Assembly: GCA_947629175.1 (NCBI GenBank)
Contig: CANRCT010000002.1
Location: 1-64,000 of the forward strand
Reading direction: 5' to 3'
Length of the DNA stretch: 64,000 nt
From: an uncultured Muribaculaceae bacterium
GTDB lineage: Bacteria > Bacteroidota > Bacteroidia > Bacteroidales > Muribaculaceae
Shown piece after piece: positions 1-64,000 of the stretch (position 1 is the stretch's first letter; every line of letters starts with the position of its first letter). The notes under the pieces were generated by a model. It worked only from the letters and a program-made list of their open reading frames with translations. It was not told where the DNA came from and ran no database searches. Position numbers and translations under genes: made by a program.

Positions 1-27
1 GAAAGTTGCTTATCTGTTGCTTATTGA

Positions 28-69
28 TAAAATAAAAATAGCTGAAAATCAAACGATTAACAGCTATTT
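28..69 (-). terminator. Rho-independent terminator of the tRNA-Leu gene
   Basis: Just downstream of the tRNA on the minus strand, the 9-nt arms AAATAGCTG (36-44) and CAGCTATTT (61-69) can pair around a 16-nt loop. In the minus-strand transcript the stem is followed by a U-rich run (TTTTTATTTTAT). This is a classic intrinsic terminator placed immediately after the tRNA. Confidence 0.75.
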
Positions 70-73
70 GCTG

Positions 74-154
74 TGCCCAGAACAGGACTCGAACCTGCAC
101 GCCTCGCAGCACTCGCACCTGAAACGAGCGCGTCTACCATTCCGCCACCTGGGC
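74..154 (-). tRNA. tRNA-Leu (anticodon CAG)
   Basis: Read on the minus strand, the sequence begins GCCCAGG and ends CTGGGCA, giving a closed acceptor stem with discriminator A. The D-arm region (GGCGGAATGGTAGACGC) is leucine-like, the anticodon stem CTCGT/GCGAG encloses the loop TTCAGGT with anticodon CAG, a variable arm follows, and the T-arm reads GGTTCGAGTCC. CCA is not encoded (CAG follows the discriminator). A minus-strand promoter lies upstream and a terminator directly downstream, so it is probably a monocistronic gene. The ORF at 17-214 in the track is a shadow of it. Confidence 0.93.
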
Positions 155-186
155 ATTAAAGTTTTTATTGCGGATCCAACATATGA

Positions 187-234
187 AACGATATCAATTC
201 AACTTATGGCTTAACGATATCAATTCGACTTATG
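187..234. repeat. Two-copy 22-bp direct repeat
   Basis: AACGATATCAATTCAACTTATG (187-208) recurs at 213-234 with a single A-to-G change, giving a period of 26 bp. It lies between the tRNA and its likely promoter, so it would be transcribed in the tRNA leader. Function unknown. Confidence 0.8.
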
Positions 235-303
235 TCGAGATCCAAGAAAATGATTATCGAGTAATCATTATAGGATCAAAGCCCCCTCTGGGGTTTTGCG
301 CTG

Positions 304-335
304 CAAAGTTATGACAAATATTTCAACTGTGCAAA
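304..335 (-). promoter_or_regulatory. Bacteroidetes sigma-70 promoter, probably for tRNA-Leu
   Basis: Read on the minus strand, TTTG (332-335) and TAACTTTG (304-311) match the Bacteroidetes consensus TTTG-N19-21-TAnnTTTG with a spacing of 20. The start site would lie near 297, giving a leader of about 140 nt before the tRNA at 154. Confidence 0.65.
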
Positions 336-496
336 TTTAATTTTTGGCCAAGAGGTATAAAACACGAGGATAATGTGATTAAGCCGTGTGAAACACATTT
401 ATATTTCACTTATTCACAATAAATTACACACAAAACAATCTCGCAGCCTTATACAAGATAATTTTATTACGAATTAGTAGATCTTTAATTTGCGCC

Positions 497-592
497 TTTC
501 AATCTCACAGGCTTCCAATCTCACCAACTTTCAATCTCACCAACTTTCAATCTCATCGACTTTCAATCTCATCGGCTTCCAATCTCACAGGC
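497..592. repeat. Six-unit 16-bp tandem repeat (minisatellite)
   Basis: Six contiguous 16-bp units of the form TTTCAATCTCACCAAC start at 497, 513, 529, 545, 561 and 577. They vary at position 3 (TTT/TTC) and over the last five or six bases (ACAGGC, ACCAAC, ATCGAC, ATCGGC). A further degenerate copy (CCAATCTCACCGGC) occurs near 642-655. There are no spacers, so this is not a CRISPR array. The first and last units share the same 3' end. Confidence 0.85.
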
Positions 593-691
593 CAGTCACA
601 TTATATTTTATACATATTAGCGGATCGTGGATTTGCGTTTCCCAATCTCACCGGCCATATACATAAGAATTTCAACATCGGGCAGGTGAAA

Positions 692-735
692 TATTTAATG
701 GAAATCTCATGGGTATTTAATGGAAATCACATGGG
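692..735. repeat. Two-copy 22-bp tandem repeat
   Basis: TATTTAATGGAAATCTCATGGG (692-713) is followed directly by a second copy (714-735) with one T-to-A change. It lies upstream of the ssb promoter. Each unit also contains an AATCTCA or AATCACA core resembling the core of the 16-bp repeat nearby. Confidence 0.8.
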
Positions 736-851
736 AAATAGCGGCTGAGAGAGGCAAATCATGAGCCGATATGCGACTTGTTTAACTGTTAAAAGCGCGT
801 CACCGACCCCGGAAGGCGATAAACAGCCGAGGTGACATCAATTTTTTTTCG

Positions 852-859
852 TAACTTCG
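852..859 (+). promoter_or_regulatory. Likely -7 box of ssb
   Basis: TAACTTCG matches TAnnTTTG at all but one position. It places a start site near 866 and a leader of about 35 nt before the ATG at 901. It lies inside the longer ORF-track model that starts at 832, which argues for the 901 start. Confidence 0.5.
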
Positions 860-900
860 CAAAAATTCAAATCAATTGTATAAAATTTATTTCTACTGCA

Positions 901-1245
901 ATGAGTGTGAATAAAGTGATACTCGTCGGCAACGTCGGCCAGGATCCGGAGATCCGCTATGTGGAGAAACGTCCGGTCGCTGAAATGTCGCTGGCTACTA
1001 CCGAACGGGGTTACCGGACGTCTTCTGGAGTAGATATTCCTGAACGGACGGAATGGCATCGGCTGATCATGTGGGACTCGGCTGCCGACACTGCGGAAAA
1101 ATATATCCGCAAAGGCACCAAGCTTTTCGTCGAAGGGAAGCTCCGGACGCGCACATGGGTTGACCGAACAGGCATTTCGCGCAAAGTCACAGAGGTTTAT
1201 GTAGATAATTTTGACATCCTGTCGCGTCCGCAAAGCCAACAATGA
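901..1245 (+). CDS. ssb: Short single-stranded DNA-binding protein
   Basis: This 114-residue OB-fold protein binds ssDNA during replication and repair. The N-terminus MSVNKVILVGNVGQDPEIRY and the later segments ERTEWHRLIMW and LFVEGKLRTRTW are typical of bacterial SSB. I chose the ATG at 901 rather than the 832 start because the extra residues overlap the promoter-like sequence and the SSB family begins at this Met. The protein ends at DILSRPQSQQ. It therefore lacks the glycine/glutamine-rich linker and the acidic DDDIPF-like tip used for partner binding, so it may be an accessory SSB. A transporter gene follows 47 nt downstream. Confidence 0.92.
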   Translation: MSVNKVILVGNVGQDPEIRYVEKRPVAEMSLATTERGYRTSSGVDIPERTEWHRLIMWDSAADTAEKYIRKGTKLFVEGKLRTRTWVDRTGISRKVTEVYVDNFDILSRPQSQQ

Positions 1246-1292
1246 CATTTCTGACAAATAAAAAACAATAAACCAATACACATAGCAAGTCA

Positions 1293-3293
1293 ATGAAAGA
1301 CAACGAAAAAGAGGTTTCGGCCGAGATCTACGCTACGGCCGATCCTGTGGAATTGCCTGAAAACGCGTTCCGCGAACTGGGTGCCGATGAGCATTACCGC
1401 CCGATCATGCACCCTGCCCATGACTATAAGGAGGTGACACCCTATTCCGTAGGGATGGGCCTTCTGCTGGCAGTCATTTTCAGTGCGGCAGCCGCCTATC
1501 TCGGCCTGAGAGTAGGCCAGGTATTCGAAGCTGCCATCCCCATAGCAATTATTGCAGTTGGGCTTTCGAGCGCGCTGAAAAAGGATGGCGCTCTCGGACA
1601 GAACGTGATAATCCAGTCGATCGGAGCATGCTCGGGAGTGATTGTGGCCGGAGCCATATTCACTCTTCCGTCACTGTTCATCCTCCAGAGCAACTACCCT
1701 GACATTACGGTAGATTTTCTGGAAATATTCCTGAGCTCATTACTGGGAGGCGTGCTCGGCATATTGTTCTTCATACCCTTCCGCAAATATTTCGTAAAGG
1801 ACATGCACGGCAAGTATCCCTTCCCGGAGGCCACGGCCACCACACAGGTGCTTGCCAGCGGCCAGGGAACGGGCAAGGGGAGCCGCGCACAGGCGCGCCT
1901 GCTCGTTGTCGCATCGCTCATCGGCGGCGTTTACGATTATATCGTGTCGACATTCGGCTTCTGGGCCGAACAGGTATCCACGGCATTCTGCGGGTGGGGA
2001 GCCGCCCTTGCCGACAAATTCAAGATCGTGGTGAGCTGCAACACCGGCGCCGCCCTGCTCGGGCTTGGATACATTGTCGGACTCAAATATGCTTTCGTCA
2101 TATTCGCCGGGTCGGCATTCGTGTGGTGGGTGATCCTCCCGCTCATGGGCACATACGGCGCACCTGAGATCACAGCTCTGTCGCCCGACGCCCTGTTTGC
2201 CGACTACGCCCGTCTCATCGGCATCGGTGGCATCGCAATGGCCGGAGTGATCGGCATCATCAAATCATGGGGAATCATAGTCCAGGCAGCCGGTCTGGCA
2301 GGCCGCGAGTTCAAGGGCGGCAAGAGCGACCGCAAGCCCATACGCTGGCAGGCCGATCTCTCGATGAAGCATGTAGTGTTCTATATCGTCATCGCTCTGG
2401 TGGCAGTCCTTGCATTTTTCTGGGCGGGTGTGCTCCACAATTTCTGGCAGGCGCTCGTGGCCTGGATCGTTGTGACAGTGATCGCATTCCTCTTCACAAC
2501 AGTAGCCGCGAATGCCATAGCCATTGTGGGCACCAATCCGGTATCGGGAATGACTCTCATGACCCTTATCGTCGCATCAGCCATATTCGTGGCTGTAGGC
2601 ATCAGCGGCACCTCCGGCATAGTGGCCTCGATGGTGATCGGCGGAGTGGTCTGCACCGCCCTGTCGATGGCCGGCGGATTTGTCACCGACCTCAAGATCG
2701 GCTACTGGCTCGGCTCCACCCCGCGCAAGCAGGAAAGCTGGAAATTTGTCGGCACACTGGTATCGGCCGCCACTGTCGGAGGCGTCATACTGCTGCTCAA
2801 CGACGTTTACGGTTTCAGTGGCCCCAACGCCCTTGTCGCTCCGCAGGCCAATGCCATGGCCAAGGTGATCGAACCGATCATGATGGGCGGAGAGACCCCT
2901 TGGATGCTCTACATCGCCGGAGCTGTCCTCGCCGTGCTGCTCAACTGGCTCGGCGTCCCCGCGCTCGCATTCTGCCTCGGCATGTTCATCCCCATGCAGC
3001 TCAATGCTCCCCTGCTTGTGGGCGGCGCTATAGCATGGTTCGTAAGCACCCGCTCGGCTGACAAGGCGCTCAATGACGCGCGCCGCGACCGGGGCACACT
3101 CATAGCCTCGGGACTCATAGCCGGCGGAGCCCTCTTCGGAGTATTCGCAGCCCTGACGCGATTCGCAGGATTTGAATACGTCAACACGATGCCGACCTCG
3201 CTGACACAGGGTCTCGGCATCGCCATATATGCAGCACTCATCATCTATCTCGCATGGCAGAGCATGAAAGCTCGCCCAGCTTCCGACAGATAA
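1293..3293 (+). CDS. OPT family oligopeptide/metal-chelate transporter
   Basis: This inner-membrane transporter has 666 residues, the usual OPT length, and is hydrophobic throughout, with about 14-16 predicted membrane segments after a polar N-terminus of about 55 residues. Recognisable OPT features include the N-terminal HPAHDYKEVTPYSVGMGLLL region, the KYPFPEATA motif near residue 180 and the GTNPVSGM motif near 413. Family members import small peptides or siderophore-type chelates by proton symport; the substrate here cannot be read from sequence. Its 3' end overlaps the MATE gene by 40 bp, so the two are probably cotranscribed. Confidence 0.9.
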   Translation: MKDNEKEVSAEIYATADPVELPENAFRELGADEHYRPIMHPAHDYKEVTPYSVGMGLLLAVIFSAAAAYLGLRVGQVFEAAIPIAIIAVGLSSALKKDGALGQNVIIQSIGACSGVIVAGAIFTLPSLFILQSNYPDITVDFLEIFLSSLLGGVLGILFFIPFRKYFVKDMHGKYPFPEATATTQVLASGQGTGKGSRAQARLLVVASLIGGVYDYIVSTFGFWAEQVSTAFCGWGAALADKFKIVVSCNTGAALLGLGYIVGLKYAFVIFAGSAFVWWVILPLMGTYGAPEITALSPDALFADYARLIGIGGIAMAGVIGIIKSWGIIVQAAGLAGREFKGGKSDRKPIRWQADLSMKHVVFYIVIALVAVLAFFWAGVLHNFWQALVAWIVVTVIAFLFTTVAANAIAIVGTNPVSGMTLMTLIVASAIFVAVGISGTSGIVASMVIGGVVCTALSMAGGFVTDLKIGYWLGSTPRKQESWKFVGTLVSAATVGGVILLLNDVYGFSGPNALVAPQANAMAKVIEPIMMGGETPWMLYIAGAVLAVLLNWLGVPALAFCLGMFIPMQLNAPLLVGGAIAWFVSTRSADKALNDARRDRGTLIASGLIAGGALFGVFAALTRFAGFEYVNTMPTSLTQGLGIAIYAALIIYLAWQSMKARPASDR

Positions 3294-4591
3294 AGCCGCT
3301 GCTCGGCAACATCGTCGCCCTCTCGCTGCCCTCGATAGCAAGCAATCTTGTCACTCCGCTGCTCGGCATGACAGATGTGGCTATCGCGGGGCACATGGGG
3401 GGCGCCGTGTTTTTAGCCGCCATAGCCGTCGGAGGCAACATGTTCAATCTGCTCTACTGGCTCTTCGGTTTCCTCCGCATGGGCTCAAGCGGCCTGACGG
3501 CCCAGGCCTATGGAGCCGGCGACGCCGTCAGGCAGGCAAAAGTCCTTTTTCAGGCGCTTTCAGTTGCCGGCGCTCTCAGTCTGATCTTCATTTTATTCCA
3601 GCATCCTCTGTGCTCACTGCTTCTTGACCTCATGGAAGTAGAAAGCGATGCCAGAACTATGGCCGGGGAATACTTCATGCTGCTGATATGGGGAGCTCCG
3701 GCAGTACTGGGATCTTTCGTGACTACCGGATGGTTTTTAGGCATGCAGAACGCGCGGATCACCATGTGGATATCCACGCTTACGGTTGCCGTCAATATCG
3801 CAGCAAGCCTGATACTTGCGGTGGCGATGCATCTCGGCATCAAAGGGCTTGCGATCGGAACACTCGTAGCCCAGTGGAGCGGATTCCTGACGGCCATCGC
3901 TGTATGCAAACTCAAATACAATATCAGATTTCCGGACGTAAAGACCATCTTTGCCGGAAACGGAATGCTGCGTTTCTTCCGCATAAATACCGACATATTC
4001 CTGCGCACGCTGTGTCTCGTGGGCGTCACTCTATGGTTCACCCGCACAGGTGCAAGCCAGGGCGATGAGGTGCTGGCCGCCAACGCCCTGCTCCTTCAGC
4101 TCTTCACCCTGTTCAGCTTCTTTATGGATGGCTTTGCATTCTCAGCCGAAGCAATATGCGGACGGCTTTCAGGCGCAGGCGACCTACGGACACTCCGTCT
4201 GGCCATCAGACTTTTAGTGCTTACATCCTCCATACTGGCGATCATCTTCACGATAATCTACGCCACCCTTGGCACTCCCCTTTTGCAACTGCTGTGCGAT
4301 GACATGCCGACACTGCAAACAGCCAGAGAATATGCCGTATGGGCATTCACCATTCCCATGGCCGGCTTCATGGCATTCGTCTACGACGGCATATTTATCG
4401 GCCTGACAGCTACCCGGTCGATGCTGCTGTCAATGGCATGCGCCACAGCTGTCTACTTTTCAGTATACATGCTTGCGTGGCCGTCGATGCACAACCACGG
4501 CCTGTGGCTTGCCTTCATATGCTATCTGTTCACGCGCGGACTCTTGCTCGCACTGCTGCTTGCCAGAGGATCACGCGGACATGTGGCCTGA
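3254..4591 (+). CDS. MATE family multidrug/toxin efflux transporter
   Basis: This 445-residue inner-membrane exporter of the MATE superfamily (DinF-like branch by general look) has about twelve membrane helices. The start region (IVALSLPSIASNLVTPLLGMTDVAIAGHMG) and the repeated-bundle layout are typical, as is the family's cation-coupled drug or metabolite efflux. The ATG lies inside the 3' end of the OPT gene, suggesting translational coupling. The 3' end overlaps the convergent tsaB gene by 70 bp. The substrate is unknown. Confidence 0.9.
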   Translation: MAEHESSPSFRQIKPLLGNIVALSLPSIASNLVTPLLGMTDVAIAGHMGGAVFLAAIAVGGNMFNLLYWLFGFLRMGSSGLTAQAYGAGDAVRQAKVLFQALSVAGALSLIFILFQHPLCSLLLDLMEVESDARTMAGEYFMLLIWGAPAVLGSFVTTGWFLGMQNARITMWISTLTVAVNIAASLILAVAMHLGIKGLAIGTLVAQWSGFLTAIAVCKLKYNIRFPDVKTIFAGNGMLRFFRINTDIFLRTLCLVGVTLWFTRTGASQGDEVLAANALLLQLFTLFSFFMDGFAFSAEAICGRLSGAGDLRTLRLAIRLLVLTSSILAIIFTIIYATLGTPLLQLLCDDMPTLQTAREYAVWAFTIPMAGFMAFVYDGIFIGLTATRSMLLSMACATAVYFSVYMLAWPSMHNHGLWLAFICYLFTRGLLLALLLARGSRGHVA

Positions 4592-5253
4592 AACTCTTTG
4601 CGATACCAGGGTGTGGAGTAAGCCAGGTCAAGAAAATCGCGTCTGCTCCATTTCAGCTCCGACAATGCCGTCATGTCCACCGCCAACGGCTTTATATCAG
4701 GAACAAAAACGGCATTTGACGAAGAGATCACCTCGCGCGCTTTTTCGCTGCCGTTGCCGAAGAACAATACCGGCCCCTGCGCCAGATACTCCCCGTAGCT
4801 CGATGCATCGAGAATCAACGGCGCCGGCTGCATCAGAGGGGTCAGCGCCTGATCATAAACTGCCGTGAACACCTCCATCCGGCGTGCATCAATCATAGGA
4901 GCATATAAAGCACCTTCGGGATAATCGCCCGTAGAAAACATCACTGCGACAGCCAACAGCTGGAGCGTGTCAACCCCTATCAGCGGAAGACCCATGGCGT
5001 AAGCCAGACCTTTGGCCTCCGACAGCCCTATGCGCAGCCCTGTATAACTGCCGGGCCCCATCGATACGGCCACAGCGTCGAGATTCAGCTCAAGCTCCCG
5101 AAGGCGGTCAAGACAATCCTTGATAAACGAGCTCAGGAGCGTCGCATGATTGCGCTGCTCGAATTCTTCGCGGTGGCACAGAACTGTCCCTTCTGCCGAC
5201 AGAGCCACCGAGCAAACCTCCGTAGAAGTATCGATATTAAGTATTACAGCCAT
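4522..5253 (-). CDS. tsaB: tRNA threonylcarbamoyladenosine biosynthesis protein TsaB
   Basis: TsaB is the TsaD partner needed for t6A37 formation in ANN-decoding tRNAs in the cytoplasm. The 243-residue protein starts MAVILNIDTSTEVCSVAL and has the ASKHA-fold segments NHATLL and MGPGSYTGLRIGLSEAKGLAYA that define the family. It lacks the TsaD metal site, as expected for TsaB. About the last 20 residues (after FQAT) extend beyond the usual family end and are encoded in the overlap with the convergent MATE gene. A -7 box lies 20 nt upstream, and the gene is divergent from yicC. Confidence 0.93.
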   Translation of the reverse strand: MAVILNIDTSTEVCSVALSAEGTVLCHREEFEQRNHATLLSSFIKDCLDRLRELELNLDAVAVSMGPGSYTGLRIGLSEAKGLAYAMGLPLIGVDTLQLLAVAVMFSTGDYPEGALYAPMIDARRMEVFTAVYDQALTPLMQPAPLILDASSYGEYLAQGPVLFFGNGSEKAREVISSSNAVFVPDIKPLAVDMTALSELKWSRRDFLDLAYSTPWYRKEFQATCPRDPLASSSASKSPRVNR

Positions 5254-5272
5254 TTTCTTAAAATATTTACTG

Positions 5273-5280
5273 CAAAGTTA
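5273..5280 (-). promoter_or_regulatory. -7 box of tsaB
   Basis: On the minus strand this is TAACTTTG, a full match to TAnnTTTG, 19 nt before the tsaB ATG. No good -33 TTTG is seen at the right spacing. Confidence 0.6.
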
Positions 5281-5301
5281 CGCTATTTCGAGCTTAAATC
5301 G

Positions 5302-5309
5302 TAAATTTG
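5302..5309 (+). promoter_or_regulatory. -7 box of the yicC-gmk-nadD operon
   Basis: TAAATTTG is a full match to TAnnTTTG, 28 nt before the yicC ATG. The promoter is divergent from, and closely packed against, the tsaB promoter. Confidence 0.55.
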
Positions 5310-5337
5310 TGACAAATTATATAGTCTTCAATCAAAT

Positions 5338-6213
5338 ATGCTGCTATCAATGACAGGTTTCGGCAAATCGGTTGTCGAAATAAAAAACAAGAAAATCACC
5401 GTCGAGATCAAATCGCTCAACAGCAAACAGCTCGACATGTCGCTTCATGTGCCATCACTCTACCGCGAGGTAGAGCTGGAATTGCGCAACCGTCTGGCGC
5501 GTAAGATCGAAAGAGGGAAAATCGAAGCGGTAGTGAGCGCCGAAAGCATTGACAACGACTCAACCACGCAATTCAATCTTCCACTCATCAAGGCCTATAA
5601 ACAGAGTCTGGAGGATATAGCTTACAGTTTGGGCGTGGCGGCGCCGGCCGACTGGCTTCCTCTCCTCATGCGTCTGCCCGACATAATGAAAGCCGAACCG
5701 TCAGCCGAAGCAGATAAAGCCGAGACCGAAGCATTGATGAGCGCGGCCGAGGCAGCAGCCGACGCACTCGTGGAATACCGCCGCGCCGAGGGGCGGAAAC
5801 TTGAAGAATTCTTCACTCTGCGCATAAACCGTATTGAGGCTCTGCTTGCTGAAGTGCCCCGCTATGAAAATGAACGTGTCAGCAAGATACGTGCCCGGAT
5901 AGAAGACAATCTAAGCAAGCTTGAACAGGTAGAGGTAGATCTTGGCCGTCTGGAACAGGAAATGATCTATTATATTGAAAAACTCGATATCAACGAAGAG
6001 AAGCAACGCCTAAAGCAGCACCTTGCATATTTTATGGAAACTCTGAACGGCGAGCCCGGACAGGGCAAGAAACTCGGATTCATCAGTCAGGAAATGGGAC
6101 GGGAAATCAATACGCTCGGCTCAAAGAGCAACCATGCCGAACTGCAGCGCCTTGTGGTGAAGATGAAGGACGAGCTTGAACAGATAAAGGAGCAGGTGCT
6201 CAACGTGCTGTAA
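5338..6213 (+). CDS. yicC: YicC/YloC family endoribonuclease
   Basis: This 291-residue cytoplasmic RNase-like protein has the family N-terminus SMTGFGKSVVEIKNKKITVEIKSLNSK and the C-terminal GKKLGFISQEMGREINTLGSKSN block. YicC proteins cleave RNA and in other bacteria affect sRNA stability. The neighbouring gmk matches the frequent yicC-gmk linkage. It is first in a plus-strand operon with gmk, nadD, a DUF5063 gene and an M18 aminopeptidase, with a 42-nt gap to gmk. Confidence 0.92.
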   Translation: MLLSMTGFGKSVVEIKNKKITVEIKSLNSKQLDMSLHVPSLYREVELELRNRLARKIERGKIEAVVSAESIDNDSTTQFNLPLIKAYKQSLEDIAYSLGVAAPADWLPLLMRLPDIMKAEPSAEADKAETEALMSAAEAAADALVEYRRAEGRKLEEFFTLRINRIEALLAEVPRYENERVSKIRARIEDNLSKLEQVEVDLGRLEQEMIYYIEKLDINEEKQRLKQHLAYFMETLNGEPGQGKKLGFISQEMGREINTLGSKSNHAELQRLVVKMKDELEQIKEQVLNVL

Positions 6214-6255
6214 ATCATTTTCCAGAATATCACTACACCTCATCATGCACATATC

Positions 6256-6825
6256 ATGGAAGGCAAGATCATAATCGTCAGCGCCCCCTCGGGCTGCGGC
6301 AAATCCACCATTATCAACCGTCTCCTGCAAAAAAGAGAGATCGACATGGAGTTTTCAGTCTCGGCCACAAACCGCCCTCCGAGAGAAGGAGAGACCCACG
6401 GCATCAACTACTGGTTCTTATCCGACGAAGAGTTCAGAAAAGCGATAGCCGACGACAATTTTGTCGAATATGAAGAAGTATATCCGGGGCGCTTTTACGG
6501 CACTCTCAAAAGCGAAGTCGAACGCCGTTGCCGCGAGGGTCATAACGTAGTGCTCGACATCGATGTCAAAGGCGGAGTGAACGTAAAACGCATGTATGGC
6601 GACCGTGCGATCGCCCTTTTTATCGAACCGCCAAGCATCGAAGCATTGCGCTCCCGTCTGGAAGGGCGCGGCACCGAGACGCCCGAAGCTATTGAACAAC
6701 GTCTCGGCAAAGCCGAATACGAACTCTCGTTCGCGCCGGCCTACGATGTGAGGATAGTCAACGACGATCTCGACAAGGCCGTGAACGACACCGACCGCGC
6801 CATCAAACAGTTTGTCAACTCATGA
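6256..6825 (+). CDS. gmk: Guanylate kinase
   Basis: It phosphorylates GMP to GDP with ATP in the cytoplasm, feeding GTP and dGTP synthesis. The 189-residue protein has the P-loop APSGCGKST (residues 10-18), the GMP-binding segment SVSATNRPPREGE and the LDIDVKGG motif. The length fits the family. Its stop codon overlaps the nadD start (ATGA), so translation is probably coupled. Confidence 0.96.
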   Translation: MEGKIIIVSAPSGCGKSTIINRLLQKREIDMEFSVSATNRPPREGETHGINYWFLSDEEFRKAIADDNFVEYEEVYPGRFYGTLKSEVERRCREGHNVVLDIDVKGGVNVKRMYGDRAIALFIEPPSIEALRSRLEGRGTETPEAIEQRLGKAEYELSFAPAYDVRIVNDDLDKAVNDTDRAIKQFVNS

Positions 6826-7397
6826 CCGTAGGGCTGATGGGGGGATCATTCAATCCCGTCCATATCGGCCACATGATGGTGGCAAGCTATATGGCCCAAT
6901 ATGCCGGACTCGACGAGGTGTGGATGGTATTATCGCCACAGAATCCGCTTAAAGAAAGCGCTTCGCTGATAGATGACGGTCACCGGCTCCGGATGCTTGA
7001 AATAGCAGTGTCGGCCGACTGCCGATCAGGCATAAGGGTATGCGACGCCGAACTCTCACTTCCGCGCCCCTCATATACCATCGACACTCTGCGGCACCTC
7101 TCCGGCCGTTATCCGTCGACCGACTTCCGTATCATCACCGGGAGCGACAACTGGGCGCGGTTCAGCCAGTGGCGCGAAAGCGAAAGGATATTGTCGGACT
7201 ATGGCGTCATAGTCTATCCGAGGCCCGGATCTCCGGTCAGTGATCCCGTCAGTCCCGGCTGCCGCGTGGTCGACGCTCCCATGACGGAGATTTCAAGCAC
7301 GTTCATACGCCAAGCTCTGTCGCGGGGCGACGACATGGCTTATTTTCTTCCTGCCGGAGTATACGAATATATCAGACACAATCATTTATATGAGTAA
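6822..7397 (+). CDS. nadD: Nicotinate-nucleotide adenylyltransferase
   Basis: NadD joins NaMN and ATP to form deamido-NAD, a core step of NAD synthesis. The 191-residue protein shows the nucleotidyltransferase signature GGSFNPVHIGH (residues 7-17) and the C-terminal ISSTFIR motif that contacts ATP. The start overlaps gmk by 4 nt and the end overlaps the DUF5063 gene by 8 nt, placing it firmly within the operon. Confidence 0.95.
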   Translation: MTVGLMGGSFNPVHIGHMMVASYMAQYAGLDEVWMVLSPQNPLKESASLIDDGHRLRMLEIAVSADCRSGIRVCDAELSLPRPSYTIDTLRHLSGRYPSTDFRIITGSDNWARFSQWRESERILSDYGVIVYPRPGSPVSDPVSPGCRVVDAPMTEISSTFIRQALSRGDDMAYFLPAGVYEYIRHNHLYE

Positions 7398-7908
7398 CAC
7401 CATTCTCAACAATAACGCGCTGGCGTTCATAGGACTCTGCAATGAATTCTGCAGTGCAGCTGAGGCCGCATCGGAGACGGAGCGGCAGGAATTTGTCGAC
7501 ACTATGCTCAGGCTACTGCCGAGAATCTATATAGCCGCATCCGATCTGCCGCACGACTCGCTTCAAGAGGACGCATACATCACCCCCGCACTCGACGAAG
7601 ACTACTATGAGTCCGTAAGACGGGCCATAGAAAACATCATGGGCCCTGACGATACGTATCTGGAGGTATTCGAAGAGGACATGAAATACTCCGACACCCC
7701 CATAGCGGCAAGCATATCGGAAGGACTTACCGACATATTCCAGTCGGTCTACAACTTCATTGAGATGATCAAGCCCGATCCCGTGGCGCTGGCTCCCGAA
7801 GCCCTCGCAGCCATGAAAGAGGATTTCGAAAGCTACTGGAGCCAGATACTCTGCAACAACCTGCGCGCGCTCAACAAACTCAAATATTCATCATCCGAAA
7901 TCGACTGA
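7390..7908 (+). CDS. DUF5063-type protein of unknown function
   Basis: This 172-residue acidic, soluble, mostly helical protein has no signal peptide. Its sequence (ALAFIGLCNEFCSAAE near the N-terminus and YWSQILCNNLRALNKL near the C-terminus) resembles the DUF5063 proteins that Bacteroidales carry beside nadD and gmk; this assignment is from memory of the family, not a search. It starts within the nadD stop region and ends one base before the M18 aminopeptidase, so it is tightly coupled in the operon. No catalytic motif is visible. Confidence 0.75.
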   Translation: MSNTILNNNALAFIGLCNEFCSAAEAASETERQEFVDTMLRLLPRIYIAASDLPHDSLQEDAYITPALDEDYYESVRRAIENIMGPDDTYLEVFEEDMKYSDTPIAASISEGLTDIFQSVYNFIEMIKPDPVALAPEALAAMKEDFESYWSQILCNNLRALNKLKYSSSEID

Positions 7909-7909
7909 T

Positions 7910-9205
7910 ATGGAACACAATGCCTACATTTCCGACCTCTGCACATTTCTCGACTCGTCGCCTGTCAACTTTCTGGCTGTCGACACTGTGCGCCGGCGCC
8001 TCGACGCTGAAGGATTCGAACGCCTCGACCTCCGCGAAGCATGGGAGATAAGCCATGGCGGACGCTACTACGTCACCAAAAACGACTCAGCCATTTTCGC
8101 TTTCACCGTCGGCGATTCCGACCCCGAAGACGGATTTCGTATCATAGCCGCACACAGCGATTCGCCGGGATTCCGCATAAAACCCAACTGCGAAATGCTG
8201 TGCGACGGCAATATTGTGAAACTCAACACGGAAGTGTACGGCGGCCCGATACTCTACACGTGGTTTGACCGCCCGCTCTCGATAGCCGGACGCGTCATAC
8301 TCCGAGGGCAGGATCCGCTTCGTCCCCTGACAAGGCTTGTGAGGTTCGACCGACCCTTGCTGACCATACCTCATCTGGCCATTCATTTCAACCGTTCGGT
8401 CAACGAAGGCAATCCGCTTTCCAAGCAGAAGGACATGCTCCCCGTCATTGGCCGTGTGGACCAAGCCGGTGATGAGAAGGGACTTGTAAGAAGACTTGTG
8501 GCCGAAGAACTGAATGTCGATCAGGAGATGATCATAGACTATGATCTCTCGCTCTACGACACGACTCCGGCCTGCACAACGGGGCTGAATGACGAGTTCA
8601 TAACGTCGGGGCGCATCGACGATCTGTCGATGGTGCATGCCGCGATGACTGCCCTGCTGGAGTCGGATACGGAAGGAGCAATCAAGGTAATGGCGATCTT
8701 CGACAACGAAGAGACCGGCAGCGGCACTAAGCAGGGAGCGGCCTCCCCGGTGCTCCACAACATCCTCAAGCGGATATGCAATTCGCTGGGCTGGACTGAG
8801 GAAGCGTTCCTGATAAGCATAGCGTCGTCGTTCATGGTGTCGGCCGACAATGCCCATGCGGTTCATCCCAATTATGCCGAGAAGCAGGATCCGACCAATC
8901 ACCCTGTGCTCGGAGGCGGCCCTGTTATAAAGATCAATGCCAACTGCAAATATATGACCGATGCCGACAGCGCCGCCGTGTTCCGCAGCATCTGCGAGGA
9001 AGCCGGAGTGCCATGCCAGTATTTCGTCAACCACAGCGATGTGGCCGGAGGATCCACGCTTGGCAACATACTCACTTCGCAGCTTGATCTCCGCGGCGTC
9101 GACATGGGAGCGGGCGTATGGGCAATGCACTCCGTGCGCGAGACAGCCTCGACTGCCGACCACGTCAACATTATCCGCGCATTCCGCACATTCTACGGTA
9201 TCTGA
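7910..9205 (+). CDS. apeB: M18 family aspartyl aminopeptidase
   Basis: This is a cytoplasmic dizinc aminopeptidase of 431 residues, the M18 length, acting on N-terminal acidic or other residues of peptides. Zinc-site segments visible are AAHSDSPGFRIKP (residues about 81-93), GRIDDLSM, IFDNEETGSGTKQGA and the C-terminal FVNHSDVAGGSTLG. It follows the DUF5063 gene by one base and is last in the yicC operon, meeting cbiB convergently 49 nt later. Confidence 0.92.
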   Translation: MEHNAYISDLCTFLDSSPVNFLAVDTVRRRLDAEGFERLDLREAWEISHGGRYYVTKNDSAIFAFTVGDSDPEDGFRIIAAHSDSPGFRIKPNCEMLCDGNIVKLNTEVYGGPILYTWFDRPLSIAGRVILRGQDPLRPLTRLVRFDRPLLTIPHLAIHFNRSVNEGNPLSKQKDMLPVIGRVDQAGDEKGLVRRLVAEELNVDQEMIIDYDLSLYDTTPACTTGLNDEFITSGRIDDLSMVHAAMTALLESDTEGAIKVMAIFDNEETGSGTKQGAASPVLHNILKRICNSLGWTEEAFLISIASSFMVSADNAHAVHPNYAEKQDPTNHPVLGGGPVIKINANCKYMTDADSAAVFRSICEEAGVPCQYFVNHSDVAGGSTLGNILTSQLDLRGVDMGAGVWAMHSVRETASTADHVNIIRAFRTFYGI

Positions 9206-9254
9206 CCGTAGGTTTCATCTATTACATCCGCCATATCAGCAGCCGATGCCATCG

Positions 9255-10193
9255 CTACAAGGCTGCAGATATGGCGGCTATCGTCACTGCAGCGAGAATA
9301 ACAGCCAGCACCTCCGCGCGCCGGGCCACTTTCAAGGCCTTCTCCGCATCGCTGCTTGTGATCGGCCGCGGATCCGTTCCGATATACGGCTTGTAGACTG
9401 CCTCACCGAAATAATCGTGCGTACCGCCGAAACGACAGCCCAGCACTCCGGCCATCGCAGCCTCGGGCCATCCTGAATTGGGACTTGCATGGCACCGTCC
9501 GAAACGCATGACGAATTTCCACAGTCGGGGTCGCCCTGCGGCAAGGATTATCAGAAAAGCGGTAAGCCGAGCCGGTATCCAGTTGGCGATATCGTCGATA
9601 CGCGCAGCCCAGCGGCCGAACTCAATAAAACGTTCGCTGCGATAGGCTATCATTGAATCGAGCGTATTGACCATCTTATAAGCAAGCATCCCCGGGATGC
9701 CAAGCAACACATACCAGAATAGCGGAGCAACTACTCCGTCCGACAGGTTTTCGGCCAACGTCTCAAGAGCCGCAGTGGCGACCTCCTGCTCCGAAAGCGA
9801 ACCGGTGTCACGCCCCACGATCCGGCTGACCTGACGCCGGCCGTCGGCAAGCGACCGGTCGAGAGCCCTGAACACTCCGGCGACCTCTCTTGCAAGTGTT
9901 GTACCAGCCAGACAATAGAACACTGTGATAACACAAAGCGCCACCTCAGCAATCATATAGTGATCAAGCGACCGCGCGATACACCATGCGGCGACAAATG
10001 TCAGCACGATGAGCGATACTGCCGTAAAAGCCCCTTTAGTCACCCTGTGAGAGCCATGATTGAACCGCCGCTCCATAAAAGCTATCGACTTTCCCATCCC
10101 CACTACCGGATGAGGGAGCCATGACGGATCGCCGATCATAAGATCGAGCAGCCATCCGGCGACAAGTCCTGTCAGCAATACTTCCGAGCCCAT
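9255..10193 (-). CDS. cbiB: Adenosylcobinamide-phosphate synthase CbiB
   Basis: This inner-membrane enzyme of 312 residues attaches aminopropanol (phosphate) to adenosylcobyric acid. The start LVAGWLLDLMIGDPSWLPHPVVGMGK and the ENLSDGVVAPLFWYVLLGIPG block are diagnostic. It overlaps the upstream decarboxylase gene by 22 bp, forming the operon cobQ-cobD-cbiB. The substrate amine phosphate would be supplied by that decarboxylase. About five membrane segments are apparent. Confidence 0.93.
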   Translation of the reverse strand: MGSEVLLTGLVAGWLLDLMIGDPSWLPHPVVGMGKSIAFMERRFNHGSHRVTKGAFTAVSLIVLTFVAAWCIARSLDHYMIAEVALCVITVFYCLAGTTLAREVAGVFRALDRSLADGRRQVSRIVGRDTGSLSEQEVATAALETLAENLSDGVVAPLFWYVLLGIPGMLAYKMVNTLDSMIAYRSERFIEFGRWAARIDDIANWIPARLTAFLIILAAGRPRLWKFVMRFGRCHASPNSGWPEAAMAGVLGCRFGGTHDYFGEAVYKPYIGTDPRPITSSDAEKALKVARRAEVLAVILAAVTIAAISAAL

Positions 10194-11185
10194 ATCTTCA
10201 GTTGATCAAGCAGAATATCATTCTCTTCCGGCCGCTGCGCGGCGATACGGAAATGTCCCGATGTGAGACCGGAGAAATTCGATGCATCCCGTATAAGCAA
10301 TCCCCTGCTCTCCACAAGCCATTCCTTGAGGGCGGCCGCCGATCCGCGGGGCATCCGGCATAAAAAGAAATTCGTTTCGGAGGGCGTCACCTCATAGCCC
10401 ATCCCAGCAATCTCATGCTGAATCCTGCGGCTCTCGGAGAGGATCATGTCTACCGGAATGAAGGGAGGATTCTCGATAAGAAACTCCGCGCAATCCGCAG
10501 CAAGCGCATTCACAGCCCACGGCATGCGATGACGACGAAGGCGGCTGATTGTATCAGCGCATGCCGTCACATACCCAACCCGGAGACCCGGCACACAGCA
10601 CTGCTTGGTCAGCGAGTGCAACATCACTACATTATGCAGCCGAGCCATCGCCACGATATCCGGACGCGACGCCTTGCAATAATCGGCATATGCCGTATCG
10701 ATCACAAACATGACCTCCGGACGGCTTACTATAAGATCGGTCAGGAACGAAGCCTCAAGAACATGGCCGTCGGGATTGTTGGGATTGCAGATCCACACGA
10801 TATCCGATAGCGCAGCCGCTTTCGCAGCATCATGGAAATAAACCGGTACATTACCGGCCGCAAAGCAGGCATCAGCATATTCAGAAAAGGTAGGACCTAC
10901 GATACCGTTTCTCCCCACGGCAGCGATATTTCGCGCTATTGTATATATCGCATCCGTCACGCCGGCCGTTACCATCACCTCTTCATCGCGCAGACCAAGA
11001 CGCGACGCTATGTGACGCTCAAGCCGATAAGGTTCAGGTTCAGGATATGACGCCACGAAATCAAGTCGCGACGCTATAAAACGTTTCAACGGCTCATAGT
11101 CGGCATGTTGCCATATGTTGGTGGAGAAATTCACCCGGATCCTCCCGCCATAGCGGTAAAGATCATCGCCATGCCCTTCAGTCAT
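10172..11185 (-). CDS. cobD: L-threonine-O-3-phosphate decarboxylase (CobD/CobC-like)
   Basis: This PLP enzyme of the class I/II aminotransferase fold has 337 residues. Segments include STNIW near the N-terminus, WICNPNNPDG (131-140), VIDTAYADY and the Schiff-base lysine in SLTKQCCVPGLRVGY (K194). It makes aminopropanol phosphate for CbiB, and its position between cobQ and cbiB supports this over histidinol-phosphate aminotransferase, the close relative. It overlaps both neighbours (8 bp with cobQ, 22 bp with cbiB). The short N-terminal segment before the fold is usual. Confidence 0.9.
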   Translation of the reverse strand: MTEGHGDDLYRYGGRIRVNFSTNIWQHADYEPLKRFIASRLDFVASYPEPEPYRLERHIASRLGLRDEEVMVTAGVTDAIYTIARNIAAVGRNGIVGPTFSEYADACFAAGNVPVYFHDAAKAAALSDIVWICNPNNPDGHVLEASFLTDLIVSRPEVMFVIDTAYADYCKASRPDIVAMARLHNVVMLHSLTKQCCVPGLRVGYVTACADTISRLRRHRMPWAVNALAADCAEFLIENPPFIPVDMILSESRRIQHEIAGMGYEVTPSETNFFLCRMPRGSAAALKEWLVESRGLLIRDASNFSGLTSGHFRIAAQRPEENDILLDQLKIWARKYC

Positions 11186-12662
11186 ACCGCATGATATTAT
11201 AAATCATCTCCATGTCAAGACATCCGCGCAGTCGCGCTGCGAGAAGATCATACTGCTCCTGACGGTAACGCCGGTAGTCGCTGACTTTCCCTTCCGACGC
11301 AGGTAGAAGCCACGCTATTACCTCCGGATTATCGAGAAATCCGTGAAGATAGGTTCCAAGACAGTTGCCGCGGCGACATCCGTCGGCCGTGCCGTCCGAC
11401 AGCACGCACAGCGGATCTGCTCCATGAGCGAGGGTCGTGCGCCCCATGTGGATTTCATAGCCCTCCCCACATAGATGCCGGTTGTCCGCTTCCATTGCAA
11501 AACGGATCTGTCGGGTCCGTTTGTCGCCCGACATGACAGTTGTCACCGGAAGGAGACCGAGTCCGGCCACACATCCCGGCGAACCCTCCACCCCGTCAGG
11601 ATCATCCACTGTGCGGCCCATCATCTGATAGCCGCCGCAGATACCTGCTATCTTTGTCCCACTCTGAGCCACCGACCTGACGGCTCCGGCCATGCCGCTC
11701 TCCTCAAGCCAGCGAAGATCGCTGACGGTCGTTTTCGTGCCGGGAATCACGACCATATCCGCTCCTTCGAGAGCAGAAGGATCGATGGTATAATAGACAT
11801 TGATACCTTCGGAATGCTCCAGAGCGTCGAAATCCGTAAAATTCGATATATGCGGAAGTCGAATCACCGCTACGTTGACAAATCCAGCTCTCGCGCATTT
11901 CGGCTTCCGTTCGAGCGACACCGAGTCCTCCTCTTCAATATGTATATCAGTCATAAACGGCACAACTCCGACCACCGGAACACCGCAACACTCCTCAAGC
12001 ATTCGCCGCCCACGGTCAAAGAGCCGCAGGTCGCCCCTGAATTTGTTGACGATAATTCCCTTGATCAGCGGCCTGAACCGCTCGGGCTGCAACATGATCG
12101 AACCATAGGCCGCCGCAAATACCCCGCCACGGTCGATATCCGCCACAAGCACCACAGCCGCCCCGGCATACTCGGCCATCGGCATGTTGACTATGTCGGT
12201 ATCCAACAGATTGAGCTCGGCAATACTCCCCGCTCCCTCCATGACAATGGGATTATAACGCCCCGACAGGCGCGAGAACGCATCACAGACACGGCGGCGT
12301 AGATCGGATCTCACCGACGGCTCATAAAGTCGTCGGGACGTAAAGCAACCCTCCGGGCGCCCGTCTGCCACGACCTGACACGTGGAATCGCTCTGAGGCT
12401 TAAGAAGCACCGGGTTCATGTCGGTATGACATGCCACACCTGCAGCTTCAGCCTGCACCGCCTGCGCGCGCCCGATCTCAAAGCCCTCGGGAGTAGCATA
12501 GGAATTAAGCGCCATATTCTGAGCCTTGAACGGCGCCGGGCTGTAACCGTCCTGACGGAATATGCGGCACAGACCGGCGGCAAGCATACTCTTGCCTACA
12601 TCGCTGCCCGTCCCGCCGAGCATCAGCGGACGCAAACGTTTCAGATCCGCTGCCATTGCCAT
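11178..12662 (-). CDS. cobQ: Cobyric acid synthase
   Basis: This glutamine-dependent amidase (CbiP/CobQ) amidates adenosylcobyrinic acid diamide. The N-terminal synthetase domain has GGTGSDVGKSMLAAGLCRIF and KAQNMALNSY, and the C-terminal class I glutaminase domain has the nucleophile elbow AGICGGYQMMG. The track's start at 12692 is a TTG; I use the ATG at 12662 (MAMAADLK), giving 494 residues and leaving room for the leader after the promoter box at 12717. It is first in the cobQ-cobD-cbiB operon. No cobalamin riboswitch fits in the short leader. Confidence 0.92.
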   Translation of the reverse strand: MAMAADLKRLRPLMLGGTGSDVGKSMLAAGLCRIFRQDGYSPAPFKAQNMALNSYATPEGFEIGRAQAVQAEAAGVACHTDMNPVLLKPQSDSTCQVVADGRPEGCFTSRRLYEPSVRSDLRRRVCDAFSRLSGRYNPIVMEGAGSIAELNLLDTDIVNMPMAEYAGAAVVLVADIDRGGVFAAAYGSIMLQPERFRPLIKGIIVNKFRGDLRLFDRGRRMLEECCGVPVVGVVPFMTDIHIEEEDSVSLERKPKCARAGFVNVAVIRLPHISNFTDFDALEHSEGINVYYTIDPSALEGADMVVIPGTKTTVSDLRWLEESGMAGAVRSVAQSGTKIAGICGGYQMMGRTVDDPDGVEGSPGCVAGLGLLPVTTVMSGDKRTRQIRFAMEADNRHLCGEGYEIHMGRTTLAHGADPLCVLSDGTADGCRRGNCLGTYLHGFLDNPEVIAWLLPASEGKVSDYRRYRQEQYDLLAARLRGCLDMEMIYNIMRYD

Positions 12663-12716
12663 ACCGCAATCCCGGAGCGTACTTCCGGCCAAATATCAAT
12701 CATAGGTAACATATCG

Positions 12717-12724
12717 CAAAATTA
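12717..12724 (-). promoter_or_regulatory. -7 box of the cobQ operon
   Basis: On the minus strand this reads TAATTTTG, a full match to TAnnTTTG. A TTTG lies 22 bp upstream (12747-12750), slightly beyond the usual spacing and inside the region just before the divergent symporter ATG. The start site would be near 12711, about 50 nt before the ATG. Confidence 0.55.
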
Positions 12725-12738
12725 CTCATATTTTTCCT

Positions 12739-12746
12739 TAACTTTG
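12739..12746 (+). promoter_or_regulatory. -7 box directly at the DAACS symporter start
   Basis: TAACTTTG is a full match to the Bacteroidetes -7 box and ends only 4 nt before the ATG at 12751. Transcription would begin at or within a base or two of the start codon, implying a leaderless message unless the Met at residue 8 (12772) is the true start. Confidence 0.55.
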
Positions 12747-12750
12747 CAAA

Positions 12751-13944
12751 ATGAAGACCAAGATACGCCACATGGGGCTGCTCCCCCGCATCATTATCGC
12801 AATAGCTCTCGGCATAGCCATAGGCTGGATATCGCCGGAATGGGCCGCAAGGGTATGCGCCACTTTCAACGACATCTTCTCACAGTTCCTCGGATTCCTG
12901 ATACCGCTGATCATTGTGGGATTTGTAACGCCGGCCATCGGCGACATCGGCATCCGTGCCGGCAAAATGCTCGTAGTCACGCTTCTTCTCGCCTACGGCG
13001 CTACACTGTTGGCCGGATATACTTCATATTTCACCGGCATATGGCTCTTCCCCTCGATGATAGGACAGGACGAAACCATGATCGCGGTCGAGCAGGGAAG
13101 CGCCACCATCGAACCATACTTCACAGTCGGAATGCCTCCGCTGATGGGAGTGATGACAGCGCTGGTGGCAGCTTTTGTAGTCGGTCTCGGGATAGCCGTC
13201 ACATCGGCCGACGTGCTCCGGTCGGCTTTCGCCGAATTCAGGTCGATCGTGGAACTCACCATCCGCAAGGCCGTAGTGCCCCTGCTGCCTTTCTATATCT
13301 TCGGAATATTTCTGACCATGACAGTGTCAGGACAGGTCGGCACTATACTCATATCGTTTGCGAAGGTCATAGCCGTGATATTCGGCATACACGTTTTCAT
13401 CCTTGTTTTCCAATATTGTATCGCCTCATTGTTTGCCCGTAAAAACCCGTTCAGAATGCTCTGGACCATGATGCCGGCATATTTCACCGCACTCGGCACA
13501 TCATCGTCGGCCGCTACGATTCCGGTGACGCTGCGCCAGACGATCAAGATGGGGGTAAGCGAGGATGTAGCGGGCTTTGTAGTGCCATTGTGCGCGACTG
13601 TACATATGTCGGGAAGCGCCCTCAAACTTGTAGCCTGCTCCATGGCTCTCATGATCATGCAGGGCATGCCGTTCGACATAGGCATGTTCAGCCACTTCAT
13701 CATAATGCTCGGTATCACGATCGTGGCAGCTCCTGGCATCCCGGGAGGCGCCATAATGGCATCGCTCGGACTGCTGACGTCGATACTCGGATTCAGCGAG
13801 GCACAGAACGCGCTGATGATAGCTCTCTACATATCAATGGACAGCTTCGGCACAGCATGCAACGTCACAGGCGACGGCGCTCTGGCCTCGATAATCGACC
13901 GCTTTTTCCGCCCGAAACCCCGCAAAATAGCGTCTATCGTCTGA
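12751..13944 (+). CDS. Dicarboxylate/amino acid:cation symporter (DAACS family)
   Basis: This inner-membrane symporter has 397 residues and eight membrane helices plus re-entrant hairpins, like GltP/GltPh. Diagnostic motifs are the serine-rich hairpin GTSSSAATIPVT (about residue 250) and the SFGTACNVTGDGAL segment near residue 370, equivalent to the substrate/cation site. Substrates in the family are glutamate, aspartate, C4-dicarboxylates or small neutral amino acids coupled to Na+ or H+; which one is not visible. The gene is divergent from cobQ, with a 2-bp gap to convergent queA. Confidence 0.92.
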   Translation: MKTKIRHMGLLPRIIIAIALGIAIGWISPEWAARVCATFNDIFSQFLGFLIPLIIVGFVTPAIGDIGIRAGKMLVVTLLLAYGATLLAGYTSYFTGIWLFPSMIGQDETMIAVEQGSATIEPYFTVGMPPLMGVMTALVAAFVVGLGIAVTSADVLRSAFAEFRSIVELTIRKAVVPLLPFYIFGIFLTMTVSGQVGTILISFAKVIAVIFGIHVFILVFQYCIASLFARKNPFRMLWTMMPAYFTALGTSSSAATIPVTLRQTIKMGVSEDVAGFVVPLCATVHMSGSALKLVACSMALMIMQGMPFDIGMFSHFIIMLGITIVAAPGIPGGAIMASLGLLTSILGFSEAQNALMIALYISMDSFGTACNVTGDGALASIIDRFFRPKPRKIASIV

Positions 13945-13946
13945 TC

Positions 13947-15173
13947 TCACAAAAGCAGACAGGCGTCGCCGTAGCTCAGAAAACGGAAGCTGTCGGCCAT
14001 CGCCTGCTCATACATCTTTCGCCAGTCACCACCAGTAAAAGCCGAGACAAGAAGCAACAGCGTCGACTTCGGCTGATGGAAATTCGTCACCATCGCATCG
14101 ACAACCCGATATTTATATCCGGGCGCGATAATGATACGTGTATCGGCAGTAAACACGTCGCTCCCCTCCCGATACATTATGTCAAGAAGATGTCCCATCG
14201 CCTCTTTCCGGCTCATCAAAGGCTCGCCGCACTCGTAGGGATACCACTGCGGAAGCTCGTCGAGCGACTCACCACGCGATGCCTTGACGCCTAGCCAGTA
14301 AAGGCTCTCGAGAGTGCGCACAGATGTGGTGCCGACAGCGACCACACGACGCGACGTTTCCGCAAGAGCCTCTATCAGTTCGCGGCCTACGCTTATAAAC
14401 TCGCTGTGCATCGGATGACCTCCGATCGTGTCGGCTTTTACCGGCTGAAAAGTGCCTGCTCCGACATGAAGCGTCAGCTCGCGCAGGTCGATCCCCCGCT
14501 TGCGCAGAGTCTCAAACAGTGATGGCGTGAAATGCAGACCGGCTGTCGGGGCCGCCACCGACCCCTGTATGCGGGAATAGACAGTCTGATAGTCGTCAAT
14601 ATCGCTCTCCTCTGTCGCACGGTTGAGATATGGAGGTATCGGAAGCTCTCCGGCCGCCCCGATTATCTGTGAGAACGTGACCGACGGATTGTCCCACTCG
14701 AATCCGATCACCGATGAAGCCCCCTCACGCTCAAGTCTTCTTGCTGCAAGCGTGACCATGCCGGCACCAGCTACATCTACGGCCATTGTCACTGCCCCAT
14801 CTTTCCATTTCTTGCTGTTGCCGACAAAACAGCGCCACGAGCAGCCGCCATGCGAAGCGAACGAGCGTTCGTAGTCGGCCGGAGCTACCGGTTCAAGGCA
14901 GAACACCTCTATCCGGGCGCCATGCTCGTCAGATCCCTTGCGGAAACGCAACCGGGCATTAATCACCCTCGTGTTGTTCATCACAAGCATGTCGTCAGGC
15001 GAAAGCAATCCTGGAAGCTCTGAAAAAATCCGCTCCTCCAGGGCGCCGTCGGCACGACGAACCATCAGGCGGCATTCATCGCGCTTGGCGAGAGGATGAC
15101 GTGCAATGAGACTGTCGGGCAAAGGATAGTCGAAATCATCGATCGATATAAGTCGGGGATCTGTCATTGTCAT
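13947..15173 (-). CDS. queA: S-adenosylmethionine:tRNA ribosyltransferase-isomerase
   Basis: QueA transfers ribose from SAM to preQ1 at tRNA wobble position 34, forming epoxyqueuosine. Family blocks include ARHPLAKRDECRLMV, VMNNTRVINARL, VAAPTAGLHFTP, LHVGAGTFQPV, GHPMHSEF, NFHQPKSTLLLLV and the terminal FLSYGDACLL. The track start (15188) is a TTG that lies inside the -7 box; I use the ATG at 15173 (408 residues), with another ATG at 15167 also possible. It converges on the DAACS gene. Confidence 0.94.
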   Translation of the reverse strand: MTMTDPRLISIDDFDYPLPDSLIARHPLAKRDECRLMVRRADGALEERIFSELPGLLSPDDMLVMNNTRVINARLRFRKGSDEHGARIEVFCLEPVAPADYERSFASHGGCSWRCFVGNSKKWKDGAVTMAVDVAGAGMVTLAARRLEREGASSVIGFEWDNPSVTFSQIIGAAGELPIPPYLNRATEESDIDDYQTVYSRIQGSVAAPTAGLHFTPSLFETLRKRGIDLRELTLHVGAGTFQPVKADTIGGHPMHSEFISVGRELIEALAETSRRVVAVGTTSVRTLESLYWLGVKASRGESLDELPQWYPYECGEPLMSRKEAMGHLLDIMYREGSDVFTADTRIIIAPGYKYRVVDAMVTNFHQPKSTLLLLVSAFTGGDWRKMYEQAMADSFRFLSYGDACLLL

Positions 15174-15185
15174 TATATTTGGGTG

Positions 15186-15193
15186 CAAAATTA
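15186..15193 (-). promoter_or_regulatory. -7 box of queA
   Basis: On the minus strand this reads TAATTTTG, 12 nt before the ATG at 15173. It overlaps the TTG start of the ORF-track model, ruling that start out. Confidence 0.6.
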
Positions 15194-15308
15194 GCGAAAA
15201 GCCTTCGAATTACATCTGCCGGAGGTCATATTACTTAAGCCTGATAATGCCGATGACCCACAAAATGCCACATAATCAGCCATCACAGCGCAAAAAAACC
15301 TCTCTACA

Positions 15309-15340
15309 TTTGGCCAAACCACGGGAAAAGCGTAACTTTG
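15309..15340 (+). promoter_or_regulatory. Promoter of rplS
   Basis: TTTG (15309-15312) and TAACTTTG (15333-15340) are separated by 20 bp, a complete match to the Bacteroidetes consensus. The start site would be near 15346, giving a leader of about 80 nt before rplS. Confidence 0.8.
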
Positions 15341-15424
15341 CAGCCGAATTCGTAATCTCTGGCAGGACATGCAGCCTGGCCATATTGCGACTAATATGTT
15401 AACATTTTAATTAAAACGATCACA

Positions 15425-15784
15425 ATGGATTTAATTAAAGTTGTCGAGGAAGCTTATGCTACCGGCAAGAAACATCCCGAATTCGGCCCCGGCGACACCA
15501 TCACCGTGGCATACCGCATCAAAGAGGGTAACAAAGAGCGTATCCAGCAGTATCGCGGTGTGGTAATCCGTATTTCGGGCGACGGCGACAAGAAGCGGTT
15601 CACCGTCCGCAAAATGAGCGACAATATCGGCGTGGAGCGTATCTTCCCCATCGAGTCGCCGTTTATCGACTCTATCACCGTCAACAAGTATGGCAAGGTG
15701 CGTCGCGCCAAACTTTACTATCTCCGCGGCCTGACCGGCAAGAAGGCCCGCATCAAGGAGCGCCGCGTCAACGCAGCGAAGTAA
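15425..15784 (+). CDS. rplS: 50S ribosomal protein L19
   Basis: L19 sits at the 30S-50S interface of the ribosome. The 119-residue protein has the family blocks [38 protein letters not shown] and [21 protein letters not shown]. It has its own consensus promoter about 85 nt upstream and a strong terminator about 30 nt downstream, so it appears monocistronic. In many other bacteria it is linked to trmD; that is not the case here. Confidence 0.97.
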
Positions 15785-15812
15785 AATTCATCGCCATCAC
15801 GACAAAAAACAT

Positions 15813-15856
15813 CCGGGCAGTCCCGGGGATAAATTCCCCGACTGCCCGGCTTTGTT
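15813..15856. terminator. Bidirectional terminator between rplS and rprY
   Basis: CCGGGCAGTC (15813-15822) pairs with GACTGCCCGG (15840-15849), and an inner GGGGA/TTCCCC stem extends the hairpin. The plus strand continues CTTTGTTTT and the minus strand ATGTTTTTTG, so it can stop both rplS and the convergent rprXY transcript. Confidence 0.85.
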
Positions 15857-15874
15857 TTACAGGATTATTTCTTC

Positions 15875-16582
15875 TCAGGCTTCGGCCTCAGCTTCGGGAG
15901 CGATGAGCTTATAGCCCTTGCCGTGGATGTTGATGATCTCGATTGACGGATCGTCACGCAGATGCTTGCGGAGCTTCGTAATATAGACGTCCATCGAACG
16001 GGCATTGAAATAATTGTCGTCGATCCAGATCGTTTTCAGAGCAAAGTTGCGCTCCAGTATCTCGTTGACATGAGCGCAGAGCAGACTCAGAAGCTCCGAC
16101 TCCTTGGTGGTCAGCTTAGTCATCTTGTCACCGATCATAAGAGTCTGTTTCTGTGTATCGAACGTAAACTTGCCGATCTTATACATCGTGATTTCCTTGC
16201 CCTTCTTGCCTTTTACGCGACGGAGTATGGCCTCGATTCTGAATACGAGCTCCTCCATCGAGAACGGTTTGGTGATATAGTCGTCGGCGCCGATCTTGAA
16301 GCCTTCAAGAATATCTTCCTTGATTGATTTCGCGGTCAGGAAGATGATAGGCACTTCCGAATTGACCGTGCGGATTTCCTGTGCGAGCGCGAAACCATCC
16401 TTCTTGGGCATCATCACGTCAAGCACACACAAGTCGTATTTACCTTTCAGGAAAGCCTTGTAGCCGCTTTCGCCATCAGCGAAGAGATCGGCATTGTAGC
16501 CTTTGGCCTGCAGGTATTCACGGAGGAGCATTCCGAGATTCTCGTCGTCCTCACATAGCAGTATACGCAGTCGTTCTTCCAT
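15875..16582 (-). CDS. rprY: OmpR-family response regulator (RprY-like)
   Basis: This DNA-binding response regulator of 235 residues has a receiver domain with the acidic pocket E11-D12-D13, phosphoacceptor Asp55 in LCVLDVMMPKKDG and switch Lys in FLTAKS, followed by an OmpR/PhoB winged helix (TKLTTKESELLSLL, YITKLRKHL, IINIHGKGYKL). It is cotranscribed with the upstream sensor kinase (26-nt gap). The pairing and sequence resemble RprX/RprY of Bacteroides, an envelope and metabolism regulator; the orthology is inferred without a search. Confidence 0.88.
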   Translation of the reverse strand: MEERLRILLCEDDENLGMLLREYLQAKGYNADLFADGESGYKAFLKGKYDLCVLDVMMPKKDGFALAQEIRTVNSEVPIIFLTAKSIKEDILEGFKIGADDYITKPFSMEELVFRIEAILRRVKGKKGKEITMYKIGKFTFDTQKQTLMIGDKMTKLTTKESELLSLLCAHVNEILERNFALKTIWIDDNYFNARSMDVYITKLRKHLRDDPSIEIINIHGKGYKLIAPEAEAEA

Positions 16583-16608
16583 AATATATAATATTTATGT
16601 GTTGATAT

Positions 16609-18123
16609 TCATCGTTTGGCGAGTGGCAGAGTAATTATGAAACGCGTACCCTGGCCAAGCTCGCTCTCTACTGTAATCTGTCCGCCCAACTCCCCTACCA
16701 TTTTGTTGACGTAGGCCAGGCCCAGGCCGAAGCCTTTTACGTCATGGAGATTGCCGGTCGGCACTCTATAAAATTTCTCGAATATTTTTTTCAGATCCTC
16801 GCGCCGTATTCCGATGCCGTTGTCGGCGACAGTCACTTCAAGACGTCCGCCGGCCACATCCCGGGTGCTTACCGTCAGCTTCAAGGGCTCGTCCTCCCGG
16901 CGATATTTCACAGCGTTGTCGAGCAGATTGAAGATGACGTTGGTAAAGTGCATCTCATCCACATGTATGATCGACTGCTCCGCTCCGAGCACGGCCTCAA
17001 TATGTCCGCCATACTTCTCGACCTTGATCTTGAATGTATGAATAATATTCTCTACAATCGCGTTAGCGTCGACATCCTGCAGCTTGAGAGTGGCTCTCTG
17101 ACGTTCGAACATCGACATCTGAAGCACCTTCTCCACCTGGAAGCGAAGACGTTTCGTCTCGTCGTTGATCACGTTGGATATATGCTCAAGCATGTTGGGC
17201 GACTTACGTACCGACGTGTCGTTGAGCATCTGGGCAGCGAGAGATATGGTGGATATCGGCGTCTTGAACTCATGGGTCATGTTGTTGATGAAGTCGTTTT
17301 TCATGTCAGTAAGTTTCTTCTGACGGAATGTCAGATAGATCGTAATGACAAAGACCACGAGCAACACGAACGTCATGATAAACGCCGGTATTATATAGTT
17401 GAGCGACGACATTATGTAATCGCGCTTGGTGGGGAAATAGACCTTGAGATAATACATCAGGTTGCGGGTGTCGTTGGGGAAGAGCGTCTGTACAAACATG
17501 TTGTCGTTGCCTACCTGTTCGGGATTGTATCCCGACGACCGGTAGACATTTGCGCCCTGACGGTTGACGACCGCGAACTCAAACGGCAGTTCGAGACCGT
17601 TGTTGGCCAGCTCCATCTTAAGATATGTCGCCACCTTGCCGGAATCGGCCCTCTCTGCTATCGGCCTTGTGCTCGACTGGCTTATCATACGGAGTATCAC
17701 CTCGTTCATCAGAGTGCGCTGCTTGAGATACTGCTCCTGGAGGATCTCATGGGTGGAACGCTGCCGAGGAGCCAGATTGACGGTGGGATCGAGAGCGTTG
17801 AGATCGCCCTGAAGAGTAAGCGCGCCTTTCTTGCCCTCGGGAGTGGTGAACGAATACTGTATGCCCCCCTGCTCACCCGATGCCGACGAGTAGCGCGGAA
17901 GCACTGATGTTTCTATCCGGGCCACGTCGTCCTCAAGAAAATACTGCGTCTCGTCCTGCTCCAGATTGCCTGTCACAGCATAGAGAGAGCGCTTCACTCC
18001 TTCGGCGAACTGATCATCGCGCATACGCAGTATGTTCTTCATGTACATTACCTGTACATATAGAAGCCCTGCGAACGTGAGAGCCATGATGATGGTGATT
18101 GCCCAGATTGTAGATTTCTTCAT
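16609..18123 (-). CDS. rprX: Membrane sensor histidine kinase (RprX-like)
   Basis: This 504-residue protein has an N-terminal membrane helix (residues about 7-28), a periplasmic sensor region of about 210 residues and a second membrane helix near 245-270. The HisKA domain has H-box NNMTHEFKTPIS (His near residue 284), and the HATPase_c domain has the N-box NLLDNAVKY, G1 VADNGIGI and G2 GFGLGLAYV. It should phosphorylate the adjacent RprY-like regulator. The operon is driven by a consensus promoter at 18246-18277. Confidence 0.9.
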   Translation of the reverse strand: MKKSTIWAITIIMALTFAGLLYVQVMYMKNILRMRDDQFAEGVKRSLYAVTGNLEQDETQYFLEDDVARIETSVLPRYSSASGEQGGIQYSFTTPEGKKGALTLQGDLNALDPTVNLAPRQRSTHEILQEQYLKQRTLMNEVILRMISQSSTRPIAERADSGKVATYLKMELANNGLELPFEFAVVNRQGANVYRSSGYNPEQVGNDNMFVQTLFPNDTRNLMYYLKVYFPTKRDYIMSSLNYIIPAFIMTFVLLVVFVITIYLTFRQKKLTDMKNDFINNMTHEFKTPISTISLAAQMLNDTSVRKSPNMLEHISNVINDETKRLRFQVEKVLQMSMFERQRATLKLQDVDANAIVENIIHTFKIKVEKYGGHIEAVLGAEQSIIHVDEMHFTNVIFNLLDNAVKYRREDEPLKLTVSTRDVAGGRLEVTVADNGIGIRREDLKKIFEKFYRVPTGNLHDVKGFGLGLAYVNKMVGELGGQITVESELGQGTRFIITLPLAKR

Positions 18124-18245
18124 ATTATAAATGACAACCGGTGACGGATGCCGATATTTTTGTATTTATTATGTTAACGCCTGAAAGGGCATAATTGTTA
18201 TCGGAGCATAAAAAAAGTCAAGGCGCCCGTTTTAACAATTCGGCT

Positions 18246-18277
18246 CAAAATTAACACTTAAATGTGAAAAGTGCAAA
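18246..18277 (-). promoter_or_regulatory. Promoter of the rprXY operon
   Basis: On the minus strand, TTTG (18274-18277) and TAATTTTG (18246-18253) lie 20 bp apart, a full consensus match. The start site near 18240 gives a leader of about 115 nt. Confidence 0.75.
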
Positions 18278-18289
18278 TTTCGCAATAAA

Positions 18290-18325
18290 AAACTACGCCG
18301 CACAGCCTCTTTTGGCTATGCGGCG
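18290..18325 (-). terminator. Rho-independent terminator of nhaA
   Basis: CGCCGCATAGCC and GGCTGTGCGGCG form a 12-bp stem with one mismatch on the minus strand, followed by TAGTTTTTTA. It lies about 30 nt after the nhaA stop and separates nhaA from the rprXY promoter. Confidence 0.85.
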
Positions 18326-18357
18326 CAGTGATATTTCAGTAAGCCTGTCGGTTCAGA

Positions 18358-19794
18358 TCAATGTTCAGCCACCGGATTCTCGGCAAGCGGATGCTCATCG
18401 TCCTCCGCTACATAATGATTGCCTTTCGGCAAAGTATGCCCGAGCAGCATGAAGCCGAGGATGCCCGAAACAAGCGAACCTACGACGATGCCCAGCTTTG
18501 CGTGATTGAGGAGATCAGCTCCATGCACTCCCATTCCGGCAAACGACAGATTGGCTATGAAGAGAGATACTGTGAAACCGATACCTCCGAGCATCGCCAC
18601 GGACACCATCATCTTCCAGTTGGCCCGGAGAGGCATGGGGGCGAGGCGGAGTTTGACGGTCAGCCACGAGAACAGGAATATACCCAGGCATTTGCCTATG
18701 ACGAGACCGCATATGATCGCAAGAGAAATGCCTTCGACTATCGAAGCCGGATCAAGATCAAGGAGGAATATGCCGGCATTGGCGAATGCAAACAGGGGCA
18801 CAATGAAATTATTGACTACCGGATGGAGAGAGTCCTCAAGATCCTGAAGCGGCGAGATCACCTTGTCGGATGCATACTCTATCTTCTTCAGCCAGTCCAT
18901 CTGCTCCCGGTTGAGAATACTCGACTTATCAAGCCTCTCGTCATCCTCATGCTTGAAATGGGCTATCGACGAACGTATTATCTTTACATATCTCCTGGGC
19001 TTGAACACCGGCGAGGCAGGCACGCAGAAAGCCACCAGCACGCCGGCGATAGTCGGATGAACGCCCGAATTGAGAAACAGGAACCACACACATCCGCCTA
19101 TACCGAGATAAAAAATCTTGCTCTTGATATGCATGACGCTTCCCAGAAGCAATACTCCGAGAAGAGCCGCAGCATATATCAGAAGCATATATTCGATATG
19201 CGAGGAATAGAACGCAGCGATGACGATGATGCCGCCGATATCGTCGACCACAGCCAGAGTGGTCAGAAATATCTTGAGAGAGATAGGCACTCTTGATCCG
19301 AGCATGGCCAGTACTCCAAGCGAGAACGCTATGTCGGTAGCCATAGGTATGGCCGAGCCACCCACATAATCAGTGCCTTTCGAAAGCATATAATATATGC
19401 CGACGGGCACAAGCATGCCTCCTATGGCGCCCATGATCGGCAACAGAGCCTGTTTGAACGAAGAAAGCTCGCCGACGAGCACCTCACGCTTGATCTCAAG
19501 ACCGATTGAGAAGAAAAATACGGCCATCAGGGCGTCGTTGATGAATTCAAGCATGTTCATCGGCTCGCCCCCGTGGGAGAACAGATTGAAATCCCCGATC
19601 TGAAGCCGCACCTCATGCTCCCAGAAATCAAAATAGTAATGGTTGATGGCCGGAATATTGGCCACCACCATAGCAAGGATGGTGGCTACTATCAATATAT
19701 TGCCGCCTGTAGCATGGCGGCGTATGGCCTGTCGGGCCGCGAAAAAGGGAGCGTGATGTTCGCTTTCCACAATGTTGTCGTCTTCGCTTGTCAT
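18358..19794 (-). CDS. nhaA: Na+/H+ antiporter NhaA
   Basis: This inner-membrane antiporter exports Na+ in exchange for protons. The conserved paired aspartates occur in LAVVDDIGGIIVIAAF (about residue 185), and DALMAVFFFSIGLEIKREVLVGELSS and PMATDIAFSLGVLAML are family blocks. At 478 residues it is longer than the E. coli protein (388), mainly through a hydrophilic insert before the EYASDKVISPLQDLEDSLHPVVN segment and N- and C-terminal extensions, as common in Bacteroidetes. It lies 75 nt after lepA and may be read from the lepA promoter; it has its own terminator. Confidence 0.93.
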   Translation of the reverse strand: MTSEDDNIVESEHHAPFFAARQAIRRHATGGNILIVATILAMVVANIPAINHYYFDFWEHEVRLQIGDFNLFSHGGEPMNMLEFINDALMAVFFFSIGLEIKREVLVGELSSFKQALLPIMGAIGGMLVPVGIYYMLSKGTDYVGGSAIPMATDIAFSLGVLAMLGSRVPISLKIFLTTLAVVDDIGGIIVIAAFYSSHIEYMLLIYAAALLGVLLLGSVMHIKSKIFYLGIGGCVWFLFLNSGVHPTIAGVLVAFCVPASPVFKPRRYVKIIRSSIAHFKHEDDERLDKSSILNREQMDWLKKIEYASDKVISPLQDLEDSLHPVVNNFIVPLFAFANAGIFLLDLDPASIVEGISLAIICGLVIGKCLGIFLFSWLTVKLRLAPMPLRANWKMMVSVAMLGGIGFTVSLFIANLSFAGMGVHGADLLNHAKLGIVVGSLVSGILGFMLLGHTLPKGNHYVAEDDEHPLAENPVAEH

Positions 19795-19869
19795 TTGGTT
19801 AGGTCATTGAAGAGGAGAGTATTTGGCACAAATAAATAAATCCATGTTTCACACAGGAAGGGCTTGGCT

Positions 19870-21657
19870 TCAGTCAAGTTTGAGCACCGCGAGGAAAGCC
19901 TTCTGAGGCACCTCCACGGAGCCTATCTGTTTCATGCGCTTTTTGCCTTTTTTCTGTTTTTCAAGAAGCTTTCGTTTTCGGGATATATCGCCGCCGTAAC
20001 ACTTAGCCGTGACATCCTTTCTGACTGCCTTGATAGTCTCTCGGGCTATGATCTTCGCCCCTATCGCAGCCTGAATCGCTATATCGAACTGCTGACGGGG
20101 TATCAGTTCCTTAAGTTTCTCACACATGCGGCGTCCGAAAGTCACTGCGTTGTCGGCATGAGTGAGTGTCGACAACGCATCGACACTTTCACCATTGAGC
20201 AGTATATCGAGCTTGACCAGCTTCGACTCGCGGAAATCATGCAGATGATAGTCAAACGAAGCATAACCTTTCGAGATACTCTTCAGCTTGTCGTAGAAAT
20301 CGATGACGATCTCTCCCAGAGGCATATCGAAAGTCATCTCCATGCGGTTGCCGGAGATATACTCCTGTTTGACCAGAATGCCGCGTTTCGACAGACAAAG
20401 CGTCATGATCGGCCCGATAAAATCGGCCACAGTGATTATGGACGCTCTGATATATGGCTCCTCTATATGGTCGATCAGCGTGGCCTCCGGAAGTCCCGAA
20501 GGATTATGGACTTCAGTCATATGGCCCTGCTTGTCGAACACCCGGTAAGAGACATTGGGCACCGTAGTGATCACATCCATGTCAAACTCTCTGCCGAGAC
20601 GCTCCTGTATGATCTCCATGTGGAGCAGGCCGAGGAAGCCACACCTGAATCCGAAACCGAGCGCGGCCGATGATTCAGGCTGGAAGGTCAGCGACGCGTC
20701 ATTGAGCTGAAGTTTTTCAAGCGACGCCCTGAGATTTTCGAAATCCTCCGTCTCTATGGGATAGACTCCGGCAAATACCATGGGCTTCACTTCCTCAAAG
20801 CCTTCTATAGCCTGATCGCAGGGACGCTGCACGTGGGTTATCGTATCGCCCACTTTTACTTCCCTTGAGGTCTTGATGCCTGAAATAATGTAGCCCACAT
20901 TGCCGGCCGAAAGTTCTTCACGAGGCGACATTTCGAGTTTGAGCACACCTATTTCATCAGCGTTATACTCCTTGCCGGTTGACACGAACTTGACGAAATC
21001 GCCACGCCTGATAGTTCCGTTGACTATCTTGTAATAGGCTATGATACCGCGGAACGGATTAAACACCGAGTCGAATATCAGGGCCTGCAGCGGAGCTTCC
21101 GGATCACCTTTGGGTGCCGGAATCCTCGATATTATGGCATCGAGAATCTCGGGGATACCCTGACCCGTCTTGCCGGAGGCACGGATTATATCCGAGTGGT
21201 CGCATCCGAGAAGATCCACTATCTGATCCTCCACCTCTTCCGGCTTCGCGCTGTCAAGATCCACTTTGTTGACCACCGGAATGATCTCCAGATCATTGTC
21301 GATGGCCATATACAGATTGGAGATCGTCTGGGCCTGAATACCCTGCGAGGCGTCAACAATAAGGAGGGCTCCTTCGCAGGCTGCTATTGAACGGGAAACC
21401 TCATAGGAGAAATCCACATGCCCCGGGGTATCAATCAGGTTAAGCACATAATGTTCATTGCCCGAAGTATAGTTCATCTGTATGGCGTGGCTCTTGATGG
21501 TAATTCCGCGCTCACGCTCCAGATCCATATCGTCAAGCACCTGTGCCTGAAGATCTTTGCCCTCCACAGTATGAGTATATTCCAGCAGTCTGTCGGCAAG
21601 AGTACTCTTGCCGTGGTCAATATGGGCAATTATGCAGAAGTTTCGGATATTCTTCAT
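19870..21657 (-). CDS. lepA: Elongation factor 4 (LepA), ribosome-associated GTPase
   Basis: This translation GTPase has 595 residues, the standard LepA length. G motifs are [16 protein letters not shown] (G1, residues 11-26), the GITIKS switch, DTPGH (G3) and NKVDL (G4). The LepA-specific C-terminal domain has the [24 protein letters not shown] signature. LepA binds the ribosome and is thought to affect initiation or back-translocation. The gene has a strong promoter and precedes nhaA. Confidence 0.97.
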
Positions 21658-21676
21658 TTTTTCCTGATTTTCGCCG

Positions 21677-21707
21677 CAAAGTTACGAAAAAAGCGCTATA
21701 CGTCAAA
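21677..21707 (-). promoter_or_regulatory. Promoter of lepA
   Basis: On the minus strand, TTTG (21704-21707) and TAACTTTG (21677-21684) are 19 bp apart, matching the Bacteroidetes consensus. The -7 box ends 19 nt before the lepA ATG. Confidence 0.75.
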
Positions 21708-21759
21708 GCGTCGGCCTGCCTGCGGGCAATATGGTCAGACACTTCCTGACAGCATATTC

Positions 21760-21798
21760 AAAACAGCGAGGGGGCCATGGCCGGTCGCCATAGCCCCC
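21760..21798 (-). terminator. Terminator downstream of the LRR gene
   Basis: GGGGGCTATGGC (minus strand, from 21798) pairs with GCCATGGCCCCC around a short loop, with one G-T pair, and is followed by TCGCTGTTTTG. It lies about 65 nt after the LRR stop, between that gene and the lepA promoter. Confidence 0.65.
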
Positions 21799-21863
21799 GT
21801 GATCATGTTTTATTGAACTGATGGGATGTCGTCACGTCACTCCTTCCGGCAACATGAGGCTGA

Positions 21864-22925
21864 TCAATAGTTCCACTGACAGGCCACCATCCTCAGATTC
21901 GAGCATCCGATAGTACGGAAATCAAGTATCTGGTTGTAACGGCAGTTGATGTAGGTCAATGCCTGGTCGAACGATACGTCGAGCGTGGTCAGCTGATTGT
22001 TGTCGCAGAGTAGGCGCTGCAGGAATGTCTGATTCGAGAGATTGAGCGTCGTCAGATCATTATATGAGCAGTCGACGAAGAGAAGATTCGGGCAATTGCT
22101 GACGTCCAGCGTGGTCAGATCATTGTAGGAGCATACGAGATCCGAGAGGTTCTTGCAGTCTCGAAGTCCGAGAGTCACCATGTTGTTGTCGGAACAGATG
22201 AATGTGAAGAGCGAAGGCAGACCGCTTACAATCATTGTGGAGATCTGATTGTCGTCCACATTAAGATTCTGCAGGCTTTCCACTCCGGCAAGGTTAAGGC
22301 TCGTAAGCTTGTTGTAACCGCAATAGAGGTTTTTAAGTTTGGCGCAGCCTGATACATTCAGAGATTCAAGATGGTTGCCCTGACAATTGAGAGTCTGCAG
22401 CTGCTCTACGTTTGACACATTGAGCTCCACAAAAAGATTGTTGGAAACATTGAGGTTCTTGAGCGACGGCACTCCGTCGAAATTCACATTGTCCGACAGA
22501 CGGTTTTTGTAGATTGTCACTTTCTGCAGCACCGGGCACTGCTGAAGATTTGCAGCCGTAAGCACATTGCGGCTTGCGTTGAGTTCGGTCAGCGCCGGGG
22601 AGTTGACGACAGATACCGAGGTCAGCTTGTTGCGGGAGACATCAACCTTTGTCAGCGCCTGAAATCCGGTCAGCGAAAGCTGGCCGGCAAGATGCTTGTC
22701 TTTCCATTCAATGGCAGTCACATGACCGCCTGCGATAGTCAGCCCTTCCACTCCGCTCAATTGAGCCGGATTGGCTACATTCAGCGCCTGGGCATTAGTT
22801 GTGCCATTTTCTGAGGTCTGGGCCAGAAAGGCCGAAATCTGCTTGGCCTCGTTCTTGTCGAGGTTCTGGGCAAAGGCCGTCGAGCATCCGAGCATGACAG
22901 CGGCGATTAATAAGAACTTTTTCAT
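21864..22925 (-). CDS. Secreted leucine-rich-repeat protein
   Basis: This 353-residue protein has a Sec signal peptide (MKKFLLIAAVMLGCSTAFA). An N-terminal region of about 60 residues is followed by about 12 tandem repeats of 21-23 residues with the form LxxLxCxxNxLTxLDVSxC, running to the C-terminus. The repeats are the Bacteroidetes type in which a Cys or Asn ladder lines the solenoid. No lipobox, sortase signal, type IX sorting domain or membrane anchor is seen, so it is probably periplasmic or released. The partner is unknown. It has its own terminator and lies 124 bp from dnaB. Confidence 0.85.
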   Translation of the reverse strand: MKKFLLIAAVMLGCSTAFAQNLDKNEAKQISAFLAQTSENGTTNAQALNVANPAQLSGVEGLTIAGGHVTAIEWKDKHLAGQLSLTGFQALTKVDVSRNKLTSVSVVNSPALTELNASRNVLTAANLQQCPVLQKVTIYKNRLSDNVNFDGVPSLKNLNVSNNLFVELNVSNVEQLQTLNCQGNHLESLNVSGCAKLKNLYCGYNKLTSLNLAGVESLQNLNVDDNQISTMIVSGLPSLFTFICSDNNMVTLGLRDCKNLSDLVCSYNDLTTLDVSNCPNLLFVDCSYNDLTTLNLSNQTFLQRLLCDNNQLTTLDVSFDQALTYINCRYNQILDFRTIGCSNLRMVACQWNY

Positions 22926-23049
22926 ATGACTTTTGATGATTTGTGTTTGTTTTTATAAACTTAACACGTGTCAGATAAAAAAGTTTGACACCGCCGGGAT
23001 TCGCGGCAAAAAAAGCAGTAAAAGAGGAAAAGAGTGACTGCGGCGCGTG

Positions 23050-24606
23050 TCAGAATGGTGTCGGTTCGTCCGACGAGGGCCCGAGAAAATCGGCCGTTCC
23101 TCCTGAGAACGATGCGGCTCCCGGTGTCAGCGGCATATCACCGTCGGGCCCCGAAGCATTCATTTTTGAACCGACTGATACAGCTGATACCATCGGCCCC
23201 TCTTCCCAATTCTCAAATCTGGCGAATTCCTTGCGGAAACGCATCTTGACGTCATCCACGCGTCCGCTGCGGTGTTTCGCCACGATAAATTCGGCAAGTC
23301 CGCGTATATTCCTCCCCTCCATATCGGTGTCAGACCGCAGATAGTATTCCGGGCGATGGATGAAGCAGACGATATCAGCATCCTGCTCTATGGCGCCAGA
23401 TTCACGCAAGTCGGAAAGCTGAGGACGCTTGCTGTCGCGGTCGCCGTCCTTGCCGCGGGTCTCTACCGATCGGTTGAGCTGCGAAAGAGCCACTATAGGT
23501 ATGTCGAGCTCCTTGGCAAGCTGCTTCAGCGAACGGGAGATAATCGACACCTCCTGCTCGCGGCTTCCGAACTTCATTCCGGTAGCATTCATAAGCTGAA
23601 GATAGTCGATGATTATGAATCTCACCTGATGCTCCCTGACAAGCCGACGGGCTTTCGTACGCAGCTCAAGGATCGAGAGCGACGGCGTATCGTCAATGTA
23701 AAGGCGTGCGTCCTGGAGCTCCTTCACACGACTCATCAGCTGATCCCACTCCATGGGCGACAGCTGTCCGCTCTTGATCTTCTCGCCGCCGAGTTCGCAG
23801 ACATTACTTATCAGACGGTTGACAAGCTGCACATTTGACATCTCCAACGAGAAGATGGCTACCGGTATCTCGTAATTGACCGCCATATTCTTGGCCATCG
23901 ACAGGACAAATGCCGTCTTGCCCATGGCCGGACGGGCTGCTATGATGATCAGATCGGAATTCTGCCATCCGGAAGTAAGTTTGTCAAGCTCGTGGAAACC
24001 CGACTCCAGGCCGCTGAGGCCCGATGCTCGGTTGGCGGCAGCCTGAATCTGTTTTATGGCCTGTTCGATGACCGGATTGATCTGGGTGACGTCCTTCTTG
24101 ACATTCCTCTGGGAGATCTCAAACAGACGGCCCTCAGCCTCCTGAAGAAGATCATCGACGTCATTCACCTCATCAAACGCTTTCGAACTGATATCCGACG
24201 AAAAAGATATCAGCTCCCGGGCGAGATACTTCTGGGCTACGATACGCGCATGATATTCCACATTGGCTCCCGACAGCACACGCGATGTCAGTTCCGATAC
24301 CACTACCGGCCCTCCGATCTTCTCCAGATTGCCGTCGAGACGCAGCTGTTCGGTGACCGTAAGCATGTCGATAGGCTTCTGTGCGGCGCCAAGCTGCTGT
24401 ATCGCCGCGTAGACCATCGAATTCGTAGGATCGTAGAACGATTCGGGCTTCAGGAGGTCACACACTACGGAGTAAGCATCTTTCTCAAGCATCAGAGCTC
24501 CGAGCACAGCCTGCTCGACATCTATGTCGCGCGGAGGAATCCGGCCTCCGATCTCCGCTTCATTCTTCGCTTTGGGAATATAATTGTTGTTGCGCTTCGT
24601 TTCCAT
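23050..24606 (-). CDS. dnaB: Replicative DNA helicase DnaB
   Basis: This hexameric 5'-3' helicase of the replication fork has 518 residues. The N-terminal domain starts at PRDIDVEQAVLGALM, a linker follows, and the RecA-like domain has Walker A AARPAMGKTAF (224-234), Walker B FIIIDYLQLM and SQLNRSVE. The C-terminal tail of about 50 residues is Gly/Ser-rich and ends SDEPTPF, which resembles an SSB-type acidic tip. The -7 box ends 4 nt before the ATG, so the message may be leaderless. No in-frame Met occurs for the next 38 residues, which supports the start. Confidence 0.95.
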   Translation of the reverse strand: METKRNNNYIPKAKNEAEIGGRIPPRDIDVEQAVLGALMLEKDAYSVVCDLLKPESFYDPTNSMVYAAIQQLGAAQKPIDMLTVTEQLRLDGNLEKIGGPVVVSELTSRVLSGANVEYHARIVAQKYLARELISFSSDISSKAFDEVNDVDDLLQEAEGRLFEISQRNVKKDVTQINPVIEQAIKQIQAAANRASGLSGLESGFHELDKLTSGWQNSDLIIIAARPAMGKTAFVLSMAKNMAVNYEIPVAIFSLEMSNVQLVNRLISNVCELGGEKIKSGQLSPMEWDQLMSRVKELQDARLYIDDTPSLSILELRTKARRLVREHQVRFIIIDYLQLMNATGMKFGSREQEVSIISRSLKQLAKELDIPIVALSQLNRSVETRGKDGDRDSKRPQLSDLRESGAIEQDADIVCFIHRPEYYLRSDTDMEGRNIRGLAEFIVAKHRSGRVDDVKMRFRKEFARFENWEEGPMVSAVSVGSKMNASGPDGDMPLTPGAASFSGGTADFLGPSSDEPTPF

Positions 24607-24610
24607 ACGG

Positions 24611-24618
24611 CAAAATTA
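24611..24618 (-). promoter_or_regulatory. -7 box directly at the dnaB start
   Basis: On the minus strand this is TAATTTTG, then four bases, then the dnaB ATG (24606). The start site should coincide with the start codon, so a leaderless mRNA is likely. No TTTG is seen at normal -33 spacing. Confidence 0.5.
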
Positions 24619-24726
24619 CAAAAAAAGTCGCCAACAGAGTGACGACTTCGACAGCAAACCTATCTACAAATTCTTTACATCGATTCAACATCAGTCAGAC
24701 TGACGCCTCATGATGTCATGATGCTC

Positions 24727-25332
24727 TCATTCTATGACTCTCCTGACTGAAATGAACCGCCGGCTGTAATAGCCGCCGTCGGGATAGTTGGTCACAACCA
24801 CTCCCTGCCCGCAGGAGGCATGAATGAATTTCAGCGTCCCGGTATCGGGATTGACATCAATCACCATTCCCACATGACCTATCGAGGATTTGCTCACACG
24901 GCGTCCGCTGAAAAATATAAGATCACCCACCTTTGCCTCCGAAAGGGGTATCTTCGTACCCTGCACTCCCTGAAGACGAGAAGCCGGACTCAGAGTAAAG
25001 CCGAATTTCCGGTAGACATGGCTTGTGAAACCGGAGCAGTCAAAAGAGCTCGGTCCTTTGGAGCCACGACGATACCGGCAGCCGAGATAACGCTTGGCAT
25101 ACTCAACCATCTCATCCTGAAGTATGCAGTCAAGAGCCGAAGGCGCCTCCTCAGTGGTAAAGACCGGAGGAAAAGAGGATTCGATCGGAGGGATCAGCGA
25201 AAACACACCCGAACGGGGAACTTCAATCACTACCGGAAGAGACAGCTCGCCTGACGATACCGCCGGACGGCTTGCAATGGCAGAAGCTGCTGCAAATGCA
25301 GTGATGAATGCTATGGCTGCTGTTCGTATCAT
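24727..25332 (-). CDS. Secreted NlpC/P60 (C40) cell-wall peptidase
   Basis: The NlpC/P60 catalytic triad is visible as Cys99 (SFDCSGF), His153 (IGHVGMVID) and His171 (FIHASCGQG). This fits a D,L-endopeptidase cutting peptidoglycan stem peptides in the periplasm. The track start (25398) is a TTG inside the promoter box; the ATG at 25332 gives 201 residues with a clean signal peptide (MIRTAAIAFITAFAAASAIA). The GDLIFFSGR segment is a further family mark. It is flanked by dnaB and the redox operon and appears to be a single gene. Confidence 0.9.
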   Translation of the reverse strand: MIRTAAIAFITAFAAASAIASRPAVSSGELSLPVVIEVPRSGVFSLIPPIESSFPPVFTTEEAPSALDCILQDEMVEYAKRYLGCRYRRGSKGPSSFDCSGFTSHVYRKFGFTLSPASRLQGVQGTKIPLSEAKVGDLIFFSGRRVSKSSIGHVGMVIDVNPDTGTLKFIHASCGQGVVVTNYPDGGYYSRRFISVRRVIE

Positions 25333-25386
25333 GACTATGACTGATTGTTCCGGAAAGTCAAACCTTCCATGTTGATTTTCACATTG

Positions 25387-25394
25387 CAAAATTA
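25387..25394 (-). promoter_or_regulatory. -7 box of the NlpC/P60 gene
   Basis: On the minus strand this is TAATTTTG, 54 nt before the chosen ATG at 25332. Confidence 0.5.
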
Positions 25395-25562
25395 GCAAAT
25401 TATTATGTTAACATATCTAATTTTTTGATAAAGAAACCACAATTATTTAACGTTAGCCTGCTACATGCAATCTGAAATATGTCGCAGGCATATATAAGCC
25501 ACAGGACGCGGCAGAATCATCCGACTCTATCGCGCCCTGTCATTATGTGGTTGACAATCGGC

Positions 25563-26945
25563 TTAACCGATTGGCTCACCCCGTTTCAGCTTTTCGACTA
25601 TAGCATCTATTCGTGCCAGCTGGTCAGGTATCTTGATACCCTGAGGGCAATGAGGCTGGCATTCGCCGCATGCTATACAGCGCTCCGCCTGACGGAGACG
25701 GGGCACATTGCGGTCGTATCCTATAAGAAAGGCACGGCGCGCACGCTCGTATTCCGGATCCATATCCCCCGAAGGGACATCGCCGGCATTGACGCAGCGG
25801 TTGTAATGCTGGAATATCGAAGGAATGTCTATTCCATACGGGCATGGCATGCAGTATTTGCAGTCCGTACATCCGACAGTCGGATAAGACAGTATGATCC
25901 CGGCTGCATGGTCAAGAAAAGCGATCTCGTCGTCAGTAAGAGGCTTCAGCGGAGAATATGTGCGCAGATTGTCGCGCAAATGTTCCCGATATGTCATGCC
26001 GCTCAACACAGTCAGCACACCTTCAGGAGATCCGGCATAACGGAACGCCCATGAGGCGACACTGTCATCAGGCCTGCGCTGCTTCATCCGGGCCGTCAGA
26101 TTGTTGTTGACCGCAGCCAGCCGGCCGCCGAGCAGCGGCTCCATGATTACTACAGGTATACCACGTTTATGGAGTTCTCCGTAGAGATATTCCGCATCTG
26201 TATTCCGTTCGTTGACCTCCTTGGCATGGTTCCAGTCGATATAATTCATCTGGATCTGGACGAAATCCCAATGGTAGCGGTCATGGTTGGCAAGAAGATA
26301 ATCAAACACCTCCACATCGCCGTGATACGAAAAACCGAGATTGCGTATCCGTCCTGCCTTGCGTTCTTCCATTAAGAAATCGAGAATACCGTTGTCGAGA
26401 TACCGTGCATGAAGGTTCTCCATACCGCCCTGACCGATAGCGTGAAGAAGCATGTAGTCTATATGATCTGTCTGCAGCTCTTTGAGTGAATTGCGATACA
26501 TTTCAATCGACTTCTCGCGCGGCCATGTCGACGGATTGAAATTCGACAGCTTGGTGGCTATGAAATATGAATCCCTCGGATGCCGGCTCAGAGCTATGCC
26601 CATGGCATGTTCGCTGAGACCCTTGCAGTATGCAGGCGATGTATCGAAATAATTCACCCCTCCTTTCAGAGCCTCGTCGACCGAACGGTTGACCTCTTCC
26701 TGGTCAATTATTTCCTGACAGTCATCGGCTTTCGCGGTCGGCAGACGCATACATCCGTAGCCGAGTATCGACACCCGGTCGCCCGTGGATGGGTTTATAC
26801 GGTAAGTCATTTCTCCGCCTGCAGTGTCGTCATCGCCTGCCGCAACTATTTTGTCACGGCCGCCACATCCTGCAATCGAGAGTGTGACGCCCGCTCCCAT
26901 GAACTTCAGAAAGCCTCGACGTGTAATGCTGTTATCCTTATTCAT
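25563..26945 (-). CDS. Exported aldo/keto reductase with C-terminal 4Fe-4S domain
   Basis: This 460-residue protein starts with a twin-arginine motif (ITRRGFLKF, RR at 9-10) followed by a hydrophobic stretch and a possible lipobox ending at Cys27 (SIAGC). The AKR barrel follows (LGYGCMRLP, NYFDTSPAY, LLHAIGQGG). The C-terminal third has two ferredoxin-type cysteine sets (CTDCKYCMPCPYG and CIACGECQPHCPQG). It probably acts as an electron-accepting reductase on the outer face of the inner membrane or tethered to a membrane. It lies 5 nt after the polyferredoxin gene, which could feed it electrons. The substrate is unknown. Confidence 0.85.
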   Translation of the reverse strand: MNKDNSITRRGFLKFMGAGVTLSIAGCGGRDKIVAAGDDDTAGGEMTYRINPSTGDRVSILGYGCMRLPTAKADDCQEIIDQEEVNRSVDEALKGGVNYFDTSPAYCKGLSEHAMGIALSRHPRDSYFIATKLSNFNPSTWPREKSIEMYRNSLKELQTDHIDYMLLHAIGQGGMENLHARYLDNGILDFLMEERKAGRIRNLGFSYHGDVEVFDYLLANHDRYHWDFVQIQMNYIDWNHAKEVNERNTDAEYLYGELHKRGIPVVIMEPLLGGRLAAVNNNLTARMKQRRPDDSVASWAFRYAGSPEGVLTVLSGMTYREHLRDNLRTYSPLKPLTDDEIAFLDHAAGIILSYPTVGCTDCKYCMPCPYGIDIPSIFQHYNRCVNAGDVPSGDMDPEYERARRAFLIGYDRNVPRLRQAERCIACGECQPHCPQGIKIPDQLARIDAIVEKLKRGEPIG

Positions 26946-26950
26946 CTTTA

Positions 26951-28450
26951 TCAGTTTATTCGATGTATTTCATACCCCGACACTACTATCGCGCTTACAG
27001 GCGACACAGGGCACAGGTTCTCACATGCGCCGCACCCTATACACAGGGCTTCGTTGACCACCGGCATAGTCGGCCCACCCTCCGCAGAGTCAGGATCAAC
27101 CGCAGTCATGGTAATGGCCCCCGCTGGACACTTGCGCGAACACTTGCCACAGCTTGCGACTCCTGTGGCCGAGAGGCAACGGTCGAGATCGACATGTGCG
27201 CAACCGATATGTATCGACGATTTTTCAGCCTTGTCGATTTTTATGATGGCGCCGGTCGGGCAGACCTCGCTGCAACGGGTACATTCCGGGCGACAATAGC
27301 CATGTTCATAGCCCATTTCAGGCTGAAGCAACGTGGCGACATCCATTGACGGGCGCAAAACTCCGTTGGGACAGCTGGATATACACAGCTGGCAGGCGGT
27401 ACAATGCCGTTCGAGATTGGCCACGCTGACAGCTCCGGGAGGCACTATGCGGCCATTCCGGTCAGGCACTGTCTTCGGGATTATCGGGGCAAGACCGCCG
27501 TCATGGAGCTTCCCTTGCGCACTCGCAGCCGCGGCGCCGGCTATCGCAGCCCCTGCCACAAGAAAAGTGCGTCTCGCGCCATCCGTTCTGTCAGCCGCGG
27601 GCTCGTCAGACAATTTGCGTCGACGCACTGAATATGTGATCGCGCCCTGGCGGCAGTTGTCGATACAGTCCATGCATGCTACGCAGCGTGAATAGTCTAT
27701 CTCATGATGCGACGCGTCGATACACGAGGCCTTGCAGTTGCGCTCGCAGCTACGGCATCCGTTGCATTTCGATGTATCAATAACGGGCCGCAAAAGTGAT
27801 ATTTTCGAAAGATATCCGAGAACAGTGCCAACCGGACACACCATATTGCAATAACCTCTGCCTGTCAGCCAAGCCATACATCCCACTACCGCAAGAGTGG
27901 TCAGCGCTATGATGAGCAGAGGCCATGACACTGCGGGAGTATCAACGTGATAAAAAGCATATGATCCATAGCCCTCGGCTTCTGTGGCAAGAACGTTGTT
28001 AATGCCGTCGTAGACAGGAGATATCAAAGCGGATGCGATACGTCCGTAGCCGCTATATGGATCCAGCAGCCCGGCTACACTTGTCAGACCAACGCCTATA
28101 AGCACGGCGAAAAGCGTCAGAAAACAGATCCGCAGAGCCATCAGCGATTTTTTATACCTGAAACGATTGCGTCGGCCGTGGCGCGGTCCCATATGTCCGT
28201 GAATCCAGTTGATAAAATCCTGCATGATGCCGAGCGGGCATATTGCAGAACAATAAACACGTCCGAACACGACAGTCATCAACGCCAATACCGCAAGCGC
28301 CGCGACATTTAGCGACAGCAACGCCGGAACGAACTGTATTTCTGCCAGCCAGCCCCACCACCTCGATGCAGTACCGGTAAAATCAGTAAACAGAGCCGTA
28401 ACACAGATTAACACTGCCACAGCCACAATAATTCTTATTTTTCTGAGCAT
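26951..28450 (-). CDS. NapH-like membrane polyferredoxin fused to a NapG-like ferredoxin domain
   Basis: This 499-residue protein (ATG 28450; the track's 28477 start is a TTG inside the promoter) resembles NapH in its first 280 residues: four membrane helices, two CxxxCP motifs (C67/C71 and C201/C205), then two 4Fe-4S motifs (CNGCRSCERNC and CVACMDCIDNC). At 292-312 an internal twin-arginine-like motif (ARRTFLVAG) begins a fifth hydrophobic segment. Beyond it lies a NapG-like domain with four more cysteine clusters (CTACQLCISSC, CRPECTRCSEVC, CGKCSRKC, CIGCGACENLC). It likely carries electrons across the inner membrane. It is first in an operon with the Tat-type AKR. Confidence 0.85.
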   Translation of the reverse strand: MLRKIRIIVAVAVLICVTALFTDFTGTASRWWGWLAEIQFVPALLSLNVAALAVLALMTVVFGRVYCSAICPLGIMQDFINWIHGHMGPRHGRRNRFRYKKSLMALRICFLTLFAVLIGVGLTSVAGLLDPYSGYGRIASALISPVYDGINNVLATEAEGYGSYAFYHVDTPAVSWPLLIIALTTLAVVGCMAWLTGRGYCNMVCPVGTVLGYLSKISLLRPVIDTSKCNGCRSCERNCKASCIDASHHEIDYSRCVACMDCIDNCRQGAITYSVRRRKLSDEPAADRTDGARRTFLVAGAAIAGAAAASAQGKLHDGGLAPIIPKTVPDRNGRIVPPGAVSVANLERHCTACQLCISSCPNGVLRPSMDVATLLQPEMGYEHGYCRPECTRCSEVCPTGAIIKIDKAEKSSIHIGCAHVDLDRCLSATGVASCGKCSRKCPAGAITMTAVDPDSAEGGPTMPVVNEALCIGCGACENLCPVSPVSAIVVSGYEIHRIN

Positions 28451-28474
28451 AGGATAAATTACTTTTTCCAATCG

Positions 28475-28482
28475 CAAAATTA
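28475..28482 (-). promoter_or_regulatory. -7 box of the polyferredoxin/AKR operon
   Basis: On the minus strand this is TAATTTTG, 24 nt before the ATG at 28450. No clear -33 TTTG at normal spacing. Confidence 0.5.
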
Positions 28483-28581
28483 CTCCCTTATAATTATCCG
28501 TCCAATAATGGCCAATGTTAATAAGTACTAATTAGTAGAGTTAATTATCTTTTATGACTGGTAATCCTTAAGAATAATACG

Positions 28582-28589
28582 TAACTTGT
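28582..28589 (+). promoter_or_regulatory. Possible -7 box of yqgE
   Basis: TAACTTGT differs from TAnnTTTG at its last two positions and lies 26 nt before the yqgE ATG. Weak match. Confidence 0.3.
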
Positions 28590-28615
28590 GAAAGATTTCA
28601 TTACTGCGACTTCAG

Positions 28616-29221
28616 ATGATCGATTTCGAACACATATTATTCAACATAGACATACCGACCACAACTGCCGCGGCCACCGGCACACTGCTTGTGGCCGAAC
28701 CATTTCTCAAAGAGGACTGTTTCGCCCACTCTGTAATCTATCTTGTCGACCACGAGACGGACTGCACGTCAATGGGCGTAGTACTCAACAAAATCACCCG
28801 ACACAGACTCGCCGATCTCATCGACGGCATAGACAACAAATGCGACATTCCCGTATTTTGCGGAGGCCCTGTCGATTCCAACCGTCTTTTCTTTCTTCAT
28901 ACCCTCGGCGACATAATCCCACAGTCGCAGGAGATCGGCTCCGGAATGTATATCGGCGGCGACTTCACCGCCATGCGGCAATACGTCAATGCCGGCTATC
29001 CGATAGAGGGCAAAATAAGATTCTTTATCGGATACAGCGGATGGGAAATGCATCAGCTCGACGAAGAGCTCAGCAGCAACGTATGGGCTGTAAGCCGGTT
29101 TACGTCGGCCGAAAAGCTTCTAAAAGGATATGGCGACGCCTACTGGCACCGCACGGTGCGCTCGATGGGCAACAGATTCAAGGGATGGCTTTACCATCCG
29201 CAGAACCCGCACGCCAACTGA
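28616..29221 (+). CDS. YqgE/AlgH family protein
   Basis: This 201-residue soluble protein has the UPF0301 blocks GTLLVAEPFLKEDCFAHSVIYLVDH, GVVLNKIT, VFCGGPVDSNRLFFLHT and FFIGYSGWEMHQLDEEL. The family is widespread, and its biochemical role is not settled. It stands alone: the redox operon diverges upstream and dedA follows after about 160 bp with its own promoter. Confidence 0.9.
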   Translation: MIDFEHILFNIDIPTTTAAATGTLLVAEPFLKEDCFAHSVIYLVDHETDCTSMGVVLNKITRHRLADLIDGIDNKCDIPVFCGGPVDSNRLFFLHTLGDIIPQSQEIGSGMYIGGDFTAMRQYVNAGYPIEGKIRFFIGYSGWEMHQLDEELSSNVWAVSRFTSAEKLLKGYGDAYWHRTVRSMGNRFKGWLYHPQNPHAN

Positions 29222-29318
29222 TCGCCATCCTTGTCAGCCTCGACCGCCCCAGCTTGTCCGCACTTTAATCCGAAGCTGCCTCCTCCACTGAATACCGGCA
29301 AAGCCGCTGCTTAAAAAA

Positions 29319-29350
29319 TTTGCGATTGAACGGCGGATATTGTAATTTTG
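29319..29350 (+). promoter_or_regulatory. Promoter of dedA-rpe
   Basis: TTTG (29319-29322) and TAATTTTG (29343-29350) are 20 bp apart, a full consensus match. The -7 box lies 29 nt before the ATG at 29380 and only 17 nt before the GTG at 29368, which favours the ATG. Confidence 0.75.
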
Positions 29351-29379
29351 TACCCTTGTAAAACCAAGTGACATTCCAG

Positions 29380-30057
29380 ATGATACCCGACCTGATAACG
29401 CTTGCGCTTTTTAATCCGCAGGCCATACTCGACAGCTTTTTCACTGCCACTCCGATGACTATATATCTTATGGTTCTCGGACTGATGATAGTGGAGAGTT
29501 CATTCATACCGTTTCCTTCCGAGGTGATCGTGCCCCCCGCAGCTTATCTTGCGGCCACATCTCACGAGGTCAACATCGTTGTTGTAGTGCTACTCGCCAC
29601 TTTGGGCGCTCTGCTCGGCGCTTTGGTCAACTACGGTCTCTCGCTGTGGATCGGACGTCCGATTGTCTACCGGTTCGCCGATTCGCGATTCGGCCACGCA
29701 TGCCTGATCAACCGCGAAAAGGTTGAAAACGCCGAACACTATTTTGACAACCATGGAGCCATATCCACTTTTATCGGCCGACTGATCCCGGCAGTGCGTC
29801 AGCTCATCAGTATTCCTGCAGGTCTCTCAAGAATGAATATTTTCAAATTCATGCTCTACACATCGCTTGGTGCCGGAGTGTGGAATATTGTACTTGCCGT
29901 CCTCGGATGGTGGCTTGGGCAGATCGTCACACGCGACGCACTGTTTGAAAAAGTCGAGCAATATAACGTCTACCTCACATGGGCAGGCATAGGCATCGGA
30001 CTGGCTTGCGTTGCCATTATAGCCTGGAACGCCCTTAAACCCAAAAAGACTACTTGA
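29380..30057 (+). CDS. DedA family membrane protein
   Basis: This 225-residue inner-membrane protein is of the DedA/SNARE-associated (VTT) family, thought to flip or recycle lipid carriers and to support membrane potential. Family features include ESSFIPFPSEVIVPPAAYLA, the acidic-basic GRLIPAVRQLISIPAGLSRM segment and C-terminal membrane helices. The ORF-track start at 29368 is a GTG; I prefer the ATG at 29380. One base separates it from rpe, so they are cotranscribed. Confidence 0.9.
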   Translation: MIPDLITLALFNPQAILDSFFTATPMTIYLMVLGLMIVESSFIPFPSEVIVPPAAYLAATSHEVNIVVVVLLATLGALLGALVNYGLSLWIGRPIVYRFADSRFGHACLINREKVENAEHYFDNHGAISTFIGRLIPAVRQLISIPAGLSRMNIFKFMLYTSLGAGVWNIVLAVLGWWLGQIVTRDALFEKVEQYNVYLTWAGIGIGLACVAIIAWNALKPKKTT

Positions 30058-30058
30058 A

Positions 30059-30706
30059 ATGATAGAAATAGCGCCATCAATGCTTTCAGCCGATTTCGGC
30101 TGCCTCGACCGCGACGTAGAAATGATCAATAGTTCGGAGGCCGACTGGATGCATCTCGACGTGATGGACGGAGTGTTCGTCCCCAATATATCATACGGTT
30201 TCCCTGTCATCAAGGCAATAGCCCGCAAGGCCCGTAAACCGCTCGACGCCCACCTGATGATCGTCGATCCGCAGAATTACGTAAACCAGGTGCGCGATTG
30301 CGGCGTCACACTCATGACCGTCCATCAGGAGGCGTGCACGCATCTCCACCGTGTGGTGCAGCAGATCAAGGATGCCGGCATGAAAGCAGGCGTAGCCCTC
30401 AATCCGGCCACTCCAACAATGATGCTCGACGACATACTTCCTGCGCTCGATCTTGTGCTGGTAATGAGTGTGAATCCAGGATTCGGAGGACAGAAATTCA
30501 TTGATCTCGCGCTTCCGAAGGTGCGGAGGCTCCGTTCACTGATCGATTTCCAGGGGCTTTCGACACGCATTGAAGTGGATGGCGGAGTTAATCTCCACAC
30601 CGGCAAAATTCTGGCTGAAGCCGGCGCCGACATACTTGTGGCCGGCAGCTTCGTCTTCGGAGCCGACAGTCCTGCTGACACTATAGCCGCCTTGAGACAG
30701 CTCTGA
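30059..30706 (+). CDS. rpe: Ribulose-phosphate 3-epimerase
   Basis: It interconverts ribulose-5-phosphate and xylulose-5-phosphate in the pentose phosphate pathway. The 215-residue TIM barrel has IAPSMLSADF, the metal-binding HLDVMDGVFVPN and DAHLMI segments, MSVNPGFGGQKF and the C-terminal EVDGGVN with the phosphate-binding VAGSFVF. The length is standard. It lies one base after dedA and 44 nt before ftsK. Confidence 0.96.
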   Translation: MIEIAPSMLSADFGCLDRDVEMINSSEADWMHLDVMDGVFVPNISYGFPVIKAIARKARKPLDAHLMIVDPQNYVNQVRDCGVTLMTVHQEACTHLHRVVQQIKDAGMKAGVALNPATPTMMLDDILPALDLVLVMSVNPGFGGQKFIDLALPKVRRLRSLIDFQGLSTRIEVDGGVNLHTGKILAEAGADILVAGSFVFGADSPADTIAALRQL

Positions 30707-30750
30707 CTTACCAGCATCACGTTATTCAACGACCAAGACACACATTTCCA

Positions 30751-33624
30751 ATGGAATCATTCGAAATATCAGCTGACAGCTACGATCCGTCATCACTTAC
30801 AGACAACAACTACAGAAGCCGCAGCCAGAATCCGTCCGCCAGTAGGCCTGCTGGCCCGAAGGCAGAAGAAAAGCAACGGACTGCTGCTCATCAGCATAAC
30901 AATACAGCCGCGAGCACCGCAAAACCGGCAGACAAATCGGCCGAAACGGCAAAACGCACCGACAGGATTTCGACTCGACGCCGGTGGAAATTATTCGCCG
31001 GCATAGCCCTGATCGTATTTGCGGCTTATATGCTGATAGTCTGCATTTCTTATTTCTCAACCGGAGCCGATGACCAGAGCATTGTTCAGGGACGGCAGTT
31101 CGCAAGCATCTCCGCCGAGCCGGAAACTGTCAGCAATACAGGAGGTCCGCTGGGAGCATTCCTTGCCGACATGCTGTTGTCGCAATGGCTTGGCATAGGT
31201 TCGTTCATACTGATTTATTATGTAGGAGCACTGGGAGTGTCGCTGGCGGGTATCCGTCATATCAAATTCTGGGATCTCACCTACAAATGCCTGCTGACTT
31301 CGATCACGCTTTCGATTCTAACCGGTTTCGTCACCTATTCCATGACGTCACACAATTTCTGGGGAGGGAACCACGGCCATATGGTAAATGAGTTTCTCAT
31401 CGCCAACACCGGATGGTGGGGCGCCATAGGAGTGAATATGATCCTTGTCGCCGCTGTGGTGCTGGTATTTCTGCGCGAACTGCAGACAGCCTACGACGCA
31501 TACCGGACAAAAGTCAGGGAACACCGCGAACGCGTGGCACGCGAGCGGGCTGCCACCGAAGCCAGGCGCCGCCAGATGGAAGCCATGATGGCTACAGACG
31601 AACCGGCTGCATCCCCCGCCCATGCCGAGCCCATACCCTCCGGACAATCACGTGAAGAAACATCCGCGGCTTCGGAGCCGATACAGACTAAAGATGCAGT
31701 CCGGGATGATCCTTATGCTCCCATGGCGGCAACTCGCAGTGAAAAGATGGATCTGACGGATATAGTCACACCTCCATCCACTCAGCCCGAACGCGAGGAG
31801 ACCGACTGCCCTACGGTAAGCCTCCCCGTCAATAATGACAGAAATAATGACAGGGAGGCATTTATACCCGGAATCGTCACTCCTGAAGAGGCCCAAACTG
31901 AGGCTGATGTCAGGGAGAAAGAGCCGCAAGAGCCTTCGTATGTTCAGGAAAAGCAACCGATTTCGGAAGATAACGACGTGGACACAGCAGCCTCAGTGCA
32001 ACTCACCGAGATACCGACAGTGAAGGAGGAGCCAGCCGCCATTGCAGATGACACCGAAGTCAGCATGACCGTCAACACCCCTCAGGCTGTCACGGAAGCA
32101 AGACATATCTCAAGCGAGCCATACGATCCCACTGCCGAACTGTCGCATTACCGTTTCCCGTCGATCGATCTTCTTGAAAAGCGGACTCAACGCACCGATC
32201 ACGTGGATATTGCCGAGCAGGAAGAGAACAAGGGACGCCTGACCCAGACGCTGAATACATTCGGCGTGAAGATCTCGCATATAGAAGCCACTGTCGGACC
32301 GACTATCACCCGTTATGAGATCATACCCGAGGCCGGGACACGCACACGCTCGGTAAAGACGCTCGGCGAAGATCTGCAGCTAAGCCTCGCGGCTCTCGGC
32401 ATTCGCATCATAGCTCCCGTGCCCGGCAAAGGCACTATCGGTATCGAGGTACCCAACAAAGATCCACAGATAGTCAGCATCCGGAGCATCCTGTCATCGG
32501 AAGCATTCCAGTCGTCGCAGGCGGAGCTTCCTATCGCAATGGGCAGCACTATCACCAACGATGTCTATGTGGCCGATCTCGCCAAACTTCCACACCTACT
32601 TGTAGCCGGAGCGACCGGTATGGGCAAATCGGTAGGTCTCAACACTATAATAGCCTCACTTCTGTTTAAGAAGCATCCGGCAGAACTGAAATTCGTGCTG
32701 ATTGACCCGAAGCGTGTAGAGCTCAGCCTGTACCGCAAGCTCGAACGTCATTATCTCGCGGCGCTCCCAGGTGAAGACGCCATCATCACGGATACGTCAA
32801 AAGTGGTAAGCGTGCTCAATTCCCTCTGCATCGAGATGGAAAACCGTCTTGAACTCCTCAAGAAAGCCGAAGTACGCAACATCAAGGAATACAACGAGAA
32901 ATTCGTAGCAAGGCGCCTGAATCCCAACGAGCACAAATTCATGCCTTACATTGTGCTCATCATTGATGAGTTTGCCGACATAATCCTTACTGCCGGCAAA
33001 GAGGTGGAGAATCCGGTATCGCGCCTCGCCGCCGTGGCCCGTGCCGCGGGTATCCATCTTATCATTGCCACGCAACGTCCGTCGGTCACCGTAATTACCG
33101 GTGCGATCAAGACTAACATACCCGGCCGCATCGCTTTCCGCGTCAACCAGGGAGTCGACTCCCGCACGATTCTCGACCAGGTAGGCGCCAACCAACTCAT
33201 CGGCAAGGGCGACATGCTCTTCTCGTGCAACGGATCGATCGAACGCGTGCAGTGCGCGTTCATCGACACCGACGAGGTCAAGGCTATATGTGACTCCATA
33301 GCCGATCAGATCGGTTATTCGGAGCCTTATCAGCTGCCTGAATTTGTACCTCCCACAGCCGAAGGATCGATCCGCACCGGAGCTCAGCTCGGGGAGCGGG
33401 ATCCGATGTTCAAAGAGGCTGGTATGATGGTCGTGGAGACCCAATCGGGATCGACCACCAACCTGCAGCGCAAGCTTGCAATCGGATTCGGACGCGCAGG
33501 CCGCATCATGGATCAGCTGGAAGCCGCCGGAGTGGTTGGTCCGGCGCAGGGCGGCAAACCACGCCCGGTACTGATGGATATCATGGCGTTTGAGAATTAT
33601 CTTCAGCTCAACGCCATCAACTAA
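30751..33624 (+). CDS. ftsK: DNA translocase FtsK
   Basis: This septal DNA pump of 957 residues coordinates chromosome dimer resolution with division. It has a polar N-terminus, about four membrane helices between residues 88 and 245, and a disordered acidic/proline linker (about 260-460). The RecA-like motor has Walker A GATGMGKSV (about 620-630) and Walker B IVLIIDEFADI (about 735), and a gamma winged-helix domain recognises polar DNA sites (DPMFKEAGMMVVETQSGSTT, about 885-905). It is followed by lolA-like and trxB genes, an order common in Bacteroidales. Confidence 0.96.
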   Translation: MESFEISADSYDPSSLTDNNYRSRSQNPSASRPAGPKAEEKQRTAAHQHNNTAASTAKPADKSAETAKRTDRISTRRRWKLFAGIALIVFAAYMLIVCISYFSTGADDQSIVQGRQFASISAEPETVSNTGGPLGAFLADMLLSQWLGIGSFILIYYVGALGVSLAGIRHIKFWDLTYKCLLTSITLSILTGFVTYSMTSHNFWGGNHGHMVNEFLIANTGWWGAIGVNMILVAAVVLVFLRELQTAYDAYRTKVREHRERVARERAATEARRRQMEAMMATDEPAASPAHAEPIPSGQSREETSAASEPIQTKDAVRDDPYAPMAATRSEKMDLTDIVTPPSTQPEREETDCPTVSLPVNNDRNNDREAFIPGIVTPEEAQTEADVREKEPQEPSYVQEKQPISEDNDVDTAASVQLTEIPTVKEEPAAIADDTEVSMTVNTPQAVTEARHISSEPYDPTAELSHYRFPSIDLLEKRTQRTDHVDIAEQEENKGRLTQTLNTFGVKISHIEATVGPTITRYEIIPEAGTRTRSVKTLGEDLQLSLAALGIRIIAPVPGKGTIGIEVPNKDPQIVSIRSILSSEAFQSSQAELPIAMGSTITNDVYVADLAKLPHLLVAGATGMGKSVGLNTIIASLLFKKHPAELKFVLIDPKRVELSLYRKLERHYLAALPGEDAIITDTSKVVSVLNSLCIEMENRLELLKKAEVRNIKEYNEKFVARRLNPNEHKFMPYIVLIIDEFADIILTAGKEVENPVSRLAAVARAAGIHLIIATQRPSVTVITGAIKTNIPGRIAFRVNQGVDSRTILDQVGANQLIGKGDMLFSCNGSIERVQCAFIDTDEVKAICDSIADQIGYSEPYQLPEFVPPTAEGSIRTGAQLGERDPMFKEAGMMVVETQSGSTTNLQRKLAIGFGRAGRIMDQLEAAGVVGPAQGGKPRPVLMDIMAFENYLQLNAIN

Positions 33625-33650
33625 TCCCACGCCTCGGGCGTTGTAATGAC

Positions 33651-34262
33651 ATGCGAACATTATATACACTCATAGCTGCATTGCTCAGCATTGCTGCTGT
33701 AAATGCAGCGAATCCGCAGGCTTCCGACCTGCTGCGTCAGGCCGCCGGCAAGATCCGTCAGGCAAAGTCGGTCAGCGCCACATGCGCCATTGCTTCCGAG
33801 GGCCACAACACCCAGGCACGCATCACGATGGCCGGACAACGGTTCCGGATCGAATCGCCCGGATATGCCGCGTGGTTTGACGGACGCACCCAGTGGACCT
33901 ATTCGGCTTCTACCGGCGAAGTGACCGTCACCGAACCGACGGCCGCTGAACTGGCGGAGACAAATCCTCTGTCGGTCATCGAGACGGTAAACACCGATTA
34001 TGCCTCCAAGCTGCTTGCCAGCGGTAAGGAGATCCGAAAGATCGCATTGAAAGCCAAAAGGCCGGATGCTGACGTCAGATCGGCTGTAGTGACCATCAAT
34101 GCCCGCACCCTCATGCCAGTCAGCATAGATCTGACATATGCTACCGGTCAGAAGGTGGCGGTCAGCGTTCAGACCATATCGACGGGTAACGCACTCCCCT
34201 CCTCCACCTTTACGTTTGACAAGGCCCAGTACCCCCATGCTGTAGTCAATGATCTGAGATAA
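33651..34262 (+). CDS. LolA-like periplasmic lipoprotein carrier
   Basis: This 203-residue protein with a signal peptide (MRTLYTLIAALLSIAAVNA) has the LolA-type beta-barrel pattern: an amphipathic N-terminal helix (ASDLLRQAAGKIRQAK) followed by strands including RFRIESPGYAAWFDGRTQWTYS. LolA carries outer-membrane lipoproteins across the periplasm. The sequence is divergent, so LolA-like is the safe call. It lies between ftsK (26-nt gap) and trxB (25-nt gap). Confidence 0.8.
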   Translation: MRTLYTLIAALLSIAAVNAANPQASDLLRQAAGKIRQAKSVSATCAIASEGHNTQARITMAGQRFRIESPGYAAWFDGRTQWTYSASTGEVTVTEPTAAELAETNPLSVIETVNTDYASKLLASGKEIRKIALKAKRPDADVRSAVVTINARTLMPVSIDLTYATGQKVAVSVQTISTGNALPSSTFTFDKAQYPHAVVNDLR

Positions 34263-34287
34263 CACTGTATTTTACCGAGACATATAT

Positions 34288-35229
34288 ATGGACAAGATTC
34301 ACACAAAATGCCTTATAATAGGTTCCGGCCCAGCCGGATTCACTGCTGCGATCTATACGTCGAGAGCCAACATGAAACCTGTGGTCTACGCAGGCCATCA
34401 GCCCGGCGGACAGCTCACCACCACGACTGAAGTTGAGAACTTCCCCGGATATCACGAGGGAGTGACCGGTCAGCAACTCATGGCGGATCTCGAGAAACAG
34501 GCAGCACGCTTCGGAGCCGACATCCGTCAGGGCATCATCACAAGTGTCGATTTTAGCCAGCACCCTCTGCGTGCCATCGCCGACGACAATACGGAGATCA
34601 CAGCCGATACCGTGATAATCTCCACCGGAGCTACTGCCCGCTATCTCGGACTGCCCGATGAGGAGCGTTACAAGGGCATGGGAGTGTCGGCATGTGCCAC
34701 ATGCGACGGCTTCTTCTACCGCCGCAAACGTGTGGCAGTGGTAGGCGGAGGAGATACCGCCTGCGAGGAAGCGCTCTATCTCTCCAATATTGCGGCTGAG
34801 GTGTTTCTTATCGTGCGCAAGGACTATCTCAGGGCATCGAAAGTGATGCAGCGCCGCGTAGAGGAGAAATCCAATATCACCGTACTCTTCAACACCAATA
34901 CAGTAGGCCTTTACGGCGACGATTATCTTGAGGGCGCGAAGCTTGTGGAATTTGTCTCGACCGACAAGGAACGCGAGTATAATCTTCCGATCGACGGATT
35001 CTTTCTAGCCATCGGCCACAAGCCATCTACAGAGATATTCCGCCCCTGGATAGACCTCGACGAAGCCGGATATATAAAGACCGAAGGACAGTCGACACGC
35101 ACCAATGTAGCGGGAGTATTCGCAGCCGGCGACGTAGCCGACCCCAACTACCGGCAAGCCATCACCGCTGCAGGAAGCGGCTGCAAGGCGGCTCTTGACG
35201 CCGAGCGCTATCTGACTGCTCTCGGCTGA
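34288..35229 (+). CDS. trxB: Thioredoxin-disulfide reductase
   Basis: This FAD/NADPH enzyme reduces thioredoxin in the cytoplasm. The 313-residue protein has FAD-binding GSGPAGFTAAIY (12-23), the redox-active CATCDG (C136/C139), NADPH-binding GGGDTACEEALYL and the C-terminal FAAGDVADPNYRQAITAAGSGCKAALDAE. It is probably in the ftsK-lolA transcript and meets radC convergently 25 nt later. Confidence 0.96.
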   Translation: MDKIHTKCLIIGSGPAGFTAAIYTSRANMKPVVYAGHQPGGQLTTTTEVENFPGYHEGVTGQQLMADLEKQAARFGADIRQGIITSVDFSQHPLRAIADDNTEITADTVIISTGATARYLGLPDEERYKGMGVSACATCDGFFYRRKRVAVVGGGDTACEEALYLSNIAAEVFLIVRKDYLRASKVMQRRVEEKSNITVLFNTNTVGLYGDDYLEGAKLVEFVSTDKEREYNLPIDGFFLAIGHKPSTEIFRPWIDLDEAGYIKTEGQSTRTNVAGVFAAGDVADPNYRQAITAAGSGCKAALDAERYLTALG

Positions 35230-35254
35230 GTGTCGGTGGGTTTAAGGCCGTAAG

Positions 35255-35977
35255 TCACAGCCGCCCCTCGTCGGCATAGGAAAAATATTCGTTGCCGGCA
35301 ACAATCAGATGGTCAAGTACGCGTATGTCAAAGAGTGCGGCTGCTGACTTGATACGCTTTGTCAGGTCATCGTCCTGACCGCTCGGCATGCGGTTGCCCG
35401 AGGGATGGTTGTGGACAAGAATTATTCCGGCGGCCAGACAGTCGACCGATTTCTTGACAATGATTTTCACATCGACCACCGTCGCCGACGTGCCCCCGCG
35501 GCTGATCAGTTCAGCCGACAGAATACGGTTGGCACGGCTCATGATCAATATCCAGAACTCCTCATGGGATATATTTTCAAGCCTTCCGCGTATATAATGA
35601 AAAGCGTCAGCCGAAGAGCGCACCGTCACATCGCGGTGGCGCTCTTCGTCGCGACAGCGCGATCCGAGTTCGAACGCAGCCGCAAGGGCAATCGCTTTTG
35701 CAGGCCCTATGCCCCGGAACGAACGCGTCATAGCCTTTATCGGCATTCTCGCCAGATTTGCAAGCCTGTTGTCGCACGCGGCAAGTATCTCCCTGCTCAT
35801 CTCCACAACGGATTTACCCGGCAGACCCCCTCCGAAAATTATAGCGAGCAACTCGGCATTGCTCAGCGACTGTATGCCGTGGGCAAGCGCCTTCTCGCGC
35901 GGACGGTCATCATCGCTCAGATCGGCTATGCGGCGCGAAACTGCACCGGCAGCCACTGACAGGTCATCGCTCTTCAT
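35255..35977 (-). CDS. radC: RadC-family JAMM protein
   Basis: This 240-residue protein (ATG at 35977) has an N-terminal helix-hairpin-helix segment (RSFRGIGPAKAIALAAAFELG) and a JAB/JAMM domain with HNHPSGNRMPSGQDD (H189, H191, D202) and Glu in the HEEFWIL region. The family name implies DNA repair but the function is unresolved. The track start at 36064 reads back into the glycosyltransferase; the 35977 ATG gives a 4-nt overlap with its stop, the usual coupling pattern. Confidence 0.92.
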   Translation of the reverse strand: MKSDDLSVAAGAVSRRIADLSDDDRPREKALAHGIQSLSNAELLAIIFGGGLPGKSVVEMSREILAACDNRLANLARMPIKAMTRSFRGIGPAKAIALAAAFELGSRCRDEERHRDVTVRSSADAFHYIRGRLENISHEEFWILIMSRANRILSAELISRGGTSATVVDVKIIVKKSVDCLAAGIILVHNHPSGNRMPSGQDDDLTKRIKSAAALFDIRVLDHLIVAGNEYFSYADEGRL

Positions 35978-36987
35978 CGTCCTTTGCGCAATCTTATCTC
36001 CTCGTCGATATCGCGGCCGCGGCCGAACAATATTTTCACTACCCAGGCCTTTATGAAGCCGCATCCATAGCCGCCGATCTGAATGACGCTCGCAGGCACT
36101 GCCAGCAGAGCGATTTTAGGGCTGCGTGTCTTAAACAACGCGAGAAGCATTACTGCGAGCAAATACAGCCCGATTGGAAGGAGCCACCACGGGCTGACAA
36201 CAGCGCCAAGAATGCAGCAGACGACACCTGCCGCCACAGCCACTGCAGGCAGCGCATGAACGACTTTAAGCGATCCCGGGTAGAGAAGTTTAAGGGTAAT
36301 GCGCGACATGCCGAAAACGTATACCTGCCGCAGAAATTTGCGGAACGATACGCGGCGTTTATGATATACGGACGCCTCACGCACCAGACCGATACGGAAT
36401 CCGGCCTGACGGATGCGCATGCTCATGTCGATATCCTCGGAAAACATCTCGCGGAAACCGCCTACAAGATCGTAGACCTCACGGGTGTAACCCATATTGA
36501 AAGAGCGAGGGGTGAATTTCTCCAGACTAACCTTGCCGCCACGGATGCCACCGGTAGTGATGAACGACGTCATGGCGAAATTGATGGCTTTCTGCACGTC
36601 GGTAAACGATTCGTCGGCCGCGTCGGGCCCTCCGAAGCAGTCAAGCGGCGCATCCTTGAGCGCGGCAGTCAGCGTAGCGAAATAATCGGCGGGAATCACG
36701 CAGTCGCTGTCGAAAAAGATCAGCCACCGTCCGCGCGAACGCTCGATACCGTAGTTGCGGGCTATCGAACGGCCTTCATTAGATTTCTGGAAGTATTGTA
36801 GCGAAGGCAATTCCGGAGCATACTTCTCTATTGCTTCCTTTGAAGGGATTGTAGAGCCGTCCTCCACCAGAACTACCTCGAAATCGCGACAGGTCTGAAG
36901 CGAGAGGCTTCGCAGCAAGTCGGACACCTCGTCAGGCCGGTTATATACCGGCACTATGACGGAATATGTAGGTTTATCGTCAGCCAT
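35974..36987 (-). CDS. Family 2 glycosyltransferase with C-terminal membrane segments
   Basis: The 337-residue GT-A enzyme starts YSVIVPVYNRPDEVSDLLRSL and has VVLVEDGS, the metal-binding FFDSDCVIP and the acceptor-side EDIDMSMRIRQAGF. Two or three hydrophobic helices (about 245-310) probably anchor it to the inner membrane, with the active site in the cytoplasm. It may glycosylate a lipid or polysaccharide; the acceptor is unknown. It is 2 nt downstream of nspC and overlaps radC by 4 nt. Confidence 0.88.
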   Translation of the reverse strand: MADDKPTYSVIVPVYNRPDEVSDLLRSLSLQTCRDFEVVLVEDGSTIPSKEAIEKYAPELPSLQYFQKSNEGRSIARNYGIERSRGRWLIFFDSDCVIPADYFATLTAALKDAPLDCFGGPDAADESFTDVQKAINFAMTSFITTGGIRGGKVSLEKFTPRSFNMGYTREVYDLVGGFREMFSEDIDMSMRIRQAGFRIGLVREASVYHKRRVSFRKFLRQVYVFGMSRITLKLLYPGSLKVVHALPAVAVAAGVVCCILGAVVSPWWLLPIGLYLLAVMLLALFKTRSPKIALLAVPASVIQIGGYGCGFIKAWVVKILFGRGRDIDEEIRLRKGR

Positions 36988-36989
36988 GG

Positions 36990-38123
36990 TCAGCTCATGC
37001 GTGATTTATAGTCATCAAACGTGAATCGCCGCAGATACTCTATACTGCCATCCGAGCGGCACAGAGCCATGTCAGGATGCTGGAGTCCGTTGAACATGGT
37101 GGTCTTCACGGTCGTATAATGGTTCATGTCCTCGAATGTCAGACGCTGCCCCGTAACAAGGTCGCGCGGAAAGGTCCAGTCGGCGATGAAATCGCCGCTC
37201 AGACATGAATTTCCACCTATCCGGTAGACCGGCAGTCCCTCTGCTGCTTCGACGCTCTCGCTGATCGTCGGCTTATAGGGCATTTCAAGGCAATCGGGCA
37301 TATGGCATGCAAACGAAGCGTCGATGATGGCTGTCTTGATTCCCTGATTCTCAACCACATCGACCACCGACGCTATCAGATCGCCTGTGCGCCATGTGAA
37401 AGCGCTTCCAGGCTCCATAATCACTTCAAGCCAGGGATATCGTGAACGGAAATCGCGGAGAAGCCTTATAAGATGATCCGTATCATAGCCATCACGCGTC
37501 ATGAGATGGCCTCCACCCATATTTACCCATTTCACCTGGGGAAGCAGATGACCGAACTGACTCTCGAAAGCCTCAAGCACCCGCTGAAGATCATACGACG
37601 AGGATTCGCATAATGCGTGGAAATGCAACCCTTCCACACCGTCGGGCAGACGGTCGCCTATCACATCGGCCACCACGCCAAATCTCGAACCGGGCAGAGC
37701 CGGGTTATATATATCCGTATCGATTACCGAACATTGCGGATTTACCCTAAGGCCCGGCGACACTCCGGCGGCAATAGCGCGCCTACCGAAACGCTCGAAC
37801 TGATGAAGGGAGTTGAATGTGATATGCGACGAGCCGGCAAGAAAGCGGTCGATTGTCTGATCGGTATAGGCAGGACAATATGTGTGGGCCTGTCCGCCGA
37901 GAGTGATATTGCCGAGCTGAAGCTCGTTGAGCGACGAGGCCGTGAAATCGCTGACATATTCCTTCACTATCGGGAAAGTGCGCCACAGTGCATTGGCTTT
38001 GAACGCCATGATGATCCTTGCGCCTGATTCGCGGCTGACGCGTGTTATCAGCTCAAGATTACGGCGCAGACGGTTTTCATAAACCAGATAGACCGGAGTA
38101 GGTATGTTTTCAGGTGTAATCAT
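36990..38123 (-). CDS. nspC: Carboxynorspermidine decarboxylase
   Basis: This PLP-dependent fold III decarboxylase of 377 residues makes spermidine or norspermidine from the carboxy precursor, completing the alternative polyamine route. The PLP lysine is in IIMAFKANALW (K42). HFHALCESSSYDLQ, NMGGGHLMT and the second-site FACHMPDCLEMPY match the family. The partner dehydrogenase is not in the window. It directly abuts uvrD and is 2 nt before the glycosyltransferase in one minus-strand run. Confidence 0.93.
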   Translation of the reverse strand: MITPENIPTPVYLVYENRLRRNLELITRVSRESGARIIMAFKANALWRTFPIVKEYVSDFTASSLNELQLGNITLGGQAHTYCPAYTDQTIDRFLAGSSHITFNSLHQFERFGRRAIAAGVSPGLRVNPQCSVIDTDIYNPALPGSRFGVVADVIGDRLPDGVEGLHFHALCESSSYDLQRVLEAFESQFGHLLPQVKWVNMGGGHLMTRDGYDTDHLIRLLRDFRSRYPWLEVIMEPGSAFTWRTGDLIASVVDVVENQGIKTAIIDASFACHMPDCLEMPYKPTISESVEAAEGLPVYRIGGNSCLSGDFIADWTFPRDLVTGQRLTFEDMNHYTTVKTTMFNGLQHPDMALCRSDGSIEYLRRFTFDDYKSRMS

Positions 38124-40451
38124 TCAGTCGAGTATTGTGAATTTGGCGAATTTGAGCAACAGCAGTTTCTCTCCGGAATTGTCAAATTCCACTTTTATAC
38201 GGTGATCCGGCAGCGAAGTATCAACCTCAGTGATTGTGCCGCGTCCAAACCGGTTATGCTCTATCACCATTCCGGGGCGGAGTTTCGAGCCGTCAGCATT
38301 GGGCAACGCCGATGGAGCTTCGACAGCCGAAGGCTGTGACTGTGAGACGTGTGTGGAGGAAGTATGACTGCGACCTGCGACGCCCGACGGCTGACGTGTG
38401 GCAAAATATGATCCACGCCCCGCCGAAACGTATTCTCCATATGAGGGGTGTTTAGGCCGGGGAGCACCGATCGTTGCACCAGCTTTCATATTAAGATATA
38501 CCGGATCGATATCATGGAGAAACCGCGACGGTGAGCAAAGCGCCGGCTGGCCGTTGCGGTAGCGGTTGGACGCATATGACATCATGCAGAAATTGCGCGC
38601 GCGGGTGATGGCAACGTAAAGCAGACGCCGTTCTTCCTCGATCTCGCTTATCGACCCCTGCGCCATCGACGAAGGGAACAGATCCTCTTCCACGCCGACG
38701 ATAAACACATTGTTGAACTCCAGTCCCTTTGCAGCATGCACGGTCATAAGTGTGACGCGTTCCTCCGCCACATCATCGGAGTCCTGATCGGTAGCAAGCG
38801 ATATCTGTCCGAGAAACGAAGCCAGCCCAAGATCCAACTCCCCCTCTTCCCGACGCATCTCCGTAAACTCTTTCACTCCGGCAAGAAGCTCGTTGAGGTT
38901 TTCCTGTTTCGAAATGCTTTCAGGAGTCCGGTCGGAAATAAGCATCGACAATAGCCCGGTGGCTCGGATCACTTCAGAGGCCACCGTCAGGGCATCATCG
39001 TTTTTAGCGATCATTGACGCAAACCTGTCGGCAAGCGTAGAGAAAGCATCGAGTTTCCTACGTGTGCCTGCATGCACCTCAAGACCGTACTGTGCCGGAT
39101 CGTGAATCACAGTCATCATGCTGACGCGGGCATCCATTGCCGCCCGGGCGATCTTGTTGACAGTGGTCTCTCCTATTCCCCTGGCCGGGAAATTAATGAT
39201 GCGTCGCAAAGCCTCGTCATCGTCGGGATTGACTGCCAGACGGAAATAAGCCACCGCATCCTTCACCTCCTTGCGCTGGTAGAACGACAGTCCGCCATAG
39301 ATGCGGTACGGTATATTGCGTTTGCGCAGCGACTCCTCGAGTATTCGGCTCTGGGCATTAGTGCGGTAAAGTATGGCAAATTCATCGTAGGAATCATGCG
39401 TGTACATCCTCACCTGCGATATGCGGTTGGCCACAATAGCACTCTCGTCGAGATCGCTGTAGCTCGACACGACCTCGATACGGTCGCCAGGCTTATTCTC
39501 CGAGTAGACCTCTTTTCTTATCTGCTCGGTATTCTTTTCAATCAGTGAGTTGGCGGCATTGATGATATTCTGCGTCGACCTGTAGTTACGCTCCAGCTTG
39601 AAGAGTTTCATTCCCGGATAGGTGTCGCGCATTGACAGTATATTGCGGATATTGGCGCCGCGGAACGAATAGATGCTCTGCGCGTCGTCACCGACAACAC
39701 ACAGCTGATGATGCTCCTCGCAGATGCGTGCCACAATAAGATGCTGGGCGAAATTGGTGTCCTGATACTCGTCGACAAGCACATAGCGGAAAAACTCCTG
39801 ATAATGCCGGAGCACATCGGGATTGTCGCGCAGCAACACGTTGGTATAATACAGCAGATCGTCAAAATCCATGGCGCCTGCCGTAAAACAGCGGTCGCGA
39901 TATATGCGGTAGATCTCATGTATGCGCGGTCGGCGAGCATCGGCGTCGGCACGCATAAGATCGCGATCGGCGGCATATTTTTCCGGCGATATCAGAGCAT
40001 TTTTTGCTGTGGAAATGGCCGACATCACCGCTGAAGCCTTATAGATCTTGTCATCCAGGGCAAGATCCTTTATAATCGTTTTTATCAGCGACTTCGAATC
40101 GGCCGCGTCATATATGGTGAAGCTGCTTCTGAAACCGAGGCGATCGGCATTTGAGCGCAAAAGCCGAGCGAATATGGAATGGAATGTTCCCATCCAGAGC
40201 CGTGAAGCCACCGGCGCACCGACAAGCGCTTCAATGCGCTCACGCATTTCACGGGCAGCCTTGTTGGTAAATGTAAGAGCCAGTATACGCCACGGTTCAT
40301 AACCCAGCTGCAGCAGATGCACTATCTTGTAGGTCAGCACACGCGTCTTCCCCGAGCCCGCGCCTGCTATCACGAGACTCGGGCCTTCGACATATTCCAC
40401 TGCATTGCGCTGCTGGACATTAAGCTGATTGAGATAATCCTCTGTAACCAA
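38124..40451 (-). CDS. UvrD/PcrA-type superfamily 1 DNA helicase
   Basis: This 3'-5' DNA helicase of 775 residues acts in repair and replication restart. Walker A GAGSGKTR (30-37), TFTNKAAREM (Ia), VDEYQDTN (II), VVGDDAQSIYSFRGA (III), KLERNYRS (IV), MTVHAAKGLEF (V) and EEERRLLYVAITRA (VI) are all present. A low-complexity linker precedes a C-terminal Tudor-like segment (HNRFGRGTITEVD). The start codon is TTG; an in-frame TAA lies just upstream and the next Met is beyond the P-loop, so TTG is probably real. Confidence 0.94.
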   Translation of the reverse strand: MVTEDYLNQLNVQQRNAVEYVEGPSLVIAGAGSGKTRVLTYKIVHLLQLGYEPWRILALTFTNKAAREMRERIEALVGAPVASRLWMGTFHSIFARLLRSNADRLGFRSSFTIYDAADSKSLIKTIIKDLALDDKIYKASAVMSAISTAKNALISPEKYAADRDLMRADADARRPRIHEIYRIYRDRCFTAGAMDFDDLLYYTNVLLRDNPDVLRHYQEFFRYVLVDEYQDTNFAQHLIVARICEEHHQLCVVGDDAQSIYSFRGANIRNILSMRDTYPGMKLFKLERNYRSTQNIINAANSLIEKNTEQIRKEVYSENKPGDRIEVVSSYSDLDESAIVANRISQVRMYTHDSYDEFAILYRTNAQSRILEESLRKRNIPYRIYGGLSFYQRKEVKDAVAYFRLAVNPDDDEALRRIINFPARGIGETTVNKIARAAMDARVSMMTVIHDPAQYGLEVHAGTRRKLDAFSTLADRFASMIAKNDDALTVASEVIRATGLLSMLISDRTPESISKQENLNELLAGVKEFTEMRREEGELDLGLASFLGQISLATDQDSDDVAEERVTLMTVHAAKGLEFNNVFIVGVEEDLFPSSMAQGSISEIEEERRLLYVAITRARNFCMMSYASNRYRNGQPALCSPSRFLHDIDPVYLNMKAGATIGAPRPKHPSYGEYVSAGRGSYFATRQPSGVAGRSHTSSTHVSQSQPSAVEAPSALPNADGSKLRPGMVIEHNRFGRGTITEVDTSLPDHRIKVEFDNSGEKLLLLKFAKFTILD

Positions 40452-40488
40452 TGAGATATTTAGCTGTTAGGAATATTAATGAGCCGGT

Positions 40489-40974
40489 TCAGTTGGCTAT
40501 CCATCTGCCACCATCCGGCCGTGAACCGACACGATAGCGACGAAGTGCGTAACCCTTGTCGGCCGCTTTGCCCGATATCGGGGCGCCCTGACGGAATATG
40601 TCGTAAGTGCTTCCGCAAACTCCGCATCGCGCCACGGCGCCGTCAGCATCGACCGAAACTCTGACATCACGCTTCACCTCCACCGGACAAGCCATATCAT
40701 AGGCCTGTGCATCTCCGATAAAGTCGCCCACAAGCAATACCCCGCCGAAACCGGTCTGCGAGGCATCCGAGTAAGGAAAACCGGAAGGAATACGCTGCTG
40801 CTTGATAAACTCGCGCCATTGCAACGCGCCTCCTATGCCATACAGATCCCATTCGCCCTGACTGACAAAATCGATTCTTACAGGAGACGGAGGTATCCTG
40901 TCGTCATCGACAGAGTCGCACGACATCAAGAGGGCCGAAAGCAACCCGCTCACAAAAAATCTTCGGGACGTCAA
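40489..40974 (-). CDS. Small lipoprotein with a Rieske-like domain lacking the usual ligands
   Basis: This 161-residue predicted lipoprotein has the lipobox LLMSC (Cys19). The C-terminal part shows a Rieske-like outline, AYDMACPVE (C96) then CGVCGSTYD (C117, C120), a GAPISGKA turn and a final LRRYRV strand. The canonical CxH and CxxH ligands are not kept: the first His is Val98 and the second His is Cys120. It may bind a different metal or none. The start is TTG, overlapping the upstream stop as TTGA, so it is translationally coupled to the SRPBCC gene. Homology is judged by eye. Confidence 0.7.
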   Translation of the reverse strand: MTSRRFFVSGLLSALLMSCDSVDDDRIPPSPVRIDFVSQGEWDLYGIGGALQWREFIKQQRIPSGFPYSDASQTGFGGVLLVGDFIGDAQAYDMACPVEVKRDVRVSVDADGAVARCGVCGSTYDIFRQGAPISGKAADKGYALRRYRVGSRPDGGRWIAN

Positions 40975-41390
40975 GCGAAGAATGTCTTTAGGAGTTCACC
41001 AAATTTATCTGAAGCCTCCTGAAGTTTGCCTCCGACAAGCGGACGCAGCATGGCCGGAATCTCTACGTCGATAATGCTTGTGGCTGTAGCGGCGTCATCT
41101 CCGTCGGGCTCCAGCTCCACGACAAGTCTTAAAGGAACCGGTGACTGGGCGGCCTCAAGAGTCACCTTAGAGGGGGCAATGCGCTCCTTCACTCTAAATT
41201 TCAGCTGTCCTACAGGAGCGGCATTTATTGAAATAGAGTCATCAGTAAACTGCACGTCGCCTATCTTCTGCTTCGCCTCCTCCGGCAACTGATCAATATG
41301 CTTCTGATATGAAGCGATATCCGAGATACGCTCATAGACCTCGCTGACCGGACGGTGTATGCTTACTGGTTTGCTTTTATAAGTAGCCAT
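40971..41390 (-). CDS. SRPBCC (START-like) family protein
   Basis: This 139-residue cytoplasmic protein has the ligand-binding SRPBCC helix-grip layout: N-terminal SIHRPVSEVYERISDIASYQKHI and the closing helix PLVGGKLQEASDKFGELLKTF. The family binds hydrophobic ligands or acts as cyclases or hydrolases; no specific function is visible. It follows pyrE after a terminator-like hairpin, and its stop overlaps the start of the Rieske-like lipoprotein gene. Confidence 0.82.
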   Translation of the reverse strand: MATYKSKPVSIHRPVSEVYERISDIASYQKHIDQLPEEAKQKIGDVQFTDDSISINAAPVGQLKFRVKERIAPSKVTLEAAQSPVPLRLVVELEPDGDDAATATSIIDVEIPAMLRPLVGGKLQEASDKFGELLKTFFA

Positions 41391-41445
41391 TTATATAACT
41401 TATTTTAATGACGCCGGTGTTTTCCGGCACGATTATCATTATAAA

Positions 41446-41472
41446 GCCGTTTGGCTTTGAGGGCCAAACGGC
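41446..41472 (-). terminator. Hairpin terminator after pyrE
   Basis: GCCGTTTGGC and GCCAAACGGC form a perfect 10-bp stem with a 7-nt loop. On the minus strand it is followed by TTTATAATGATAAT. It lies 25 nt after the pyrE stop. A second smaller hairpin (GCCGG/CCGGC, 41413-41428) sits before the SRPBCC gene. Confidence 0.75.
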
Positions 41473-41497
41473 ATGAAATTTCTTATCTGAAAGGTTA

Positions 41498-42136
41498 TCA
41501 GCGCACCGGAGCCCAGTTGGCCGGATCCTTACGCCACTCCTTCAGAGTCTCAAGATCCTCTTCGCGGATATACTGAGTCTCGAGAGCGGCCTCAAGCATG
41601 GCATTATAATTGCTGAGTGTGAACAGATTCACTCCAGCTTCTTTGAAACGCTTGATAGCCAGCGGGAATCCATAGGTAAAGATTGCGGCCATGCCTACGA
41701 CCTCACATCCTGCATGACGTATGGCCTCAACAGCTTTCAGGCTGCTTCCGCCAGTAGAGATAAGATCCTCTATCACCACCACGCGCTGTCCGGGCGTAAG
41801 ATTGCCTTCTATCAGATTTTCCAGACCGTGATCTTTGGGCGACGAGCGCACATAAACATATGGAAGCCCCAGCGTATCGGCCACAAGAGCGCCCATTGCG
41901 ATAGCGCCTGTTGCGACACCGGCTATAGCATCGGGCTTTTCGAAATTCTCGAGGATGAGCCTGCACATCTCCACCTTGATGAAGCTGCGCACCTCAGGAT
42001 AGGAGAGAGTCTTGCGGTTGTCGGTATAGATTGGGGAGTTCCATCCCGAAGCCCAAGTAAAAGGAATCTCGGGCTGCAGTTTTATGGCGCTGATTTTAAG
42101 GAGCTTTTCAGCTAAAAGTCTTTCGAGCGATTTCAT
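41498..42136 (-). CDS. pyrE: Orotate phosphoribosyltransferase
   Basis: PyrE joins orotate and PRPP to give OMP in pyrimidine synthesis. The 212-residue protein starts MKSLERLLAEKLLKISAIKL and has the PRPP motif VVVIEDLISTGGSS and the hood-loop KDHGLENLIEG. The track's 42229 start is rejected because it lies upstream of the -7 box, whereas the ATG at 42136 is at the family's usual position. The gene is divergent from the His/Pro-rich protein. Confidence 0.95.
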   Translation of the reverse strand: MKSLERLLAEKLLKISAIKLQPEIPFTWASGWNSPIYTDNRKTLSYPEVRSFIKVEMCRLILENFEKPDAIAGVATGAIAMGALVADTLGLPYVYVRSSPKDHGLENLIEGNLTPGQRVVVIEDLISTGGSSLKAVEAIRHAGCEVVGMAAIFTYGFPLAIKRFKEAGVNLFTLSNYNAMLEAALETQYIREEDLETLKEWRKDPANWAPVR

Positions 42137-42178
42137 TGTTTTAGGGTATTTATGAATTTTTTGGAACTTTTCCGCACA

Positions 42179-42186
42179 CAAAGTTA
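42179..42186 (-). promoter_or_regulatory. -7 box of pyrE
   Basis: On the minus strand this is TAACTTTG, 42 nt before the pyrE ATG. A near -33 (GTTG at 42207-42210) is at acceptable spacing. Confidence 0.6.
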
Positions 42187-42218
42187 CGAAAACACTCCCA
42201 ACGATGCAACTTTTTTTA

Positions 42219-42226
42219 TAGTTTTG
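42219..42226 (+). promoter_or_regulatory. -7 box of the His/Pro-rich gene
   Basis: TAGTTTTG matches TAnnTTTG and lies 32 nt before the ATG at 42259. It is back to back with the pyrE promoter. Confidence 0.5.
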
Positions 42227-42258
42227 CATATATAATAGTATATCAAAAATCCATCGAC

Positions 42259-43263
42259 ATGAAACATTTGCTACGCCTATTCGCTCTTACTGCCGTATTA
42301 GCCATGCTTGCAGCGCCGTCGGCCGACGCCCAGCGCCACAACGGAGCCGGCAAAAAGGAGAAGACCGAGCAACGCCGTCAGCGCGACAACCGCAGAGAGA
42401 ACACTACGACTCGTCCCGGTCGCGGCAGCAAACCCTCCGGAGGAAAAGATTCTTACCGGAAACCGTCGATGCCTTCGCAGCATCCGGCTACCGGTCAGAG
42501 ACCCGACAATGACAAGCGCCCCGGAGGATCGCCATCGCATCAGCGTCCGGGCAATCGTCCGGATAACGACAAATACCACCCCGGCCCCAACAACGGCCAT
42601 CGCCCCGATAACGGACACCGCCCCGGCAACGGTTACAGACCGGGCGGCAATCACCGGCCCGCTCCCGACTACAGCCATCGGCCGGATTACGGTCACCGGC
42701 CCGGCCCGGGAGCCGTACACCGTCCTTCTCCCGGACATGGCCACAGGCCCCCGATGATTCGTCCGCCTCATCGCCCCTATCGTCCGGTGATGCGCCCCTA
42801 CCGGCGTCCGGTTCCCCCTCCCTACTGGCGTCCGGCAAGGAGATATCCGGCTATCCGCACAGTCCTCGGCATATCATTCGGCACAGCTTTCGGTCTCAGC
42901 CTCGACTACCTGTATGGCAACGGTTATACTGTCGACGGCTATGGCGACAACATGGTTTATCTCCGCAATGTCAGTCAGCTCAATTATCTGTGGCCCGATG
43001 CTACGCTCTATTACGGCCCGTCAGGACTGATGGGATCGGAATTCGTCTACAGCACCTCGGTCTATGATCCTTCGCGCTACAACTATGTATATCGCGATCT
43101 GGTGAACGCATACGGCGCTCCGGCTACGCTGACATATCCCAACGGCGGATATCTGGCCACATGGTTCACCACCGACAACGGATATATCAGACTGCAGTTT
43201 GGCAACGGGATGTCGACAGGCGGCGGAACACGCTTCTATACCTCCCTGTCATTCGGGAACTGA
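42259..43263 (+). CDS. Secreted His/Pro/Arg-rich repeat protein with C-terminal globular domain
   Basis: This 334-residue protein has a signal peptide (MKHLLRLFALTAVLAMLAAPSADA). Residues about 25-195 are low complexity: first Arg/Lys/Gly/Ser-rich, then many copies of HRPDNG-, HRPGNG- or HRPGPG-like units, about a dozen His residues each spaced 6-10 residues apart. The C-terminal 135 residues are Tyr/Gly-rich with alternating strands (VLGISFGTAFGLSLDYLYGNGY) and look folded. The His-rich part could bind metal ions or be a cell-wall-spanning spacer. I do not recognise the family. Confidence 0.75.
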   Translation: MKHLLRLFALTAVLAMLAAPSADAQRHNGAGKKEKTEQRRQRDNRRENTTTRPGRGSKPSGGKDSYRKPSMPSQHPATGQRPDNDKRPGGSPSHQRPGNRPDNDKYHPGPNNGHRPDNGHRPGNGYRPGGNHRPAPDYSHRPDYGHRPGPGAVHRPSPGHGHRPPMIRPPHRPYRPVMRPYRRPVPPPYWRPARRYPAIRTVLGISFGTAFGLSLDYLYGNGYTVDGYGDNMVYLRNVSQLNYLWPDATLYYGPSGLMGSEFVYSTSVYDPSRYNYVYRDLVNAYGAPATLTYPNGGYLATWFTTDNGYIRLQFGNGMSTGGGTRFYTSLSFGN

Positions 43264-43273
43264 GCGATGCGCT

Positions 43274-44122
43274 TCACATTTTGGTGAAGCGCACGCTTGC
43301 CCAACCGTCACGCGAGGTGGTATCTGCAATCATGAGACCGCACGCCCTGGATGCTTCCTCCACCACAGCCACATCCGCCTCATAGAATCCACTGAAAACG
43401 AGCTGACCGCCACTCTTCATAGCGGCGGCATAGGCCGGGAGATCAGCAGTGATGACATTACGGTTGATGTTGGCAAGCAGCAGATCGGCATCGCAGATAT
43501 CTCTGATTGACATCACATCGCCCAGGCGCACGTCAATATCGGCGCACCCGTTGAGCGCCACGTTCTCTCTGGTATTCTCACACGCCATCGGATCAATCTC
43601 CACTGCCACGACTTCGCCGGCGCCACGCATATGTGCAAGAATCGCAAGAATGCCAGTGCCGGTGCCCATATCTATCACTTTGAGTCCGCCAAGGGGCATC
43701 GAGAGCAGCCGCCTGACGATCAGGGATGTGGTGGCATGGTGACCGGTACCGAAAGCCATCTTCGGGTCTATTGCAATATCATACCTGCACTGCGGATAGT
43801 CTGTGTGGAATGAACTGTGCACCACACACTCGTCTCCGATGACTATAGGCTTGAAATAGTTTTTCTCCCACTCATGATTCCAGTCGCGTCCTTCTATAGT
43901 AAGAGCCTGACGCAGCTGAAGCCGGCAAGGATAGGGCCAGGAGGCGATGACAGCGTTTATGCTGTCAGGGTCATAAAGTTCTTTTTTCACATAAGCCGTA
44001 AGTCCGCCGTCGTCCGTCACAAAGCTTTCAAATCCGGCGTCGGCAAGCGAAGCGGCGAGAATATCGGAATAATCTTCTGAAAATGGAGTTATGACCATTT
44101 TCACTTCCATATAGTCATTCAT
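43274..44122 (-). CDS. prmA: Ribosomal protein L11 methyltransferase
   Basis: PrmA trimethylates ribosomal protein L11 using SAM. The 282-residue protein has an N-terminal substrate-binding domain, DPKMAFGTGHHATT (120-132), motif I VIDMGTGTGILAI (149-161), VAVEIDPMACENTRENV and the NPPY-like LLLANINRNV. The length fits. The first Met (44122) and the Met at residue 5 (44110) are both possible starts. The gene ends 10 nt from the convergent His/Pro-rich gene. Confidence 0.92.
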   Translation of the reverse strand: MNDYMEVKMVITPFSEDYSDILAASLADAGFESFVTDDGGLTAYVKKELYDPDSINAVIASWPYPCRLQLRQALTIEGRDWNHEWEKNYFKPIVIGDECVVHSSFHTDYPQCRYDIAIDPKMAFGTGHHATTSLIVRRLLSMPLGGLKVIDMGTGTGILAILAHMRGAGEVVAVEIDPMACENTRENVALNGCADIDVRLGDVMSIRDICDADLLLANINRNVITADLPAYAAAMKSGGQLVFSGFYEADVAVVEEASRACGLMIADTTSRDGWASVRFTKM

Positions 44123-44155
44123 AACGATTGGTTGTATGAGATATTTGACAACAAG

Positions 44156-44184
44156 CGGCCGGACGGCATACCGTCGCCCGGCCG
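44156..44184 (-). terminator. GC-rich hairpin between the small membrane gene cluster and prmA
   Basis: CGGCCGG/CCGGCCG plus an inner ACGG/CCGT pair form a stem with a CGC bulge and a CATA loop. On the minus strand it is followed by GCTTGTTGTC, a weak T-rich tail. It probably ends the holin/YtxH transcript. Confidence 0.5.
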
Positions 44185-44221
44185 TAAAAATTTAAGATGA
44201 TAAGCAGATCCTGCCGCATAT

Positions 44222-44509
44222 TCAGCGGCGTCGGAACAGCCGGAATACCTGACGGCCGATCCTGAATGCCATGAATGCATAATCAACATACGACAGATTG
44301 CTGAGCATCCTGCCGAGCAGTCCGGCGCCTTTCAATGACATCATGCCGCCTCTCATCTGAGAGACTGTGGAAAAAAGTTTCTGACGGTCGATCTGCATCC
44401 TCACTGCGGTATACGCCTGCTGGTATCGCAATTCGTCAATGGTATAACCTTTCCAGGGTTTGGCCGGATCCTGCGGCTGCTTATGGGCATCAAGAGTATT
44501 CGTGTTCAT
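44222..44509 (-). CDS. Small protein of unknown function
   Basis: This 95-residue basic protein lacks a signal peptide. The N-terminal half is polar (KPWKGYTIDELRYQQAYTAVRMQI), the middle has a Gly/Met-rich stretch (MRGGMMSLKGAGLLG), and the end is Phe/Arg-rich and amphipathic (FRIGRQVFRLFRRR), suggesting membrane association. It follows the holin-X-like gene by 12 nt and so belongs to that cluster. I do not recognise a named family. Confidence 0.7.
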   Translation of the reverse strand: MNTNTLDAHKQPQDPAKPWKGYTIDELRYQQAYTAVRMQIDRQKLFSTVSQMRGGMMSLKGAGLLGRMLSNLSYVDYAFMAFRIGRQVFRLFRRR

Positions 44510-44521
44510 AACAGGTCGGGG

Positions 44522-44860
44522 TCATTTAAGGAACAATCGTGAAATAAACCTTGCTACCGGATTCATGATCAACGGCTTGCACAGCACCACCAACAATACT
44601 ACAAGCAGCAGATAGAATACTCCCATCAGTGCGTATGCCCAACCGAGTCCGATTGAGGGCGCTATCCATTGCGCGATGGCGATAGTGAGGAAAAACAGGA
44701 ATATGATGCCGAGGACAAAAGCACCGGCGGCCACAGCCAGTCCGGTGATAAGCATTGTCAGCTTCTCGGCAGCCGTAAGCTTGGCATACTCGAGTCCGGT
44801 CTCAAAATAAGCCTTGGCCTGTTGCCAGAGCCGCGTATAGTTGTTTTCTTTATCGTTCAT
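44522..44860 (-). CDS. Holin-X-like (phage holin superfamily III) membrane protein
   Basis: This 112-residue protein has a charged N-terminal helix (QQAKAYFETGLEYAKLTAAEKLTMLI) and two membrane helices (GLAVAAGAFVLGIIFLFFLTIAI and ALMGVFYLLLVVLLVVLC). This resembles the actinobacterial Holin-X/YqjE proteins that are common on chromosomes and not phage lysis genes; no phage genes are nearby. It is cotranscribed with the 95-residue protein and follows the YtxH genes, suggesting a joint envelope or stress role. Confidence 0.75.
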   Translation of the reverse strand: MNDKENNYTRLWQQAKAYFETGLEYAKLTAAEKLTMLITGLAVAAGAFVLGIIFLFFLTIAIAQWIAPSIGLGWAYALMGVFYLLLVVLLVVLCKPLIMNPVARFISRLFLK

Positions 44861-44962
44861 TGATTATTGAATGAGTGCTTTGACACGACATATCTTTCAA
44901 GCCGTTCCATTAAACCGGAGTCTGTCGTTCCGCAACAGGCATCCGCTACAAAACCACACGTC

Positions 44963-45006
44963 CAGACCGGCGGCCGGGGAACTTCAAGCCTCCGGCTGCC
45001 GGTCTG
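44963..45006 (-). terminator. Long imperfect hairpin after the YtxH genes
   Basis: CAGACCGGC pairs with GCCGGTCTG, and an inner GCCGG/CCGGC continues the stem. On the minus strand it is followed by GACGTGTGGTTTTG. It lies about 35 nt after the YtxH gene at 45041 and about 100 nt before the holin-X-like gene, so it may end or attenuate transcription between the two gene pairs. Confidence 0.55.
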
Positions 45007-45040
45007 CGTGCGATATTCCGTGAATAAAGACCTCCAAACC

Positions 45041-45241
45041 TTATTTGGCGTCCATTTCCTCGGTGAGCTGCTCCACAAGGGCGTCGATCTCATTGTCGGT
45101 GCAGAGGATACCTTTCTGCTGGAGAAGTTCCTTGATGCGGCGGCGTGTGTTCTCCCCTTTTTCAGGAGCGAGAAGCAGAGCCGCTGCGGCTCCGACAATG
45201 GCGCCGCCGATGAAAGAATAAAGTATTCCAGTAGTGCTCAT
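45041..45241 (-). CDS. YtxH-like small membrane protein
   Basis: This 66-residue protein has a Gly/Ala-rich membrane helix (YSFIGGAIVGAAAALLLAPEKGENTRRRI), the YtxH signature with LLAPEKG, followed by an acidic amphipathic helix. YtxH proteins are often linked to general stress. It is paralogous to the next gene, with about half of the core residues shared, and is separated from it by 29 nt. Confidence 0.82.
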   Translation of the reverse strand: MSTTGILYSFIGGAIVGAAAALLLAPEKGENTRRRIKELLQQKGILCTDNEIDALVEQLTEEMDAK

Positions 45242-45270
45242 ATGGCTATTCTCTTTGGATTTATCCGTGT

Positions 45271-45468
45271 TTATTTCTTGATCTCTTCAGCTATCTCGTC
45301 GGCAAGCTCCTCGATCTTGTTGCGGTGAAGCTTGATGCCTTTGCTACGGAGATATTTCACGATCTCGTCACGGGTAGTCTCTCCCTTTTCGGGAGCGAAA
45401 AGAAGTCCTACTGTGGCTCCTGCGATAGCACCGCCGAGCACTGCCAGAATAATGGGTAATGGTTTCAT
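45271..45468 (-). CDS. YtxH-like small membrane protein (paralog)
   Basis: This 65-residue protein has the glycine-rich helix AVLGGAIAGATVGLLFAPEKGETTRDEI and a basic then acidic tail (LRSKGIKLHRNKIEELADEI). It is a tandem duplicate of the neighbouring YtxH gene and first in the run, with a -7 box about 90 nt upstream. Confidence 0.82.
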   Translation of the reverse strand: MKPLPIILAVLGGAIAGATVGLLFAPEKGETTRDEIVKYLRSKGIKLHRNKIEELADEIAEEIKK

Positions 45469-45558
45469 TTCTGTCTGAATTGCTGATTAGAATTATACTT
45501 CATTGATGTAAACACCGGCCGTCGGCATTTTGTTCCTGTGCCGACCATAGATTTTTCG

Positions 45559-45566
45559 CAAATCTA
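45559..45566 (-). promoter_or_regulatory. -7 box of the YtxH cluster
   Basis: On the minus strand this is TAGATTTG, a match to TAnnTTTG, 90 nt before the first YtxH ATG (45468). Confidence 0.45.
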
Positions 45567-45612
45567 CGCATTTTTTTCCGCAATACATCCCTCTCCTGAC
45601 AAAAAAAATCAC

Positions 45613-45620
45613 TACTTTTG
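45613..45620 (+). promoter_or_regulatory. -7 box of pepT
   Basis: TACTTTTG matches TAnnTTTG and lies 63 nt before the pepT ATG. Confidence 0.5.
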
Positions 45621-45683
45621 TGTCATACTCCATACTTCCCCTCATCAACTGATAAATTATTGTCTTAAATCCATTACATAAGA

Positions 45684-46910
45684 ATGACTGTCGTTGACCG
45701 ATTCCTTCGCTATGTGAAGTTTGACACACAGAGCGACGAACTTACCAACATGACCCCTTCGACACCGGGACAGATGATTTTCGCCCAAAGCCTCGAAGAG
45801 GAATTAAAGGCCATGGGCCTCACTGAAATCACTCTCGACGAAAACGGCTACCTGATGGCAACCCTGCCGGCTACCCCCGGCTATGAGAACGCCCCAACGG
45901 TAGGTTTCATAGCCCATCTCGACACATCGCCCGACGCTTCGGGCCACAACGTCAGTCCGCGGATCATCGAGAATTATCCCGGAGGCGACATCACTCTCAA
46001 TGCAGCCAAAGGGATCGTACTTTCGCCGAAGGATTTTCCGGAAATGGATCACTATGTTGGCGACGACCTGATAGTGACTGACGGCACGACCCTTCTCGGA
46101 GCCGATGACAAAGCCGGCATCGCCGAGATCATCACTGCCATCGACTATCTGCAGAACAATCCCGACATACCCCACGGACGCATACGCATCGCCTTCAATC
46201 CCGACGAGGAGATAGGTCAGGGAGCTCACAAATTTGACGTGGATCTATTCGGTGCCGACTGGGCTTATACCATGGACGGCGGAGAACTCGGCGAGCTGGA
46301 ATACGAGAACTTCAACGCTGCCGTGGCTAAGGTGACGTTCGCCGGACGCAACGTGCATCCCGGATCGGCAAAGCACAAGATGATCAACTCCATGCGTATC
46401 GCTTTGCAGTTTGCCATCATGCTTCCGCGCTGGGAGACTCCCGAGCATACCGAAGGATATGAAGGGTTCTATCATCTGACCTCGATAGACGGCACGGTGG
46501 AGCAGACTGTGCTGACGTATATCATCCGCGACCACGACCGCGACCGTTTCGAACGCCGCAAAAAAGAGTTCGAGCATCTCACACGCAAGATCAACCATGA
46601 ATTCCCCGACTGCGCGAGCCTTGAAATACGCGACCAGTACTACAACATGCGCGAGAAGATCGAGCCGGTGATGCATATCATCGAGATCGCCGAGGAAGCG
46701 ATGAAGCTTGCGGGCGTGACACCGAAGGTGGTGCCTATACGCGGAGGCACAGACGGGGCTCAGCTTTCGTTTAAGGGACTTCCCTGCCCCAACATATTTG
46801 CGGGAGGCCTTAACTTCCACGGCAAGTTTGAGTTTGTGCCGGTGCGCGCCATGGAGAAAGCTTCGCAGGTGATCGTAGAGATAGCCCGTCTTGTAGGCGC
46901 TAAGCGCTGA
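45684..46910 (+). CDS. pepT: Peptidase T (tripeptide aminopeptidase)
   Basis: This cytoplasmic M20B dizinc peptidase of 408 residues releases the N-terminal residue from tripeptides. Metal-site segments are [44 protein letters not shown] and [20 protein letters not shown], with the C-terminal [18 protein letters not shown]. Length and motifs fit PepT. The miaA gene starts 23 nt downstream, so the two may be cotranscribed. Confidence 0.95.
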
Positions 46911-46933
46911 CATTACTTAAATCAGCGAGCGCC

Positions 46934-47824
46934 TTGGAAAAGACACTCATTGTGGTGACAGGGCCGACTGCCTCTGGCAAGTCGGCCCTGGCCATGCGTC
47001 TTGCCAGAGAATTGTCGACCGAAATCATATCTGCCGACTCCCGACAGCTCTACCGCGACATACCCATAGTCACCGCCGCTCCGACCCGGGAGATGCTTGC
47101 CGAAGTGCGACATCACCTTGTCGGCACTCTCGGCCTCTCGGACTATTACAGCGCCGCGCGTTTCGAGCAGGAAGCACTGGAGATATTGCCGGCGATATGG
47201 CAGAAGAGCGATGTGGCTATCGTATGCGGCGGCTCGATGATGTATGTCGACGCGCTGACCGACGGCATAGACCAACTGCCTGACATCGACCCGGAGATAC
47301 GCCGTCAGGCCTACGCGATCATGGAAGAGGGGGGCATAGAAGCGGTGGAGCGACGGCTTCGGCAACTCGATCCGGCTTATTGGGAAAAAGTCGACCGGGC
47401 CAACTACAAGAGGATGATTCATGCCATAGAGGTCAGCATACAGGCAGGCGTCCCCTATTCCTCGTTGTTGACAGGCAGGCGTCGCAAGCGGCCGTTCCGA
47501 ATCGTCAAGACCGCTCTTAGCATGGATCGCGAAGAGCTGTTCGGACGCATCAACCGGCGCGTCGATCTGATGATGGAGGCCGGACTTGAGGAGGAGGCGC
47601 GGCGAGTCTATCCGCTGCGTCAATACAACTCGCTCAACACCGTCGGACTTAAGGAGATGTTCGCGTGGTTCAACGGCAGTATGGACCGCGACACCGCCAT
47701 AGCCCGGATAGCCAAAAACACCCGTGTCTACGCAAAAAAACAGATGACATGGATGAAAAAATCGGCCGACACAATTTTTATCAAACCTCAAAATGCTTTC
47801 GAAGAAATACTTGGACTGATATGA
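46934..47824 (+). CDS. miaA: tRNA dimethylallyltransferase
   Basis: MiaA adds the isopentenyl group to A37 of UNN-reading tRNAs. The 296-residue protein has the P-loop VTGPTASGKSALAM (8-21), SADSRQLYRDIPI, HHLVGTL and the RYNSLNTVGLKE-like segment (RQYNSLNTVGLKE). The start codon is TTG; no ATG lies upstream in frame within the short gap. The stop overlaps the next gene (ATGA). Confidence 0.95.
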   Translation: MEKTLIVVTGPTASGKSALAMRLARELSTEIISADSRQLYRDIPIVTAAPTREMLAEVRHHLVGTLGLSDYYSAARFEQEALEILPAIWQKSDVAIVCGGSMMYVDALTDGIDQLPDIDPEIRRQAYAIMEEGGIEAVERRLRQLDPAYWEKVDRANYKRMIHAIEVSIQAGVPYSSLLTGRRRKRPFRIVKTALSMDREELFGRINRRVDLMMEAGLEEEARRVYPLRQYNSLNTVGLKEMFAWFNGSMDRDTAIARIAKNTRVYAKKQMTWMKKSADTIFIKPQNAFEEILGLI

Positions 47825-48978
47825 ACCCGTCATCAAACATCACTCCGGCCACAGAGCGCATCGCCTGGGTCGACGCACTCAAAATCATCGCCTGCCTGCT
47901 GGTGGTCATAGCCCATTGTACCGATCCCTTCACAGGAGCATTCGACTCCGACCGCACATCGTTTGTCACCGGCGTGGCTATGGGCACGCTGACTCGTCCG
48001 AGCGTACCGCTGTTTGTCATGATGACGGCAATCCTGCTGCTGCCGTCGCCTGAAGGGATGTCACTCGGGCAGTTCTATCGCCGGAGGATAGGGCGCATAT
48101 TGCCGGCGCTCATATTCTGGTCGGTGGTACTTCCGGTAGCCTTTTATCTGTATTTCGGCCACGCCAATCCCGGATCGGCCAATCCGACTGTCGATGCGGC
48201 ATCATATACCTGGAGCGGACTCTGGCATAAAATATGCCTGATGACTGTCAATTTCAATTTCGACACCGTCCCGCTATGGTATCTCTATATGCTCGTGGGA
48301 CTGTACTTCATCATTCCCATAATAAGCCCGTGGCTCCGCCGCGCATCGCGCCGCGACGTCCGTCTGATGCTTTCCATCTGGGGATTCACCTTGTTGCTGC
48401 CCTACATAAAACTTCTGGCCCCTGCAGTCGGCTATACCGGCAATTTCGGATCAATGGAAATCTTCGGAGCGTGCGACTGGAATGCCTACGGAACGTTCTA
48501 CTACGTCAGCGGCTTCTTCGGCTACATGCTTCTGGCATATTATATCCGCCGGTGGCCGCTGCAGTGGAGCGCAGCGAAGACGGCCGCGATATGCGTGCCG
48601 ATGTTCATCGCCGGATACTGCATCACTTTCTTCGGATTTCTACGACTTCAGGAACTTTATCCCGGCGACTATGCCTATCTCGAAATCATATATTATTTCA
48701 CAGGTGTCAATGTATTCATGATGACATTCCCGATGCTTGTCGGTTTCAGCCGGCTTCGGATGCGTCCGCGGCCCTGGCTCGGGCGGCTCGCGTCGCTGAC
48801 TTTCGGAGTATATCTCTGCCACTTCTTCTTTGTGTTTGTGGCATACGACCTGTTTGACATCGCCGGAATGGCTCCGATAGTCCGCCTCCTTCTCATGGCC
48901 ATCACAGCCTTCGCGGCATCATGCCTGCTCACGTGGCTCATGCGGCAGTGGTCGCCGACCCGGCGCCTCGTAGCCTGA
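47821..48978 (+). CDS. Acyltransferase family 3 membrane protein
   Basis: This 385-residue inner-membrane protein with about ten helices is of the acyltransferase 3 (OatA/WecH-like) family, which transfers acetyl or other acyl groups to surface sugars. The catalytic-site segment WVDALKIIACLLVVIAHCTDPF is at the N-terminus. I use the ATG at 47821, which overlaps the miaA stop by 4 nt, instead of the 47665 start, which lies within miaA. The target polymer is unknown. Confidence 0.88.
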   Translation: MNPSSNITPATERIAWVDALKIIACLLVVIAHCTDPFTGAFDSDRTSFVTGVAMGTLTRPSVPLFVMMTAILLLPSPEGMSLGQFYRRRIGRILPALIFWSVVLPVAFYLYFGHANPGSANPTVDAASYTWSGLWHKICLMTVNFNFDTVPLWYLYMLVGLYFIIPIISPWLRRASRRDVRLMLSIWGFTLLLPYIKLLAPAVGYTGNFGSMEIFGACDWNAYGTFYYVSGFFGYMLLAYYIRRWPLQWSAAKTAAICVPMFIAGYCITFFGFLRLQELYPGDYAYLEIIYYFTGVNVFMMTFPMLVGFSRLRMRPRPWLGRLASLTFGVYLCHFFFVFVAYDLFDIAGMAPIVRLLLMAITAFAASCLLTWLMRQWSPTRRLVA

Positions 48979-49005
48979 GAACAACTTTAGCGTGATGTAG
49001 CTTTG

Positions 49006-51822
49006 TCAGGAACGCGACACCTGGAAACCGGTATCGGACAGTGTCATCTCTACGAAGCGTGCGCGGGAATTGGGCGGACATTCGGTGAGGATGCTGCGTA
49101 TGCGTGCGGCCGCTTCCGGATCCTTGGCCACCATATAGAGATACCCTCCGCCGCCGGCTCCCGGAAGCTTGTAGCCGAGTGTGAGATCAGCCACACGGCT
49201 GACGATGTCGGCCACGGCAGGCGGTTCGGTGCCTGAATCGAGGTGCTTGTTCTGGCTCCATGTTTTCGCGATCATCCGGCCATAAAGCTGGAAATCGTTG
49301 CGCTGTATGGCCTCGGCGGTCGCAAGCGCGTGAGCCCGCATCTCCGAGAGTATCGACAGATGGCTGTTGGAGTTGAGGAACATTCCGCGCACGATCTCGG
49401 CGAGTATCCCCTTGGCTGTGCGGGTCAGACCCGTGTAATAGAGCAGATGACAGGGACGATACTCCGTGGAGGTGAAGATCTGCGACGGCAGCCAGCTGAC
49501 CGAGGGACGCTGTGTTATCCCCTCGTCAGTGCGGAGCAGTTTCACTCCGCCGAGCACTCCGCCATACTGATCCTGCCAGCCTCCGCCTGTTGTCAGCAGC
49601 TGTTCGAGGGCGAGAGTGCGGTGGGAGATCTCTCCCGCATCCCAGCCTATGCCGCAGAATTCCGACAGGGCGCCGAGCACTGTCGCGGCAAGTATAGAGC
49701 TCGTGCCGAGTCCTGAACCGGCCGGTATGGCCGAAAGAAGTGTTATCTCCAGTCCGGAGCCGAAATCATGCAGGAATTCCTGCAGAGTGTCGGATGATGT
49801 GCGCGGGCGGAAGCCGGCGAGAGTCAGCGCGGCCTTGGGTATGGAGAACGGAGAGCCGACCGTATGGTAGCTCGCAAGCCGCTCGAAATCCTCCACGATC
49901 TCCGAGGCGCCGAGATCTATCGAGCGGAGGACGATACGGTAGTCGGCCGACGGCTTCACGTAGACCTGCAGAGGCTGCTGACCGTTAAGCTCGATAGCGA
50001 TATTCACCACCGCACCACCGGCATAGAGCGAATACGGAGGCGTATCGGTCCAGCCACCGGCAAGATCGATTCTGACCGGACTGCGCCCCCACACGATCTG
50101 GTCGGAGTACACGTTAAGGCGCGGATGCGGCCGACGTCCTTTAAGTTCGGAGAGTATCTCGTCGCGCAGCAACTCGAACGCAGCTCCTTCCTCGCGGGAT
50201 CCGTCGCGTCCGGCCATGGAGTCGATACGCGAGCGCACCATATAGTTGCGTATACGGGTCATCGTCCCGGAATCTTCAGAAAGCAATGCGGGCTTCTCAA
50301 TACCGAGAGTAACAAAACGCGAGGCTACATCATTGAGATCAAGCTGATAGAATACACTTTTCTCGTAATTCCACGCAAGGTATTCGAGATTGGCTTTCAG
50401 ATACTCATTACGCTGTAGGAACAAGCGGGTCAGATTGGCACGCGCCGAAATCTGGTCGGCCGAGAGGCGAACGGCTTTCAGCCATATTTCCCTTCCGCGG
50501 CCTTCGGCTCCTCCGGTCATCATCCATTGAAGCACCACTCCCATATCGTCGATATTGTCGACCACGGGGAATATCGGGGAAGCCTGGATATCGGCGCCTT
50601 CAATCGACACTTCTCGACTGCTGCGCCACTCGGCAAACGGACGACCCATCCATACCGTATCAGGTGAATCGAGGTCGCCGCGCATCGGATCGTCAAGCCC
50701 ATAGGGGCGCACTGCCCATGAATTGTCGCCGACAGGCACTATATCCACACACACGCCTGCGGGCACATCGAGATCCCATTTATTATCAGGCACTCCGGTG
50801 ATTATATGATCGGAGCGGAGCGTCCATGACGCCGGTACCGACGAATTTTCGGCCCACACATTATCGTTGGCCGACGACAGGCGATAACCCATCAGTGCAT
50901 TCTGCACGAATAGCGAAGGATTGGCCTTGACCTTGCGCTGAAGGATCTTGCGCTGATCGACGACCTTGTTCTGGAGCGCGAGAGTCGACGAAAGAAGTTC
51001 GCGCGACGTACCGAAATGATAGAACTCTCCTCCCGGCAGCGGGAGGATAGCCACCGAGAGCCTGTTGACCTCCGGATCCTCCACCGTCGGATGACTGCCG
51101 AGTGCGCGGCCGAAGTCGGAATACAGATCATAGAATCCGATACGGCCGTTTTCGTCGGTCGAACGTTTGCGCAGCAGCTTCATCGCTCTGTCGGATAGGA
51201 GCCAGATACCTATATCCATCAGGAACATATGGGAGCGTGAGAGCTCCTCAAGCCTGTCGAGCGAGGGCTTCTGAAGCATGAAGTCGAGTTCTGAAGGGGT
51301 GGAACGCGATGATACGAACACTCCGTGATGTGTTGCCAGAGAGGCGTCTACCCACAGTCCGTAGCATACCACGTCGGCCTCCGGTATTTCGGTCAGCGGC
51401 TTCTCGGCCCGTATATAAACGTCGCCACTCGCTATGAGTGTTGGCAGCGAAGCCGGAGCCGAGGCGAGGATGCGCTCGTAAAGCGGCATCTGGAGAGAGA
51501 GCAATGTCTGGTCGATGAGCTGTCCGCGCTCCCATCTGAACACAGGCACAGGAGTCAGGATCTTCCCGACAGGAGCATAGGCAGGCAGCCGACGACTCTG
51601 GCCTCCGGCATGTATGATGATCTTCGGATCTGACATGGAAGCACCGTGTGTGTCTTTCAGCCAACTGTCCACGAGCCACGCCGTGCCGCCGCCCGAGCCG
51701 ACTTTTACTCGGGCCGGATCAGAAGTGCAATACCATTCGGGAGCATTGAGGTCAGTAACAGAGTGGAAACTGCCAACGAGATCGGGGGGCAGAGAGAGAA
51801 GTCTATAAGGTGTGCCTGTCAT
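49006..51822 (-). CDS. fkp: Bifunctional L-fucokinase / fucose-1-phosphate guanylyltransferase (Fkp)
   Basis: This 938-residue bifunctional enzyme salvages L-fucose to GDP-fucose, which Bacteroidales use to decorate surface polysaccharides and glycoproteins. The N-terminal half is a nucleotidyltransferase domain with HAGGQSRRLPAYAPVGK (71-87). The C-terminal half is a GHMP kinase with PVRIDLAGGWTDTPPY and IPAGSGLGTSSILAA (about 697-711). The length is the usual one for Fkp. The gene stands alone on the minus strand with a -7 box 32 nt upstream. Confidence 0.95.
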   Translation of the reverse strand: MTGTPYRLLSLPPDLVGSFHSVTDLNAPEWYCTSDPARVKVGSGGGTAWLVDSWLKDTHGASMSDPKIIIHAGGQSRRLPAYAPVGKILTPVPVFRWERGQLIDQTLLSLQMPLYERILASAPASLPTLIASGDVYIRAEKPLTEIPEADVVCYGLWVDASLATHHGVFVSSRSTPSELDFMLQKPSLDRLEELSRSHMFLMDIGIWLLSDRAMKLLRKRSTDENGRIGFYDLYSDFGRALGSHPTVEDPEVNRLSVAILPLPGGEFYHFGTSRELLSSTLALQNKVVDQRKILQRKVKANPSLFVQNALMGYRLSSANDNVWAENSSVPASWTLRSDHIITGVPDNKWDLDVPAGVCVDIVPVGDNSWAVRPYGLDDPMRGDLDSPDTVWMGRPFAEWRSSREVSIEGADIQASPIFPVVDNIDDMGVVLQWMMTGGAEGRGREIWLKAVRLSADQISARANLTRLFLQRNEYLKANLEYLAWNYEKSVFYQLDLNDVASRFVTLGIEKPALLSEDSGTMTRIRNYMVRSRIDSMAGRDGSREEGAAFELLRDEILSELKGRRPHPRLNVYSDQIVWGRSPVRIDLAGGWTDTPPYSLYAGGAVVNIAIELNGQQPLQVYVKPSADYRIVLRSIDLGASEIVEDFERLASYHTVGSPFSIPKAALTLAGFRPRTSSDTLQEFLHDFGSGLEITLLSAIPAGSGLGTSSILAATVLGALSEFCGIGWDAGEISHRTLALEQLLTTGGGWQDQYGGVLGGVKLLRTDEGITQRPSVSWLPSQIFTSTEYRPCHLLYYTGLTRTAKGILAEIVRGMFLNSNSHLSILSEMRAHALATAEAIQRNDFQLYGRMIAKTWSQNKHLDSGTEPPAVADIVSRVADLTLGYKLPGAGGGGYLYMVAKDPEAAARIRSILTECPPNSRARFVEMTLSDTGFQVSRS

Positions 51823-51853
51823 GATTTTCAGACGTTATGATTTATTAATAGTG

Positions 51854-51861
51854 CAAAGTTA
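51854..51861 (-). promoter_or_regulatory. -7 box of fkp
   Basis: On the minus strand this is TAACTTTG, 31 nt before the fkp ATG. It lies in the 88-bp region divergent from the sigma-factor operon. Confidence 0.55.
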
Positions 51862-51910
51862 AAAAAGATTGGCTAATTTTACAGCGATAAAATGAAGAAT
51901 CAACAAAAAA

Positions 51911-52474
51911 ATGACCGACAGATCCTCAGCATGCAACGATAGCGACCTCACTGCGCGCCTTCAGAATCCGGAGGAGTGTCGGGCCGCATTCGGCGAGGTG
52001 ATACGCCGGTATTCAGAGCCGCTCTACCGGCAGATACGCCGCATGGTCGAGAACCACGATGACGCCAACGATCTGCTGCAAAACACGTTCATGAAAGCCT
52101 GGAGCTCGATCGACGCTTTCAAAGGACAGGCAAAGCTTTCGACATGGCTCTACAAGATAGCCATCAACGAGAGTCTGACATTCCTTGAGAAAGAGCGCAG
52201 GCGCCTCAATGTATCTATTGACGACGAGGCTTCCATGCTTATCAACGCCATCGAAGCCGACACACTTACCGACGGAGACGAGACTCTGCGCAAACTCCGT
52301 AAGGCGATAGCCATTCTTCCTGAAAAACAACGCATTGTATTCAACATGCGTTATTATGACGAGATGCCTTACGAACAGATGTCGGAAATACTCGGCACGT
52401 CGGAGGGAGCGCTTAAAGCATCCTATCACCACGCCGTAAAAAAAATAGAACGTTATTTTACCGATAACGATTAA
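51911..52474 (+). CDS. ECF-type RNA polymerase sigma factor
   Basis: This 187-residue sigma-70 family factor of group 4 has region 2 (FGEVIRRYSEPLYRQIRRMVENHDDANDLLQNTFMKAW) and region 4 (LPEKQRIVFNMRYYDEMPYEQMSEILGTSEGALKASYHHAVKKIE). It is followed by a small membrane protein with anti-sigma character and a Spy-like periplasmic protein, which suggests envelope-stress control. A TAATTTTA element (51874-51881) resembles the housekeeping -7 box; no specific ECF promoter could be assigned. Confidence 0.93.
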   Translation: MTDRSSACNDSDLTARLQNPEECRAAFGEVIRRYSEPLYRQIRRMVENHDDANDLLQNTFMKAWSSIDAFKGQAKLSTWLYKIAINESLTFLEKERRRLNVSIDDEASMLINAIEADTLTDGDETLRKLRKAIAILPEKQRIVFNMRYYDEMPYEQMSEILGTSEGALKASYHHAVKKIERYFTDND

Positions 52475-52508
52475 ACCACTGCACCTTAAAAGCGTCTAAA
52501 CAATAAAT

Positions 52509-52931
52509 ATGAAACAGATGATAGACGACATACTTGAAAAGGCCGGCCATCGCGACGGAATGACCACTCCCGAGGGCTACTTCGAGGACTTCGCACGCCG
52601 CATGGAGGCATCTTTGCCTGAGCAGCCGTGGGAGACTGAGGCCAAAGCTGCAGCCAAAGGCCATATAATGCACACCAGTTTCTGGCAAAAGGTGCGCCCC
52701 TACGTATATCTGGCGGCAATGTTTCTCGGAGTGTGGTGCATGATGAACATGTTCGACATGATCAGGTCGTCAAGCGACGTCATGATGCCGGGAAGCAGCC
52801 CTGTTCTGGCCGAGGCAATGGCCGACGATTCATTCATGAGCGACTACTGCATGGACGGAATGGAGCCGGATGATCTTTACAACGACCTATATGAAGAGGG
52901 CTTCCAGCCCGCATCGCTTAAAAACCTCTGA
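52509..52931 (+). CDS. Anti-sigma-factor-like membrane protein
   Basis: This 140-residue protein has an N-terminal cytoplasmic part with DGMTTPEGYFEDFARRME, a pattern found in Bacteroidetes proteins encoded beside ECF sigma genes. One membrane helix (VYLAAMFLGVWCMMNMF, about residues 63-80) follows, then an acidic Met-rich C-terminal part outside. No zinc-binding anti-sigma motif (HxxxCxxC) is seen, so the anti-sigma role is inferred from position and topology. It lies 34 nt after the sigma gene. Confidence 0.65.
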   Translation: MKQMIDDILEKAGHRDGMTTPEGYFEDFARRMEASLPEQPWETEAKAAAKGHIMHTSFWQKVRPYVYLAAMFLGVWCMMNMFDMIRSSSDVMMPGSSPVLAEAMADDSFMSDYCMDGMEPDDLYNDLYEEGFQPASLKNL

Positions 52932-52948
52932 ATAAAACACGGATAATC

Positions 52949-53416
52949 ATGAAGAGAGCACTACTGATCCTCATGCTGGCGATAACGGCGGCTGTCGCCG
53001 CGAGCGCACAGACCGACGGCGGACGACAGCGCCAGAAATGGTTTGAAGAAATGCGCCGTTATAAATCAGAATATATCGCCGACAAACTCAAACTCGACGA
53101 CAAGCAGAAAGCGGAATTCACTCCAGTCTACGAACAGATGGATGCCGAGATAGGACGTCTCAACCATGAGATGCGCCAGCTTGAGCGTAACATCAGGAAA
53201 AACGGTGAAAAGGTAACGGATACCGAATATGAGAAAGCGGCCGAAGCCCAGTTTGAGATACGCACCAAAGAGGCGGCGATAGAGCGCAGCTATTTTCCGA
53301 AATTCAAGCAGATACTTACCCCGCGCCAGCTCTATGAGCTCAAAAATGCCGAACGCGACTTCAACCGCAATCTGATGGACAAACACCGGCGAGGCCCGCA
53401 CGGCAAAAAACGCTGA
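52949..53416 (+). CDS. Spy/CpxP-like periplasmic protein
   Basis: This 155-residue protein has a signal peptide (MKRALLILMLAITAAVAASA). The mature part is highly charged and helical, with LKLDDKQKAEFTPVYEQM and ILTPRQLYEL, reminiscent of the LTxxQ motifs of Spy/CpxP chaperones. It could protect or sense unfolded envelope proteins. It is cotranscribed with the sigma factor (17-nt gap to the preceding gene). The relation to Spy is by pattern, not search. Confidence 0.72.
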   Translation: MKRALLILMLAITAAVAASAQTDGGRQRQKWFEEMRRYKSEYIADKLKLDDKQKAEFTPVYEQMDAEIGRLNHEMRQLERNIRKNGEKVTDTEYEKAAEAQFEIRTKEAAIERSYFPKFKQILTPRQLYELKNAERDFNRNLMDKHRRGPHGKKR

Positions 53417-53486
53417 TCCTCAAGCCCCGCCCGGGGCTATAACCGGGCAAGTAAAATAAATTTCGGTCAACAAAAACCGATATTCT

Positions 53487-56400
53487 ATGATCAACATCCG
53501 ACAATTTATCACGGCTGCGGCGCTGACGCTCTGCAGCCTGCAACTTTTAGCCATGAACGACCGTAAACCCGACTTCGCATTTCCGGCCCAAGTAGCCGCA
53601 AATGCCGAAACGAATCTTGACAAGGCGCTCAAATCGTCAGACTTCAAGGAAGCTATCCATCAGTTTATCAATCTGCAGCTTGCTCGAACGGCCATTGATC
53701 CCGACAGCATAAAGAAAGCCATAGCCATGGCCGACAGCATCACTCCGCTGATCACCGACCCTCATTGCAATGCGATCATGTATATGCTGACAGCACGCAT
53801 GTATGCCGACTATTATTCGGACGACCGGTGGATGTTTGACAGCAGGGAGCTTCCGCTGGCTCCCCTCCCCGACGATATATCGGAATGGAGCGGCGAGCAG
53901 TTCAAGGCCGAAATCGACCGGCTCATCACGAAAGCTATGGCCGATCCTGGAATGCTGTCGGATGAACCGACAAGATCATACTCCGACATCATCTCCGCCG
54001 ACCGGCGCCAACTTGTATATTATCCCACGCTGCTCGACTTCATGGCAGCACAGGCCATCTCTCTATATGAGTCCACCGGCTCCCCAGCCAAGGCCCGCGG
54101 TCTGCTCGAAGAAATAACACGGCGATCAGAGCAGGGTTCGGCTCCTTATGTCATGGCACGGACACGGCTCATACAGTCGGAGGATCTTCCGGAGGAATCA
54201 TATCAGTCGCGGCAAAAGATACTCTACACTCGGCTCCGTGAACTTTATGACAACACCGACGGCCAGCAGCGCTGCATACCTCTTGTAGCCATATCGCAGA
54301 TATCTCCCGATATTGTCGATGCTTCCTGGCTCTATGGAGAGCTGCGCAAGGCTATAGCGGAGTATCCGGCCTTTTACAATATCAACAGCCTCAAGAACGC
54401 CCTGCATCAGCTTGAAGTCAGGAGTGTGAGAATCGACTGCCGTGAGGTATGCGCACCCGGCGACGTGCTGAAAGTGACTGTCCGTTCGTTCAATGTATCG
54501 GATGCCAGAATAGCGCTTTACAGGCTGCCCGACATGTTCATGTTTGACCGCTACTATCAGCTGGAGTCGGGAAGCGCTGCAAAACTTATCCGGACAATCG
54601 ACGTAAAATTCAGCGGCAAAATTCCCTTCAGGGATGATGCCGAAGTATCTCTGCGGCCCGATCTTCCAGGCTACTACGTCGTAGTGCCGATAGTAAACGG
54701 GGTATCCCATTACGGAAAAAGCTATCAGGTGATTCATTGCACGGGACTTGCCACCGGGTTGCTGTCTCTCACAGACAAATCGGCCATAGTCGTCAATCCA
54801 TTGAGCGGAGCCCCCGTAAGCGATGTGACGCTCGGCATATATAATCAGCGCAACAGAAATGCTAAGCAAACACCGGTACAGACAGCCTCGACAGGGAGTG
54901 ACGGCATATCGCCTCTCGACACCTCGCGCCTGAATGGTTACGGCTATATGCTGGCAGCAAAAAAAGGCTCCGACAGCTATGCCATTCCGATCAATCTTTA
55001 TCCGGGACACCGTCGCGAAAATAGTGTGACATCGCTTGAGGGATTCACTGATATGGCGCTTTATCGCCCGGGGGACGAAGTGAAATGGATGGGGGTCGCT
55101 TATGAGGCTACGGCAGAGGGACGCAAGGTGATCCCCGACCGTCAGATCTCAGTCAGCATGACCGATGTCAACAGCCAGACTGTCGATACCGTCACTCTGA
55201 CCACCGACAGCTTTGGACGGGTTCATGGGGCGTTTGTCATTCCGAAAGGACAGCTCACCGGCCATTATTCCATTCTGTTCAATTCAGAGGAGATTTTTAT
55301 CGGATCCGTTGGATTCGAAGTATCGGACTACAAGCTTCCGACATTCAAAGTCGAAATCACTGCGGTGGCCAACGACACTCCTGTCAAAGGTGCCGTAACG
55401 GTCAGTGGCAACGCTATGACATACGCCGGAATGCCTCTTGCGGGCGCGAATGTCAAGGTGTCGGCAAGCGAGATCGGATGGGCATGGTGGCGAAGCGCCA
55501 ACGGCCAAAGTTTCTATACCTCGCCCGACACCGTCACCGACGAGCAGGGGCGTTTCGATGTGATTATCCCGGCCTCGGCTCTCTCGGCTCCTGATCTGCG
55601 CCATCAGCTGCTGTCGGCAACCGCTACCGTAACTTCAGCCACATACGAATCGCAGACCGACTCAAAAGTGTTCACCCTGGGACTCCCCTACTACATAGCC
55701 GCAAACATACCGGCTGACATTGATGCCGAAAAGCCGGTTGATTTCAATGCACGCATAACCGGTCCTGACGGCAAGCAGATCAACGATACACTCACATGGG
55801 AAGCATTGCGCGATTCGGTCGTGGCAGCCTCCGGACAGTTTGCCAGCGACCGGTCAGTATCCCTGTCCTCCGTTCCATCGGGAGTATATACATTGCGCAT
55901 ATCGCTTCCCGGCAAGGACTGCAAGCCTCTGACGATGGAAAATGTGGCCATATACCGCCTATCCGATCCGATGCCGCCGCGCGACGAACTGCTTTGGACG
56001 CCCGTCATGGCATATAAGGCGGGAGAAGATATTATCGTCGGTACACGCAAGGGAACGACCAACCTGTTGCTCACCTGCTGGACCTCCGACAGTATCATTT
56101 CACGCCGATGGCTCTCACAGGATGGCGGAATCCACCGCTTACCCATTGCGATGCCCGACGGCCTTGAAAAGATGACCGTCACAATCATGACAACGCGTGA
56201 CTACAAGTCAGCCGTAAAAAATATCACCGTCAGCCGCCCGACGCCTCCGAAGGGGCTGCGGATTGTGCTCGACACATTCCGCGACAGAGTCGTTCCGGGA
56301 TCTGAAGAGCGATGGACACTGCGCGTCGTGCCTGCCGATTCCACCCGATCGCCCCAGCCGACAGCCGTGATAGTCGACATGTACAATGCCGCTCTTGACA

Positions 56401-59027
56401 GATTAGCTCCGCACTCTCTGTCGATGCACCTCAGCAGTGTCGGCAGCAGGTACCTGTCTGTGCGTACGCCCGCCACAGGCAACGAAGTCACATCCATGGT
56501 AGAATCCGATTTCCGCTGGCTCCCCGGCCGGGAGATAGGTGCGCCTGCTTTCAATACCTACGGACGATCATTCTACGAAGTTCCCCGATTGTATGAAATG
56601 GCGGAAGTAATGCCCCGAGCAGGCATGTCGCGGTCAGTGATGATGAAATCGGCCGCTACCAACCGTGTGTATATGGCCGCCAAAGATGAAATGGCTGACA
56701 ACGCGGTTGAAGAGGAAGTGGCTGAAGACGCATCGGCCGACGGTGGAGCTGCCGTCGCAGGAAATGATGCAGCGGAACAGGCACAAAATATCGAATACCG
56801 GCCGTCGGAAATCGCCTTGGCCATGTTCCACCCGATGCTTGTCACCGACAATGACGGTCAGCTTGCTCTGACATTCACAGTGCCCGACGCCAATACCACA
56901 TGGCGCTTCATCGCCACCGGTTTCAATACCTCGATGGAAAATGCCACGGAGAGCCGCGACATCGTCGCAGCCAAACGCGTGATGGTGACGCCCAACGCTC
57001 CGCGTTTCCTGCGCAACGGCGACAAAGCAACCGTAGGAATCGCGGTGTTCAATAATTCAGACGCGCAGGTCAAAGCCGACGTCACAGCCGAATGGTTTGA
57101 TCCGTCGACCGGACTGACCATCGGAAGGAGGAGCCAGACCGTCAATATTCCGCCGATGCTGTCGACAGATCTGACCACCTGCATTGATGTCCCTGTCGAA
57201 GGGCAGATGCTCGGACTCCGGGTAAGCGCCGTGACGCCTGAAGGCTCCGACGGACAACAGAACATAATTCCTCTCCTTCCTGCGGATATCCCTGTGGTGG
57301 AATCGGACAACTTCTACCTTGCACCCTCCGACAGCATCAAGTCCATTGAGTTGCCAAAGGGCGCCAAGGACATGAAAATGACACTTACATACTGCGACAA
57401 TCCGCTGTGGTATGTGGTCACTTCCCTGCCGGGAATGCAGACACCCGATTTCAAGAACGCACCCTATGCCGCATCCTCGCTTTTCTCTACCGTCGTGGCA
57501 AGAGAAATCATGAATCGTTATCCTGAAGTGGCAAAAGCAGTAAAATACTGGTCGGAATCAGCCGACCGCGACAGCACTCTCACATCGATGCTTGAGCGCA
57601 ACACCGATCTGAAGACTCTTCTCCTTAAAGCCACCCCCTGGCAGCAGGATGCGATGAGCGATACAGAACGCATGCAGAGGCTTGCACTGCTTTTCGACCG
57701 CAAGCAGACCGACGCAGCCTACAGATCCTCACTGGAACTGCTCGAAAAACTGCAACAGAGCGACGGAGGCATGGCATGGAACACTTACTATCCACGTTCG
57801 TCGGAATGGACGACAGAGTGGGTGGCAGACGTACTCGGCGAACTCAACCGCATAGGCTATTTCCCAGCCGATGACACGTGCTTGAAATCCATATATCACA
57901 AAGCACTCGGCTATCTCCAGAATGAGGCCGTAAAGCGTTCACGCCGCGATAAGGGTTACACCGACATATCGTTCGCCATGCTCGTCTCGGCCGCTCCCGA
58001 CTTCACTCTGTCGGGTGACGGACGCCTCATCGTGGACCGCGCCGTACAATACACCGTCGGACATTGGAAAGAACTCGATGTGCCCGCAAAGATCAAGGCC
58101 GCCCTGCTCCTGATCTCACAACGGCGCAAGGCCGTCGCCTCCGAAATAATGAGATCTGTAAGTGAATACGCTGTCAGAAAGCCCGAGCTCGGCATGTGGT
58201 GGCCGTCAGTCGGCGATTCCTATTACCAGTCAGGCGATGTCCTCATGTCGGCGCGCGCACTGCTCGCCTACAGTCTGCTTGATCCGAAATCGCCTCAGAT
58301 CGAACCCATACGCCAGTGGATCATCATCCAGAAACAGGCTATGAACTGGGGCGATGCTCCTGCCGTAAGCCATATAGTAGCATCTCTGCTCGCCTCCTCT
58401 CCTGCCTGGGTTGAGAAAGCCGGCAGCATAACGGTAAAGATCGACAAAAAAGATATTGCCGTCACACCCGAAGCATATACGGGTTCGCTGCGGGTATCAT
58501 TGCCCGTCAAAGGCCGGTCTCTGACAATATCAAGATCCGGACAGACGCCTGCCTGGGGAGCCGTCGTCAGCCGCTATACGGCCGTGCCGTCCGACATCAA
58601 GGCCACGCCTTGCGAAGGACTATCGATTGAGAAACGGCTGCTGCGCATGGCTCCCGACGGATCCTGGGCCGACGCTGAGACGCTTAAAGGCGGCGACCGC
58701 GTGAAAGTGGTACTCACTGTCAAGGCTGCGCGCGATATCGACTATATGGCGATCACTGACCAGAGAGCAGCGTGTCTGGAACCTGTCGAACAGCTCCCCG
58801 GGCCGATCTGGAGCGAAGGCATATGTTTCTATCGCGAGAATCTCGACGCCGAGACCCGCATCTTCATCGACCGGCTGCCCAAAGGCACTTACCAGCTCAC
58901 TTATGAAATGTGGGTAAACAATGCCGGAAACTTTGCATCAGGCATTGCTACCGCACAAAGCCAGTATGCACCCGAACTCACAGCCCACTCGTCGGGGTCA
59001 AGACTCTCAGTGGAGGCCGGAAAATGA
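53487..59027 (+). CDS. Bacterial alpha-2-macroglobulin family protein without thioester
   Basis: This giant exported protein of 1846 residues starts with a signal peptide (MINIRQFITAAALTLCSLQLLA). A helical N-terminal region (to about 330) is followed by macroglobulin-like beta domains (MALYRPGDEVKWMG near 525), an acidic Met-rich stretch (about 1043-1104) that may be a bait region, and the A2M domain (EIALAMFHPMLVTDNDG, about 1106). A helical thioester-type domain begins near 1320, where NAPYAASSLFSTVV replaces the CxEQ thioester. The protein may trap proteases or act as an envelope scaffold. A weak -7-like TAAATTTC (53457-53464) precedes it. Confidence 0.88.
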   Translation: MINIRQFITAAALTLCSLQLLAMNDRKPDFAFPAQVAANAETNLDKALKSSDFKEAIHQFINLQLARTAIDPDSIKKAIAMADSITPLITDPHCNAIMYMLTARMYADYYSDDRWMFDSRELPLAPLPDDISEWSGEQFKAEIDRLITKAMADPGMLSDEPTRSYSDIISADRRQLVYYPTLLDFMAAQAISLYESTGSPAKARGLLEEITRRSEQGSAPYVMARTRLIQSEDLPEESYQSRQKILYTRLRELYDNTDGQQRCIPLVAISQISPDIVDASWLYGELRKAIAEYPAFYNINSLKNALHQLEVRSVRIDCREVCAPGDVLKVTVRSFNVSDARIALYRLPDMFMFDRYYQLESGSAAKLIRTIDVKFSGKIPFRDDAEVSLRPDLPGYYVVVPIVNGVSHYGKSYQVIHCTGLATGLLSLTDKSAIVVNPLSGAPVSDVTLGIYNQRNRNAKQTPVQTASTGSDGISPLDTSRLNGYGYMLAAKKGSDSYAIPINLYPGHRRENSVTSLEGFTDMALYRPGDEVKWMGVAYEATAEGRKVIPDRQISVSMTDVNSQTVDTVTLTTDSFGRVHGAFVIPKGQLTGHYSILFNSEEIFIGSVGFEVSDYKLPTFKVEITAVANDTPVKGAVTVSGNAMTYAGMPLAGANVKVSASEIGWAWWRSANGQSFYTSPDTVTDEQGRFDVIIPASALSAPDLRHQLLSATATVTSATYESQTDSKVFTLGLPYYIAANIPADIDAEKPVDFNARITGPDGKQINDTLTWEALRDSVVAASGQFASDRSVSLSSVPSGVYTLRISLPGKDCKPLTMENVAIYRLSDPMPPRDELLWTPVMAYKAGEDIIVGTRKGTTNLLLTCWTSDSIISRRWLSQDGGIHRLPIAMPDGLEKMTVTIMTTRDYKSAVKNITVSRPTPPKGLRIVLDTFRDRVVPGSEERWTLRVVPADSTRSPQPTAVIVDMYNAALDRLAPHSLSMHLSSVGSRYLSVRTPATGNEVTSMVESDFRWLPGREIGAPAFNTYGRSFYEVPRLYEMAEVMPRAGMSRSVMMKSAATNRVYMAAKDEMADNAVEEEVAEDASADGGAAVAGNDAAEQAQNIEYRPSEIALAMFHPMLVTDNDGQLALTFTVPDANTTWRFIATGFNTSMENATESRDIVAAKRVMVTPNAPRFLRNGDKATVGIAVFNNSDAQVKADVTAEWFDPSTGLTIGRRSQTVNIPPMLSTDLTTCIDVPVEGQMLGLRVSAVTPEGSDGQQNIIPLLPADIPVVESDNFYLAPSDSIKSIELPKGAKDMKMTLTYCDNPLWYVVTSLPGMQTPDFKNAPYAASSLFSTVVAREIMNRYPEVAKAVKYWSESADRDSTLTSMLERNTDLKTLLLKATPWQQDAMSDTERMQRLALLFDRKQTDAAYRSSLELLEKLQQSDGGMAWNTYYPRSSEWTTEWVADVLGELNRIGYFPADDTCLKSIYHKALGYLQNEAVKRSRRDKGYTDISFAMLVSAAPDFTLSGDGRLIVDRAVQYTVGHWKELDVPAKIKAALLLISQRRKAVASEIMRSVSEYAVRKPELGMWWPSVGDSYYQSGDVLMSARALLAYSLLDPKSPQIEPIRQWIIIQKQAMNWGDAPAVSHIVASLLASSPAWVEKAGSITVKIDKKDIAVTPEAYTGSLRVSLPVKGRSLTISRSGQTPAWGAVVSRYTAVPSDIKATPCEGLSIEKRLLRMAPDGSWADAETLKGGDRVKVVLTVKAARDIDYMAITDQRAACLEPVEQLPGPIWSEGICFYRENLDAETRIFIDRLPKGTYQLTYEMWVNNAGNFASGIATAQSQYAPELTAHSSGSRLSVEAGK

Positions 59028-59033
59028 TACGTT

Positions 59034-59064
59034 TTTGAGGATTCGCGCATATTGCCTAACTTTG
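59034..59064 (+). promoter_or_regulatory. Promoter of brkB-ridA
   Basis: TTTG (59034-59037) and TAACTTTG (59057-59064) are 19 bp apart, matching the consensus. It begins 7 nt after the macroglobulin stop, so the downstream genes have their own promoter. Confidence 0.75.
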
Positions 59065-59098
59065 CATACGCTAAAGCAAACACGGAATAACGATAGAG

Positions 59099-60466
59099 AT
59101 GAACCAGACTGATAAAAGCGGCAGACCGTCATTCGCAGAACGGATCATACAGTGGACCACCGACAGGTGGCGCTACTGTACCGACGGCGTATGGCGCGAT
59201 ACGGCCGACAAGCCCATGGTGCATCTGGTCAAGATCATCAATCTGTCGGTACGCGGTTTCATGAACGCCGACCTTCAGTCGCAGGCATGCGCCATGACCT
59301 ATCGCACGCTGCTGGCCATGGTGCCTGCTCTTGCCATGCTGTTTGCCATAGCCCGTGGGTTCGGTTTCCAGAATCTTGTTGAATCCGAGATATTGAGTTT
59401 CTTCCCTTCGCAACGCACCGCGCTGCAGGCAGCATTCAGGTTTGTCGACTCATATCTGGCGCAGACCTCCGAGGGAGTGTTTGTGGGAGTCGGCGTTGTA
59501 GTCCTGCTGTGGACCCTCATCTCGCTTCTTGGCAACGTTGAGGACTCTTTCAACCACATATGGAATATCAGCGGCGGACGCTCCATATTTCGTAAGATGA
59601 CTGATTATCTGGCTATACTTTTAATACTGCCGGTATTCATGATCTGTGCGGCAAGCCTTTCGCTGCTCGTGTCGTCGACGCTGCAGCAACTGCTTGACGT
59701 GGAATTCTTGAAACCCACAGTCAACTGGCTCCTTGATCTGGGCAGCTATATTTTCACCTGTCTGTTTTTCACCGTCAGCTACCTGTTCATTCCCAATACG
59801 AAGGTCCGCTTCAAGCCGGCCGCGATAGTCAGTCTGTTTGTCGGCGCTGCTTTTCAGTTGCTGCAATGGATATTTGTCAGCGGACAGATGTACGTGGCAA
59901 AATACAATGCCATCTACGGTTCATTCTCTTTCTTACCGTTGCTTCTCATATGGCTGCAGCTCGTTTGGCTCGTCACCCTTATCGGCGCTCTGCTATGCTA
60001 TGCATCGCAAAATGCCGGTCAGTTCAATTTCTATAAGGATGTAGAGGATATATCACTGATCTACCGCCGTAAAGTGGCGGTAGCCATCATGGCGGTAATA
60101 GCAAGAAGATTCACTGAGGGCCTTCCTGCGCTGACATCGCGACAGATCGCCACTGATTACGGGATGCCGATCGCATTGGTAAGCCCGCTGGTAATGTGCC
60201 TCAACCGGATAGGACTTGTCAATTTCATCGAAGCCAAAGCCGAGATGCTCGAACACCCTCTCCAGCCTGCCGTCGATGTCAACGGACTGACAGTAGGACA
60301 AGTTATCAGTCTTATGCAGTCGGAGGGCAAATCAGATTTTATCCCGGGTTTCAGAGAGCGGTTTGACTCCGTCGACGATCTGTGCAATGAAGTCACAGAC
60401 GAAATGATATCGGCAGCCGACAAGACTCAACTCATTTCACTCAACATAAACATTTCTCAAAAATGA
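59099..60466 (+). CDS. YihY/BrkB family inner-membrane protein
   Basis: This 455-residue protein has a polar N-terminus, the family block [33 protein letters not shown] and six membrane helices, including [21 protein letters not shown] and [24 protein letters not shown], with a C-terminal winged-helix-like cytoplasmic domain of about 120 residues. The old label tRNA processing ribonuclease BN applied to this family is wrong; its transport role is unsettled. Its stop overlaps ridA by 4 nt. Confidence 0.9.
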
Positions 60467-60837
60467 AAAAACAAATTGCTACTACGGCCGCTCCCGCAGC
60501 CATCGGCCCCTACAGCCAGGCCATCGATCTCGGCAACATGGTGTTCATCTCCGGTCAGATTCCTGTAAATCCCGCCAACGGTGAGATCCCCGAAGGGATC
60601 AAGGCCCAGACAGCCCAGTCGATCTCCAACATCAAGGCTATCCTCGCCGAGGCCGGTCTTTCAATCGACAATGTGGTAAAGACCACTGTATTCCTGGCCA
60701 ACATGGCTGACTTCACCGCCATGAACGAAGTCTATGCCGAGGCATTCACCGCACCGTTCCCCGCCCGCTCAGCCGTAGCCGTGCGCGAGCTGCCCAAGCA
60801 GGTGCTCGTTGAAATCGAGACCATCGCAGTGCGTTGA
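60463..60837 (+). CDS. ridA: RidA family enamine/imine deaminase
   Basis: This 124-residue trimeric enzyme hydrolyses reactive 2-aminoacrylate and related imines produced by PLP enzymes. The motifs [21 protein letters not shown] and the catalytic Arg102 in [21 protein letters not shown] are present. It is coupled to brkB (ATGA) and ends before a strong terminator. Confidence 0.95.
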
Positions 60838-60864
60838 TCAATCATCGACTATCAGTCAAGAGAC

Positions 60865-60911
60865 GACCGACGGAAGATACAGCCCTCAGACTGTTCTTCC
60901 GCCGGTCTTTT
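60865..60911 (+). terminator. Rho-independent terminator of ridA
   Basis: GACCGACGGAAGA (60865-60877) pairs with TCTTCCGCCGGTC (60895-60907) with one mismatch, followed by TTTTATCT. It separates ridA from the convergent folC. Confidence 0.85.
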
Positions 60912-60935
60912 ATCTGACCGGTAAAGGCCGCGCGA

Positions 60936-62267
60936 TCAGTCGTTGCTTTTATCCCGAAACCAGGCTTCGAGAAAATCAGCAACCACAAATGTAGATCCTC
61001 CTATAAACAGCATATCTGACTGAGAGCTGTCGGTCAAGGCATTGGTATATGCTTTCATCACACTGTCGTCAACCGAAGCAAGCTGCAGCCCCGCTTCATC
61101 GACTTTGTCGGCAAGTTGCTCCGCCGGCAATGCCCTGTCGACGGAAGGCTGACAAGCATAGACATGCAGTCGCGGGATACCGCGGAGAAATGACAATACC
61201 GTCGACACATCCTTGTCTGACACAAATCCGATAACAAGACGCTTATCTGACTTAAAGGTCCGGAAACGCTCTGCCGTATAGCGCCAACCGCCTGGATTAT
61301 GTCCGGTATCGCAGACGGTCAGAGGATCATCAGAGACTTTCATCCATCGCCCCATCAGACCCGTAAGATCACAAACCTGAGAGAATCCCGAGCGCACGGC
61401 CTCGGAAGATATGTCGAGACCCGACTCGCGCAACTTATTCGCTGACTCAAGTACAGTAAGTGCATTGTGACTCTGGCACTCTCCGGTAAGTTGCGATTCT
61501 ATCTCGCCATATCGTCGGGTCAGATATCGTTGCAGTCCGTTTTCAGTCGTTTCAACTTTAGTAATTTCGCCGCTGTCGCATGCAAAAGTCAGAGGCGCCC
61601 CTGCAGAAGCCGCCTTCCTGATGAAAACATCCCTGACTTCGCCCTCCGCCTCCCCTACTACGGCAGGGACTCCATGCTTGAAAATTCCGGCCTTTTCGGC
61701 GGCTATCAGCGGCTCTGTCTCTCCAAGAAGCTGGGTATGGTCAAGCGATATGTTAGTCACCACCGACAGCTTCGGAACGATGATATTAGTGCTGTCAAGA
61801 CGTCCGCCCAGACCCACCTCCACTACCGCTATATCGACCTCAGACTTTGCGAAATACCAGAAAGCCATAAGTGTACACACCTCGAAAAACGACGGGTGAA
61901 AACCATGTTCAACCCGTTCAAACCGCTGCATGAATTCCACCACATCGCACTTCGGAATCATCTTCCCGTCAACACGTATCCGTTCACGGAAATCGAGGAT
62001 ATGGGGAGAAGTATACAATCCGACCCGATAGCCCGCTTTCTGTAATATCGCAGCAAGGGTGTGAGCTACAGATCCTTTACCATTGGTACCGGCGACATGA
62101 ACGGTAGAATAACTGTTTTGCGGATCCCCGAGCCGTCTGGCCAGTTCAATTGTAGTCTCCAATCCCGGATCAATAGCGACGGCGCCAACCTTATGGAAAG
62201 CGGCATAGCCGTCGTTGAGCGTTTTTAGCGCTCTTTCATAGGCGAGATCAATATTATCGTCATGCAT
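60936..62267 (-). CDS. folC: Bifunctional folylpolyglutamate / dihydrofolate synthase
   Basis: FolC ligates glutamate to dihydropteroate and folates. The 443-residue Mur-ligase-type protein has P-loop GTNGKGSVAHT (60-70), GLYTSPHILDFRERIRV, VEVGLGGRLDSTNII and the C-terminal CDTGHNPGGW. The track's 62354 start extends into the upstream gene; the ATG at 62267 gives an 8-nt overlap with the ATP-grasp gene, so translation is probably coupled. A second glutamate-ligase-type gene just upstream is notable. Confidence 0.93.
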   Translation of the reverse strand: MHDDNIDLAYERALKTLNDGYAAFHKVGAVAIDPGLETTIELARRLGDPQNSYSTVHVAGTNGKGSVAHTLAAILQKAGYRVGLYTSPHILDFRERIRVDGKMIPKCDVVEFMQRFERVEHGFHPSFFEVCTLMAFWYFAKSEVDIAVVEVGLGGRLDSTNIIVPKLSVVTNISLDHTQLLGETEPLIAAEKAGIFKHGVPAVVGEAEGEVRDVFIRKAASAGAPLTFACDSGEITKVETTENGLQRYLTRRYGEIESQLTGECQSHNALTVLESANKLRESGLDISSEAVRSGFSQVCDLTGLMGRWMKVSDDPLTVCDTGHNPGGWRYTAERFRTFKSDKRLVIGFVSDKDVSTVLSFLRGIPRLHVYACQPSVDRALPAEQLADKVDEAGLQLASVDDSVMKAYTNALTDSSQSDMLFIGGSTFVVADFLEAWFRDKSND

Positions 62268-63126
62268 ATTTGTCAGTAATATACTCAAAAAGATTGCGTA
62301 AGATCGAGGAATTGCGGTCAAGCGACGACAGCGTGCGGAATCCCGCGTTGCCATTCACTTCACACACCGTGAATCCCCCTTCAGGAGTAAAAAGAAGATC
62401 TATTCCGGCAAATTCGAGACCGAGCGAGCGGGCAGCCTTCACCGCAAGATCAGCCGCTTCGACGGATAATGCATACGGATCTGCGCTCCCACCTTGCGAA
62501 TAGTTGGAAAGAAACGACGAATCCGAATGGCGCAGCACGCAGCCTACAGCCCGCTCCCCTACTGTCCATACCCGCAGATCGCGTCCGCAGCTTGAGGCTA
62601 CATAACGCTGCAACATGGCTTTCGGCCCGAGAATGCCGACAGCTGAGTCATATTCTCCTTTGTTACTTACAAGAAAAACGTTGACGCCACGCGAACCATC
62701 ATTCTGCTTGACGATGAACTCATATGCCCCCATTGCCTCACATGCGTCCTCATATGAAAGCGGCGCCATAGGCATTACGGTGAAAGGCGTGGGCAGCCCG
62801 GCAGCCGTTAGTGCCTGATGGGTAAGAATCTTGTCAAGACTTAGCTCCATAGCCGCCCAGTGGTTTATCACGGGCACTCCACAGCTCTCGAAGTGAGATG
62901 AAATCTCACGGCTATATCCCCGCATGACAGCAAATGCCTGATCGGGGAGCGGGATTCCGTCAACAAATGCCGAGGCATTGCCCGCATCATAGCGAAGCAT
63001 CAGATCTTCAAAAAAGGCCACGGAGAGATTTATGCCGCAGCGCGCGGCCTCCTGACGCCACCAGTCGAAAGCGGTAGGGCCGGAAGCAAGCGTGGATTCC
63101 GGAAACAATACAAGTCCGTCGGTCAT
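62260..63126 (-). CDS. RimK-like ATP-grasp ligase
   Basis: This 288-residue ATP-grasp protein has the nucleotide-binding EFIVKQNDGSRGVNVFLV segment, PKAMLQRYVASSCGRDLRVWTVG and the metal-binding FTVCEVNGNAGF near the C-terminus, the pattern of the RimK/LysX branch that makes peptide or gamma-glutamyl bonds. The substrate is unknown. It lies between an unknown membrane protein (4-nt overlap) and folC (8-nt overlap), so a role on glutamylated small molecules or on a protein tail is a reasonable inference. Confidence 0.85.
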   Translation of the reverse strand: MTDGLVLFPESTLASGPTAFDWWRQEAARCGINLSVAFFEDLMLRYDAGNASAFVDGIPLPDQAFAVMRGYSREISSHFESCGVPVINHWAAMELSLDKILTHQALTAAGLPTPFTVMPMAPLSYEDACEAMGAYEFIVKQNDGSRGVNVFLVSNKGEYDSAVGILGPKAMLQRYVASSCGRDLRVWTVGERAVGCVLRHSDSSFLSNYSQGGSADPYALSVEAADLAVKAARSLGLEFAGIDLLFTPEGGFTVCEVNGNAGFRTLSSLDRNSSILRNLFEYITDKYA

Positions 63127-64000
63127 ATTCTTTCCCTTTCTTTTATCAGGATTGAGTAAAGCACTACCGGTATAAGCGCCACGAAAGTCAAGAGCTTAAG
63201 AAGAGAGTCGAACTCCGATATTGAGAAAATCGCTATGAACAGACCTATAACAGCCAACAGCTGTTCGGTGATGTTTTTCCTGACAAGATATGCCAGATCG
63301 CGCTGTATCTCTACGCATTCATTAATATCCCTTATACAGAGACGGAAGCGGAATGTAGCCGGCACACAGACTATCATCTGGATATCATCCTCGCTGTCAA
63401 GGTTGTTAAACCTGACGACTTTGGAATACTCCTCCATATGAAGCTCTCTTACCCGTATGAACTCGCTGCCCCCCAGACTCTTCATGAACACTTTGTCTCC
63501 GTCGTTAAGTCCGAGACGATTGATATTGTCACGCGTCATAAGCACGGCTTCCTGAAGCTCGTCATTGGGGGTACACCTGACCACTCTCAGCCTGATCGAC
63601 ACATTACCGATATATCGTTGCAGTATCGCAGGCTGTCGTTTGGTGTTTTCGTCCGTCTTTTTTATACCTCTGACCTTTACAAAACCGAATGCGAGCTGAT
63701 ATATACGCTTGAGTTCATTATGAGTTTTCTCATCTATTTTTCCAAGGCGGAGCTGGCCCTCAGCGTCAGCGGCATAATGGTCGACAAACTCATTGTAGCT
63801 CTCCTCATCGGCAGCTTTCTTAAGACGGCTGACTATCTGCGGAGTCAGTGAAGTTGGCAGTTCGAGGTTAAGCAGGCGCCGCTGAAGGTAGCTGAGCCAC
63901 ACTGCACCGCATCGCCCGTTGATATTGCTCGTATACAGTTTCGGCGGATAATAAGCCCTAACGCCGCTGACAGAATTATATACCTCAACTATGTCAAACC
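63123..64000 (-). CDS. Unknown protein with two C-terminal membrane helices (partial, 5' end outside window)
   Basis: The track gives a GTG start at 63902, but the frame stays open to base 64000, reading back through NGRCGAVWLSYLQRR, YYPPKLYTSN and VYNSVSGVRA, so the gene is truncated by the window edge. The visible 290 or so residues have a charged helical part, a beta-rich segment (DNINRLGLNDGDKVFMKSL) that looks like a small barrel or AbrB-like fold, and two C-terminal membrane helices (LLAVIGLFIAIFSIS and LLTFVALIPVVLYSILI). I do not recognise the family. It overlaps the ATP-grasp gene by 4 nt. Confidence 0.8.
   Translation of the reverse strand, partial: FDIVEVYNSVSGVRAYYPPKLYTSNINGRCGAVWLSYLQRRLLNLELPTSLTPQIVSRLKKAADEESYNEFVDHYAADAEGQLRLGKIDEKTHNELKRIYQLAFGFVKVRGIKKTDENTKRQPAILQRYIGNVSIRLRVVRCTPNDELQEAVLMTRDNINRLGLNDGDKVFMKSLGGSEFIRVRELHMEEYSKVVRFNNLDSEDDIQMIVCVPATFRFRLCIRDINECVEIQRDLAYLVRKNITEQLLAVIGLFIAIFSISEFDSLLKLLTFVALIPVVLYSILIKERERI

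Follow-up and report, generated by a model that had tools for sequence, protein, structure and literature searches.

An internal Tat signal and a probable partner, a Tat-lipoprotein aldo/keto reductase, of a NapH-NapG fusion of Bacteroidales: a probable dual Sec/Tat membrane polyferredoxin

The window, a stretch of 64,000 nucleotides from the genome of an uncultured Muribaculaceae bacterium (GCA_947629175.1, contig CANRCT010000002.1, positions 1 to 64,000), encodes on its minus strand a polyferredoxin of 499 residues, hereafter PFD, whose reading frame runs from an ATG at 28450 to a stop codon at 26951-26953. Only 5 bp downstream, on the same strand, lies the gene of an aldo/keto reductase (AKR) (Table 1). 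Another 29 loci of the order encode full-length homologues of PFD, with 49-57% identity. The NCBIfam models of NapH and NapG cover residues 191-279 and 290-490, respectively, with scores of 61.3 and 57.8 bits that do not reach the equivalog cut-offs of 234 and 269. A motif scan locates CxxCxxCxxxC at residues 229 and 256 of the NapH half, and CxxCxxCxxxC at 350, CxxxCxxCxxxC at 386, C425 followed by CxxCxxxC (434-441), and CxxCxxCxxxC at 470 in the NapG half. An earlier note on this DNA had described a NapH-NapG fusion, joined through ARRTFLVAG and an Ala-rich stretch, with up to about six 4Fe-4S cysteine sets and two CxxxCP motifs; the reading frame, the NCBIfam matches and the motif scan bear out every one of these sequence details. 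The AlphaFold model of PFD has a pLDDT of 60, too weak for topology or contacts. The same genome also encodes a NapH-only paralogue of 310 residues without the NapG half (L138:6526-7458, G000:C1), which adjoins apparent thymidylate synthase and dihydrofolate reductase genes.

Table 1. Features of the PFD-AKR locus (positions in the window)
Feature	Position	Strand	Basis
NapH-NapG fusion polyferredoxin (PFD), 499 aa	26951..28450	-	ORF/translation, homologues, Pfam and NCBIfam domains
NapH-like half, residues 1-285; four hydrophobic helices and predicted cytoplasmic 4Fe-4S domain	27596..28450	-	NCBIfam NapH 61 bits, four hydrophobic 19-mers
CxxxCP motif 1 (C67-P72)	28235..28252	-	invariant, 29 sequences
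CxxxCP motif 2 (C201-P206)	27833..27850	-	invariant, 29 sequences
Two predicted cytoplasmic 4Fe-4S motifs (C229-C239, C256-C266)	27653..27766	-	domain search and alignment
Internal Tat signal, residues 290-311 (DGARRTFLVAGAAIAGAAAASA)	27518..27583	-	RR/KR conservation in 152 homologues, low hydrophobicity
Twin arginine R293-R294	27569..27574	-	R294 110/110, R293 104/110
Predicted signal peptidase I site A311/Q312 (Bacteroidetes Q-rule)	27515..27520	-	[AGS]Q in 96/110 close homologues; PMC5837995
NapG-like half, residues 312-499, predicted periplasmic	26954..27517	-	NCBIfam NapG 57.8 bits, four 4Fe-4S motifs
Four 4Fe-4S motifs, NapG-like half (C350-C480)	27011..27403	-	cysteines invariant
Tat-lipoprotein AKR, 460 aa, two C-terminal 4Fe-4S motifs	25563..26945	-	PF00248, N-terminal RRGFLK, lipobox Cys27
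Ferredoxin-type tail of AKR (C359-C368, C423-C433)	25647..25871	-	domain search and motif scan

The halves of PFD meet in the sequence DGARRTFLVAGAAIAGAAAASA/QGKLHDGGLA, where ARRTFLVAG corresponds to residues 292-300 and the twin arginine to residues 293-294, directly before the last hydrophobic segment of the protein. The second arginine is invariant across 110 close homologues, of which 80 come from named loci and 30 from loci retrieved by searching the order; the first is replaced only by lysine, in six sequences, and F296 is retained in 102, while the roughly 20 residues upstream of the pair are hypervariable. Forty-two more distant Bacteroidota copies all have the second arginine, preceded by R or K, so that this residue is invariant in 152/152 homologues. 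Maintenance of the RR/KR position within a drifting linker indicates selection rather than chance. Positive charge also follows the segment, with K or R at 310 and K at 314-315 in most close homologues, and with K314 in the window protein. In fusions from Bacteroidota that lie beyond the class to which the window belongs (L154-L168), the internal motif is mostly KR, not RR.

A five-helix polyferredoxin family was discovered bioinformatically by Tooke et al. (2017; PMC5449189), who termed its delta proteobacterium MLMS-1 member a NapH-NapG fusion. Reporters (MBP, AmiA) placed after the fifth helix of the MLMS-1 protein were exported by Tat and required the RR, according to the part of that article used here; the authors took the segment to be a fifth helix, and for their AmiA reporter they added a cleavage site. 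PFD displays the sequence features of this family, namely a NapH half, a NapG half, a conserved RR and a weakly hydrophobic segment followed by positive charge. NapH-NapG fusions and their Tat dependence were published in 2017, of which the earlier note was unaware; the core idea is therefore not new, and the Bacteroidota proteins represent a variant. The same part of the article names chloroflexi, nitrospirae and euryarchaeota for the polyferredoxin family, and Bacteroidetes instead for YkuE-like phosphoesterases. Like PFD, the MLMS-1 protein (Q1NSB0) is a single-chain NapH-NapG with RR before a weakly hydrophobic segment and with four exported 4Fe-4S sites; as far as that protein is described there, PFD differs in its shorter segment, its Q-rule-type cleavage site and its pairing with a Tat-lipoprotein AKR, and the Bacteroidota copies linked to DUF362 genes often have KR. 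In the actinobacterial Rieske protein Sco2149 (Keller 2012; Tooke 2017), an internal RR likewise marks the point at which Tat takes over from Sec for the final segment. Sco2149 is unrelated to PFD, however, and its loop before the RR is conserved, whereas that of PFD is hypervariable.

A natural split of the fusion bears on the nature of the internal segment. In one genome of the order (L142, 2114-3633, G096:C7), a NapH of 285 residues and a NapG of 221 residues are encoded as two genes with overlapping stop and start, after a DUF362 gene. The start of the separate NapG reads MMKNENRREFFKTALGALAAGAATQRVLASG; this free protein begins with MMKNENRREFFK, at the same point as the internal motif of the fusions, so that the internal segment corresponds to the Tat signal peptide at the N-terminus of a free protein. 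It is the only clean NapH/NapG split pair that was found; apparent split genes in another genome (G001) turned out to be contig ends.

The window's genome contains tatC, with tatA beside it. Among 295 genomes of the order, TatC is detected in 130/135 that bear the fusion and in 116/160 others (raw counts that ignore kinship). Furthermore, the flanking sequence of the PFD gene, of which up to 6 kb was analysed, includes tatC in 18/80 loci, a set that had not been selected for tatC. The reading of the internal motif as a Tat signal, first put forward in the earlier note, is thus backed by conservation, by gene association and by the reporter assays published for a related fusion (PMC5449189). 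The note had also seen no nitrate reductase nearby, and this absence extends to the whole genome, where NapA has no match while the E. coli control is positive. A nitrate reductase link is accordingly rejected, and PFD does not serve nitrate respiration of the Nap type.

The AKR, which the earlier note overlooked, matches PF00248 with 122 bits (cut-off 24). Both arginines of its Tat motif (R9, R10) and its catalytic tetrad (D101, Y106, K132, H168) are invariant in 24 homologues, and the lipobox Cys27 is conserved in at least 90%. Its best matches among solved structures, in sequence as well as in fold, are L-galactose dehydrogenases (8scc, 9w6y), with which it shares the D/Y/K/H tetrad; these chains are about 320-360 residues long and lack both the Tat lipoprotein signal and the pair of 4Fe-4S motifs that the window's AKR has. 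An AKR gene adjoins the PFD gene in 75 of the 80 named loci, downstream in 72 and upstream in three. It is present in 50/295 genomes of the order, all 50 of which also have the fusion and TatC. The neighbouring AKR is the probable redox partner of PFD, and no description of the pair was found in the openly licensed full-text literature. A point against such a partnership is that AKRs normally depend on NAD(P)H, a cofactor that the periplasm is not expected to contain. One possibility that we infer is export of the AKR in a folded state with its cofactor bound; if the enzyme acts outside the cytoplasm, its chemistry would itself be unusual. A shorter AKR (382 aa) with 4Fe-4S motifs and no Tat signal occupies the usual position of the Tat-lipoprotein AKR at one locus (L077:4304-5449), and both forms are present at two others (L041 and L043). 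A full-length PFD with AKR also occurs in a MAG labelled Opitutales (Verrucomicrobiota; L094), either by transfer or on a mis-binned contig.

Of 46 distinct Bacteroidota loci that contain a fusion without the AKR, 44 have a neighbouring DUF362 gene, and those DUF362 proteins whose starts were read have an N-terminal Tat motif. In a quick tree from a short search, the AKR-linked copies form one side of a branch among the DUF362-linked ones, with one AKR-less row nested inside, so that the partner was probably swapped once. A repeated origin of the AKR pairing was discarded on the same short-search tree, which gives one change between the two states. The window's genome has a DUF362 protein with a lipoprotein-like N-terminus at another locus (L137:5235-8158, G000:C1), whose gene adjoins a TonB-dependent receptor gene homologous to the receptor of the PFD-AKR clusters of other genomes. 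These clusters recurrently include DUF1893 (17/80 loci), a TonB-dependent receptor (12/80) and an ECF S-component-like protein (18/80); one of them (L101:4606-7440) has the order PFD-AKR-DUF1893-TonB receptor-ECF S-component-like protein, followed in several other genomes by tatC. The recurrence of these genes, together with the receptor homologue next to the DUF362 gene, would fit a role of the PFD unit in importing a cofactor or a metal complex, with the cargo of the TonB receptor and ECF-like protein being reduced by the partner (AKR or DUF362). We consider such a role unlikely, as the DUF1893, receptor and ECF-like genes are not adjacent in the window, a homologue of the ECF-like protein was not found in its genome and the ECF match is under the Pfam cut-off. 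It would specify the substrate and is compatible with the quinol dehydrogenase explanation developed below.

Taken together, these data seem to support most favorably a dual Sec/Tat membrane polyferredoxin that acts like a one-gene NapGH quinol dehydrogenase with the AKR as its outer partner, to which we assign a probability of roughly 0.7. E. coli and Wolinella use NapGH as a quinol dehydrogenase, according to work cited in PMC5449189. PFD has in common with the NapGH of periplasmic nitrate reductase its domain make-up, the CxxxCP and cluster motifs and the inferred electron route; it differs as one chain rather than two separate proteins, scores far under the NapG and NapH equivalog cut-offs and belongs to a genome without napA. 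In this model, Sec would insert the NapH half co-translationally and leave its 4Fe-4S clusters on the cytoplasmic side, and the four clusters of the NapG half would be filled in the cytoplasm before the folded domain is exported by TatAC through the internal RR signal. By analogy with NapGH, the menaquinone pool would give electrons to the NapH half or take them from it, and the NapG half, once exported, would connect this exchange in either direction with a partner beyond the membrane, here the Tat-exported AKR. The RR motif could instead be vestigial and the entire C-terminal half cytoplasmic, with the polyferredoxin serving cytoplasmic partners. The weak hydrophobicity of the segment would agree with such an arrangement, as would an AlphaFold model that gives no reliable topology and the five fusion-bearing genomes in which TatC was not detected; four of these five, however, are less than 90% complete. 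Given also the invariance of the second arginine in all 152 homologues, the clustering of tatC with the PFD gene and a co-conserved AKR that is itself a Tat lipoprotein, we regard a cytoplasmic NapG half as very improbable. A dual Sec/Tat PFD would bring many gut Bacteroidales into a little-studied protein class and provide that class with a specific candidate for a partner enzyme. It also points to a quinone-linked redox route, so far undescribed, on the outward side of the inner membrane in abundant gut bacteria, here in a genome without NapA.

The fate of the internal segment after export separates two forms of this model. The uncharged run after the RR is 15 residues long in 76/110 close homologues, which is short for a membrane-spanning helix, and the best 19-residue window of the segment has a mean Kyte-Doolittle value of 0.87, compared with 2.3-2.8 in helices 1-4. 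A hydrophobicity sum on the Hessa 2005 scale was computed without position weights and is meaningful only as a contrast with helices 1-4. In addition, Ala or Ser followed by Gln is found 11-28 residues past the RR in 96/110 close homologues, a count inflated by their shared ancestry, compared with [AGS]Q in only 3.8% of random 18-residue windows from the same proteins. Most signal peptidase I substrates of Bacteroidetes expose an N-terminal Gln (Q-rule; PMC5837995). The site of the window protein, ASA/Q, is a canonical AxA/Q; nearly half of the Ala/Gln sites in the close group have the less usual Leu at -3, which counts against cleavage. The divergent DUF362-linked copies have Ala, Ser or Gly before Gln in 26/42.

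A short, weakly hydrophobic segment with a conserved Ala/Gln site looks cleavable rather than like a fifth helix, and the halves may separate. This sequence evidence is read most simply as an internal signal peptide that can be cleaved and through which one gene yields two subunits, at about even odds. The cut by signal peptidase I after export would fall at A311/Q312 and may give a membrane-bound NapH-like and a periplasmic NapG-like subunit. The fuller proposal is more tentative, somewhat short of an even chance: the Bacteroidota fusion would be a processed polyprotein, whose internal Tat signal exports the folded second half before signal peptidase I cuts at the Q-rule site (or signal peptidase II in rare lipobox versions), leaving two stoichiometric subunits of a quinone-linked dehydrogenase that feeds, or is fed by, the Tat-exported AKR. 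Alternatively, the segment of the same dual Sec/Tat protein would stay uncut as a fifth transmembrane helix and keep the NapG half tethered, the arrangement that the MLMS-1 protein is assumed to have. This is the published model of the homologous fusion family, in which weak hydrophobicity of helix 5 is expected (PMC5449189), and retention of the fusion in nearly all genomes suggests that tethering may matter. Against it stand the 15-residue run and low Kyte-Doolittle value, the recurrence of the cleavage site in the divergent copies and a lipobox-like LNSC in another, and we place a permanent tether somewhat short of even. Of the earlier proposal that the second half is translocated while attached to the membrane domain, attachment is thus plausible for the translocation step itself, whereas the halves may well separate afterwards.

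New here are the AKR association, the co-clustering with tatC and the cleavable-looking internal signal. What deserves testing is the processing and the partnership with the AKR, and whether a cut at an internal Tat signal splits one chain into two is now directly testable. In the copy with the lipobox-like sequence (L171:1470-3090, G454:C119), the internal signal ends in LNSC, and its NapG half might become a lipoprotein.
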